Below, in pieces: positions 1-41,095 of a stretch of 41,095 nt of DNA. The DNA lies in the NCBI GenBank assembly GCA_021803945.1, contig JAJZKW010000011.1, positions 1 through 41,095 on the forward strand. Reading direction: 5' to 3'. The position numbers and the translations under genes are program-made. Position 1 is the stretch's first letter. Each line of letters begins with the position of its first letter. Source of the DNA: Microcaldota archaeon. GTDB taxonomy: Archaea > Micrarchaeota > Micrarchaeia > Micrarchaeales > CABMGC01. The notes beneath the pieces were generated by a model. It did not search any database and was not told the origin of the DNA. It worked only from the letters and a program-made list of their open reading frames with translations.

Positions 1-2005
1 CAGGTCCCGAGTTGGGACAGTGGAAGAATCGTTACGCCCTTCATGCAAGTCACCTATTAAGTGACGAGGTATTACGCTACCTAAAGAGAGTCAGAGTTAC
101 TCCCGCTCTTTGCTAGGGCTTAGTCCCATTGAATTGGGTTTTCGCTGACTAGCGGTGAGCAGGCGTCACCCACTGTACAAAGCCTTACGGCTGTGCGGTG
201 AGTTGTGTTTTTGATAAACAGTCGTTCTTCCCTTGATAATGCTATCTGCGCTTACTAAGCGCAGACATGGCTTGTAGATAACATACGCCACTATTTTGCC
301 GATTTCCCTAACCCGGGTTCCCCTGACACCCCTTGGCTTTTTCAGCCAGCAGCACCTGTACTGGATCTAGGTACGGATCAATGCGATCGTTGCGGATTCC
401 CTTTTCACTGGCTCAAGAATTCAGGCATTGTCAGTTCATTTAGCTGCTTCTCCTCATAATGAGACTCCGCAGCCATTTGTACCTGTTTGCAGCCCTATCC
501 TCAAGCTTCAGAAATCCGCCTTGTGTTGCCACGCCTACGCACTGAGTGTCTGGATATTAACAGACTTCCCTTTTGCGCACGAGTAATTGGCTGTGCGCTT
601 AGGATCGACTAACTCCCAGCTGACGATCATTGCAAGGAAAACCTTGTGCTTCCGGGGAATGGGATTCTCACCCATTTATGCTGTTACTAATACCAGGATT
701 TTCTCTGCTGCACAGTCCACTTGAGCGCAGGCCCAAGCTTCTAGCCGTGCAGCACGCCCCCCTACCCACTATTTGATAGTGCCGAGGTTTCGGTACTTGG
801 TTTAGCCCCGTCCATCTTCGGAGAGCAATATCTCAATCGGTACGCTATGACGCGTTTTTTAAAGGGTGGCTGCTTCTGAGCCTACCTCCCGACTGTCTAA
901 GACACTGCCGTCCTTTGATACACTCAACCAAAATTTAGGGACCTTAACCTCGGATACTGCCTTTACAGCATCGCGACGCTAGCTTACCCAACGTCGCCGA
1001 CTCCCAGAGTCTACGCAGAACACGCATTCGGAGTTTGAGAGGAAAGCAGCCCCTTTCGGAGCTAGACTTCCCAATCGGTAGCTCTACCTCGTGTTCGAGC
1101 TCGTCTGAGGCTATCCTAAAGATACTTCGGAGGGGACCCGCTATTGCCATGTTCGAATGGTCTATCGCCCCTACCCGCAGCTCACCCAACAGGACATGCC
1201 ATGACAGGTTGCGGACCTCCATCGAGTGTAAACCCGACTTCGTCCTAGCCGCGCGTAGATCACAATGGCTTCGGGTCGAATTGCAGTGACTTGAGGCATT
1301 TTCATGCCCAGCACCTCATTGCTTGCGTGCTCTCGCTTTCACTTCGCTGTTAAGCTCGCCACTGCAATGCACTCCCTGGCTCTTGCTTCGAGAAGAATGA
1401 TGAAACACTGGTCCAAGTCCATCGCTCATGGCTTACGCCATTTCGCTTCTGGTCCCTTCATTCCTTTCATGCCTCACCTTCTCGTAACCACCTAGTTTCA
1501 GATCTATTTCAATCCCACGCGTGTGGGTTCTTTTCAGCTTTCGTTCGCACTACTTGTTCGCTATCGGTCTCTAGTCAATATTTAGGGTTGGGGTTTAATG
1601 CCCCGTATTCGTCCGGCATAATAAAGTCGGACTACTCTCATGCTACAAGACTCACTCTGCTTAGCCTACGAGGCTGTCACTCTCTTTGGCAATTCTTTCC
1701 AGAACATTCGGCAGGCATCATGAGTTCTAAAGTAGCCCCACATCTCATTCATTTCGCAATGAATGATTCAGTTCGCCCTCTTCCGGTTTCACTCGTGTTA
1801 CTTACGGAATCGCATAAGCTTTCTTCTCCTGCGTGTACTAAGATATTTCAATTCCACGCGTGCGCTCACGCCTCTATTCAAGGCGTACATCTCGGAAATC
1901 CCAAGTTCAAAGGCTGACTTGCGCCTACCTTGGGCTTATCGCAGCTTGCCACGTCCTTCTTCGCTACCAGAGCCAAGCCATCCCCTAGGTGGCTTAAAAA
2001 ATTAC
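1..2005 (-). rRNA. 23S rRNA, 5' two thirds (partial)
   Basis: The reverse complement reads as archaeal large-subunit rRNA. Near 1950-1993 it contains the conserved 5' segment GCCACCTAGGGGATGGCTTG, and at the window edge it matches the region equivalent to about E. coli 1955-2010 (CTGCACGAATGGCGTAATGA-like). The distance between these landmarks is close to the E. coli distance, so no large intron is present in this part. The 3' third lies outside the window. The 5' end is placed about 10 bases before GCCACC and is approximate. There is no 16S gene upstream within the window, so the rRNA genes are not in a classical 16S-23S operon. Reading frames inside this stretch are artefacts of structured rRNA. 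Confidence 0.97.
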
Positions 2006-2175
2006 AAACTTGCTTCTCCTCAAATCAATTGCAATACATGCAATATCACTAGTTTTCATGACCATCGCGTATAGGGGTGGGATAGCCTAAGCTATCGTAT
2101 ATGACATCATCAAGCAGAAAAAAGACCGCTCTCAATACATAAGCTCCTATAAGCTCATGCTGGCCATAAATGCAC
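2006..2175 (-). other. 23S rRNA 5' leader
   Basis: About 170 bases lie between the predicted transcription start near 2175 and the mature 23S 5' end near 2005. No protein gene is visible. In archaea such leaders form one arm of the processing stem that flanks 23S and carries a bulge-helix-bulge cleavage motif; the other arm would lie beyond position 1, so this cannot be tested here. The limits are approximate. Confidence 0.5.
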
Positions 2176-2197
2176 CGAAAGAGATTAGTAAATAAGG

Positions 2198-2205
2198 TTT
2201 ATAAA
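2198..2205 (-). promoter_or_regulatory. TATA box of the 23S rRNA gene
   Basis: On the minus strand the sequence reads AGATTTATAAACC, a strong archaeal TATA box. A start about 26 bases downstream would fall near 2175. It is the only strong TATA box between the preceding small gene and 23S, which supports independent transcription of 23S. Confidence 0.7.
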
Positions 2206-2225
2206 TCTGACCTATTTTTATGTTT

Positions 2226-2298
2226 CCCAGCTTCAAACCCGGCAAACGGCAGAATGGAGGGTTAAGCCGTGCATTTTGCACGGATTCTGGCTGGGTTT
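2226..2298 (-). other. Structured element upstream of the 23S promoter, possible small RNA
   Basis: On the minus strand several perfect complementary segments nest: AAACCC (2298-2293) with GGGTTT (2240-2235), or alternatively CCCAGC (2295-2290) with GCTGGG (2231-2226); CAGAAT (2289-2284) with ATTCTG (2255-2250); and an apical hairpin CCGTGC/GCACGG with a 5-nt loop (2283-2267). The element ends about 20 bases upstream of the 23S TATA box, and ACA follows the last stem. It does not match a tRNA and lacks a clear H/ACA pocket. It could be a stable small RNA, a terminator for the preceding gene or a regulatory structure. Which outer helix forms is unclear. Confidence 0.4.
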
Positions 2299-2339
2299 CA
2301 GGCCAGCGTTGCGCGATTAAGAATAAGGTACTGCGGTTC

Positions 2340-2376
2340 TGAAAAAATAAAAAAGAAAAAGAAAGAAGAAAAGAAG
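2340..2376 (-). terminator. Pyrimidine/T-rich terminator of the 80-aa gene
   Basis: Directly after the stop codon of the small gene ending at 2380, the transcribed strand becomes a long T-rich tract (CTTTCTTTTTCTTTTTTATT and similar). Oligo-T tracts are the usual archaeal intrinsic termination signal. No hairpin precedes it. Confidence 0.5.
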
Positions 2377-2379
2377 GTT

Positions 2380-2622
2380 CTATCTCCTTGATCTCCTTGA
2401 CATCCTGCCCTTCCTGTTCATCTTGGTCCTCGCCACATATCCACTCTTGTCTATGAAGTAGAGGAACCCTTCCTGCCTCTTTACTGTCTCGTTGGTTACC
2501 TTCGCCTTCCTGCCCCTTGGGTTGTTCTTCATTGGCGTCTTCCACACGTGTCCATCTTTACCAAGGAAGTAAAGATATCCGTCTTCCCTGCGTACTTTTT
2601 CTTGTCCGATTCTTTCAGCCAT
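2380..2622 (-). CDS. Small basic protein with two YLYF repeats
   Basis: An 80-residue protein built from two copies of one motif: GYLYFLGKDGHVWKTPMK (about residues 15-32) and GFLYFIDKSGYVARTKMN (about 52-69), joined by a basic linker and followed by an Arg-rich tail (RMSRRSRR). Each unit looks like a beta hairpin, F/Y-L-Y-F then turn DG/SG then a second strand. I recall similar short proteins in DPANN genomes but know no function. The start at 2622 fits a minus-strand TATA (AATATAAAAA, about 2650-2661) 30 bases upstream, so the mRNA is probably nearly leaderless. The strong positive charge suggests nucleic acid or ribosome association; that is inference. Confidence 0.75.
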   Translation of the reverse strand: MAERIGQEKVRREDGYLYFLGKDGHVWKTPMKNNPRGRKAKVTNETVKRQEGFLYFIDKSGYVARTKMNRKGRMSRRSRR

Positions 2623-2742
2623 TTAATCACGATATTACTACGACATAAACGTTTTTATATTCATCGTCGTATTTACGAGAGTAAAATACATGTATTCCGC
2701 CCGAGAGCTACGCCTTTAATAGTTTTCTTGCAATGGCATATT

Positions 2743-2856
2743 ATGGAATACACATGCCCCATGCACCCGGAAATACGGTCCAAAAAGAAAGGCAGGTGCC
2801 AGAAATGCGGCATGACCCTGGTCCAAGACAACAGCAAGCAACAGGCAAAAAAGTAG
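2743..2856 (+). CDS. Heavy-metal-binding (HMBD) mini-protein
   Basis: A 37-residue protein, MEYTCPMHPEIRSKKKG then RCQKCGM, matching the heavy-metal-binding domain seen at the N-terminus of many Cu/Ag efflux ATPases and CusB proteins (consensus YTCPMHP...G.CPKCGM.L). Here it is a free-standing gene. The ligands are Cys5 with Met7/His8 and the C-x2-C-G-M motif. A TATA-like CTTTAATAG at about 2712-2720 lies 25-30 bases before the ATG, consistent with a leaderless transcript. The adjacent downstream gene is a P1B metal-transporting ATPase, so a role as a metal chaperone or sequestration peptide for copper/silver is likely. A longer upstream reading frame exists but is not protein-like. Confidence 0.75.
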   Translation: MEYTCPMHPEIRSKKKGRCQKCGMTLVQDNSKQQAKK

Positions 2857-2976
2857 GATGGACGGCGGCAGGCGAGAATGTGCATGCCTGGCCAAAACCG
2901 CAATTAGACACATAGCATATGATCTTTGCGTGCGCTGCATCTACTGATTGCTGATATGCGGAATTTCACATCCGCA

Positions 2977-2986
2977 TATTATAAAA
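2977..2986 (+). promoter_or_regulatory. TATA box of the metal ATPase gene
   Basis: TATTATAAAA centred about 31 bases before the ATG at 3013. This spacing predicts a leaderless or near-leaderless mRNA and favours the start at 3013 over the upstream in-frame ATG at 2926, which lies before the TATA box. Confidence 0.65.
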
Positions 2987-3012
2987 GCCAGACACCCTGT
3001 ATTAATGATTGC

Positions 3013-5082
3013 ATGGCAACAGACCCGATATGCGGCATGTATGTCAATGTGAACGAGTCCCGCCTAGTTTCTGAAAGATACGGGAAGAAGTACTATTTCT
3101 GCAGCGGGACGTGCAAGGACCAGTTCGAAAAGCCCGAAAGGGAGATGCAGAGTCTGCGCGCAGCTCTTTTGGTGGCATGGCCTCTTACTGCAGCTGTAGT
3201 TGTGCTGACGTATGTCTTTCACCTGGCTTATGGAGGCTATGTGATATTTCTACTTGCGAGCATAGTGCAGTTTTATGCAGGGCGGAGGTTCTATGCCGGA
3301 ACCCTTGATGCGATCAGGAACAGGTCAGGCAATATGGATATGCTGATAGGCATAGGCACTACTGCAGCGTGGGCATACAGCACGGTCGTAGTTTTTGCAC
3401 CTTCGATATTCTCTACAGGCAGCATATACTTCGACACTTCAACAATAATAATATCACTTATACTGACTGGAACATACATGCAGAGGCTTAGCGAGTCAAG
3501 AGCTGCAGGAGCAGTATCTGCACTGATTGGCATGCAGATTAAGATTGCGCATGTGATAAGAGGCGGCAGTATAACAGACATGCAGATAGAGAAGGTTAAA
3601 GTAGGCGATATGCTGCTTGTGAAAGCAGGAGAAAGGATACCTACAGACTCTGTTGTTGTTGGCGGGAGCGGATCTGTTGATGAATCGATGATCACTGGAG
3701 AGAGCATGCTTTCCCAAAAGAGAGTGGGAGATAAGGTCATTGGAGGTACAATAAACGCTGAAGGGACGCTGAGGGTAAAGGCCACTAGGGTCGGAGCGGA
3801 CACAGAGCTGTCCCAGATAATAAAGATAGTAGAGGATGCAGCATCAAGCAAGGTGCCTGTACAGGAACTTGCAGACAGAATATCATCATATTTCGTTCCG
3901 ATAGTAGTGCTCGCAGGAATAATGTCTTCTGCAGCATGGTACCTGATAGGGGGAGTCGGATTTAACTTCGCTGTGCTCATATTCGTTAGCGTGCTTATAA
4001 TAGCGTGCCCGTGCGCACTGGGCATAGCAACTCCTGCAGCCCTTCTTGTAGCTTCAGGTAGGGCAGCTAAAGAAGGCATACTGGTCAAGGACGGGGAAGC
4101 TCTCCAGATGGCAAGCCGCATCGACACCGTGGTAATGGACAAAACAGGCACATTGACAAGAGGAAGACCTGAAGTAACTGACATAATTCAGGTATCCACA
4201 TATGGCAAGAAAGATATGCTGAGGCTAGCAGCTACAGCGGAAACAAACTCAGAGCATGTTGTTGGGAAGGCCATAGTGGAAAAGGCAAGGAGCAGCAGGA
4301 TAGATATTGAGTTGCCAGCCAGGTTCTCGTACCGACAGGGGAACGGAGTGACAGCCTTCGACAAGAAAGGCACGAAGATCATGGTAGGGAACAGAGATAT
4401 GTTCAGCAGAAAGCAGGTTGAAATATTGGAAGGCAAGCTCAGAGACCTTGAACGTGGTGGAAAGACTGCTCTTATCCTGAGCGTTGGAGGGAGAGTCGTA
4501 GGAATAATAGCGCTTGCAGACGTGCTCAAGGAAGACAGCAGAAAGGCAGTAAACGCATTCGTGGAGTCGGGAAGGGAGGTATGGATGATTACCGGGGACA
4601 ATGAAACAGCGGCAGGCGCAGCAGCGAAAAGCCTGGGCATAAGGAACGTCATTGCCCATGCGAAGCCTAAGGACAAGATGAGGAAGATAGAGCAGCTGCA
4701 AGGAATGGGAAAGACTGTTGCTATGATAGGCGACGGTATAAACGACGCGCCTGCCCTTGCAAAAGCAGATCTCGGAATAGCAATAGGCGCAGGCTCAGAA
4801 GTGGCAGAGCAGGCAGGAGGCATAATACTGATCAAGGACAGCGTATATGATGCTTTCGTCGCGCTGGAGCTTGGCAAGCTCACTATGAGGAAGATAAGGC
4901 AGAACCTCTTCTGGGCTTTCAGTTACAATATGGTGCTGATACCCATAGCCGCAGGGGCGCTGATTCCATTCTATACTGCAAGCATATACAATGTACTGCC
5001 GATGGCAGCGGCGCTTGCGATGGCATTCAGCTCTGTCGCTGTTGTCTCCAATTCACTGCTTATTGCCAGGTTCAGGTCCTGA
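3013..5082 (+). CDS. copA: P1B-type heavy-metal (copper) transporting ATPase with YHS domain
   Basis: A 689-residue membrane pump that exports Cu+ (or Ag+) using ATP. An N-terminal YHS/TRASH-type domain (DPICGM near residue 4, YFCSGTC near 35) replaces the usual HMA domain. Hydrophobic segments follow; then TGES (228-231), the CPC ion-binding motif in a membrane helix (332-334), the phosphorylated Asp in DKTGT (D376), TGDN, GDGINDAP (D574) and C-terminal membrane helices. The P1B SEHP motif reads SEHV here (413-416): the His that contacts ATP is kept, Pro is Val. The start is chosen from the TATA box. The HMBD mini-gene just upstream supports a metal-resistance module. Confidence 0.93.
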   Translation: MATDPICGMYVNVNESRLVSERYGKKYYFCSGTCKDQFEKPEREMQSLRAALLVAWPLTAAVVVLTYVFHLAYGGYVIFLLASIVQFYAGRRFYAGTLDAIRNRSGNMDMLIGIGTTAAWAYSTVVVFAPSIFSTGSIYFDTSTIIISLILTGTYMQRLSESRAAGAVSALIGMQIKIAHVIRGGSITDMQIEKVKVGDMLLVKAGERIPTDSVVVGGSGSVDESMITGESMLSQKRVGDKVIGGTINAEGTLRVKATRVGADTELSQIIKIVEDAASSKVPVQELADRISSYFVPIVVLAGIMSSAAWYLIGGVGFNFAVLIFVSVLIIACPCALGIATPAALLVASGRAAKEGILVKDGEALQMASRIDTVVMDKTGTLTRGRPEVTDIIQVSTYGKKDMLRLAATAETNSEHVVGKAIVEKARSSRIDIELPARFSYRQGNGVTAFDKKGTKIMVGNRDMFSRKQVEILEGKLRDLERGGKTALILSVGGRVVGIIALADVLKEDSRKAVNAFVESGREVWMITGDNETAAGAAAKSLGIRNVIAHAKPKDKMRKIEQLQGMGKTVAMIGDGINDAPALAKADLGIAIGAGSEVAEQAGGIILIKDSVYDAFVALELGKLTMRKIRQNLFWAFSYNMVLIPIAAGALIPFYTASIYNVLPMAAALAMAFSSVAVVSNSLLIARFRS

Positions 5083-5152
5083 TTGGTCGGATGGCGAGCT
5101 TCAGATGGGCACTCTTTAAATATATACGCATCTTAATTCTATTTATGATTTT

Positions 5153-5887
5153 ATGATAGAAATAAAACTTTTCAAAAATTATGAGCTCAAGGGATATACC
5201 TTGATAGATGCGTTCCCTGGAGTCGGGCTGGTTGGGCCGATGACCGGAAGCTACATCATAGAGAAGCTCAGGATGGAGAACATCGGATATATTGACAGTG
5301 ACCAGTTCCCGCCAATTGCGGCGATACACGGCGGAATGCCCATGTTCCCTGCACGGATCTACAAGGATGACAGATACAAGATAGTAATAGTTATATCAGA
5401 ATTCGTAATACCTGCCATGGTTGTGTACCAGCTATCAAGGGAGTTGCTTGCCTTCACGAGGAAAATGGGGATATCAAAAATCGTGTCTATAAGCGGTATG
5501 CCATCGAATAAGCCATCCGAAACAGCATACGTTACGTCCCCTGACGCTGCAACCCTGAAGAAAGCAACGAAGCAGGGGATCAAGACCATAAACGAGGGAG
5601 TGGTTGCGGGGGTCGGCGCGCTTCTCATGGCAAATTCAGGCCAGTTCAAGATAGAGTCTATGAACATACTAGTTGAGGTCAATCCTCAGGTCATGGATCC
5701 TAAGTACGCAGAGATAGCCATACGCGCGCTGAACAAGATAACAGACATCAACATAGACCTGAAGGATCTCGAAGAGGAGGCCAAGGTGGTCGAGGCCAGG
5801 ATGAGGGAACTCATGAAGAAGACAAAGGAGACTCCAGAACATTACAACAATGCCGCGGAGGCTACCGGCCCGTCTATGTACGCGTGA
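5153..5887 (+). CDS. PAC2 family protein (proteasome-assembly-chaperone-like)
   Basis: A 244-residue protein of the PAC2 superfamily (COG2047/COG1938 type), whose archaeal members PbaA/PbaB resemble eukaryotic proteasome assembly chaperones. Recognisable parts are the N-terminal strand-turn DAFPGVGLVGPMTGSYI, the central VIVISEFVIPAMVVYQLSREL and the ISGMPS segment; a charged helical tail (about 200-232) follows. A TATA box (TTTAAATATA, 5115-5124) about 30 bases before the ATG indicates a leaderless transcript. The stop codon is only seven bases before tRNA-Leu(TAA), so the tRNA may share this transcript. Family membership is fairly clear; the exact partner is not. Confidence 0.85.
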   Translation: MIEIKLFKNYELKGYTLIDAFPGVGLVGPMTGSYIIEKLRMENIGYIDSDQFPPIAAIHGGMPMFPARIYKDDRYKIVIVISEFVIPAMVVYQLSRELLAFTRKMGISKIVSISGMPSNKPSETAYVTSPDAATLKKATKQGIKTINEGVVAGVGALLMANSGQFKIESMNILVEVNPQVMDPKYAEIAIRALNKITDINIDLKDLEEEAKVVEARMRELMKKTKETPEHYNNAAEATGPSMYA

Positions 5888-5894
5888 TACTTTT

Positions 5895-6001
5895 GCAGGG
5901 GTGGCAGAGTCTGGTCTGGCTGGTATCGGCCACGGAAAAACGCGCGGGACTTAAGATCCCGTGGCTTAGCGCCTTCGAGAGTTCAAATCTCTCCCCCTGC
6001 A
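5895..6001 (+). tRNA. tRNA-Leu(TAA) with insertion in the D arm
   Basis: Acceptor GCAGGGG (5895-5901) pairs with CCCCTGC (5994-6000). The anticodon arm CGGGA-CTTAAGA-TCCCG gives anticodon TAA, a long variable arm (GGC..GCC) fits a class II tRNA, and the T arm is GAGAG-TTCAAAT-CTCTC. Between T8 and the anticodon stem there are 43 bases where about 22 are expected. Removing about 21-23 bases restores a D arm ending AAACGCG, identical to the same part of the tRNA-Leu(CAA) gene at 16371-16468. The extra bases are therefore probably an intron in the D loop. Confidence 0.88.
5916..5938 (+). other. Predicted D-loop intron of tRNA-Leu(TAA)
   Basis: Alignment with the paralogous tRNA-Leu(CAA) predicts a 21-nt intron at 5917-5937. 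Folding suggests a relaxed bulge-helix-bulge: central helix TCTG (5910-5913) with CGGA (5933-5936, one G-U pair), 3-nt bulges GTC (5914-5916) and AAA (5937-5939), and inner helix TGGC/GCCA (5917-5920 with 5929-5932). Cutting after the second base of each bulge gives 23 nt (5916-5938). The exact ends are uncertain by one base on each side. Confidence 0.6.
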
Positions 6002-6071
6002 AATTCAAATCGCGAACTCAGAAGCTATTCCATTTGTTGCAATTGTCCCAATGGGCAGTATAGTGCCGGAG

Positions 6072-6680
6072 TTATGGTCTCTGTCTTGATCCGTCGCTCA
6101 TGGCATTACGGATGGCTTCAAAGACTGCAACAGGGCCTTTCGGAACGACTATTGAGCCTTCTCCTTGGGACACAAACACCGCCAACTGTGCTACATCTGG
6201 CTTCTGGCTCGTGTCTACTATGCGCCAGTCGGCAAGGCCTCCTGACCTGACTACAGCATGAATACCTGAATCTGCACGCCAAAGGTACCTTGCCTGCCTT
6301 TCAGATGTGTCAGCCATGCTTCCGTGTGGAATTCCTGTGCTTTCATCAATCTGATAGCATCCAAACTCAACTGGAAAATCAGTAACAACGCGTATGTTTT
6401 TTCCCATTATAACGCCGTCTTTTATCGAAGGGCTTTCAAGTACCAATGCGGCATTTGAAAGCTTCTGGAATTCTTGGGGAACATTGAAGGCTATGCCTTC
6501 GTATACGATGCGCTCTCCAAAAGGCGTATTTGGGGACTGATAAACAGAAATTGTTCCGGTCAATATTGACCGTCCTGTGAGATGCGACAGACCAGACATT
6601 AGAATATTATCCACTTCGTTGTTTGAGGCCAGCCGTTCCCCGTTTCTTGAGGCGTGCTTCAAGGCCTCCTGTAAGTTCAT
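6072..6680 (-). CDS. Conserved hypothetical protein (RMNLQEA family)
   Basis: A protein of about 202 residues starting MNLQEALKHASRNGERLAS. It looks like a family I recall from DPANN genomes, with features such as NNEVDNILMSG, LTGTISVYQSP, GIAFNVPQEF, ARYLWRADSG and a C-terminal beta-rich part ending in VFEAIRNAM. Function unknown. The frame stays open to an ATG at 6836, but residues upstream of MNLQEA look less protein-like except for the last 15 (KVAHIVHEITLSDRR). No ATG, GTG or TTG lies in frame between 6836 and 6680 near a ribosome-binding site, so the start is unsettled. The gene follows htpX on the same strand. Confidence 0.6.
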   Translation of the reverse strand: MNLQEALKHASRNGERLASNNEVDNILMSGLSHLTGRSILTGTISVYQSPNTPFGERIVYEGIAFNVPQEFQKLSNAALVLESPSIKDGVIMGKNIRVVTDFPVEFGCYQIDESTGIPHGSMADTSERQARYLWRADSGIHAVVRSGGLADWRIVDTSQKPDVAQLAVFVSQGEGSIVVPKGPVAVFEAIRNAMSDGSRQRP

Positions 6681-6769
6681 GCGCCTGTCTGATAGAGTAA
6701 TCTCATGTACGATATGGGCAACTTTGATTCTTCCCAGATAATTACCAGATTCTTTGGATCGATTTTCAT
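6677..6769 (-). CDS. Possible 30-aa leader ORF upstream of the RMNLQEA gene
   Basis: An ATG at 6769 is preceded by a purine-rich GGAAGGT six bases upstream, the best ribosome-binding site here. It opens a 30-residue frame (MKIDPKNLVIIWEESK...) whose TGA overlaps the ATG of the downstream gene as ATGA (6680-6677). This could be a translationally coupled leader peptide. Alternatively it marks the true N-terminus and a frameshift separates it from the main frame. Neither can be decided by eye. Confidence 0.3.
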   Translation of the reverse strand: MKIDPKNLVIIWEESKLPISYMRLLYQTGA

Positions 6770-6881
6770 ACTTAAACCTTCCTTTTTGAATGCGATCCGA
6801 AGAAGACTTTGAGATGCAGAGGTTAGGAAGGATCATGCAGCTTTTCAGGCAAACCTGCTACAGCCAGTCTGTTCTTATTTG

Positions 6882-7778
6882 TCAGTACATCTGCTCCAGT
6901 CGTTTAATCCTTTCTGCTGTGGGAGGGTGGGTGGAGAACAGGTTTGATAGCGACTGTTTCTTGAGCGGGCTTGAAAAATAAAGCGATGCTGTCACATCGT
7001 TTGCATTCTTTACCTGAGGCGCATCTGGCCTGCTTGTGTACGCCTCGATCTTCTTCAGCGCATTTGCGAGAGACTGAGGATTCCTTGTGATCCTCGCGCC
7101 ATTGGCATCTGCCATATACTCCCGCTTCCTTGAAATCGCAAGCCTGACCATATATGCCATTATTGGCGCTATTATGCTAAGTGCAAGGGCGATTAAGAGG
7201 AATATCCCGCCGCTGTTGCGGTTGTTTCCTCCGAAGCCGAAGAAGAATGACATGCGTATGGCGGCTGCAGCTAGTCCTATGGCCCCTGCAAACACTATCG
7301 CAAGCATCATGAACTGTATGTCATTGTCTGATATGTGTGAGATTTCATGAGATACAACCCCCTGGAGCTCTTCCCTATTCATCATTGAGAGCAGTCCCGA
7401 AGTGACAGCTATACATGCGTGCTTCTTGTTCCTCCCTGTAGCGAATGCGTTTGGATTGGGGTCGTTTATTATATATATGTCGGGCTTAGGCACCTGCGAT
7501 GCGGCAGCCAGACCATCTACAGCATCAAAAAGCGTAGGGTATTGCGCAGGATCGGCCTTTTTGGCCCCCGACATCTTGAGAATTACCTTGTCCCCTTCGA
7601 AATAGGAGAATGCAGCATACAGAAGTATCACTGCTGCTCCTATGGCAATTGCAAACGGGCCTCCGCCTAGGAATATCACGAATACATACATTATGATGAA
7701 GAATATTGCGCAGAATATGGCCATTAGCAGTATTGATTTGGCCTTATTCCGTGCTATCTCATCGAAGAAGCTTGCCAT
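6882..7778 (-). CDS. htpX: HtpX-type M48 membrane metalloprotease
   Basis: A 298-residue zinc endopeptidase of family M48B that degrades damaged membrane proteins. Two N-terminal hydrophobic helices (about 15-37 and 41-60) precede the catalytic HEISH motif (144-148); the third zinc ligand is Glu220 in KREYMADANGA. Two further hydrophobic segments lie around 157-180 and 192-213, the usual HtpX layout. The length matches the family. It lies 12 bases downstream of lemA on the same strand, a pairing common in bacteria and archaea, and the two are probably co-transcribed. Confidence 0.95.
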   Translation of the reverse strand: MASFFDEIARNKAKSILLMAIFCAIFFIIMYVFVIFLGGGPFAIAIGAAVILLYAAFSYFEGDKVILKMSGAKKADPAQYPTLFDAVDGLAAASQVPKPDIYIINDPNPNAFATGRNKKHACIAVTSGLLSMMNREELQGVVSHEISHISDNDIQFMMLAIVFAGAIGLAAAAIRMSFFFGFGGNNRNSGGIFLLIALALSIIAPIMAYMVRLAISRKREYMADANGARITRNPQSLANALKKIEAYTSRPDAPQVKNANDVTASLYFSSPLKKQSLSNLFSTHPPTAERIKRLEQMY

Positions 7779-7790
7779 TGTTAAGACCCT

Positions 7791-8405
7791 TTATTTCTTT
7801 CCTGGTTTCCCTTGCTGTTTCTGCGCTGCTCCCTGTCCGTCCTGTCCGATGGAATCGCCAAAATTGACATTTACAGGAGCCCTTTCTGCATCGTCAGGCG
7901 CCTGGAAGAAGTCCTGCTTTGAAAAGTGGAAGAGCGGAGCGAAGATGTTTCCAGGGAACTCCATTATAGCATTGTTGTAATCGAGGACATAGTCGTTGTA
8001 GGATGTCCTGACGAAGGCTATCTTGTCTTCGGTGTCAGCTAACTGCTGCTGCAGCATCTTGAAGTTGTCTGATGCCTTGAGGTCGGGGTAGTTCTCGGCC
8101 ACTGCGAATATGCTTTTGAGGGCCTGGCTGAGCTGGTTGTTTGCTGCAGCCTTATCCTGCACAGACCCTGATATTATCGATGTCCTAAGCTGCGTTATCT
8201 TAGTGAGCACCCCCTGCTCGTAATTCTTGTATCCTTTTACTGTGCTTACGAGATTTGGTATCAGGTCATACCTTCTCTTGAGCTGCACGTCTATCTGAGC
8301 CCAGGCTGTCTGGACCCTGTTCCTCTTTGTTACAAAACCGTTGTAGATTACTATTACAGCTATTATGATTACAGCTACGACTGCAGCTAAAATAAACCCT
8401 ATCAC
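7791..8405 (-). CDS. lemA: LemA family membrane protein
   Basis: A 204-residue protein with one N-terminal membrane helix (IGFILAAVVAVIIIAVIVIY, 2-21) followed by the LemA signature: FVTKRNRVQTAWAQIDVQLKRRYDLIPNLV, then a long helical bundle with AENYPDLKASDNF and RTSYNDYVLDYNN, then FPGNIFAPLF. The last 30 residues are a Gln/Gly/Lys-rich extension (about 175-204) not typical of the core family. LemA proteins are membrane-anchored with a helical domain; their function is poorly defined, but gene order with htpX suggests membrane quality control. Confidence 0.92.
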   Translation of the reverse strand: MIGFILAAVVAVIIIAVIVIYNGFVTKRNRVQTAWAQIDVQLKRRYDLIPNLVSTVKGYKNYEQGVLTKITQLRTSIISGSVQDKAAANNQLSQALKSIFAVAENYPDLKASDNFKMLQQQLADTEDKIAFVRTSYNDYVLDYNNAIMEFPGNIFAPLFHFSKQDFFQAPDDAERAPVNVNFGDSIGQDGQGAAQKQQGKPGKK

Positions 8406-8472
8406 GCTATCCTATCTATTATGCTGGTGAAGGCTTAAAAACGTTTAGAACAGTCTTGCGCTTAAAAGCGTC

Positions 8473-9168
8473 CTAGCCCCATCTTTTTATTATGCCTTTT
8501 GCCAGTGATACCGGATCTTCTGAATCAAGCACTGCTGAAATGACTGCGATGCCATAAATATCTAGGCTCTTGAGGCGCATCATGTTCCCATAGTTTATTC
8601 CGCCTATCGCATATATGGGCAGCGATACCTTATCCCTTATCCTCCTGAGCTCCTCGAGTCCTATGATTTCGCTGTCTGCCTTTGTGCCGGTAGGGAACAC
8701 TGAGCCGACACCTAGATAGTCTGCTCCTGAGGCCTGGGCGCTTAATGCCTCTTTGAGGCTTGACGCTGATGCTCCTATTATGCCTTTGAACTGCTTCCTT
8801 GCAAGCTCTAAAGGCATATCGTCTGTGCCAAGGTGCAGCCCGTCTGCCCCTGCTGCAACTGCTATGTCGACCCTGTCATTTACTATGAAAAGGGCCCCGT
8901 ATTCTGTGCACGTATCCTTTATCTCCACTGCACTCTTCAGCATCTCACCTGCAGGCTTTTCCTTGTGCTCTTCTCTATACTGTATTATCTTCGCTCCTGC
9001 TTCAAGGAAGATCCTTGCACTCTGGGCGTGAGTCTGCCCGAAGCTGCTGGATGTTAGGCCATAGAGCCCTTTTGGCAGTGTCCTGGACGCGTGCACCGCG
9101 TCCTTCAGCCTGGCCGTAAGCTCCTTACTGCCTTGGCTTGAATTGGAAATGCCATGAGAAGCTCCCAT
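8473..9168 (-). CDS. thiE: Thiamine-phosphate synthase
   Basis: A 231-residue TIM-barrel enzyme that joins HMP-pyrophosphate and hydroxyethylthiazole phosphate to give thiamine phosphate. Motifs in order: IIQYREEHKE (diphosphate side), LFIVNDRVDIAVAAGADG, LHLGTDDMP, GASASSLKEA, DYLGVGSVFPTGTK and YAIGGINYGN. An N-terminal extension of about 35 residues precedes the barrel. A minus-strand TATA-like element (CTATTTTAATT) lies about 30 bases before the ATG. The next gene upstream on the same strand is thiL, the following step in the pathway; no thiC, thiD or thiM is present in the window. Confidence 0.94.
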   Translation of the reverse strand: MGASHGISNSSQGSKELTARLKDAVHASRTLPKGLYGLTSSSFGQTHAQSARIFLEAGAKIIQYREEHKEKPAGEMLKSAVEIKDTCTEYGALFIVNDRVDIAVAAGADGLHLGTDDMPLELARKQFKGIIGASASSLKEALSAQASGADYLGVGSVFPTGTKADSEIIGLEELRRIRDKVSLPIYAIGGINYGNMMRLKSLDIYGIAVISAVLDSEDPVSLAKGIIKRWG

Positions 9169-9223
9169 GTCAGCATATCTGCATTTGGAATTAAAATAGG
9201 TTTCGTATCTGCGTTGGCATTGG

Positions 9224-10174
9224 CTAATCTTTCACGAAATGCTCATATCCACGTTTAGTTATCCTTTCCCTTTTTGTCCCTTTAACCAGGAAGTTATCAG
9301 TTCCGGTTACAGTGCCTATCCTGGTTATCCTGATCCTCTTTCTTTTTGCGTTTCTCATAAGCGCATTGAGCATGGATTCCTTTATTGAGAAAAAGAGCTC
9401 GTAGTCCCCACCGAAATTCAGGCACATCTGCTCAAGGCTTGTGCCGTATCTTAAGCTCAGCTTCCTTGCAAGCTTATCTACAGGCACATTGTCATAATAT
9501 ATCTCAAACCCGAGGCCTGTGGCATCTTTAAGCTGGCTTATTGCGGAATACACGCCGTCTGAAAGGTCGATTGACGCCCTGACGCCATTCTCTGATAGGA
9601 ACTTGCCTTCATTTATCCTTGGGTGCACGTCAAGCAGCTTCCTTGCTCCCTCTTTTGAGCCTCGCTTCCATAGATAATATCCTGCAGCGTTTCCCCCCAG
9701 GCTTCCTGTGACGCATATTGCATCGCCGTCTCTTACTCTTAGCCTCTGCATCATTTTCAACTTGTCAACCTCGCCGATTGCAATGCCAGTCATTGAAAGC
9801 TCCCTCCCTTCCTTCAGGTCTCCTCCTATCATCTTCACGTGATATCTGCTTAGGCATCTCCTGATCCCAGCTTCCAATGATACAAGGTAGTCCGAGTCAA
9901 GGCTGTCTGGAAGTATGAAAGACGACATGAAATACTTTGGCGTGCCTCCCATGGCAGCTATGTCGCTCAGGTTTATCGCTGCGAAGAAATAGCCAACGTC
10001 TTCCGGCATGGCGCAATTTGGTATGTGGGAGTGTCGCGTTATGGAATCCGTAGTTATAAGTATGCGTTTCTTGCCGAAATCAATGTATGCTGCATCGCTA
10101 TCAGGCCACTTGTATCTGTACACTGACCTTATCAGCCTTATTATCTTCCTTTCGCCAAGTTTGCCGATCTCCAT
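9224..10174 (-). CDS. thiL: Thiamine-monophosphate kinase
   Basis: A 316-residue kinase of the PurM/ThiL fold that phosphorylates thiamine phosphate to thiamine pyrophosphate. Motifs: GERKIIRLI at the N-terminus, ITTDSITRHSHIP (metal/phosphate region), INLSDIAAMGGTP, GGDLKEGRELSMTGIAIGEV, VTGSLGGNAAGYYLW, IDLSDGVYSAI and LNFGGDYELFFSI. The shared TATA at 10201-10208 predicts transcription from about 10178, so the ATG at 10174 is preferred over the one at 10183, which would lie upstream of the mRNA. Together with thiE this supplies the last two steps of TPP synthesis. Confidence 0.93.
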   Translation of the reverse strand: MEIGKLGERKIIRLIRSVYRYKWPDSDAAYIDFGKKRILITTDSITRHSHIPNCAMPEDVGYFFAAINLSDIAAMGGTPKYFMSSFILPDSLDSDYLVSLEAGIRRCLSRYHVKMIGGDLKEGRELSMTGIAIGEVDKLKMMQRLRVRDGDAICVTGSLGGNAAGYYLWKRGSKEGARKLLDVHPRINEGKFLSENGVRASIDLSDGVYSAISQLKDATGLGFEIYYDNVPVDKLARKLSLRYGTSLEQMCLNFGGDYELFFSIKESMLNALMRNAKRKRIRITRIGTVTGTDNFLVKGTKRERITKRGYEHFVKD

Positions 10175-10200
10175 AGACAGCATTAACTATGCAATTGGGA

Positions 10201-10208
10201 TTTATATG
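10201..10208. promoter_or_regulatory. TATA box shared by thiL (minus) and tRNA-Thr (plus)
   Basis: TTTATATG on the plus strand, CATATAAATC on the minus strand. tRNA-Thr begins 24-31 bases to the right and the thiL ATG lies 27-34 bases to the left, so one element may serve both directions. Confidence 0.55.
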
Positions 10209-10231
10209 TTTCTGCACAGAAGCACTATTGT

Positions 10232-10303
<72 letters not shown>

Positions 10304-10314
10304 GATGAGATACC

Positions 10315-10647
10315 ATGGATAATCTTGACAACGCAATGGAGAACCTGAAGGCGTGGGAAGAGAAGGAGAAGGGCAGCGATGCGCAGAGCAAAGGCAGGGA
10401 GAGGATACTTGTAGGAGCCGTGGATAAATTCTTTGACAGGATAAGCGTTGCTGCAATAACCCTGAGCGGGGACTTAAAGGTAGGAGACGTTATTGAAATA
10501 GGAGGGGCTGACGAAGCCATAAGGCAGAAAGTGTCTAGTATGCAGATAGACAGGGTTGACGTGGAAGAGGCTCATGAAGGTGACTCGATAGGCATAAAGG
10601 TCGCCCACCAGGTGCAAGAAGGGGAAGAAGTATACAAGGTTGTCTGA
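10315..10647 (+). CDS. Translation-factor-like beta-barrel protein (EF-Tu domain 2 fold)
   Basis: A 110-residue protein. After a charged N-terminal helix (1-30) it carries the EF-Tu domain-2 pattern: VDKFFDRISVAAITLSGDLKVGDVIEI, then KVSSMQIDRVDVEEAHEGDSIGIKV and a final VQEGEEVYKV. Stand-alone proteins of this kind are annotated in archaea as translation-elongation-factor-like; no GTPase domain is present. The role is unknown, with RNA binding or a barrel partner in translation as the best guesses. The gene starts 12 bases after tRNA-Thr and may be transcribed together with it. Confidence 0.8.
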   Translation: MDNLDNAMENLKAWEEKEKGSDAQSKGRERILVGAVDKFFDRISVAAITLSGDLKVGDVIEIGGADEAIRQKVSSMQIDRVDVEEAHEGDSIGIKVAHQVQEGEEVYKVV

Positions 10648-10694
10648 TTAAGGCCCTGTTGATTGCGCTGCAGATAAACCCCAGTCCCGGTTCT

Positions 10695-12164
10695 CTATCC
10701 TTCCTTACGCTGGTCCTTGGCCTGGTTTTTCTCCGGCCTGACGGATGGAAATAGCAGGATTTCCTTTATTGATACGTTGTCCGTGAGCAGCATTACGAGC
10801 CTGTCTATGCCTATACCTATGCCAGCTGTAGGAGGCATTCCGTATTCCATGGCGTCAAGGAAATCCTCGTCGAATGGAGGCATCTCGTCATCTCCCTTTC
10901 TCTTCTCCGCAACCTGGTCGTTGAATTTTTCCCTTTGCTCTATCGGGTCTGTCAGCTCGGAATATGAATTGCATATCTCCTTGTTGCAGATGAAAAGCTC
11001 GAATCTCTCGCTCAGTTTTGGATTGCCTCGCTTGTCCTTTGTAAGATGGCACATGTATGCGGGGTAGTCAAGTAGGAACGATGGATTCCAGAGATCCGAC
11101 TTTATGTATTTGTCAAACAAGGCATCTGCCACGTGGTAGTTGTTCTTCACAGGTATCTTAAGATGCTCCTTGTCTGCTATCTCCTCCGCCTGCCTGTCGC
11201 TCATCTCAGATATATCTATGCCTGTCTTCTTCTTTATCTCTTCTACGAAATAGATCCTCTTGAATGGCGGTTTGAAGTTTACTGGCTTTCCCTGGTACTC
11301 GAATTCATATCCCCCTTTCATCTTCTTTGCCAGGCCGCTCAGCAGCTCTTCTGTGAGTCCCATGAAGGTGTTGTAATCTCCGTATGCTTCATAGAACTCC
11401 AGGAGGGTGAATTCTGGGTTGTGGGTCGAGTCGACATCCTCGTTCCTGAAGTCTCTGGAGAACTCGTATACGCGCTCTATGCCTCCTATTATCAGCCTCT
11501 TCAGGTAAAGCTCGTCCGATATCCTGAGGAATAGGTCGGCATCCAGGGCATTGTGGTGTGTCTTGAACGGCTTGGCGTTCGCGCCGCCATAGACGCTCTG
11601 GAGCACTGGAGTCTCGACCTCAAGATAGCCGCGCCTGTCCAGAAAATCCCTTATATATGATATTATGTCTCTTCTGTCCCTGAAGACCTTGCGCACGTCT
11701 GGATTTATTATAAGGTCTAGATGCCTCTTCCTGTATCTTGTCTCGATGTCTGATAAGCCGTGGAATTTTTCAGGAAGGGTGGAGAGTGATTTTGAGAGCA
11801 TTGTTATCTCTTTTGCCTCTATGCTTATCTCGCCCTTCTGCGTCTTCGTGACTGTGCCGTTGACTCCTATTATGTCGCCTATGTCACTGAACTTGAGTAT
11901 CTGCATTGCGGAAGGATTTACTCTGTCTTCCCTTGCAAGCACCTGTATCTTTCCGCTTCCGTCAAGGATATCAATGAAGTAGAGCTTTCCCATGCTCCTC
12001 ATCCTTATCATGCGACCTGCTGCCGATACAGACTTTCCTTCCAGCTTCGCGTATCCGTTCCTTATCTCTTCTGCATGGTGAGTCTGGTTGAATGAGTAGG
12101 GGTACGGGTTTATTCCAAGCTCCCTTAGTTTCTTGAGTTTGTCAAGCTTCGATTGGTCTGCCAT
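10695..12164 (-). CDS. lysS: Lysyl-tRNA synthetase, class II
   Basis: A 489-residue enzyme that charges tRNA-Lys. An N-terminal OB-fold anticodon-binding domain (about 40-150: SAAGRMIRMRSMGKLYFIDI) is followed by the class II core: motif 1 around YLEVETPVLQSVYGGANAKP, motif 2 RVYEFSRDFRNEDVDSTHNP, and motif 3 GIGIGIDRLVMLL near the C-terminus. This is the bacterial/eukaryotic class II type, not the class I LysRS of many archaea. The ATG at 12164 (MADQSKLDKL) is chosen because the frame upstream of it runs into an IS605-type element. That element ends about 40 bases before the start and may have displaced the original promoter. Confidence 0.96.
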   Translation of the reverse strand: MADQSKLDKLKKLRELGINPYPYSFNQTHHAEEIRNGYAKLEGKSVSAAGRMIRMRSMGKLYFIDILDGSGKIQVLAREDRVNPSAMQILKFSDIGDIIGVNGTVTKTQKGEISIEAKEITMLSKSLSTLPEKFHGLSDIETRYRKRHLDLIINPDVRKVFRDRRDIISYIRDFLDRRGYLEVETPVLQSVYGGANAKPFKTHHNALDADLFLRISDELYLKRLIIGGIERVYEFSRDFRNEDVDSTHNPEFTLLEFYEAYGDYNTFMGLTEELLSGLAKKMKGGYEFEYQGKPVNFKPPFKRIYFVEEIKKKTGIDISEMSDRQAEEIADKEHLKIPVKNNYHVADALFDKYIKSDLWNPSFLLDYPAYMCHLTKDKRGNPKLSERFELFICNKEICNSYSELTDPIEQREKFNDQVAEKRKGDDEMPPFDEDFLDAMEYGMPPTAGIGIGIDRLVMLLTDNVSIKEILLFPSVRPEKNQAKDQRKEG

Positions 12165-12202
12165 ACTAACCAGGACACTTATCATTGAACGATTAGATTG
12201 GT

Positions 12203-12330
12203 GACATCCTCCCACGATTGAAATTCGTGGGCTTCCAATGGTGTCTTTTTGATATTTATCATGTCGAAGCACCATGTTTAGTTCCTGATTCAGCGACATC
12301 TGCTTCCATGTGCGGAAGTCTTACAATGTC
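12203..12330 (-). ncRNA. Probable omega RNA (reRNA) region of the tnpB element
   Basis: In characterised IS200/IS605 elements the TnpB guide RNA is made from the 3' end of tnpB through the right end, and its guide is the flanking DNA. Here that region covers the end of tnpB and the right-end hairpin, and the guide would be the bases just past 12203, in the lysS upstream region. Inferred from family knowledge and position only. Confidence 0.4.
12211..12231 (-). repeat. Right-end hairpin of the IS605-type element
   Basis: CCCACGAATTTCAATCGTGGG on the minus strand, a perfect 7-bp stem (CCCACGA/TCGTGGG) followed by AGGATGTCA. This is the classical subterminal palindrome recognised by Y1 transposases, and also part of the guide RNA scaffold. 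Confidence 0.8.
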
Positions 12331-13467
12331 TCCAGAGGCGTGACTTCCCGAATGTCCTTCGGTAGTTCGGTCTTTTTCAAGACCAAGTCTCAGTATGTTC
12401 TTAGATGCGTTCAGGTCTCGGTCAATCTGCAATCCGCATTTTTCGCAGTTGAAGATTCTGTTTTCTAGAGATATTTCCTGAACTTTGCCACATTCATGGC
12501 ATGTCTGCGAGGTGTATTGTGGGGGCACATCAACAACTCTGCAACCAGCACTTTCAGCCTTGTAGCAGAGGAATTGCGTGAATCTTGCCCACGATACGTC
12601 GTTTATGGATTTAGCGAGTTTATGGTTCTTCACCATGTTCTGAATCTGTAAGTTTTCGTATGCGATGAAGGAATATGAGTTTACGAGATTGTGAGAAAGT
12701 TTATGTGTAAAGTCCTCACGTTTGTTTGTTATTTTGTCATAGACCTTTGAAAGTAATATCACAGTCTTCCTTCGATTTCTTGAGCCTTTTATCCTTCGGG
12801 AAACCTTCTGATGCGACTTTATCAGCCTCTTTTCGTATTCTTTGCCGAACCGCATGTTGGCAATTTTTACATTGTCGGACAGTGTGGCATATTCCTTTAG
12901 ACCTAAATCTAAACCTATCTGCGGTTTGCCGTTTGGAGCAAATGATTTGTCTCCTTTTTCGACTGAGATTGTGACGAACCATTCCTGAGATTTAGTCCTC
13001 TTTATCGTAAGCGTGTTTATTTCGCCTTCAATTTCCCTGTGGTTTACGAAGTTTACATTGCCGATTGTTGAAAGATAGATATTCTTTTTATTGAGTCTGA
13101 ATCCGGAATCAGGGTAAGTCAATGAGGAAGTAAATTTCCTGAAACGAGGGAAACCGACATGCTGATGTTTTCCATTGTGATTCCTCTTTACTCTCCTGAA
13201 GAAATTTTTGTATGCGCCATGAAGCCTCTGGGATACGTTCTGTAATACTTGTGAATGGATGTCTTGATATTGCGGATATTCCTTTTTGAATTTTGTTATC
13301 CATTTGTTCATGTCGTATTGGGTGAAGGTCTTTCCTGTATCTTTGAAATACTCCTTTGATTTTACAAGAAGGAAATTGTAGAGTTCCTTGCAGAGAAACA
13401 TCTGATGATTTAGATTAGATTTCTGCTCTTTTGAAGGATATGCTCTAAATTTGTATGCGCTTTTCAT
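12259..13467 (-). CDS. tnpB: TnpB RNA-guided nuclease (IS605 OrfB)
   Basis: A full-length 402-residue TnpB, ancestor-type relative of Cas12. The N-terminal helical/OrfB domain begins YKFRAYPSKEQK. The split RuvC nuclease is complete: Asp187 in GLDLGLK, Glu271 in IAYENLQIQN and Asp351 in DRDLNASKN. A zinc finger with C323, C326, C341 and C344 lies between the last two. All catalytic residues are present, so the protein is probably active. The TATA box CAATATAAATATT upstream on the minus strand precedes the ATG. The last roughly 40 residues (EGHSGSHASGD...) extend over the guide-RNA region. It is unaccompanied by tnpA. Confidence 0.95.
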   Translation of the reverse strand: MKSAYKFRAYPSKEQKSNLNHQMFLCKELYNFLLVKSKEYFKDTGKTFTQYDMNKWITKFKKEYPQYQDIHSQVLQNVSQRLHGAYKNFFRRVKRNHNGKHQHVGFPRFRKFTSSLTYPDSGFRLNKKNIYLSTIGNVNFVNHREIEGEINTLTIKRTKSQEWFVTISVEKGDKSFAPNGKPQIGLDLGLKEYATLSDNVKIANMRFGKEYEKRLIKSHQKVSRRIKGSRNRRKTVILLSKVYDKITNKREDFTHKLSHNLVNSYSFIAYENLQIQNMVKNHKLAKSINDVSWARFTQFLCYKAESAGCRVVDVPPQYTSQTCHECGKVQEISLENRIFNCEKCGLQIDRDLNASKNILRLGLEKDRTTEGHSGSHASGDIVRLPHMEADVAESGTKHGAST

Positions 13468-13524
13468 AGGTTATCCCATCATGATTTATCCTTACCAATA
13501 TTTATATTGCATGCCGCCATTCAT

Positions 13525-13545
13525 CCCACCACTGAGGGTGATGGG
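13525..13545 (-). repeat. Left-end hairpin of the IS605-type element
   Basis: On the minus strand CCCATCAC-CCTCA-GTGGTGGG forms an 8-bp stem with one T-G pair, followed by ATGAATGGCGGCATG and the tnpB TATA box. The position and the CCCTCA-type loop match archaeal IS605 left ends. Confidence 0.65.
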
Positions 13546-13656
13546 TTTTCTGGCTAACCGTTTATAATATTTTGTGGTGCAGCCTTTTCGTGATTAGTGC
13601 GGTCTGGCTTGCAAAGATCTTGTTTTGTTGTCTTTTTACTGCAGGGGTTTCCTATC

Positions 13657-14232
13657 TCAGGTCCTTTTTGCCTCTTTCAGGGCTGCCGAATCATGTGGAT
13701 AAACCAGATGAATTGCAATTATTGCATCTGGAGGCACCTTGCGCGCTCGCACTTCGGCCTCTTGTATATTCAAGGGACACTCCTCGCCATTTGAGTAATC
13801 TACTGGGCGATAGAAGATTTTGGCTGCGTCTATCTCAAAAACGACCCCAAATCCAGAGGACGTTGTAGCGAAAGATGAAGAAATGCAGAAAAGAGCGCTG
13901 AGGGGAACCCCGTTGTAGCATTGCGTATCTCTCGTGGAATTGGATTCAGTAAGCCCTTCTTTTTCCGCCATTCCTATGAAGGCGTCCCTTTCTTTTATTG
14001 TCTTGAAATTGCATCCTCTATAAACTTTTCCGGTTGCCGCTATATACTCTCCAATTAATTTATATGCCTGTTTCTGAGCATCTTTCTCTGACTTTTTGGT
14101 ATGTAAGCAGTATAGAAGTCCATCAACGATATCTAGAAGTTGGTCGATTAGGGAAGCTTCAGCCTTATTGTTGATCCCTACAGCTGGCTGTGCGCGTTTG
14201 ACTATGGTCTTCGCGAAGCTTGGTGCTGCCAT
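13657..14232 (-). CDS. Uncharacterised protein, candidate ADP-ribosyltransferase fold
   Basis: A 191-residue protein that I do not recognise as a named family. An N-terminal helical part (1-65) leads into an order of motifs like R-S-E ADP-ribosyltransferases: KVYRGC with Arg72, then SSSFATTSSGFGVVFEI (Ser/Thr-rich strand, 118-134), then EAEVRARKVPPDAIIAI with Glu158-x-Glu160. The spacings R to S about 48 and S to E about 40 are typical of that fold. No signal peptide or membrane segment is seen. A minus-strand TATA (AAATATAAG) lies about 40-45 bases before the ATG. It sits beside the tnpB element, an accessory-gene setting. The ART idea is inference from motif order. Confidence 0.6.
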   Translation of the reverse strand: MAAPSFAKTIVKRAQPAVGINNKAEASLIDQLLDIVDGLLYCLHTKKSEKDAQKQAYKLIGEYIAATGKVYRGCNFKTIKERDAFIGMAEKEGLTESNSTRDTQCYNGVPLSALFCISSSFATTSSGFGVVFEIDAAKIFYRPVDYSNGEECPLNIQEAEVRARKVPPDAIIAIHLVYPHDSAALKEAKRT

Positions 14233-14427
14233 ATGTAACCCTTGCTAACGCGTTTATTCGGTGTTTTCTTATATTTATGTATATTGGATTTGCACAATTT
14301 CTATGAAAGGTCCTGTTGTTTTGGCTTCTGAATGTCATTGTTCTTGAACCTGGGATATGGTGCTTGTTCACTGCGCGTCTCTTCTGGTAATTCATGATCT
14401 AGGATTTTTGAGGCGCGAAGAAGCAGG

Positions 14428-14502
14428 CGGGCCTGGAGGGATTTGAACCCCCGACTTAAAGGTTAAAAGCCTTCCACTCTAGCCAAGCTGAGTTACAGAC
14501 CC
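14428..14502 (-). tRNA. tRNA-Lys(TTT)
   Basis: On the minus strand: acceptor GGGTCTG (14502-14496) with CAGGCCC (14435-14429), D stem ACTC/GAGT, anticodon arm GAAGG-CTTTTAA-CCTTT with anticodon TTT, variable AAGTC, T arm GGGGG-TTCAAAT-CCCTC. No intron, no encoded CCA. A TATA-like AATAAATTTAGC lies just upstream. Confidence 0.95.
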
Positions 14503-14560
14503 ATAGTAATTATGAATTACTCTGCTAAATTTATTAAGGCTTCATCATATACTATCGTTT

Positions 14561-15436
14561 ATGGAGTGTGAAAGAATAGGCAAGTATGGAAGCGTGGTAA
14601 AATTCAGAACGGACGACGGGATAATGCTTAAAGGAGTGCTGTTCAGGAACGTGATAAAACCTATGGCCTGCATGATATTCGTGCATGGAATGTCAGGCGG
14701 AGCTCTTTCTGGCGTGTCATTGGCCATTGCAAAGGGTCTTGGCGATGACTGCGCACTCTTCTCGTTCGGCAACAGGGGATGCGGGCTTGTATCATCATTC
14801 ACGAAGTATTCCAGGGGGAAGAAGATGAGGTTTGTGGCAGGAACCAACCTTGAGCGGTTTGAAGACTGTATATATGACATAAAAAGTGCCGTTGACTCCA
14901 TGTCTAGACTAGGCTACTCCAGGTTCATACTTATAGGACATAGTACAGGATGTCAGAAGGCAGCCTATTACCAGTACGCTACTAGGGACAGGAGGATTGC
15001 TGGGATTGTCCTTGTCGCACCGTGTGATGATTACAACCTGAACAAGGAAAGACTTGGAAGGGATTACAAAAGGATGAGGGAAATCTGCTCGAAGATGATA
15101 AAGGCAGGCAGGGGAGGAGATGCTGCGCCAGGCGCGTTCGGCTTATCTGCACAGAGGCTTGACTCTTTGATAAATGATGGGAAGGTTGAAGCCAGGATGT
15201 TCGATTATGACGGGAGGCTTAAGGAGTTCGGAACTATAGATACGCCGATGCTGGCGATATTCGGCTCTGAAGAGGAGAATGCAACAAAGCCTGTCGGCAT
15301 GTGCCTCGGCATCCTTGAATCGAGGACTTCGTCTGAAAAGTTCGATAAGCTCATAATACGAGGAGCGGACCATGCATTCGAAGGGAAGGAAAGAGCGCTT
15401 GTGAGAGGTATAAAAAAATGGATAGACGGACTTTAG
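14561..15436 (+). CDS. Alpha/beta hydrolase
   Basis: A 291-residue cytosolic hydrolase. The oxyanion-side HG motif is at 42-43 (FVHGMSGGA), the nucleophile elbow GHSTG puts Ser128 at the catalytic position, FGSEEENATKP carries the likely acid, and His271 in RGADHAF completes the triad. The overall pattern, with ALFSFGNRGCG before the nucleophile, resembles DUF1749-like serine hydrolases. The substrate cannot be inferred. A TATA-like AATTTATTAAGG about 30 bases before the ATG indicates a leaderless transcript divergent from tRNA-Lys. Confidence 0.88.
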   Translation: MECERIGKYGSVVKFRTDDGIMLKGVLFRNVIKPMACMIFVHGMSGGALSGVSLAIAKGLGDDCALFSFGNRGCGLVSSFTKYSRGKKMRFVAGTNLERFEDCIYDIKSAVDSMSRLGYSRFILIGHSTGCQKAAYYQYATRDRRIAGIVLVAPCDDYNLNKERLGRDYKRMREICSKMIKAGRGGDAAPGAFGLSAQRLDSLINDGKVEARMFDYDGRLKEFGTIDTPMLAIFGSEEENATKPVGMCLGILESRTSSEKFDKLIIRGADHAFEGKERALVRGIKKWIDGL

Positions 15437-15591
15437 TTCCGTTTGCCGGACCTGTCCAATCTCTACTGGAAGAAACTTGGGCAGTTGTGCTTTCTTGCGC
15501 CGATTACATATGCTGTGATATCCGGAGAGATGAATGCTTAGCCGGAGAATGAGAAGTTTGAGAGCTGGATTGCCTGTTTCTCTTCTGAAAC

Positions 15592-16350
15592 TTATCTCCT
15601 CTTCCTTGAAGAGGGCTTATGAAAATTCCTGCTCCTTGTGTCAGTTAGTATCATGTGGAAATTGTTGTCGAATCCCAGGGCCTGCCTGAATGCATCATGG
15701 TCAAGCGTTATTGTGCTGTCTGAGTACGGGTCGTTTATGTAGAAGGCGTCCTTGTCATAGCCCTTCACCACTATCCAATGTGGAGAAGACTCTACATACG
15801 GGTTTAGGGCGTTCGCATCTATCAGGACTATTGGTATCTGGTTTGTTGAAAGGGCCCTCTTAACTGAGTTTAGCGAGAAATCGCTTGTGTATTCCTCCTG
15901 TATGCCTATACTCTCCGACTTCTGCTTTGTCTCGTTGTACGATGCTGTAAGCGTATCTAGGTTTACATTCTCGTACACAGCCAGCTTACGGTCATATCCC
16001 TCGTCCTTGGTGTTGCTCTGTATCTTTACCTTTGCTCCCCTCTTGGCTATTGAATATGCTAGGCCGTATTTGGAACCGTGCCATACGCTGCCGTTTACGG
16101 CTTCCTGCCATATGCTGTACTCCTCCTCCTTCTTCATCTTGAAGTCGCTGTTTACGTGCTTCAGCACCATCATTGCACATGCTGCAGAGCTTGTGAACTC
16201 TTCTGTCTGCGGATAGTGCTCTATCTCAAAAAGCACCTTGTCCTTGATCTTTGCCTTTGCAGGCCTCCTCTTAGGCGCTGCCGGCCTGGAGCGCTTGCTC
16301 GCATGCCTCCTTGAAGGAGCTGTTTTTTGCTTTTTGGAGCGTTTCGCCAT
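15592..16350 (-). CDS. C39-like papain-fold protein lacking the catalytic cysteine
   Basis: A 252-residue protein. Residues 1-36 are very basic (MAKRSKKQKTAPSRRHASKR...). The rest matches the peptidase C39-like fold: Gln48 in HYPQTE, the helix FTSSAACAMMVLKHV, His191 in SSPHWIVVKGY and Asp207 in FYINDPYS. Where active enzymes have CGPA after the Gln, this protein reads SSAA (54-57), so the nucleophile Cys is Ser54; a Cys occurs four residues later (58). It may be a pseudo-enzyme that binds peptides, or use another nucleophile. The basic N-terminus and RKRR tail suggest nucleic acid contact. tRNA-Leu(CAA) lies immediately upstream. Confidence 0.7.
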   Translation of the reverse strand: MAKRSKKQKTAPSRRHASKRSRPAAPKRRPAKAKIKDKVLFEIEHYPQTEEFTSSAACAMMVLKHVNSDFKMKKEEEYSIWQEAVNGSVWHGSKYGLAYSIAKRGAKVKIQSNTKDEGYDRKLAVYENVNLDTLTASYNETKQKSESIGIQEEYTSDFSLNSVKRALSTNQIPIVLIDANALNPYVESSPHWIVVKGYDKDAFYINDPYSDSTITLDHDAFRQALGFDNNFHMILTDTRSRNFHKPSSRKRR

Positions 16351-16370
16351 GTTATTACCTTTTAAAGTGG

Positions 16371-16468
16371 TGCAGGGAGAGAGATTTGTTCAGATTTTTT
16401 GAACTCCCGCAGGCCTAAGCCAACAGATCTTGAGTCTGCCGCGTTTGACCGGGCTCCGCCATCCCTGC
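16371..16468 (-). tRNA. tRNA-Leu(CAA) with a 13-nt intron in the T loop
   Basis: On the minus strand: acceptor GCAGGGA (16468-16462) with TCCCTGC (16378-16372), D arm GCGGAGCCCGGTCAAACGC, anticodon arm GCAGA-CTCAAGA-TCTGT giving CAA, a long variable arm, T stem GGGAG. The T loop is interrupted: after TTCAA comes AAAATCTGAACAA, then AT and the 3' T-stem strand CTCTC. Removing the 13 bases restores a perfect T arm GGGAG-TTCAAAT-CTCTC (one G-T pair) and an 85-nt class II tRNA. Confidence 0.92.
16386..16398 (-). other. 13-nt T-loop intron of tRNA-Leu(CAA)
   Basis: Intron AAAATCTGAACAA on the minus strand, between tRNA positions 58 and 59. The precursor folds into a complete bulge-helix-bulge: outer helix GGGA/TCTC, central 4-bp helix GTTC/GAAC, a 3-nt bulge AAA on each strand. 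Cutting after the second base of each bulge, as archaeal splicing endonuclease does, removes exactly these 13 bases and leaves the canonical TTCAAAT loop. Confidence 0.85.
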
Positions 16469-16578
16469 AACACGTAGTAATTATAAACCATTATATTTAA
16501 AGTTTGATGCCGTATAACAACGGCGCATACTTATAGAATGTTATCTCATATATAATACTTACTATAGAGATTTAGCTG

Positions 16579-18024
16579 ATGCTGATGGAAATTGAGAGAA
16601 TTAACGACAACAGATTCGCTGTGCGGAAGGGCGCAGTGCCAGGCATGAAAACCGGCATAACTATATACACAGACAGCAATATGCTTGAAAAGATGTCATC
16701 GGATAGGACATTGCAGCAGGCGGCCAATGCGACTACCCTACCCGGGCTGGTAGGAGATGTGATGTTGATGCCTGACGCTCACGAGGGCTATGGGTTCCCG
16801 ATAGGCGGAGTGATGGCATCGGACTCCGAAACAGGGATAATATCTCCTGGAAGCGTGGGGTTTGACATCGGATGCGGAGTCAGGTTGATAAAAACAAACC
16901 TTGACGAGGCAGAAGTTAGGAAAAGTATGACGCAGCTATCGGATTCGCTGTTCAAGAACATACCCAGCGGGGTGGGAAGCAGGATGCAGATTGGTCTTAC
17001 GCAAAGTGATCTTGAGAGAGTCGCTGAAGAAGGCGCTGATTATATCATAGGTAAAGGATTCGGAGTTGAAGGAGATGCAGAAAGGACAGAGGAACTCGGA
17101 GCGATGGAAGGGGCCGACTTTTCTAAGATAAGCAAGGAGGCTAAATCAAGAGGCCTACACGAGCTAGGCACGCTTGGGGCAGGTAACCATTTCCTTGAAG
17201 TACAGAAAGTCGAAGAGATATTTGAAAAGAAGACCGCTGAATCTTACGGGCTGTACAAAGGGCAGATAGTAGTGATGGTGCACACTGGGTCAAGGGGATT
17301 CGGACACCAGATATGCAGCGATTATCTAAGAGGCCTTGCAGAGTACCAGAAGAGGAATGATATAACGCTTGTTGACAGGGAGCTGAGCTATGCAAATATA
17401 GGAAGCAAGGAAGCCGACGATTATCTCTGCGCGATGAAATGCGCAGTTAATTTTGCATTTACGAACAGGCAGATAATAACAAACTCTATAAGGAAGAGTT
17501 TCGAGGAGGTCTTTGGGAAGGGTTCCGACGAGATGGGTATGGATATGCTGTACGACCTGTCGCACAACATAGTCAAGCTGGAGGAGCATGTGGTGGAGGG
17601 CATGAAAAAGGCAGTATATGTGCATAGGAAGGGAGCCACGAGGGCATTTGCAAAAGGCAGAGGGGAGATACCAAAGACCTACCGCTCTGTAGGCCAGCCT
17701 GTATTGATACCGGGAAGCATGGGGACGGCGAGCTATGTACTTTGTGGCGAAGAGGGAGCGATGAAGGAGACGTTCGGAAGCGCATGCCATGGAGCAGGCA
17801 GGGTCATGTCTAGACATCAGGCACTTAGAGACATACCGGCAGAAAGGACCTTTGAGTCTCTCAGGGAGAAGGGCATTGAGATAAGGATAAGGACAAGGAG
17901 GCTAGTAAGCGAAGAGGCAGAGTGGACTTACAAAGACATCGACAGAGTGATAGCAGTTGTAAACAACTGCAATATAGCCAAATCTGTATCAAGGAATGTG
18001 CCGATATCGGTTATAAAGGGCTAA
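16579..18024 (+). CDS. rtcB: RtcB tRNA-splicing RNA ligase
   Basis: A 481-residue GTP- and Mn-dependent ligase that joins tRNA exons after endonuclease cutting. Motifs: LMPDAHEGYGFPIGG, SVGFDIGCGVRLI with metal-binding Cys99, LGTLGAGNHFLEVQ, HTGSRGFGHQI, HRKGATRAF, VLIPGSMGTASYVL and CHGAGRVMSR with the guanylylated His404 (the same number as in the Pyrococcus enzyme, from memory). Length is standard. A TATA (CATATATAAT, about 16548-16557) sits 26 bases before the ATG, so the mRNA is leaderless. It is divergent from tRNA-Leu(CAA), whose own intron it would help splice. Confidence 0.97.
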   Translation: MLMEIERINDNRFAVRKGAVPGMKTGITIYTDSNMLEKMSSDRTLQQAANATTLPGLVGDVMLMPDAHEGYGFPIGGVMASDSETGIISPGSVGFDIGCGVRLIKTNLDEAEVRKSMTQLSDSLFKNIPSGVGSRMQIGLTQSDLERVAEEGADYIIGKGFGVEGDAERTEELGAMEGADFSKISKEAKSRGLHELGTLGAGNHFLEVQKVEEIFEKKTAESYGLYKGQIVVMVHTGSRGFGHQICSDYLRGLAEYQKRNDITLVDRELSYANIGSKEADDYLCAMKCAVNFAFTNRQIITNSIRKSFEEVFGKGSDEMGMDMLYDLSHNIVKLEEHVVEGMKKAVYVHRKGATRAFAKGRGEIPKTYRSVGQPVLIPGSMGTASYVLCGEEGAMKETFGSACHGAGRVMSRHQALRDIPAERTFESLREKGIEIRIRTRRLVSEEAEWTYKDIDRVIAVVNNCNIAKSVSRNVPISVIKG

Positions 18025-18063
18025 TCCGGGTCCTCAGCCTGCTCTGTGCAGGAGGCCAGCGCG

Positions 18064-18906
18064 TCATCTGTAGGAAGCGGCTTTTGTGTCCTTTAGCCTG
18101 TAGCGTAATGATACCGCGGATGGCATGCCAGTCTTTGCTATAAGCACGTCAAGAAGGGATATGGCTTCGTCCAGCCTCCTTTTCATTGCTGTGTGCATTG
18201 CAAGGTAGTATATGGAATTGGATATGCCGTATGACAATGACGACTCTATAAACTTCTCCGCGCCTCTGCTTTTTTCCTCTGTTCCGAAGACCATGTTGGC
18301 ATAGCTTCTTATCTCCTCGTTCGCCTGGACTGCGTTTATTACTGAGAGCGCTTTCTGCGCGTTCACGGTCCTCTTTAATCTCATGTTAGCCATGAAGCCC
18401 AGGAACGACGCTGAGTCATCTGGATGCGGATTTGTGCCTAGGACCTTCAGTGCCTTGAACAAGTATTCCTTTGATTTTGAGATAAGGGCTACAGCATTGT
18501 ACTTGTTCTTCTGGAACTCGTCGCTGCGCCTCTGCGCATTGCTGTACATGAATCCTTCAAGAGTATAGTCCACTCCAAAATAAGTATAATCTGAGAAGAA
18601 CCTGTAGAAGCTTGATGCGCCGAAGAGGAAGTATGGGTCCTTTGTTGTTGCAAGGGCGTCGGCATACACGGTACCTTCGGCCCATCTTGCCTGGGCAGCG
18701 CATTCCTGCATTCCTGCAAGATTTTTCTCTGTTGTGCTGTTGCCGTGCACTATGTCCTTGTCCTGAAGGCTGACGTGCGCTTCGCAGAAATTGCACATGG
18801 ATTCTGCTACTGCTGACATGACATAGACATTTGCGCCACAGCACCTGCACATCAGCTTTGACTTGGTTATCGAATCCGCTTTTTTCTTTGCTGCATTAAT
18901 GTCCAT
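18064..18906 (-). CDS. Zinc-ribbon protein with helical repeat domain, function unknown
   Basis: A 280-residue protein. The N-terminus holds a zinc ribbon made of CRCC (about 20-23) and CNFC (about 39-42), followed by roughly 200 residues of alpha-helix resembling tetratricopeptide-like packing (YLFKALKVLG, AQKALSVINAV, YYLAMHTAMKRRLDEAISLLDVL). No membrane segment. The ATG at 18906 is preferred over a GTG at 18915; a TATA-like CAATTAAATT lies about 25-30 bases upstream. The next gene upstream on the same strand is flpA, so an RNA-related scaffold role is possible but unproven. I do not recognise the family. Confidence 0.75.
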   Translation of the reverse strand: MDINAAKKKADSITKSKLMCRCCGANVYVMSAVAESMCNFCEAHVSLQDKDIVHGNSTTEKNLAGMQECAAQARWAEGTVYADALATTKDPYFLFGASSFYRFFSDYTYFGVDYTLEGFMYSNAQRRSDEFQKNKYNAVALISKSKEYLFKALKVLGTNPHPDDSASFLGFMANMRLKRTVNAQKALSVINAVQANEEIRSYANMVFGTEEKSRGAEKFIESSLSYGISNSIYYLAMHTAMKRRLDEAISLLDVLIAKTGMPSAVSLRYRLKDTKAASYR

Positions 18907-18947
18907 GGTTAGCACTTGAATGAACCATAATTTAATTGTTATTATTT

Positions 18948-19607
18948 CTACCGCTTCCTGAGTACCACGAAGAGGTGCATCCTGTCATAAGGCTCGATGT
19001 CTATCTTCTCCATGACATCGAATCTTGACGAGACCGAATCGAGGAAGCCCTTGAATACGTCTTCAGGTCTCTTTCCCACGTCTATGCTCTGGGACTTTAT
19101 TGCCACATATGCATATCCACCTTTCTTAAGGAGTTCGGCGTTCCTAAGCAATATTGCATCCTGATCCTTTGCTGCGACGTCCTGATATATCACGTCTGCG
19201 ACTCCTACGTCCTCTGCGTAGTCGCCTGCATTCCTTGCATCCTTGAGTATTGGCAGGATATTATGGCGCTTGTCGCATATCTTTATCAGGTCCCTCATGC
19301 TCCTTTCCGATATCTCTATGCAGTACACTGAACCGCTGGCTCCTACTATGTCGCTGACGTGGCTTGCCGTTGTCCCTGTAGATGCGCCAAGGTAGAGCAC
19401 GTTTGAGCCCTTCTTTATGGCCATTGTCTTTAAGCCATTGAGTATTGCGGCTGCCAGCTTGCTCCTGTATGGGTTCCACGATCTGTACTCTGTCCCGTCA
19501 TCAGGCATGAGGTCCTCGCCGTAGACCCTCGATCCGGGCGCGAGGTTCACTGTGGCTAACCTGCCGTCTATCTGGTAAATGCCTGCAAAAAGCCTCTTCA
19601 CTTTCAT
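18948..19607 (-). CDS. flpA: Fibrillarin-like rRNA/tRNA 2'-O-methyltransferase
   Basis: A 219-residue SAM-dependent methyltransferase, the catalytic subunit of archaeal C/D box sRNPs. Features: N-terminal beta domain with GSRVYGEDL and EYRSWNPYRSKLAAAI, SAM-binding motif NVLYLGASTGTTASHVSDIV, acidic YCIEIS, DVIYQDVAAKDQ, KSQSID and ERFDV-type C-terminus with YDRMHLFVVLRK. Its partners Nop5 and L7Ae are not in the window. It is the first gene of a minus-strand pair with the zinc-ribbon gene and is divergent from the histidine kinase gene. Confidence 0.96.
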   Translation of the reverse strand: MKVKRLFAGIYQIDGRLATVNLAPGSRVYGEDLMPDDGTEYRSWNPYRSKLAAAILNGLKTMAIKKGSNVLYLGASTGTTASHVSDIVGASGSVYCIEISERSMRDLIKICDKRHNILPILKDARNAGDYAEDVGVADVIYQDVAAKDQDAILLRNAELLKKGGYAYVAIKSQSIDVGKRPEDVFKGFLDSVSSRFDVMEKIDIEPYDRMHLFVVLRKR

Positions 19608-19672
19608 TCCTACCTTAGATAATTCATTAGGCTAAATTTTATAACGTTTGCAGCATAATCATATATGATTGG

Positions 19673-21925
19673 ATGCGACCTCCACTTCCTGCAGACAGGT
19701 TTGTCATGGAACTACTGCAGCTCAGCAGGGAATCGCAGGGCTACAAGGAGCTCCTTGCGAAGTTCGCAGATTATCTGAAAGTGAAGCTCGAAGTCGACGA
19801 GGCGGTTATAAAGGATTTTCAGGGCTCGGCTTTCGCCTCGTCTGACGAAGTCACATTGAACACGGGCAAGCCGTACATTGACAATGGGCTCAGCGGCTAT
19901 TCCGCTTTCCCAGAACTTATAGAGTACAGCAACAGGGGATTCAAGTGCTGCGCCATACTCCCTATAGTCAGGGGCGGCAAGCAGTTCGGCACTATCACGT
20001 TGCTGTCGAGGGACGAAAAGGGGTTTGTCCCGGAGAACGTAAACCTCATTTCCGTGGCCTCTACAGTCATCAGCAGCGAGATAGGATCCAAATACGAGAT
20101 AGACAAGAGCCTCAATGTTGCAAAATATTTCGACGCTTCGTTCAACAACCTGATGCCGCAGCTGCTTGTGGGCACGGACGGCAGGATAGTGAAAGCCAAC
20201 AAGACTGCGCTCAACTACTTCGACAAGAGCCAGAAGGAGCTCTCCAACATAAACCTGTCCGACATATTCGACATCGACAACGTATCCATTGAAAGGCTGA
20301 ATAGGGGATTGGTTGTTGAAACATTCGGAAAGAGCTACCGGAACAGGTCATTCGAGATATCTCCTAGCAGGGTTAACGACAGCCTTATCCATCTCATGAT
20401 AAACGATGTCAGCGAGGCTAAGGATGCAGAGGAGAGGGCAAGGATGCTAGATAGAAGCGGGGATGACGCCTTCCTTGTGACTGATAAGGATTTTGAGGTG
20501 TTGTGGGCAAGCAAGGGCACTTACCCGCTTTTCGGGATACAGAGGGAGATGATGGTGGGCAGAAAGTTCACAGACTTTGTAGTTGTACCGAATACCATGA
20601 AGGACATATTGCAGAAGCTTTCGGCAAATGTATACTCTGGGGATGTGAAGCTAGATTTCGGCAATGATACATACTTCTACGGCAGGCTTGCGGCATACAG
20701 AGAGGGCAGCGAATTCTACTGCATAGTATCGAGAGATTACATGCGCTACATTAAATCAGCGGAGGAACTGTCCAGGAGTATAGTGAAAATCTCGAATGAT
20801 CCAATAATAGAGGTGGATGGCTCAGGCTACATGCTTTCGTACAACAAATCCGCAGAGAGCCTGTTCAAACTTGACAATAGCCGCATAGGAACTCCAATAT
20901 ACGGCATATGCGCAGACAGCGAGAGCCAGAACAAGATAGCTGCATCGCTGGCCATAGCCAAAAAAAATGGGTACATAGAAGATGTGTATGTCAGCCTGAT
21001 AGAATCGAAAAACAGGTCAAGCATACCCTGCGTGCAGAAAATAAAGGCTGTGGCAGACAAGAATGGAAGCGCAGCATCTTTCATAATAGTGAACAGGGAG
21101 CTCCTCACAAAGAAGAACATTGAAGAGCTTGGAGAGCAGTTGCAGGCCGCGCAGAAGGAGGCGGAGAAGCTCAAGACCGAGAGCGACCTGAAGTCGCAGT
21201 TCATATACAACATATCACACGACCTGAAAACGCCAATAACCAACATAATGGGCTTCTCGAAGCTCCTGTTGACTGACAATGCAGAGACACTGACAAAGGA
21301 GCAGATGGATTACATACAGATAATATATGATGAATCTGAAAGGTTCCTGGAGCTCGTGAAGCAGATACTGGATGTGGCAAAGCTGCAGTCAGGCATAGTC
21401 AAGCTTGATACGCAACAGGTAAATTTCAATGAAATAAGGAACAACCCAAGCATAAAGTCCCTTGCTGAGGCATGCGAAAACAAGGGGTTAGGGTTTGTCT
21501 GGGATGTAGACTATGACGTGCCTGAGATACCGGCAGATCCTAACAGGCTCATACAGGTCTTCTCAAACCTGATAGGGAATGCGATAAAGTTCACCGACAG
21601 GGGAGAGATACGGGTAAGGGTAATGAAGAAGAAGGGCAGCGTGAGGGTCGAGGTCTCTGACACCGGGATAGGCATAAGCAAGGCAGACATACCGAAGATA
21701 TTCAAGAAGTTCTATCAGCTCAGGAGAGGGCTCGTGAAACAGGAGGGATCTGGAACCGGGCTTGGGCTCTCGATTGCCAAGGAGGTCGTTAATCTGCACG
21801 GCGGAAGGATAGGGGTGGAATCAGAAGTTGGGAAGGGTAGTACGTTCTGGTTCACCATACCGCCTCTGGCAAGGATAAAGAAGAGAGCCTTGAAGTACAA
21901 CAGGGCTGAACATCAGACACCGTAG
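19673..21925 (+). CDS. Soluble hybrid-free sensor histidine kinase (GAF, PAS, HisKA, HATPase)
   Basis: A 750-residue kinase with no membrane helices. Order: GAF-like domain (about 20-145, CCAILPIVRGGKQFGTITLL), PAS-like units at about 150-260, 265-365 and 370-475, a coiled coil (about 480-505, LGEQLQAAQKEAEKLK), HisKA with phospho-acceptor His516 in NISHDLKTPITNI, then the ATPase domain with N box NLIGNAIKFTD, G1 DTGIGIS, F box FKKFYQL and G2 GTGLGLSIAKE. All catalytic boxes are intact. A TATA (TTTTATAACG) 30 bases before the ATG predicts a leaderless mRNA. Its likely partner is the regulator at 23001-24200. Cytosolic signals are implied by the lack of membrane segments. Confidence 0.93.
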   Translation: MRPPLPADRFVMELLQLSRESQGYKELLAKFADYLKVKLEVDEAVIKDFQGSAFASSDEVTLNTGKPYIDNGLSGYSAFPELIEYSNRGFKCCAILPIVRGGKQFGTITLLSRDEKGFVPENVNLISVASTVISSEIGSKYEIDKSLNVAKYFDASFNNLMPQLLVGTDGRIVKANKTALNYFDKSQKELSNINLSDIFDIDNVSIERLNRGLVVETFGKSYRNRSFEISPSRVNDSLIHLMINDVSEAKDAEERARMLDRSGDDAFLVTDKDFEVLWASKGTYPLFGIQREMMVGRKFTDFVVVPNTMKDILQKLSANVYSGDVKLDFGNDTYFYGRLAAYREGSEFYCIVSRDYMRYIKSAEELSRSIVKISNDPIIEVDGSGYMLSYNKSAESLFKLDNSRIGTPIYGICADSESQNKIAASLAIAKKNGYIEDVYVSLIESKNRSSIPCVQKIKAVADKNGSAASFIIVNRELLTKKNIEELGEQLQAAQKEAEKLKTESDLKSQFIYNISHDLKTPITNIMGFSKLLLTDNAETLTKEQMDYIQIIYDESERFLELVKQILDVAKLQSGIVKLDTQQVNFNEIRNNPSIKSLAEACENKGLGFVWDVDYDVPEIPADPNRLIQVFSNLIGNAIKFTDRGEIRVRVMKKKGSVRVEVSDTGIGISKADIPKIFKKFYQLRRGLVKQEGSGTGLGLSIAKEVVNLHGGRIGVESEVGKGSTFWFTIPPLARIKKRALKYNRAEHQTP

Positions 21926-22887
21926 GCTGCGCACGGATCGGATGTCGTGTTTAAGGTGGTGTAGTTCATGAAAACCGCATTGTAGTTTGATCCGAAGTCG
22001 CCCTTGAACACTGAAGACACAAGGCTCTGTCCTGTGAAGTTGTATTCTACTAAAGCAAAAAGTCTGTTTCCAGATGCCACCGACTCTGAGTATGTGACAT
22101 TGTATATGCCTGTACTTACTGCAGCAGCACTTGAAATGATGCCCTGGGGAGTGACAAGGCTTGTGTTCTGGAATGTCGTGGGCCCTGAAGGGACAGAGCT
22201 GAATGTTTTTGCGAATTCGTTGTCGTATATTGATTGGGTGCATGCAACGTGTTCCTTCTGGAACACCCTGTTGAATCCAATCGCAAGCTGGCCTATATCT
22301 GTCTTATTTACATATACCATCACCTGCGCAGTGTTGTTCAATGCCTGGACTGTTGTAGTGACTGGGGTTGTAACCTGCTTGGTCGTCGCTGGGCTCTGTA
22401 CAGTAGTCGGAGAGGTAGGAGTTGTTGAAAGGGATCCGGCAGACGCGCTGAACGAGCCTGCGCTGAGAATCTTTATGTTTGGACTCTGCGTTACCATGAA
22501 ACTCTTTGGTATGTATGTCAGCGTTATGGTAGCTGACTTTGGCGTTGAAGAGACAAGCGCTACGCCAAGATCTGCGCTTCCGGAACCGCTCAGGCTGAGG
22601 CTTACGCCCTGGCCTGCTGAGAGATTTATAATCGCTATGCTGTTAAGTAGAAGCGGGGACTTTCCGATGTATATCGTGGCACCGGAATTCGACGACTGAA
22701 CCAGGTATGCCGAAGAGACATTAGAATCTGAAGGGATGAAGAAGTCATAACTTGCATTCTTCAAGATGGTAACTGTGCTGGTCGTTGATATGGTCGGCGC
22801 GCTCTCCGAGAATCCTAGGACAAGCCCTATTGCAACCACTAATGCTACAGCGGCTATAACTATGGTCCCAAACCCTATCTTCATCAT
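21913..22887 (-). CDS. Membrane-anchored, Thr/Ser-rich surface protein, function unknown
   Basis: A 324-residue protein with one N-terminal hydrophobic helix (about 4-26, IGFGTIVIAAVALVVAIGLV) that acts as a signal anchor. An outer beta-rich domain (30-140) follows, then a Thr/Ser/Pro-rich linker (about 145-185, TTPTSPTTVQSPATT), then a second domain (190-324) with several NxT/S sites and two Cys (HVACTQ, SDPCAAYGV) that could form a disulphide. It sits on the opposite strand between the kinase and regulator genes and overlaps the kinase stop by 13 bases. A strong minus-strand TATA (ACTATAAAAG, about 22923-22933) precedes it. No known family is recognised. Confidence 0.82.
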   Translation of the reverse strand: MMKIGFGTIVIAAVALVVAIGLVLGFSESAPTISTTSTVTILKNASYDFFIPSDSNVSSAYLVQSSNSGATIYIGKSPLLLNSIAIINLSAGQGVSLSLSGSGSADLGVALVSSTPKSATITLTYIPKSFMVTQSPNIKILSAGSFSASAGSLSTTPTSPTTVQSPATTKQVTTPVTTTVQALNNTAQVMVYVNKTDIGQLAIGFNRVFQKEHVACTQSIYDNEFAKTFSSVPSGPTTFQNTSLVTPQGIISSAAAVSTGIYNVTYSESVASGNRLFALVEYNFTGQSLVSSVFKGDFGSNYNAVFMNYTTLNTTSDPCAAYGV

Positions 22888-23000
22888 ATCGTCCCGTACG
22901 ATGAAAGATATTGGATTGCCATAGCTTTTATAGTTTGCGTAAAGACCGTAGGCGAAGAGCTTATTTATTCCTTTCTTGCTTATTAATATTGGCGATAGTT

Positions 23001-24200
23001 ATGGATCAGGATGTCAATGACATAAAACCAGACATAGTATCAATGATAAACGACAGGCAGGAAGTTACATTCAACGAGCTCAGGAGCTTCGCGGCCTCCT
23101 TGAACATAACTGAGGATATGCTCAGGAGGAACCTCAAGGAGCTTGAGGCAGCCAACACCATAGCGTCGAGGAGCAGCGGGGGCATAATGACGTATTACGT
23201 GCTGCAGAACGAGAATGTGCTCAGGAGGATAGTGATAGTGGAAGACGACAAGAACATAAACAAGCTCATGGCGCTGAGCATAGGGAAAGGATTTGACATA
23301 ACCCAGATGTACGATGGAAAGGAGGCCCTTGATAAGATAAAGTTCGAAAAGCCGGACCTGGTGATATTGGACCTCATGCTGCCCGGGTTGGATGGACTTG
23401 AGATATGCCAGAGCATAAAGAGGACCGCAAGTCTGAGCGACATCATAGTGATAATCGTTAGTGCTATGGACGCTACGATGAACAGGTTCAAAGGGATAAA
23501 GTACGGCGCGGACTACTACATAAAGAAGCCTTTCGACCCTGTTGAGCTGAGGAGTCTTGTGACCATCTTCCTGAAGAAGAAGGGCAAAAAATTCGACCCT
23601 CTTGTGGATCTTCCGAATGAAGGTAAGATATCAGACGCTGTGGAGAAGGCAGTAAAGGGGAATGATGACAATTATGAACTTGGGAAGGTGCATGTTGAAG
23701 GGCTTGCTGAGTTTGCCCAGAGGTTCGGGACCGACTCCGGCATCACGATATTAAGGCTTGTGTCGCAACTCCTCCAGGACAAGGTGCGGGAGAGAGGTAC
23801 GGACATATTCGTGGGTTTCCTCAACGGCGACGACTTCGTCATAGCCGGCAGCCAGAACAAGATAGAGAAGCTGGTGCCTGACATAAAGGGCGAATTTACC
23901 GCCGTGTTGCCTTTCATATACCAGAGCGAGGGCTATAAGCCGATTGAGCTTGGAATAGACGACATATATGGAGCCGATACGCCGAAGCTCAACCTGATTT
24001 ATACTCCAATAGAAAAGGACTTCCTGATGGCGAAGAGGAGCGAGATACTGAAGAGCAAGGGAGACAAGAGCTACATAGGCTCGTATACTTACGATGAGCT
24101 CAGGCGCATGTTCGGTAGCGAGAACCTTGACATAACAATAACAAGAGGCCAGGGAGGAGTAAGGCTTTCCATAGGAAAAGGGTCAAGACAGGAAGAGTAA
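23001..24200 (+). CDS. Response regulator: winged helix, receiver and degenerate GGDEF domain
   Basis: A 399-residue protein. Residues 1-70 form a winged-helix-like domain (EVTFNELRSFAASLNITEDM, then RRNLKELEAAN). The receiver domain (about 75-190) has the acidic pocket VEDD, phospho-acceptor Asp124 in VILDLMLPGLDG, IIVSAMD and Lys176 in IKKPFDP. Residues about 198-375 look like a GGDEF fold: DPLVDLPNE corresponds to DPLTGLPNR, and the signature loop reads NGDDF (275-279) rather than GGDEF. Loss of the second Gly-Glu pattern makes cyclase activity doubtful. The ATG at 23001 is chosen; the upstream frame encodes no conserved residues. Partner kinase: 19673-21925. Confidence 0.9.
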   Translation: MDQDVNDIKPDIVSMINDRQEVTFNELRSFAASLNITEDMLRRNLKELEAANTIASRSSGGIMTYYVLQNENVLRRIVIVEDDKNINKLMALSIGKGFDITQMYDGKEALDKIKFEKPDLVILDLMLPGLDGLEICQSIKRTASLSDIIVIIVSAMDATMNRFKGIKYGADYYIKKPFDPVELRSLVTIFLKKKGKKFDPLVDLPNEGKISDAVEKAVKGNDDNYELGKVHVEGLAEFAQRFGTDSGITILRLVSQLLQDKVRERGTDIFVGFLNGDDFVIAGSQNKIEKLVPDIKGEFTAVLPFIYQSEGYKPIELGIDDIYGADTPKLNLIYTPIEKDFLMAKRSEILKSKGDKSYIGSYTYDELRRMFGSENLDITITRGQGGVRLSIGKGSRQEE

Positions 24201-24201
24201 A

Positions 24202-24498
24202 TTATCTCTTCTTCCTTTTCTTTGTTGACTTTGCTGCACGCTTTGCGGCATGCTTTGCATGTCGGGCTGCGGCCTGGCGGCTCGCTCGCCTTGAAGCTCG
24301 GGGTGCCGACCCATCGCCACCTACATCGCTTAGGAGGTCGTTGATGTGCGCGTCGTCCTGAGGCCTGTCTGCCGCTGTACTGAGGAGTGCCTCGCTCTCG
24401 ATTATCCCCTTCTCTAAAAGCTTATATATTTCCTGTGTCCTATTAAAGGATTCGAGCTTCTTCGAAGTCTGCCCTTTTGATGACTTTTTAGTTGCCAT
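24202..24498 (-). CDS. Small basic protein with histone-H1-like tail
   Basis: A 98-residue protein. The first half has a short helical segment (SFNRTQEIYKLLEKGIIESE) and an acidic stretch (DRPQDDAHINDLLSDVGGDG). The last 30 residues are Ala/Arg/Lys-rich (RRASRQAAARHAKHAAKRAA then KSTKKRKKR), like histone H1 or bacterial HU-type tails. Possibly DNA- or RNA-binding. The stop lies one base from the regulator stop at 24200 (convergent genes). The start at 24498 fits the bidirectional TATA at 24537-24544. Not a family I can name. Confidence 0.6.
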   Translation of the reverse strand: MATKKSSKGQTSKKLESFNRTQEIYKLLEKGIIESEALLSTAADRPQDDAHINDLLSDVGGDGSAPRASRRASRQAAARHAKHAAKRAAKSTKKRKKR

Positions 24499-24536
24499 TG
24501 AATCATTGACGAATTTATGACTTAGCGTTGCATAGA

Positions 24537-24544
24537 TATTTATA
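24537..24544. promoter_or_regulatory. Bidirectional TATA between the basic protein and the Lhr-like helicase
   Basis: TATTTATA on the plus strand, TATAAATA on the minus strand. A start 26 bases to the right falls at 24566, one base before the helicase ATG (leaderless); to the left it falls near 24514, 16 bases before the basic-protein ATG. Confidence 0.6.
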
Positions 24545-24566
24545 CATTGTTTTTTGGTGGGACCAG

Positions 24567-27218
24567 ATGATAAGCTACGCGAAGGAGCCATTCAGCACGG
24601 AGGAGAGCCTTGGCGGCCTGAATATCTTCATAAGGAGATGGTTTGAGTCCAGATACAAGGAGCTTACCCCTCCGCAGAGGTACTCGCTCAAGCTTATAAC
24701 AGAAAGGAAGAACGTCCTGATAACTGCGCCGACCGGGAGCGGCAAGACTTTCTCGGCGTTCACTTCGATACTTAGCGAACTGATGAATATATCGCTTGCC
24801 GGAAAGCTTGAAGACAAGGTTTACTGCATATATGTGTCGCCGCTGCGCGCACTTAACAATGACATATACCGCAACCTGACAGTTCCGATAGAGGAGATCT
24901 ACTCTGATATAAGCATACCGATAAAGAAGATAACTGTCGGGATAAGGACAGGGGACACAACAGTAAAGGAGAGACAGCAGATGCTCAGGACTCCGCCAAA
25001 CATACTTGTGACAACCCCCGAGAGCCTAGCGATACTTATAAATTCTGAGAAGTTCGCAGAGCACCTGAAATACGTGAAGTATGTAGTGGTGGATGAGCTC
25101 CACGAACTGGCCAACAATAAGCGCGGTGTCCACCTGTCGCTCTCTATAGAGAGGCTTCAGGACCGCATCGGGCACGGATTCACAAGGATAGGGCTTGGGG
25201 CAACGCTCTCTCCTCTTGAAAGGGCAGCCAAGTTCCTTGTCGGATATGAGGGCGGCAAGGAGAGGGACTGCATAATAATAGACGCGACATGGGACAAGAA
25301 GATGGAGTTTGTTACGATATGCCCGGTCAGGGACATAATAAACGAGGCCGATAATGTTGTGGAAGAGTCAATATACAGGATGATAAACAGGATAATAAAT
25401 GAGAACAAGACAACATTAGTATTCACCAATACAAGAAGCGGGACGGAAAGAGTCGTGTACAACCTGATCAAGAAATTCAAGTTCAATGAGGACATAGCCG
25501 CACATCACGGCTCCCTATCCAGGGAGAAGCGGCTGGATGTCGAGGACTTACTGAAGCGAGGCAAGCTCAGGTGCGCGGTGTCGTCCACTAGCCTTGAGCT
25601 AGGAATAGATATAGGTGCTATAGACAACGTAGTGCAGATAGGGTCTCCGAAAAGCGTTGCGCGCGCAGTGCAGAGGATAGGGCGAAGCGGACATAGCTTC
25701 AATGACATCGCCAAGGGAGAGGTAATAGTGACAAACAGAGATGACCTGATAGAATGCGCAGTCATGCTTGATGCAGCGAAAAAGAGGCACATGGACACCT
25801 TCACGACTCCGATGAATGCACTTGACGTCCTTTCGCAGCACATAGTGGGGATGAGCCAGAACAAGACATGGAGCATTGACGATGCATATAATCTCGTGAG
25901 AGGTGCATATGCATACCATACGCTCGCTAAGGAGGACTTCATTGCTGTAGTAAGATATCTTGCAGGCATGTATGTTGGCCTGGAGAGCAGGAGGGTCTAT
26001 GGTAAGATAGTCTATGATGAGAAGAAAGGACAGTTGCAGAGGCGAGGTATGTACCCTCGGGTGATATATTACCTCAACCTTGGCACGATACCGGATGAGG
26101 TATCTGTGGCAGTAATGGCTCCGGGGAAGAAATGGATAGGCAGCATACAGGAGGAATTCCTCTCAAGGCTGAAGCCGGGGGACATATTCGTGCTTGGCGG
26201 CAAGCAGTACAGGTTCGAGTATGCCAGGATGATGGTGTGCCATGTCACCGAGGCTCCCGGACAGGTTCCTACCATACCGCCGTGGTTTTCTGAGCAGCTT
26301 CCGCTCACATACGAAACGGCGATAGAGATAGGCAAGTTCAGGGAATCGTTTGCTGATGAGGTTGGCAAGAAGCTCAGAACCAAGAAACCAACGGCGATTT
26401 ACAAGAGCACTTTTGCAAGGAAAACTTGGGAAGGCAGTATTCTGAAGGATATGCCAATGGACGACTACGCAAGGAATTCGGCATTCAATTATTTCGCTGA
26501 GCAGCTCCTGTTTGTCGGTTTTGTCCCAAACCACAAGTCAATTCTGATAGAGAGGACGTTTGACTCGGAAAGAGGCAGAGACCTGCTGATATTCCATTCG
26601 CTGTACGGGCGCAGGGTGAACGATGCGCTATCCAGGATAATAGCCATAATGATTGCAGACAGATGTGGAATAGAGATAGGTATTAACATAAATGACAATG
26701 GATTTGTCCTGGCTACAGACTCCGGAACGGCCATACGGAAGGAGGACCTGGAGATGATTTTCACCGGTCTTGGGAGGACTGATGTTGATGCACTCCTGAA
26801 GGACAACATAAAAAGGACGGAGATGATGAAGAGGAGGTTCAGGTACAATGCTGCGAGGTCTTTCATGGTGCTCAGGAACTACAAGGGATTCCAGGTAAGC
26901 GTGAAGAAGCAGCAGATAAGCGCGCAGATACTGCTTAAGGCTGTGGAAGAGATGGACCCAGGCTTCCCGATACTGAAGGAGACTTACAGGGAGATATTTG
27001 AGGATGTGATGGATCTTCCGCGCGCAAAGAAGGTGATAGAGGGCATACTCAGCAAGGAGATAGCCTACAGGATAATTGATACTGCAGTGCCTTCGCCGTT
27101 CTCCCACAATATGATAACATTCGGGGAGGCCGACATAATAATGATGAAAGATAGGAGGAGACACATAAAGGAACTACATAAGCAGGTACTCGACAGGATA
27201 AGGAGGATGAAGAGATGA
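24567..27218 (+). CDS. lhr: Lhr-like DEAD/H-box helicase
   Basis: An 883-residue superfamily 2 helicase of the archaeal Lhr type (large helicase-related). Motifs: Q-like TPPQRYSLKLI, Walker A APTGSGKTFSAF, Ia YVSPLRALNNDI, Ib TTPESLAIL, DEXH box VVVDELHEL, III LGATLSPLE, IV LVFTNTRSGTERV, V SSTSLELGIDIG and VI RAVQRIGRSGHS. The C-terminal half (about 430-883) holds the Lhr-specific winged-helix and beta domains. It is predicted to unwind DNA or DNA-RNA hybrids in repair. The start comes from the leaderless promoter. Its stop overlaps the next start (ATGA). Confidence 0.94.
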   Translation: MISYAKEPFSTEESLGGLNIFIRRWFESRYKELTPPQRYSLKLITERKNVLITAPTGSGKTFSAFTSILSELMNISLAGKLEDKVYCIYVSPLRALNNDIYRNLTVPIEEIYSDISIPIKKITVGIRTGDTTVKERQQMLRTPPNILVTTPESLAILINSEKFAEHLKYVKYVVVDELHELANNKRGVHLSLSIERLQDRIGHGFTRIGLGATLSPLERAAKFLVGYEGGKERDCIIIDATWDKKMEFVTICPVRDIINEADNVVEESIYRMINRIINENKTTLVFTNTRSGTERVVYNLIKKFKFNEDIAAHHGSLSREKRLDVEDLLKRGKLRCAVSSTSLELGIDIGAIDNVVQIGSPKSVARAVQRIGRSGHSFNDIAKGEVIVTNRDDLIECAVMLDAAKKRHMDTFTTPMNALDVLSQHIVGMSQNKTWSIDDAYNLVRGAYAYHTLAKEDFIAVVRYLAGMYVGLESRRVYGKIVYDEKKGQLQRRGMYPRVIYYLNLGTIPDEVSVAVMAPGKKWIGSIQEEFLSRLKPGDIFVLGGKQYRFEYARMMVCHVTEAPGQVPTIPPWFSEQLPLTYETAIEIGKFRESFADEVGKKLRTKKPTAIYKSTFARKTWEGSILKDMPMDDYARNSAFNYFAEQLLFVGFVPNHKSILIERTFDSERGRDLLIFHSLYGRRVNDALSRIIAIMIADRCGIEIGININDNGFVLATDSGTAIRKEDLEMIFTGLGRTDVDALLKDNIKRTEMMKRRFRYNAARSFMVLRNYKGFQVSVKKQQISAQILLKAVEEMDPGFPILKETYREIFEDVMDLPRAKKVIEGILSKEIAYRIIDTAVPSPFSHNMITFGEADIIMMKDRRRHIKELHKQVLDRIRRMKR

Positions 27219-27964
27219 AGCTTGGGAAGGATTTTGAGATTGTTGGCGGGCTGCCGATCCTTTACGTGAAGAGGTTGGACGCCATCGTATGCTCTGACCT
27301 CCACCTGGGATATGAGGGCGTGATGGCTGGAAGAGGAGCTTTCCTGCCAAAGGTGAACCTGAGTAGAATAAAGGGTATGCTCAAGCAAGCTGTTGAAAAG
27401 ACAGGAGCAGGGCGCATAATAATAGACGGCGACATAAAGAATGAGTTTTCAAAAGTGCATCTCGAAGAGTTCAATGAGCTAAGGGAGATGGTGGACTTCG
27501 TGCGCGAAGAGTTGGATGTGAAAAGGATAACCTTGGTGAAGGGGAATCACGATAACTTCGTTGACAGGATAAAAGGCAGGCTCGGAATAGAAATATTCGA
27601 GTCCGAAGCGCTGCTTGGTGGCATGCTCTTCTTCCATGGGGAGGGATTGCCTGAGGCCAAGGGATATAGCTCGATGGTAATGGGGCATGTTCACCCCGCC
27701 ATAGCGATTTATAATGGGCTGGGAGTCAAGGAGAAGTTTCATTGCTTCCTGTACGGGAAGACAAGGAAGGGCTCGGCTGAAGCTATAGTCCTTCCTGCAA
27801 TGAACTATTTTGCAGAAGGAGTGGCTGTGAACCTGGAGGATGTGAAAGGGATGGCTCCGGTATTCAGGTCTATTATTGACATTAGGAGGATGAGAGCCAT
27901 ATGCATTGGAGAAGGCGAGGCGCTTGATTTCGGCACCGTAGAGCAGCTCTCGAAGCTGAAATAA
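27215..27964 (+). CDS. Calcineurin-like metallophosphoesterase (COG1407 type)
   Basis: A 249-residue two-metal phosphoesterase. Motifs in order: SDLHLGYE, IDGDIKNEF, VKGNHDNF, FFHGEG and GHVHP; all metal ligands are present. In many archaea this family is encoded next to the Lhr helicase, as here, where the ATG overlaps the helicase stop (ATGA) and a ribosome-binding site GGAGGATG lies in the helicase end. A role in processing DNA or RNA ends with the helicase is plausible. The middle GDIKNEF segment is typical of the family. Confidence 0.92.
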   Translation: MKLGKDFEIVGGLPILYVKRLDAIVCSDLHLGYEGVMAGRGAFLPKVNLSRIKGMLKQAVEKTGAGRIIIDGDIKNEFSKVHLEEFNELREMVDFVREELDVKRITLVKGNHDNFVDRIKGRLGIEIFESEALLGGMLFFHGEGLPEAKGYSSMVMGHVHPAIAIYNGLGVKEKFHCFLYGKTRKGSAEAIVLPAMNYFAEGVAVNLEDVKGMAPVFRSIIDIRRMRAICIGEGEALDFGTVEQLSKLK

Positions 27965-27976
27965 TGCTCCGGGCAG

Positions 27977-28693
27977 TCATTCTAGCCTTATCTCCATTCT
28001 CTTGCTGTGCGCGCCGTTGTTCTTGAAGCCGTTCAGGCATATCTTGCCTATCTCATTCGTGTTGGATACGTGAAGCCCCCCGTCTGCCTGCATATCAAGA
28101 CCCAATATCTCAACCACCCTTATCACATCAAGCTTGCTTATCAACTCCCTGCCTGGAACTGTCCTTGCAAGGTTTGGTATTGCCAGCGCATCTGCCTTAG
28201 TCAGGTTCCTCGAAACAACGGCCCTGCCGATCTCTGTCTCCTTATTCGAATCGTCGATGATCTTCTGGCATAGCTCCTTGTTCAGAGTAGGCATGTCAAA
28301 ATCCATCCTTGCCCTGTCCAAATATATCTGACTGCCTGTTATGAGACCCTTATCGGAATATGCTTTTGTTACTACACCGTCTATCAGGTGTATTGCGGTG
28401 TGGTGGCGCATGTATGACAGCCGCTTCTCCCAATCTATCGTGCAATGTACCTGGATGCCTTCATTCAATCCGCTTGCGTCGCTTACAACATGCGCGATTT
28501 CATCCCCTTCCTTTATAACATCTGTAACAGAGATATCTGTCTCTGCAATAATCCTCCCAGTATCGTTTGGCTGGCCTCCACCCGTAGGATAGAATGCGGT
28601 CCTGTCAAGATAGATCTTGCTCCCGTCAACCCTTACGACTTTCGCCTCAAATTCCTTCAGATAAGAGTCTTTGAGGTATAGCTTTTCGGTCAT
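27977..28693 (-). CDS. alaX: Alanyl-tRNA editing protein (AlaX family)
   Basis: A 238-residue trans-editing enzyme that hydrolyses Ser- or Gly-mischarged tRNA-Ala. An N-terminal beta domain (FYPTGGGQPNDTG motif near 40-55) precedes the editing core with RHHTAIHLIDG (zinc-binding H-x3-H) and DMQADGGLHVSNTNEIG. In the second motif the usual Cys ligand position (CGGTH) is Asp (ADGGLH), so zinc coordination may differ; the His is kept. Length fits the medium AlaX-M class. The ATG at 28693 (MTEKLYLKDS) is chosen over one at 28723, which lies in the promoter region. Convergent with the phosphoesterase gene. Confidence 0.92.
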   Translation of the reverse strand: MTEKLYLKDSYLKEFEAKVVRVDGSKIYLDRTAFYPTGGGQPNDTGRIIAETDISVTDVIKEGDEIAHVVSDASGLNEGIQVHCTIDWEKRLSYMRHHTAIHLIDGVVTKAYSDKGLITGSQIYLDRARMDFDMPTLNKELCQKIIDDSNKETEIGRAVVSRNLTKADALAIPNLARTVPGRELISKLDVIRVVEILGLDMQADGGLHVSNTNEIGKICLNGFKNNGAHSKRMEIRLE

Positions 28694-28758
28694 GGCTAAC
28701 ACATAACATCCTTTATGCAGCAAATGTATTTAATTGTTTGAATGGAATGCATAACCGT

Positions 28759-28831
28759 AGTCCCATCGTCTAGCGGCCAAGGACCACGGGCTTTGGACCC
28801 GTGTACGCCAGTTCGAATCTGGCTGGGACTA
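28759..28831 (+). tRNA. tRNA-Gln(TTG)
   Basis: Acceptor AGTCCCA (28759-28765) with TGGGACT (28824-28830); D arm CGTCTAGCGGCCAAGGACC-type; anticodon arm ACGGG-CTTTGGA-CCCGT giving TTG; T arm GCCAG-TTCGAAT-CTGGC. Complete, no intron, no encoded CCA. Confidence 0.93.
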
Positions 28832-28955
28832 ATACCATATCATTGCTCTGCAGGCATACGATTTAATACTGTTGGGCTCAAATTGAGCTGTATGATGAGA
28901 TGAGGTATTTCTGAATAGTGATGAAAAAGAGAGTCTCTGACACCTTTGTTTGCGC

Positions 28956-30404
28956 TTAGTATGACCTTGCGAAGTTTGCGGAAAACTCGGATTCCTTTCC
29001 GCAATAGATGCACTTGGCGCTGCGCTTCTCCTGGTCAAAAGGCATATTTGTTATCTTTGTTCCGTTCTCTTCCTTTATCCTGCGTTCACATTCGGAGTTT
29101 CCGCACCACGGGGCGGTTATCATCCCCCCTTTTTCATTTATGGCTTTCTTGAATTCGTCGTATGTATTGACAACGGTAATATGCGAGTTCATGAAGTCAA
29201 GCGCCTTGTTATACAGGTTCTGGTGTATCTGCTCCATTAGCGAGCTTACTTCTGATACGACTCTTTCGATGCTTGCCTGCGATTTCTCTCCGGTGTCCCT
29301 CCTTGCGATCGTCACGGAATTTGCCGCAATGTCCCTCTCGCCTATCTCTATCCTTATAGGGATCCCCTTCATCTCCCATTCATTGAACTTGAAACCTGGC
29401 GAATGGCCCTGCCTTCCGTCCAGTTTGACCCTGAAGGTGCCCTTCAAGCTATCAAAAACGTTCTTTGAATAGGCATCGACCTTCTCCTGGTTATCCTTTT
29501 TGTATATGGGGATTATCACTACCTGTATATACGCAACCTTTGGCGGTATGACTAATCCTTTGTCGTCTCCGTGAGTCGCGACCATGACTCCTATCTCCCT
29601 GGTTGTTATCGCGAACGTATTCTGGTAGACGTGCCTTACCTTGCCTTCAGTATCGAGGAATTTTATATCGAACGCCTTTGCAAAATTCTGCCCGTCATTG
29701 TGGAAGTCCGGACCTTGGATAGCCCAGCCGTCAGGCATGATGTGTTCTATGCTGTAGCTTGCAACTGCTCCAGCAAACTTCTCATTGTCGCTCTTCCGCC
29801 CAGGTATCCCAGGAAGCGCAAGGTAGTCCTTCAGGAAGCTTTTGTATATTCCGAGTATCTGGTCCCTTTCGGCAATGGCTTCCTCCTCTGTTGCAAATGC
29901 CGTATGCCCCTCGTTCCATAGGAACTCCCTTGACCGGATAAATGGCGTTGGGTGCTTGAACTCCCATCTCAGCACGTTGTTCCACTGATTGTACCTCAGT
30001 GGCAGGTCCCTCCACGACCTTATCCACTTTGAATAACTCTTGTACATTATGGTTTCCGATGTGGGTCTTATTGCGAGCCTTTCCTCGAGCTTTGTATTGC
30101 CCGTTTCGGTGACCCATGCGACTTCAGGGGTAAATCCCTCGAAGTGCTCTTCTTCCTTCTTGAGGAGCTTTTCCGGTATGAGAAGCGGGAAGTACGTGTC
30201 TTCTATGCCTATCTTCTTGAATTCTGCATCTATTATGGCCATTGTCCTCTGCCATATGAAGTAGGACTGGGGGAGGAAGACTATAGAGCCGGATACATCG
30301 CTGTAATCAACGAATCCGGTCCTTATAATGACCTGTGTGTACCATTCTGAGAAATTTTCCGCCTTCTTCGCATCTATCTGCTCCACTTTGTCTTCTTCTG
30401 CCAG
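28956..30404 (-). CDS. proS: Prolyl-tRNA synthetase, archaeal/eukaryotic type
   Basis: A class II enzyme of about 482 residues without the bacterial editing insert. Motif 1 lies around YFIWQRTMAIIDAEF; then TYFPLLIPE; motif 2 LRYNQWNNVLRWEFKHPTPF; GTxx-type WNEGHTAF; motif 3 GDDKGLVIPPKVA; the C-terminal anticodon domain and a zinc-type tail with C-x-x-C residues and the typical C-terminal Tyr. The GTG at 30386 has no ribosome-binding site. A CTG at 30404 lies five bases after AGGTG (30414-30410) and adds LAEEDK to the N-terminus; it is the likelier start. Third gene of a PRODH-HAD-ProS operon. Confidence 0.96.
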   Translation of the reverse strand: MAEEDKVEQIDAKKAENFSEWYTQVIIRTGFVDYSDVSGSIVFLPQSYFIWQRTMAIIDAEFKKIGIEDTYFPLLIPEKLLKKEEEHFEGFTPEVAWVTETGNTKLEERLAIRPTSETIMYKSYSKWIRSWRDLPLRYNQWNNVLRWEFKHPTPFIRSREFLWNEGHTAFATEEEAIAERDQILGIYKSFLKDYLALPGIPGRKSDNEKFAGAVASYSIEHIMPDGWAIQGPDFHNDGQNFAKAFDIKFLDTEGKVRHVYQNTFAITTREIGVMVATHGDDKGLVIPPKVAYIQVVIIPIYKKDNQEKVDAYSKNVFDSLKGTFRVKLDGRQGHSPGFKFNEWEMKGIPIRIEIGERDIAANSVTIARRDTGEKSQASIERVVSEVSSLMEQIHQNLYNKALDFMNSHITVVNTYDEFKKAINEKGGMITAPWCGNSECERRIKEENGTKITNMPFDQEKRSAKCIYCGKESEFSANFARSY

Positions 30405-30406
30405 TT

Positions 30407-31018
30407 TTACACCTTATTGAATTTTATCCCGAGTCTTGCCAGGTCCGATTCAAGCTTCTTTATGCCTGTAAATATTATTGAATTTATGCCTACGGCTCTT
30501 GCTCCTGAAACGTTTTTGGCTATGTTGTCTATGAATATCACTTCTGAGGGCTTAAGCTTGAGTTTCGAAAGTACTTTCTTGTAGATTGGGGAATATGGCT
30601 TTACGCATCCTAGCTTGAATGACACAAATTTGTAATCAAAAAGGTCTGCAAATCCCCTTATGACGTGGTTTCTCACGTGCTCGTATCTCCACCTGTCAGC
30701 ATTTGAGAGATACGCTACGGTATAATTCCTCTTTAGTTCAGTTACAAGTTCTACCATGGCATTGTCTGGTTTTGCCGTCTTCTTGAAGAACTGCAGCCAC
30801 CGTACTTCACTTGGCTTTATCCCTAGAATCCCAGCTACTCTTTTCTCGAATTCTTTCAATGTTATCTTACCGCTTTCAAATGGCTCTGCCTCTTCTTTTA
30901 CTACGCGCTCTGCATACGCAGGCGAAGTTCCGCTTATCTTCCCCAGCCTTTTGTAGTTTTCATCATCTGGTACTTTGATTATTACGCCTCCAAGGTCGAA
31001 AAGGACCAATTTTATCAT
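30407..31018 (-). CDS. HAD superfamily hydrolase
   Basis: A 203-residue haloacid-dehalogenase-like phosphatase. Motif I is FDLGGVIIK (the second Asp of DxD replaced by Gly, as in the YihX/epoxide-hydrolase-like branch), motif II YLSNADRWR, motif III Lys in GCVKPYSPIYKKVL, motif IV VIFIDNIAKNVSGARAVG. A helical cap lies between motifs I and II. Substrate unknown. The ATG at 31018 overlaps the end of the proline dehydrogenase gene by one codon region (its stop is at 31021-31023), and a GGTG lies seven bases before the ATG. The stop precedes the ProS start by two bases. Confidence 0.88.
   Translation of the reverse strand: MIKLVLFDLGGVIIKVPDDENYKRLGKISGTSPAYAERVVKEEAEPFESGKITLKEFEKRVAGILGIKPSEVRWLQFFKKTAKPDNAMVELVTELKRNYTVAYLSNADRWRYEHVRNHVIRGFADLFDYKFVSFKLGCVKPYSPIYKKVLSKLKLKPSEVIFIDNIAKNVSGARAVGINSIIFTGIKKLESDLARLGIKFNKV
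30410..30414 (-). promoter_or_regulatory. Shine-Dalgarno AGGTG deciding the proS start
   Basis: AGGTG on the minus strand, five bases before CTG at 30404. The same AGGTG-N5-start layout occurs before the ATT starts of rnhB and the sulfocyanin-like gene. Confidence 0.5.
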
Positions 31019-31020
31019 GT

Positions 31021-31869
31021 TCAAACACCGATTATTGATCTTGCTATTAGAAGTGAGTGCTCCAGCTCTTTTAACCTTCTTATAGAGTAGCTTAGCCATT
31101 CCTCTCCGAATGGCACATATATGTAGACAGCCTCCCCTCTTGAAGCAAGGCTAGACGCCAGATCTGTGCGTATCCCTTTGAGCATCCCGAACATTGCCCT
31201 AGTGCCACACTTCCTTTCGAGCGATGTCGCTTCATCTATTATCCTGCCATCGTGGGTTGCTACCATGAATCTCTTAGATTTGTTGAACAGGTAATCCATG
31301 CATATCAGGTAGTTGGAATCAACCTCTGACTTGGTCATATATGCTATACCACGCCTTGCCTTATACGCTCCCTTTACAAGCCTGATTATGCCCCCATCCT
31401 TTGTTATGGATTTTACATCTTTAAGGCTTCTCCTGAGCCTTGACTGTATACATATTCCTGCGCCCTTGTATTTTTTAAACAGTTTTGTATAGGCTTTTAT
31501 AGTGGCCCCCACTGTAGTGTAATCCTCCATATCGAGCCACACGAAAATCCCGTATTTCTTGGCATGGTTTAGTATCCTTTCATAATTCGTGATAAACATC
31601 GCATAGCTCATGCGAAGCCCTAGCTGCGTGGGCTTGACAGCTATGCTTCCGTTTATCCTGTGCCTGTGCATTTCGATGATGATTTGGTAGTATACGTTGA
31701 CGTCCCTGTCTACTCTTGGCTTTTCTAGTATATCCTCTCCGAGATAATTGATTATTGCTTTTTGTCCTCTTGAGTTTAGCTCTTTTGATGCCTTGATCGC
31801 GTCTGATATTGTTATTCCTCCTATCCATTTCCTGGCGAAGATTATGCCAGCTCTGCTTATAATAGACAT
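31021..31869 (-). CDS. Proline dehydrogenase family protein
   Basis: A 282-residue FAD-dependent TIM-barrel enzyme that oxidises proline to pyrroline-5-carboxylate. Recognisable motifs: SIAVKPTQLGL (Lys at the active site), VWLDMEDYTTV, ICIQSRLRRSL, RLVKGAYK, FMVATHDGRIIDEA, AMFGMLKGIR and the C-terminal YVPFGEEWLSYSIRRLKE with the paired Arg that bind substrate carboxylate. It is shorter than bacterial PutA modules but like mono-functional archaeal PRODH. The ATG at 31869 (MSIISRAGI) is chosen; upstream sequence belongs to the shared promoter and tRNA-Trp. First gene of an operon ending in proS. Confidence 0.9.
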   Translation of the reverse strand: MSIISRAGIIFARKWIGGITISDAIKASKELNSRGQKAIINYLGEDILEKPRVDRDVNVYYQIIIEMHRHRINGSIAVKPTQLGLRMSYAMFITNYERILNHAKKYGIFVWLDMEDYTTVGATIKAYTKLFKKYKGAGICIQSRLRRSLKDVKSITKDGGIIRLVKGAYKARRGIAYMTKSEVDSNYLICMDYLFNKSKRFMVATHDGRIIDEATSLERKCGTRAMFGMLKGIRTDLASSLASRGEAVYIYVPFGEEWLSYSIRRLKELEHSLLIARSIIGV

Positions 31870-31909
31870 GGCCACACGACAATAGCAGGTTGGGATATGT
31901 GTCTTAATG

Positions 31910-31918
31910 TATAAAAAT
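31910..31918. promoter_or_regulatory. TATA region between proline dehydrogenase and tRNA-Trp
   Basis: TATAAAAAT on the plus strand, 26-30 bases before tRNA-Trp; the minus strand reads TTTTTATACATTAAG, a possible weaker TATA for the proline dehydrogenase operon about 40 bases from its ATG. Confidence 0.5.
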
Positions 31919-31942
31919 TGGTAACACCAATACGATAGTGCA

Positions 31943-32086
31943 GGGGTTGTGGCGTAACTTGGCAGCGCGGCAGGCTCCAGATGTTTAACCAAATAAATGA
32001 GCATTGTGCGATGATTAGGATTTGGAGCTATGATTTTGTGAAATGGGCGTTACCTGCATGTCCGGGTTCAAATCCCGGCAACCCCA
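31943..32086 (+). tRNA. tRNA-Trp(CCA) with a 71-nt intron
   Basis: Acceptor GGGGTTG (31943-31949) with CAACCCC (32079-32085); D stem GCG/CGC; anticodon stem GCAGG (31970-31974) with CCTGC (32053-32057); anticodon loop CTCCAG|A gives CCA; T arm CCGGG-TTCAAAT-CCCGG. The loop is split after position 37 by a 71-base intron. The mature tRNA is 73 nt. No CCA end encoded. Confidence 0.93.
31981..32051 (+). other. Intron of tRNA-Trp at position 37/38
   Basis: Bulge-helix-bulge: outer helix GCAGG/CCTGC, 3' bulge TTA, central helix CTCC/GGCG with one T-C mismatch, 5' bulge AGA, inner helix TGTTT/AAATG. Inside the intron GCGATGA resembles C box RUGAUGA, a second TATGAT resembles C', and TTTGGAG (32021-32027) can pair with the anticodon loop CTCCAGA. 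No clear CTGA D box is present, so guide function is only a possibility. Confidence 0.8.
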
Positions 32087-32180
32087 AAGCAGTTCTAATA
32101 AAAGGTTATTGAAACCGCTGAATGCAAACCAACAGCAGATATAGGAAAAAGGTATTAAATGCTATTTCCCAATAAGTATT

Positions 32181-32369
32181 ATGGGATTTGCTAAGGATGA
32201 TGCAGAGGGGATAATGGTTATTCTGGTCCTGGCCGTTGTTTTTGGATGGATGTTTGCAATATATCTGCGTTTGTATGTGATAGGTGTTATACTTACCGTA
32301 TTGGCCATAGTATGCCTGTTTATCTCGCAGGAGTTGAGGGAGATATTCAGAACGAAGATAAAAGGATAA
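32181..32369 (+). CDS. Small membrane protein, function unknown
   Basis: A 62-residue protein with two hydrophobic helices (about 11-31, IMVILVLAVVFGWMFAIYL, and 32-48) and a charged C-terminus (QELREIFRTKIKG). No family recognised. A TATA-like GGTATTAAAT (32151-32160) with a start 26 bases downstream lands on the ATG, which supports a leaderless mRNA and real expression. Confidence 0.6.
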   Translation: MGFAKDDAEGIMVILVLAVVFGWMFAIYLRLYVIGVILTVLAIVCLFISQELREIFRTKIKG

Positions 32370-32511
32370 ATATAAAAATTTGGAGTGTTTTTACGCAATC
32401 TGTGAGCTTATTGTCTCAGCTAATCCTTCGTGGTTCTGTTTGAAGTGGGAAGACATACATGTTTAAAGGTTAAGTATTTAAAATAAGAATTGGCAGATAT
32501 GTATTGGTTGC

Positions 32512-33048
32512 ATGACCTCTGATTGGGTATACAAAAACAGGATCAAACTGAAGACAGCAATGCGCGTTGTCTTTGGGATAGTATGGCTCATAGACGGATC
32601 CCTCAAGTTCCAGCCTGGCACAGTTGCTGTATTCGCGCAGCTTGTGCAGCAGGCAGGGCAGGGACAGCCGCTCTGGATTCAGCCTTGGTTTGCTTTCTGG
32701 TTTAACATAGTTTCGCAGAACCCGGGGTTTTGGGCCTATTCTGTTGGAATTGGGGAGATTGCGCTTGGCATAGGGCTTGTTTTCGGGCTTCTCAGGAAAC
32801 TCACGTATGTGGTTGGCTTCTTCATGAGCCTGATGATATGGGCTGTGCCTGAGGGGCTTGGAGGCCCTTACGGACCAGGATCCACTGATATAGGAACAGG
32901 GATAATATACAGCTTTGTCTTCCTTGCTCTTATGATCATAAGCGCCAGCTATGGGACAAGCAGATATTCCATGGACAGATGGATAGAAAAAAGGATATCA
33001 TGGTGGCACGTCTTGTCTGAATTCGGGAATCCGGGCGTTACCAAGTAA
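32512..33048 (+). CDS. DoxD/DoxX-like membrane protein
   Basis: A 178-residue protein with about four hydrophobic segments: RVVFGIVWLIDGSLKF (about 18-33), WAYSVGIGEIALGIGLVF (about 78-95), TYVVGFFMSLMIWAV (about 101-115) and IGTGIIYSFVFLALMIISA (about 127-145). The pattern KFQPG...QPLWIQPWFAFW matches the DoxD/DoxX family; DoxD is the small membrane subunit of thiosulfate:quinone oxidoreductase in thermoacidophilic archaea. No DoxA partner is seen nearby, so the exact reaction is open. A TATA-like TATTTAAAATAAG lies about 30 bases before the ATG. Confidence 0.75.
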   Translation: MTSDWVYKNRIKLKTAMRVVFGIVWLIDGSLKFQPGTVAVFAQLVQQAGQGQPLWIQPWFAFWFNIVSQNPGFWAYSVGIGEIALGIGLVFGLLRKLTYVVGFFMSLMIWAVPEGLGGPYGPGSTDIGTGIIYSFVFLALMIISASYGTSRYSMDRWIEKRISWWHVLSEFGNPGVTK

Positions 33049-33090
33049 GATTGCAATCTGATGAATGCAGTCTGTTTGGCACTCGCGCTG

Positions 33091-33750
33091 CTAACCCTTA
33101 TCGGTCTTTGCGCGCATGTCTAGATTTGTGTTATTTATTCTTTCGAACTCAAGGTCTAGCCTTTCAACACTCCTCCTTCCCGCTTCGATCATCCTTTTGA
33201 GGCGTTTTATCCTTCCCTTCCTGAAGAACCTCAGGAGGCTTCTTTGGTGTATCTTGACTGCGGCAGACAGTCGCTCCACTCTTCTCTTCCTATTATCTAT
33301 CATAGTGCTGCACCTATCCAGTCTTGATTCTATGTCATTTGACAGGTCATTGTAATGCTTTTCGATCCTGCCTGCATCCTTTGCCTTTGAAGTGAGGCCT
33401 ATGATGGCTAGGCTTGCTACATCTCTGCCCAATGTTGAAGTGTAGCCTATTGCCATAGATTCTATCAGCCTGAGATAGCGGCGGAGCTCTTCCTTCTGCA
33501 TGTGCTTGGAATGGGAGATTATGTTTGGAACGCAGAAAACCTCATAATCTATGATGTTTATCAAGGGGCGCATGTTCGCAAGGTGGGCATCGATCTCCTC
33601 TGCAAGCTGTTTGCCACTTTTTTTGTGTGCGGCGTCCAGCTGGCCGTGCCAGTTCTGCCTTATTATCCCTTTAAGGAGGTCCTCGCTTGCGGCTTCCTTG
33701 AGCGAACTATCGGATCTCTCTGCAATTACTTTATCCGTTATCGTATTCAA
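33091..33750 (-). CDS. Helical hypothetical protein
   Basis: A 219-residue, largely alpha-helical protein with no motif I recognise. It has an acidic N-terminal half and a strongly basic coiled-coil C-terminal half (about 130-205: RLDRCSTMIDNRKRRVERLS, FRKGRIKRLKRMIEAGRR). No signal peptide or membrane segment. The base composition and codon use resemble its neighbours. It is on the same strand as the downstream-reading AAA gene cluster but separated by about 80 bases from it. Confidence 0.6.
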   Translation of the reverse strand: MNTITDKVIAERSDSSLKEAASEDLLKGIIRQNWHGQLDAAHKKSGKQLAEEIDAHLANMRPLINIIDYEVFCVPNIISHSKHMQKEELRRYLRLIESMAIGYTSTLGRDVASLAIIGLTSKAKDAGRIEKHYNDLSNDIESRLDRCSTMIDNRKRRVERLSAAVKIHQRSLLRFFRKGRIKRLKRMIEAGRRSVERLDLEFERINNTNLDMRAKTDKG

Positions 33751-33827
33751 AATACCGCCTCTGGAGTGGAGTTATTATGGTGTCGCCTAAATAACAAGAA
33801 GGTTTTTGGCAGCAGGTTAATTTAAAG

Positions 33828-34184
33828 CTATCTGGTCTTTGCCCACTTTGAGAACTCGTTGTGCGGAGAGAACTTGGATGCGTCAATTACCCTTATCTTT
33901 GCTCCCTTGAACTCGCCTTCGTCTATCTCCATCGTCCCTTTGTAGTCCTTCAGCCTTGAATAGTAGACCTCGGACCAGTGGTCCTTTCCTTTTACAAAAT
34001 CTGCCTCTATGTTCATGTTCATTATAGGCGGTATCTGCTCGTAGAAGAAGAGTATGCCTTCTGACCAGTAGAGCGTAGGGGAGCTGTGGGATTTTGTTAT
34101 GCAGAACCGTACTACGTCATCGATGCTGACCTCATAGGCATGGTGCACTATTACGTCTGCCTTCTCTATGTATGATATTCCCAT
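33828..34184 (-). CDS. Hypothetical protein co-transcribed with the TPR-AAA ATPase
   Basis: A 118-residue protein starting 12 bases after the AAA ATPase stop; GAGGTC lies before the ATG. It has mixed alpha/beta character, with VIVHHAYEVSIDDVVRFCI, YWSEGILFFYEQIPP, ADFVKGKDHWSEVYYSRL and IRVIDASKF. No catalytic motif recognised. The tight coupling suggests an adaptor or substrate of the ATPase; that is inference. Confidence 0.65.
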   Translation of the reverse strand: MGISYIEKADVIVHHAYEVSIDDVVRFCITKSHSSPTLYWSEGILFFYEQIPPIMNMNIEADFVKGKDHWSEVYYSRLKDYKGTMEIDEGEFKGAKIRVIDASKFSPHNEFSKWAKTR

Positions 34185-34195
34185 AAATACGACCT

Positions 34196-35683
34196 CTAGG
34201 CTATGTAAAGCGAGACAAATCTCACTATCTTCTTTATCATTATATATACTGGATTGGCGTTCTTCTTGACGTCCTTTATGAGCGACTTGTATTTCTGCTT
34301 CTCCTCAGGGCCCAGCTTGCCTTCCTTGACTATGACCTGTTTCTTCCCGTCGACTATCTGTGTCTCTGTCTTGCTGATCACATCCTTCTTCACCATTCCG
34401 TACCACTCATCCAATGTGTTGCCGTGGGTCTTTATCATGTTCAGGAAGTCGCTCATCAGCACTTTGCGCCTCTTTCCGGTCCTGTCTTCTTCCACAGCAG
34501 GTATCAATGACGCCTTGTCACATATCTCCTCTATGTCAGCTGACGAGAATCCCATGGTGCACCTTGCGAGTCTGCTGAAATTTATCCTCGCCAATGGCAT
34601 GTTTCTCGTGTGGTACTTGAAGGCGCCCTTCCTTGTCTTGTAGTCCGGAGGCGGCATGTATACTGACTCTCCGAATCTCTTGCTCCTTTTCAGCGCAGGA
34701 TCTATGTCCCATGGTGCATTGGTAGCCCCAATCACGAATATACCCTCTGGGTTCTTCTCCACCCCGTCCATTTCCTGCAGGAACTGGTTCACGGCCATGC
34801 GCATGAAGCTCTGCCCTTCGCCTCCTCCGCCGTCTCCACCCCTCTTCACCCCTAGGGCGTCTAGTTCATCGAAAAATATTATGCATGGCGTGGCTTTTCT
34901 CGCCTGCTCGAATACAGCATGCATGTTCTTCTCTGTATTACCTGCATACATGTCGACTATCTGGTTTATCGCGGCTATGATTACGTTTGAGCCAGTCTCG
35001 CCGCCTATGGCATTCACCAGATAGGTTTTCCCGTTGCCTGGCGGACCGTAGAATATGACACCTAGGCCGAGTTTTTTCCCATATGCCTTTAATAGCTCAG
35101 GCTTCCTTATTGCCAGGATTATGTTGTCGTGAATGATCTTCTTCTGCTTGTCCATCCCTACGACATCCTTGAAGGTTATGCTTGACTTGTGGAACCTTAT
35201 CTTCTTCAGCTGTCCCTCCTCTATTACTGTTTCGTCCTCGCCCTTGCTCTTTGTGATTGAAGGTATCTCGAGGTGCTTGCTGGATTTCTGCTTCAGCTGC
35301 TCGAGTCTCTGCTTGGCCTGCTCATAATTGGGATTCTTTGCAATCGCCTTCTCATACCACTCCTTGGCGCCCTGGAAGTCGTTCTGGTATTCTGCTATTA
35401 TGCCCATCACGTACGGGGCATCAAATGATTCAGGCTCGATGTCCAAGACCTTCTCAGCGTCCCTTGTGGCCTCTTCGTACTTGTTCAGTATTGCGTATGC
35501 GAGAGCCCTGTTGAAGTATGCGCTTGCGTATCCGGGGTCCTCTGCTATTGCCTGTCCGTATGCAGCTATGGCCTCGTCAAACTTGTTCTCCTCAAAGAGA
35601 CTTCCGGCCTTCTTGTATATCTCCTTTGCTTTTGGATTGAGAGTGTCGCTCTTGGGCTTTGATACTCCTTCGTGTGATGCCAT
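34196..35683 (-). CDS. AAA ATPase with N-terminal TPR repeats (Vps4/Cdc48-like core)
   Basis: A 495-residue protein. Three tetratricopeptide repeats (about 17-130: AKEIYKKAGSLFEENKFDEA, YASAYFNRALAYAILNKYEE, FDAPYVMGIIAEYQNDFQGA) precede one AAA domain: FKDVVGMDKQKKII, Walker A GPPGNGKTYL (213-222), pore-type MYAGNTEKNM, Walker B IIFFDELDALG (269-278), a Gly-rich loop, sensor 1 IGATNAPWDID and arginine fingers in KRSKRFGESVYMP. A C-terminal alpha domain and a basic/hydrophobic tail follow. The order resembles Vps4, with TPRs where Vps4 has its MIT domain. It probably remodels protein assemblies. The next gene is co-transcribed. Confidence 0.88.
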   Translation of the reverse strand: MASHEGVSKPKSDTLNPKAKEIYKKAGSLFEENKFDEAIAAYGQAIAEDPGYASAYFNRALAYAILNKYEEATRDAEKVLDIEPESFDAPYVMGIIAEYQNDFQGAKEWYEKAIAKNPNYEQAKQRLEQLKQKSSKHLEIPSITKSKGEDETVIEEGQLKKIRFHKSSITFKDVVGMDKQKKIIHDNIILAIRKPELLKAYGKKLGLGVIFYGPPGNGKTYLVNAIGGETGSNVIIAAINQIVDMYAGNTEKNMHAVFEQARKATPCIIFFDELDALGVKRGGDGGGGEGQSFMRMAVNQFLQEMDGVEKNPEGIFVIGATNAPWDIDPALKRSKRFGESVYMPPPDYKTRKGAFKYHTRNMPLARINFSRLARCTMGFSSADIEEICDKASLIPAVEEDRTGKRRKVLMSDFLNMIKTHGNTLDEWYGMVKKDVISKTETQIVDGKKQVIVKEGKLGPEEKQKYKSLIKDVKKNANPVYIMIKKIVRFVSLYIA

Positions 35684-35718
35684 CTACATACCTTTCGCAA
35701 CTATTTCGCTTTCCTGCT

Positions 35719-36141
35719 TTATATACCTTTTTCATGATTGTCAAGAAGGAGATTCAGCTCTGCATCCACTTCTGTTATGTGGGGCGTCTCCCTCGGCACG
35801 CTGGTTATCGAATACGAATTGAACTTTTTGAGAAGGGACAGTGCCTCTTCGTTCAGCTTCTTGAGCTCCCTGCTCTTCACCTTGTAGCTTCCTTTGAGCT
35901 GGCTGACCACCAGCTGGCTGTCTGAATATATGCTTAGATCGATTCCGTATCCGAATTCGTGCGCTGCAGCCTGCAGGGCCATTATTATTGCCAGGTATTC
36001 CGCCTCATTGTTGGTCTTTATTCCATTATAGGCTGAGCTCCTTGCCAGGAGGTTCCCGCCTTCGTCAAATATCCTGTATCCTGATGCGCTGTTGCCGGGA
36101 TTGTTCCTTGAAGCCCCATCGGTGTATATACTGAAGGTCAT
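35719..36141 (-). CDS. rnhA: Ribonuclease HI
   Basis: A 140-residue type 1 RNase H that cuts the RNA strand of RNA-DNA hybrids. The fold starts TFSIYTDGASRNNPG (first Asp8), then TNNEAEYLAII (Glu46), IYSDSQLVVSQLKG (Asp74), and a C-terminal Asp in ITEVDAELN; the usual PREENxxAD is partly changed to PRETPHITEVD. The ATG at 36141 is used rather than an upstream TTG; a TATA-like ATATTTAATC lies about 35 bases upstream. The window also encodes RNase HII, so both types are present. Confidence 0.92.
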   Translation of the reverse strand: MTFSIYTDGASRNNPGNSASGYRIFDEGGNLLARSSAYNGIKTNNEAEYLAIIMALQAAAHEFGYGIDLSIYSDSQLVVSQLKGSYKVKSRELKKLNEEALSLLKKFNSYSITSVPRETPHITEVDAELNLLLDNHEKGI

Positions 36142-36224
36142 ATATGGCACCAACCCATGGTATACGGCAATGATTAAATATATTACTCATTCCTTATTTA
36201 TAGGCGACGGCATTAGGTGCGTGT

Positions 36225-36638
36225 ATGGGAATATTTGATTTGTTCGGGAAAAAGGATGTTGCGACTGACTTGAGGAAGCAGATGCCTTACAATGTGGTCA
36301 CGGAATTCGTGCCGTACAAGCTGAAGGCAAACAGCAGAGGCTCGTCCACGCTTGCAATAACACTGAAGAACACCACTCAGGAACCGGTGATGGGATCTGT
36401 TGTGGTCGAAGTGCCGGAAAGGATCAGCCTTGACACCACAGGCATATCAAGGGAGAAGGAAGTACGGCTGGGGATGATTGGTCCGGATGAGAACAAGGAG
36501 GCAAAGATAGAGATATTCAGCGGCGCAGGGACGGATAAGGGCGAGTATACAGTTACCATAACCGCATTCATACATTACAGGGATTATGCCCATGTGCTAA
36601 ACGCTATGAAGAAGAGGACTACTATAGAGGCTGTCTGA
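36225..36638 (+). CDS. Hypothetical beta-sandwich protein
   Basis: A 137-residue protein starting MGIFDLFGKKDVATDLRKQM. Its core alternates strands in the style of a CARDB/arrestin-like Ig domain (SSTLAITLKNTTQEPVMGSV, EVRLGMIGPDENKEAKIEI, GEYTVTITAFIHY). No signal peptide. Function unknown. A TATA (CTTATTTATA, about 36193-36202) lies 25-30 bases before the ATG. Convergent with the winged-helix gene, the two stops being adjacent. Confidence 0.65.
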   Translation: MGIFDLFGKKDVATDLRKQMPYNVVTEFVPYKLKANSRGSSTLAITLKNTTQEPVMGSVVVEVPERISLDTTGISREKEVRLGMIGPDENKEAKIEIFSGAGTDKGEYTVTITAFIHYRDYAHVLNAMKKRTTIEAV

Positions 36639-36941
36639 TCATTTCTGCGGCTGCTCTGTAGCTGGAACCTCAGGTGCTATGCCTTGAAGTATGCCTGCGA
36701 CGTTCTTCGCTATCTCCTCGCCCTTCTTTGTGAGCAGGAGCTTTTTTGTGCGGCCATGCTTCTCTGATGCCACTATGCCATGCTCCTCGCAGATACCTAT
36801 GAATTTGCTTGTGTGGACATATGTAGCGCCGGCCTCGCCCGCCAGGTCCGCTATGTGCCATTCCCTTGACTGGTCGTATAGGGCCATTATTATCTTCGCC
36901 TGCTTTTCCTTCAGAAAGAGCATGCCTACGGTGTCATCCAT
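36639..36941 (-). CDS. Winged-helix transcription regulator
   Basis: A 100-residue DNA-binding protein. Helix-turn-helix: KIIMALYDQSREWHIADLAG, then GATYVHTSKFIGICEEHG as the recognition helix, wing around VASEKHGRTKKLLLTKKGEE. The pattern is of the MarR/PadR-like archaeal type. The ATG fits a TATA shared with the divergent PRC-barrel gene (36966-36975), so it may regulate that operon or itself. A C-terminal tail (APEVPATEQPQK) is probably disordered. Confidence 0.82.
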   Translation of the reverse strand: MDDTVGMLFLKEKQAKIIMALYDQSREWHIADLAGEAGATYVHTSKFIGICEEHGIVASEKHGRTKKLLLTKKGEEIAKNVAGILQGIAPEVPATEQPQK

Positions 36942-36965
36942 AAACGAAGCTTGGAATACTATACA

Positions 36966-36975
36966 TATATAAATA
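36966..36975. promoter_or_regulatory. Bidirectional TATA between the winged-helix and PRC-barrel genes
   Basis: TATATAAATA on the plus strand. Starts predicted near 36944 (minus, three bases before that ATG) and near 36996 (plus, about 20 bases before the PRC-barrel ATG). Confidence 0.55.
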
Positions 36976-37016
36976 TTACATCGACAAGTATACTAGTGTA
37001 GAACTAAGGTGTGTAT

Positions 37017-37268
37017 ATGGTAAAATATGTTATAGCGGAGCAGCTCGTAGGGAAGGAAGTCGTGACCAGCGACGGATTCGACCTAGGAAAGTTCGTCGAT
37101 GCAGAAGTCCTTGAATCGACAGGGAAGCTTAATGCATTGATAATAGAGCCTAATGTCGACAGCGAATTCGTTAACAAGCTCGGAATCAAGGGAGGGAAAC
37201 TGCAGGTACCTTACACTAGCGTAATGTCAGTGAATGACTTCATAGTGGTAGACAAGAAAGGATTGTAA
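37017..37268 (+). CDS. PRC-barrel domain protein
   Basis: An 83-residue protein consisting of one PRC barrel: AEQLVGKEVVTSDGFDLGKF, DAEVLESTGKLNALIIEP, then LQVPYTSVMSVNDFIVVDKK. Stand-alone archaeal PRC-barrel proteins are linked to RNA processing and cell division (CdpB type). The ATG at 37017 is used; a GTG at 37011 is less likely. It is followed after 11 bases by rnhB, so the two form an operon. Confidence 0.88.
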   Translation: MVKYVIAEQLVGKEVVTSDGFDLGKFVDAEVLESTGKLNALIIEPNVDSEFVNKLGIKGGKLQVPYTSVMSVNDFIVVDKKGL

Positions 37269-37274
37269 AAGGTG
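37269..37274 (+). promoter_or_regulatory. Shine-Dalgarno AAGGTG deciding the rnhB start
   Basis: AAGGTG directly after the PRC-barrel stop, five bases before the ATT at 37280. It is the only ribosome-binding site here and places translation at a codon matching the family N-terminus. Confidence 0.65.
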
Positions 37275-37279
37275 TTCTC

Positions 37280-37990
37280 ATTATCATAGCAGGCGGCGAT
37301 GAGGCAGGCCGCGGAGCGGTGATAGGCCCGCTCGTCGTAAGCTTAATATCTATAAGCAAGGGGAAGGAAGGAAGGCTCTCAAAAATAGGCGTCAGGGATT
37401 CGAAGATGCTAAGCAGGAAGAAGAGGGAGTTCCTCTTCGATGAAATCACGTCCTTGGCGGAGCAGGTAAAGGTATACAAGATATCCAATATTGAGATTGA
37501 CAGGGCCATGACCGCCGGAGTGTCCCTGAACGGGCTTGAGGCACTTAACTTCGCCAGGATGATAGACTCGCTCGAAGGGCATCCTAAGAAGATCTTCCTT
37601 GACTCGCCTGACGTAGTCCAGAATAAATTTGGCATACGGGTGTGCCTCTTCTCGAAAAGGACTATGACTGTGGAGGGCTCGCCTGGAGTCAGCAATCCAG
37701 GTATGAATGACAGCGAGATTATCACACTTGTATCTGAGCATAAGGCGGATTCCAGATATCCTGTTGTCTCTGGGGCGAGCATAATAGCGAAGGTCACGCG
37801 GGACTATGAAATAGATAGGATATCGGACGAGATAGGGATAGACGTAGGCTCTGGATACCCTTCAGATTCGAAGACAGTAAACGCCATAAAGAACAACCTC
37901 AAGCACGAGAAGCTGGGAAAATACATACGGAACAGGTGGAAGACCATGGAGATTATTCGGCAGAGCCGTATCGAAGAGTTCTTTTCCTGA
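37280..37990 (+). CDS. rnhB: Ribonuclease HII, probable ATT start
   Basis: A 236-residue RNase HII that removes RNA primers and single ribonucleotides from DNA. With ATT at 37280 as Met the protein begins MIIAGGDEAGRGAVIGPLVV, matching the family start (M-I-I-x-G-x-DEAGRG). Catalytic residues: Asp7, Glu8, Asp108 (IFLDSP) and Asp157 (EHKAD). The first in-frame GTG, at 37319, would delete the DEAGRG motif, so it cannot be the start. About 20 extra residues (around 125-148) separate the third and fourth acids relative to typical archaeal enzymes (from memory). Co-transcribed with the PRC-barrel gene. Confidence 0.92.
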   Translation: MIIAGGDEAGRGAVIGPLVVSLISISKGKEGRLSKIGVRDSKMLSRKKREFLFDEITSLAEQVKVYKISNIEIDRAMTAGVSLNGLEALNFARMIDSLEGHPKKIFLDSPDVVQNKFGIRVCLFSKRTMTVEGSPGVSNPGMNDSEIITLVSEHKADSRYPVVSGASIIAKVTRDYEIDRISDEIGIDVGSGYPSDSKTVNAIKNNLKHEKLGKYIRNRWKTMEIIRQSRIEEFFS

Positions 37991-37996
37991 TTACAG

Positions 37997-38488
37997 TCAT
38001 CTTTTTTTGAACTTCGCCAATAGCGCCTTGAAAACTACCGGAGGCACGTATTTCTTAACTGCATCCTCCCATCCTTTCGGCCCTACCAGCCCCTTCACGA
38101 AGCTAGAGCTGACTTTGGACACATCCACTGATGGCATAAGGAAAACGGTGAGTATCCCTTCGTCAATATCCTCGTTGACCTGCCTCAGCCCGTTCTCATA
38201 TTCGTAGTCCTTGTAGCTCCTTATGCCTCTCAGCATGTAGTCTGCATTTATTGACTTTGAATAGCGGACGAGGTACTGGTTATTGAATGATGTGACTTTG
38301 ACGTTTTTGTAGCCTTTTGTCATCTCCTTGAGCATCCTCTCCCTCTCCTGAACCGAGAACATGCTTTTCTTCGAAGGGTTCACGCCTATTGCAAGCACCA
38401 GTTCGTCAAACATGGCTGCGCCGTGCCTGATCATCCACATATGCCCATTCGTTGGGGGGTCGAAGCTCCCAGCATATACTCCTTTCAT
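37997..38488 (-). CDS. coaD: Phosphopantetheine adenylyltransferase, bacterial type
   Basis: A 163-residue enzyme that converts 4'-phosphopantetheine to dephospho-CoA. Motifs: YAGSFDPPTNGHMWMI with the T/HxGH-type nucleotide site, LRGIRSYKDYEYENGLRQVN, and VSSSFVKGLV (usually ISSTxVREL; the Arg is Lys). This is the bacterial CoaD family; most archaea use a different, unrelated-length PPAT. The ATG at 38488 lies about four bases after the start predicted from the minus-strand TATA (TTATATATTTT, about 38513-38524). Likely an ancient transfer from bacteria. Convergent with rnhB. Confidence 0.92.
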   Translation of the reverse strand: MKGVYAGSFDPPTNGHMWMIRHGAAMFDELVLAIGVNPSKKSMFSVQERERMLKEMTKGYKNVKVTSFNNQYLVRYSKSINADYMLRGIRSYKDYEYENGLRQVNEDIDEGILTVFLMPSVDVSKVSSSFVKGLVGPKGWEDAVKKYVPPVVFKALLAKFKKR

Positions 38489-38623
38489 AAACATCAATAT
38501 GTCTTGCACACAAAAATATATAATCCGTGGGCCTTTTGCTGCAAGCACGGGTGCCGCATTCCTGCTGCGTGGGTTTGAGGGCACTTTATATACTGTTTCT
38601 CAGTAATAACAAGAGGTATCTTC

Positions 38624-39145
38624 ATGTCGGATGAATTGGCCAGGCTGCTTTTAAGCAGGGGCGCAATAAAATATGGCGACTTTGTGCTGCCATTCGGGAA
38701 CAGGACGACCTATTTTGTTGATGTGAAAGAGGTCTCTACAGATCCGTGGTTCCTGGAAACCGTAGCTACTGAGATATCGAAGGAGGTCAGGGAAAAGGTA
38801 ATAGCAGGTATTGAGCTTGGGGCGGTGCCTTTGCTTGTTGCAACATCCATTAAACTCAAGGTTCCGTACATAATAGTGAGGAAGAAGCATGAGCACGGCA
38901 CCAAGGAGATCCTAATAGGAAAGCTGGAGAGAGGGACAAGGATAGACATAATAGATGATGTTGTGAGCACTGGAGGATCCATCCTGCTGACTGCGAAGAT
39001 CCTCAGGGAAGGGGGTGCTGTGGTGTCTAGGGCCATTGCTGTGGTAGACAGGGAGGAGGGAGGGGCAGAACTGCTAAAGAAGAACGGCATAGAGCTTGTA
39101 GCATTGATAAAAGGCATCTCTGGGTTGAATGCACAAAAAAGTTGA
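38624..39145 (+). CDS. pyrE: Orotate phosphoribosyltransferase
   Basis: A 173-residue enzyme that makes OMP from orotate and PRPP in pyrimidine synthesis. Features: LLSRGAIKYGDFVLPFGNRT (orotate side), AGIELGAVPLLVA, VRKKHEHGTKEILIGKLERG (flexible catalytic loop) and the PRPP-binding loop RIDIIDDVVSTGGS. Length fits compact archaeal PyrE. A TATA (CTTTATATAC, 38583-38592) precedes the start by about 35 bases, and AGAGG lies upstream of the ATG. No other pyr gene is seen in the window. Confidence 0.94.
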   Translation: MSDELARLLLSRGAIKYGDFVLPFGNRTTYFVDVKEVSTDPWFLETVATEISKEVREKVIAGIELGAVPLLVATSIKLKVPYIIVRKKHEHGTKEILIGKLERGTRIDIIDDVVSTGGSILLTAKILREGGAVVSRAIAVVDREEGGAELLKKNGIELVALIKGISGLNAQKS

Positions 39146-39168
39146 GGCGCATTGAATCTTTCCTAGTT

Positions 39169-39882
39169 CTATTGCACAAGAATGTATCCGTACATGCCCA
39201 TCTGTGCGTGGCCTGGATACATGCAGAGATACCAGAACGTGCCGGCAGAATTGAAAGAGGCGTTATATGAATATTCGTAGGCCTGCTCCTGCTGGTAATC
39301 GGCGTGCTGCACGAAAGGCATCATTGACATCAAGCCCCCCATGGCTGACATTGGCATATATTGGTATGGCGGGCCGGTTGATGTAATTATCACGTCATGG
39401 TACGCGCTAGAATCAAGGTTTACGAAGGTAATATGCACAGTCGAGCCTTTCTGTAAGACTAAAGTAGGGTCTATCAGCCCATCTATTACGAATGCATCGT
39501 TGGCGGCATATGCTGGCGGCGTGCTACCAGTAAGGTTCGCCGCCCTATCAACTCCCATTGCCAAAACAACTATGCTTACGTTTTTTGATTCAAAGACTAT
39601 GCTGTCGTTCTTGGAAGATACAACTGCGTAAGACGGAGTAACCTTCGCGTCTTGCACCGCCGTCTGGATCGCAAGAGGCGTGCCCACCTGGCCAGTCATT
39701 CCTACCATAATCGAGGACATTCCCGATGCTCCGCTCCCGCCATTCATCATGCCGAATGGTATAGAATATCCGTTATAAATTCCGTACGTTCGAATCGCTA
39801 TATACACCAGCGAGATAGCAATGATAACCAGTGTGGTTGCTATAACGTACGTAGCCGCTGTATGCTGTCGCTTTCCCCTAAT
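39169..39882 (-). CDS. Sulfocyanin/rusticyanin-like cupredoxin, probable ATT start
   Basis: A 237-residue blue copper protein. With ATT at 39882 as Met it begins MRGKRQHTAATYVIATTLV, a basic N-terminus and one membrane anchor (about 10-30), then the beta-sandwich. Copper ligands: His in SSAYHDVIITS, then Cys, His and Met in LCMYPGHAQMGM (C-x4-H-x4-M), the sulfocyanin/rusticyanin pattern. A GTG at 39807 would remove the anchor's first part. AGGTG five bases before the ATT supports it. Such proteins carry electrons in acidophilic respiration. The stop of a truncated gene lies immediately before the ATT. Confidence 0.85.
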   Translation of the reverse strand: MRGKRQHTAATYVIATTLVIIAISLVYIAIRTYGIYNGYSIPFGMMNGGSGASGMSSIMVGMTGQVGTPLAIQTAVQDAKVTPSYAVVSSKNDSIVFESKNVSIVVLAMGVDRAANLTGSTPPAYAANDAFVIDGLIDPTLVLQKGSTVHITFVNLDSSAYHDVIITSTGPPYQYMPMSAMGGLMSMMPFVQHADYQQEQAYEYSYNASFNSAGTFWYLCMYPGHAQMGMYGYILVQ

Positions 39883-40053
39883 TCAAACACCTGTATAGTA
39901 TATTTTAAGTTCGTCAAATTGTTCAACTTCATTGTCAACCAAGATTGCTATATCTATATCCCTATAGCCTTTTTCCTTCCTTGCATAGCTCCCGAATAAG
40001 AGAATAGCAATAACGTGCCTGTCTTTCCCTGCGAGTTCTACTAATTTTTGCAT
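39883..40053 (-). CDS. Truncated MNT-type nucleotidyltransferase
   Basis: A 56-residue reading frame, MQKLVELAGKDRHVIAILLF then GSYARKEKGYRDIDIAILVD. GSYARKE and DIDIAILVD are the GS-x-A-R and D-x-D motifs of minimal nucleotidyltransferases (MNT), which act as antitoxins for HEPN toxins. It stops about 40 residues short of a complete MNT, and no HEPN partner is adjacent. It follows the small RHH gene and abuts the sulfocyanin start, so it may be a remnant or a minimal domain. Confidence 0.6.
   Translation of the reverse strand: MQKLVELAGKDRHVIAILLFGSYARKEKGYRDIDIAILVDNEVEQFDELKIYYTGV
39888..39892 (-). promoter_or_regulatory. Shine-Dalgarno AGGTG deciding the sulfocyanin start
   Basis: AGGTG on the minus strand followed by TTTGA and then ATT (39882-39880). 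The layout is identical in spacing to that before rnhB and the proposed proS start. Confidence 0.6.
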
Positions 40054-40071
40054 TTCTTTCTTTATTGCGTA

Positions 40072-40209
40072 TTATTTATTCAGCCATTGCACTATCGCTT
40101 CTTCTACAGCACTGCTTATCGAACCTCTGCCATAGCCAAAGCGCTCCATTGCAAGTTCCCTAAGTTTCATGTCGATGTCGTCTGCAATGTAAATCTTCGT
40201 CTCTGCCAT
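40072..40209 (-). CDS. Small ribbon-helix-helix-like protein
   Basis: A 45-residue protein, MAETKIYIADDIDMKLRELA, ending SAVEEAIVQWLNK. The short strand followed by two helices (DDIDMKLRELAMERF and SISSAVEEAIVQWL) matches ribbon-helix-helix antitoxin/repressor folds. It is too short for much more. It is followed after 18 bases by the MNT-type frame, suggesting an old regulatory or antitoxin pair. Confidence 0.55.
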   Translation of the reverse strand: MAETKIYIADDIDMKLRELAMERFGYGRGSISSAVEEAIVQWLNK

Positions 40210-40390
40210 ATTAATCCCTTTAGGGATAAAGATATTTGTATGTTCCTATTTGCCAAATAGCACGAAAATGGGCATATCTCAGCATTACCTATGCCAAAAA
40301 GCAAACGGGGAGTCCGTACGTCCTAATTAAAGTTCGACGTATGAACAATAGTATTTAATGGTATTTGATATCGTTCGATGGCACAGGTTT

Positions 40391-40660
40391 TTAGAAACCC
40401 TGCATATACCATTTCTCATACTCTTTATGGTCGCCAACAAAAAAGAATCTTACGTGCTGATTTTCTTCAAAAACCATGTAAACAATTCTATACTGCCCCA
40501 CTTCGTCTACAAAAAATGAACTTTTTTTCAGATGTTTTTTTGTAGGGTATGTTAGTATTTTTCCTACTTTCTTTGCAATCCTTTCTTTTATACTTTCATC
40601 TAATAATTGAAAATATTTAGACCACTCTTGGTCGTATTCTGCTTCGTACGTGTTTATCAC
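40391..40660 (-). CDS. RelE/ParE-type toxin
   Basis: An 89-residue protein of the RelE superfamily: EYDQEWSKYFQLLDESIKER, KILTYPTKKHLKKSSFF, VGQYRIVYMVFEEN and FFFVGDHKEYEKWY. The QYRIVY strand and the C-terminal basic/aromatic residues are those of mRNA-cutting RelE toxins. The ATG overlaps the antitoxin stop by four bases, the typical arrangement of a type II system. Confidence 0.85.
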   Translation of the reverse strand: MINTYEAEYDQEWSKYFQLLDESIKERIAKKVGKILTYPTKKHLKKSSFFVDEVGQYRIVYMVFEENQHVRFFFVGDHKEYEKWYMQGF

Positions 40661-40899
40661 TTCACATATTTAGCATAAACACCTAAAGCTTCTTTTGAAC
40701 TCAATAATTTTCGCTTACCTTCCTTTATTTCTTTATTGATTTTGTCAAGCTTTGCCTTCACCATAACCTCCTCTTCAATATGCTCCTCTCCAAAATTGAG
40801 TATTGCAAGTCGTATTGCCTCAGATTTTGTATTAGCATATCCCTCCTGAACCATATTATCAAGGATTTGTCTAACTCTACCTCGCAAAGTAACATTCAT
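40657..40899 (-). CDS. Ribbon-helix-helix antitoxin
   Basis: An 80-residue protein. The N-terminus is an RHH DNA-binding domain (VTLRGRVRQILDNMVQEG, YANTKSEAIRLAILNFGEE); the C-terminal helix (about 45-75, VKAKLDKINKEIKEGKRK) would wrap the toxin. It lies just upstream of the RelE-type toxin and overlaps it. It probably represses its own promoter in the AT-rich region 40900-40960. Confidence 0.82.
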   Translation of the reverse strand: MNVTLRGRVRQILDNMVQEGYANTKSEAIRLAILNFGEEHIEEEVMVKAKLDKINKEIKEGKRKLLSSKEALGVYAKYVK

Positions 40900-40965
40900 T
40901 CCATCACGTCAATAAGATTATGTAACTTATAATTTAAATATGTTCTGTTTATGTATTATTTTGAA

Positions 40966-41094
40966 TCATATTATTAAACTGAATATTTTAAAGGGACCTG
41001 TTCTCCGTTCAGATACTATAAGTAACTCGAGGTTAAGGACCATTCTTTCATGTTCAAATCCCAACAAAGTTGTCACTCTGTCATCGAGAATCGG
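40966..41094 (-). CDS. C-terminal fragment of an unknown gene (partial)
   Basis: On the minus strand a frame enters from beyond the window and ends at TGA 40968-40966. It reads PILDDRVTTLLGFEHERMVL then NLELLIVSERRTGPFKIFSL and II. Helical, charged and plausible as protein, but too short to assign. It would be the gene upstream of the toxin-antitoxin pair. Confidence 0.4.
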   Translation of the reverse strand, partial: PILDDRVTTLLGFEHERMVLNLELLIVSERRTGPFKIFSLII

Positions 41095-41095
41095 G

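Follow-up and report, generated by a model that had tools for sequence, protein, structure and literature searches.

The window, i.e. the whole stretch of 41,095 nt analysed here, is contig C20 of a Micrarchaeota genome (G000, hereafter the own genome), which was assembled to 902,125 nt in 26 contigs. On its plus strand, the gene for RNase HII (rnhB) is preceded directly by a PRC-barrel gene. The features of this region are as follows:

37017..37268, plus strand: PRC-barrel gene with ATG start and stop codon TAA at 37266-37268; adjoins rnhB in most relatives
37270..37274, plus strand: Shine-Dalgarno (SD) sequence AGGTG with GGTG core at 37271-37274, 5 nt 5' of ATT; complementary to the 16S rRNA 3' end GATCACCTC
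37280..37282, plus strand: ATT, proposed start codon of rnhB; ATT, ATC or ATA stands at this position in 64 of 80 genomes
37280..37990, plus strand: RNase HII (rnhB), 236 aa counted from ATT; Pfam RNase_HII, TIGR00729
37298..37315, plus strand: catalytic DEAGRG motif; absent from the product if the first canonical start is used
37319..37321, plus strand: GTG, earliest in-frame canonical start and the choice of gene callers; located within the enzyme

In the following, ATG, GTG and TTG are referred to as canonical starts, and ATT, ATC and ATA (AUU, AUC and AUA) collectively as AUH. About 1.1 kb from rnhB, a candidate RNase HI-like ORF with a TTG start is located on the minus strand (35719-36153).

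Profile searches identified the rnhB product as a complete RNase HII. It matched TIGR00729 with 184.4 bits (cut-off 123.3) over model positions 1-206 of 207 and PF01351 (RNase_HII) with 141.3 bits (cut-off 25.8), the full-length profile match thus being above the curated cut-off. The DEAGRG motif with its catalytic acidic residues is present at the N-terminus and aligned with the motifs of 3p83, 2dff and 1eke, but it is retained only if translation starts 5' of GTG 37319. Upstream of ATT 37280 the frame is open for just 14 extra codons, none of which is ATG, GTG or TTG. The sequence-only reading, which had stated that RNase HII lacks a canonical start in front of DEAGRG and that gene callers would therefore truncate it, was correct on both points, the first canonical start, GTG 37319, lying past the motif. 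It had also placed ATT 37280 five bases behind an SD sequence, and indeed AGGTG (37270-37274) is followed by TTCTC and then by ATT (37280-37282). Its claim that ATT is the only candidate in frame has to be modified. The codons after ATT 37280 are ATC ATA GCA GGC GGC GAT GAG GCA GGC CGC GGA, and ATC 37283 and ATA 37286 are further in-frame AUH codons 5' of DEAGRG, but ATT alone combines an SD spacing of 5 with the register of the family. In phmmer alignments, residue 2 of the protein read from ATT coincides with residue 2 of 1eke from M. jannaschii, in line with the proposed fit to family N-termini, and its residue 3 is matched by the same residue number in the 1io2 group. Therefore, ATT occupies the Met1 position of other RNase HII proteins, and a start at ATT 37280 with the N-terminus MIIAGGDEAGRG is supported as the best reading.

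Starts of rnhB were compared in 80 Micrarchaeota genomes; 49 belong to the same family and 31 to another family within the order. At the position of ATT 37280, 64 of them have ATT, ATC or ATA, 11 have ATG, and three have GTT. ATG is found in G013, G112, G233, G247 and seven f2 genomes, so that the AUH register coincides with that of AUG starts. Alignment with relatives had been named as a check by the sequence-only reading and a sequencing error as a possible source of the ATT; as the same class of codon recurs in independent MAGs, such an error is excluded. In 42 of the 80 genomes, the open frame from the preceding stop codon to DEAGRG contains not a single ATG, GTG or TTG. Moreover, a stop codon is located immediately 5' of the rnhB start codon ATA in L022, L047, L236, L246 and L247, and of ATC in L084. 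Non-canonical initiation is thus forced in these genomes. Among 27 genomes of the family, information content rises sharply at the ATH codon, where the triplet pattern of fixed first and second and free third bases begins, and the only conserved block further 5' is GGTG at -9 to -6. In-frame GTG or TTG codons further upstream of the AUH codon, often within the SD sequence, were detected in about half of the genomes. Elsewhere in the class, an ATG is mostly available close to the start of rnhB, but L204 and L205, which belong to one further family, again show an SD sequence and ATA without a canonical start. In L014, L122 and L242, GTT at the rnhB start column is accompanied by an upstream GGTG, and the same holds for ACG at the start column of an AbrB-like gene in L277 (see below), which suggests a still wider start tolerance.

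Genes of the own genome were compared, as reciprocal best ORFs from stop to stop, with 723 kb of one contig of a relative, G132. After removal of overlaps, 545 ORF pairs were searched for homology reaching 5' of any canonical start. Apart from rnhB, at least five genes with AUH starts were detected, a number that is a lower bound because it comes from this single comparison. These genes and the SD sequence of the one located in the window are:

contig C21: AbrB-like protein, ATA start
contig C21: RpiB-like protein, ATC start
contig C10: conserved protein of 124 aa, ATT start
contig C4: SIMPL/DUF541 protein, ATA start
window, 39169..39882, minus strand: cupredoxin-like protein (Pfam Cu-oxidase_3/Copper-bind), ATT start at 39882-39880
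window, 39888..39891, minus strand: GGTG SD sequence of the cupredoxin-like gene, spacing 5

The ATT at 39882 is located immediately 3' of the in-frame TGA that ends a nucleotidyltransferase-like ORF of 56 aa, and the G132 ortholog has ATG at this codon. If only canonical starts are considered, the gene is called from GTG 39807 on the minus strand. GGTG is found at exactly 5 nt in all six AUH starts of the own genome, rnhB included; these six were selected partly with the SD sequence in view, but all of them also appeared in a scan that disregarded it. The earlier notion of the rnhB ATT as a single rare case was not borne out by the 64 genomes with AUH at this position and the additional AUH genes of the own genome. 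Two candidates for CTG starts were also noted. A gene for a beta-CASP metallo-beta-lactamase nuclease (L110:5574-6881, minus strand; contig C13 of G000) possibly starts with CTG, with GGTG 5 nt upstream, and its ortholog in G132 has TTG at this position. In the window, a prolyl-tRNA synthetase-like ORF (28959-30411, minus strand) may likewise use CTG (GGTG at 5 nt), a GTG being located six codons on.

The 3' end of the 16S rRNA of the own genome was determined as AUCACCUC (also GAUCACCUC; ...GGATAGATCACCTCA). From the terminal ...GGATAGATCACCTCA it follows that GGUG is a true anti-SD match, and in front of ATT 37280 this complementary GGTG is placed at a productive spacing of 5 nt. Among 252 conserved canonical starts of the own genome, GGTG is present 4-7 nt upstream of 14.5% of the ATG, 25% of the GTG and 52% of the TTG codons; the weaker the start codon, the stronger is the SD sequence. 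The same relation extends to AUH. Within 4-7 nt of the rnhB start, GGTG was found in 58 of 64 AUH genes versus one of 11 ATG genes. In the families of the AbrB-like, RpiB-like and C10 proteins, the first codon is ATG or one of ATA, ATC and ATT depending on the genome, even within a genus. GGTG accompanies 13/13 AUH versus 3/13 canonical starts of the AbrB-like family, 11/13 versus 3/12 of the RpiB-like family, and 10/10 versus 1/13 of the small C10 protein, although the genomes behind all these association counts are not phylogenetically independent. On the rnhB tree, the independent switches countable for each gene number one to three, none of them in the opposite direction, which is too few for significance alone. 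Since AUH codons also specify Ile, variation at the third base is by itself no proof of a start, and the case rests on the abutting stops, the SD register, and the alternation of ATG and AUH.

Several other explanations for the missing canonical start were considered. RNase HII could be produced by frameshifting or readthrough from the PRC-barrel gene, as an extension of its protein, and would then not need a start codon. The PRC-barrel gene is located directly 5', its stop is only 11 nt before ATT, and the order of the two genes is kept in most relatives. Nevertheless, this arrangement is highly improbable and was rejected, because the two genes are only about 10 nt apart in some relatives and up to about 90 nt in others, the relative frame is variable, and stop codons abut the AUH codon of rnhB. 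The genes located 5' of the other AUH genes are unrelated or far away, and a GGTG kept at a constant distance would serve no purpose. An upstream canonical start, in particular the GTG within GGTG, with AUH as an internal Ile codon, would be available in L017, L024 and L040, among others, in which this GTG is in frame three codons 5' of AUH (spacing 6). The more common SD spacing in rnhB is 5, however, at which the GTG is out of frame, and it was therefore rejected as a general start. Considering in addition the 42 genomes without any canonical codon in the open frame and the absence of triplet periodicity 5' of the AUH codon, upstream canonical initiation is very unlikely.

Translation could also begin further downstream. 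A functional but truncated RNase HII starting at GTG 37319 or later would make use of the earliest canonical start, but would lose the first strand together with the catalytic DEAGRG motif, a motif on which coding constraint is strong throughout the relatives; this possibility can practically be dismissed. A start at AUC 37283 or AUA 37286 instead of AUU 37280 would leave the class of the finding unchanged and might be considered because three AUH codons follow each other in many species. It is very unlikely, since the SD spacings would be 8 and 11 nt, the register of the family N-termini would be left, and in G013, G112, G180 and G206, ATG is present at the first of the three consecutive codons that are AUH elsewhere. 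Termination-reinitiation is unsupported as a general requirement for AUH starts, a nearby upstream stop being present in only some AUH genes.

Components of the initiation machinery were also searched. A gene for aIF1 was found in 21 of 21 genomes, and loss of this factor as a cause of AUH starts was therefore rejected; the suggestion of the sequence-only reading that initiation factors might be peculiar does not hold as far as a loss of aIF1 is concerned. The gene for the initiator tRNA(CAU) is present and, as read from its sequence, canonical, with A1-U72 and three G-C pairs in the anticodon stem. ARAGORN predicted one tRNA with anticodon CAU, the initiator, in G000 and one in the G132 contig; elongator tRNA-Met was either missed by the program or is encoded outside the assembled part of G000 and the G132 contig. 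ATA is the main internal Ile codon of the own genome (63.5 per 1000), and a tRNA-Ile(UAU) gene with an intron provides the reader of AUA. With these properties, and with AUU and AUC starts also occurring, recoding of AUA as Met is unsupported. The enzyme TiaS (PF08489) was not found in any of 40 genomes of the order, 39 relatives plus the own genome; the search was positive in four control archaea. Any causal tie of the absence of TiaS or of tRNA-Ile(UAU) to AUH starts is speculation.

Taken together, AUU, AUC and AUA are very probably real start codons in this lineage of Micrarchaeota, at which Met-tRNAi would be used and for which a strong, exactly spaced SD sequence would compensate. In the proposed mechanism, GGUG would pair with CACC of the 16S rRNA 3' end, and the spacing of 5, sometimes 6, nt would bring AUH into the P site, where the strong SD interaction could retain it for a time sufficient for acceptance of Met-tRNAi. 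Of the three bases of the codon, the first two would pair with the ordinary initiator tRNA(CAU), the mismatch at the third position would be tolerated, and the protein should start with Met. A strong SD sequence with a weak codon and a weaker one with AUG may represent nearly equivalent states, and this near-equivalence would explain why genes switch between them in evolution. Retention of the weak-codon form of rnhB by most members of two families, and by nearly all of one family, hints at selection for capped, limited or tunable output, and AUH starts may thus serve a regulatory or dosage purpose. A more far-reaching version is a relaxed start rule across the archaeal order, in which AUN with GGUG at 5 nt acts as a start in perhaps 1-2% of the genes, exchanges with AUG, and possibly depends on altered initiation machinery or an altered tRNA set; here the arguments for and against appear to us evenly balanced. 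If this rule is true, start annotation would be systematically wrong across the genomes of the order. Gene callers restricted to ATG, GTG and TTG would truncate or miss proteins of Micrarchaeota, and in the present case the RNase HII so called would appear catalytically dead. Gene families in which AUG and AUH alternate and the SD sequence changes in step constitute a natural experiment on the trade-off between SD strength and start codon.

Natural AUH starts have so far been treated as rare curiosities, whereas most members of an archaeal order keep one in a DNA-repair enzyme. The genes infC, encoding IF3, and pcnB of E. coli have natural AUU starts, which are read by initiator tRNA, are combined with a good SD sequence, and are kept for expression control; infC is regulated by its own product, a fidelity factor. 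The AUU start of rnhB with its good SD sequence resembles these cases, and reading by initiator tRNA is probably shared. Autoregulation of the infC type does not apply, since rnhB encodes RNase HII and no initiation factor, and in contrast to the isolated bacterial genes, AUA, AUC and AUU are all used in several unrelated genes of an archaeal phylum. In mitochondria, AUA, AUU and AUC starts are common, but code and tRNA set are different and SD sequences are mostly lacking. Unlike there, AUA is here the main internal Ile codon, read by tRNA-Ile(UAU). In the Sulfolobus and Pyrococcus systems, aIF1 destabilises non-AUG complexes (PMC7531240, PMC6237735). The factor is likewise present here and would need to tolerate AUH. 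AUG, GUG and UUG are the starts named in the sections consulted of a review on archaeal initiation (PMC7531240), AUH not being mentioned there, and natural AUH starts are not described in PMC6237735. No report on archaeal AUH starts was found in the open-access journal literature; recurrent, SD-coupled use of AUH across an archaeal order appears unreported, while its chemistry is known from bacterial infC. In prokaryotes, suboptimal GUG and UUG starts are accompanied by stronger SD sequences (Belinky et al. 2017, PMC5622118), and the gradient from ATG over GTG to TTG in the own genome agrees with this. The same study listed one switch from AUG to AUU and one from GUG to AUU in about 69,000 ancestral starts of 36 genome groups, whereas here, in a single archaeal family, AUG and AUH replace each other in several gene families.
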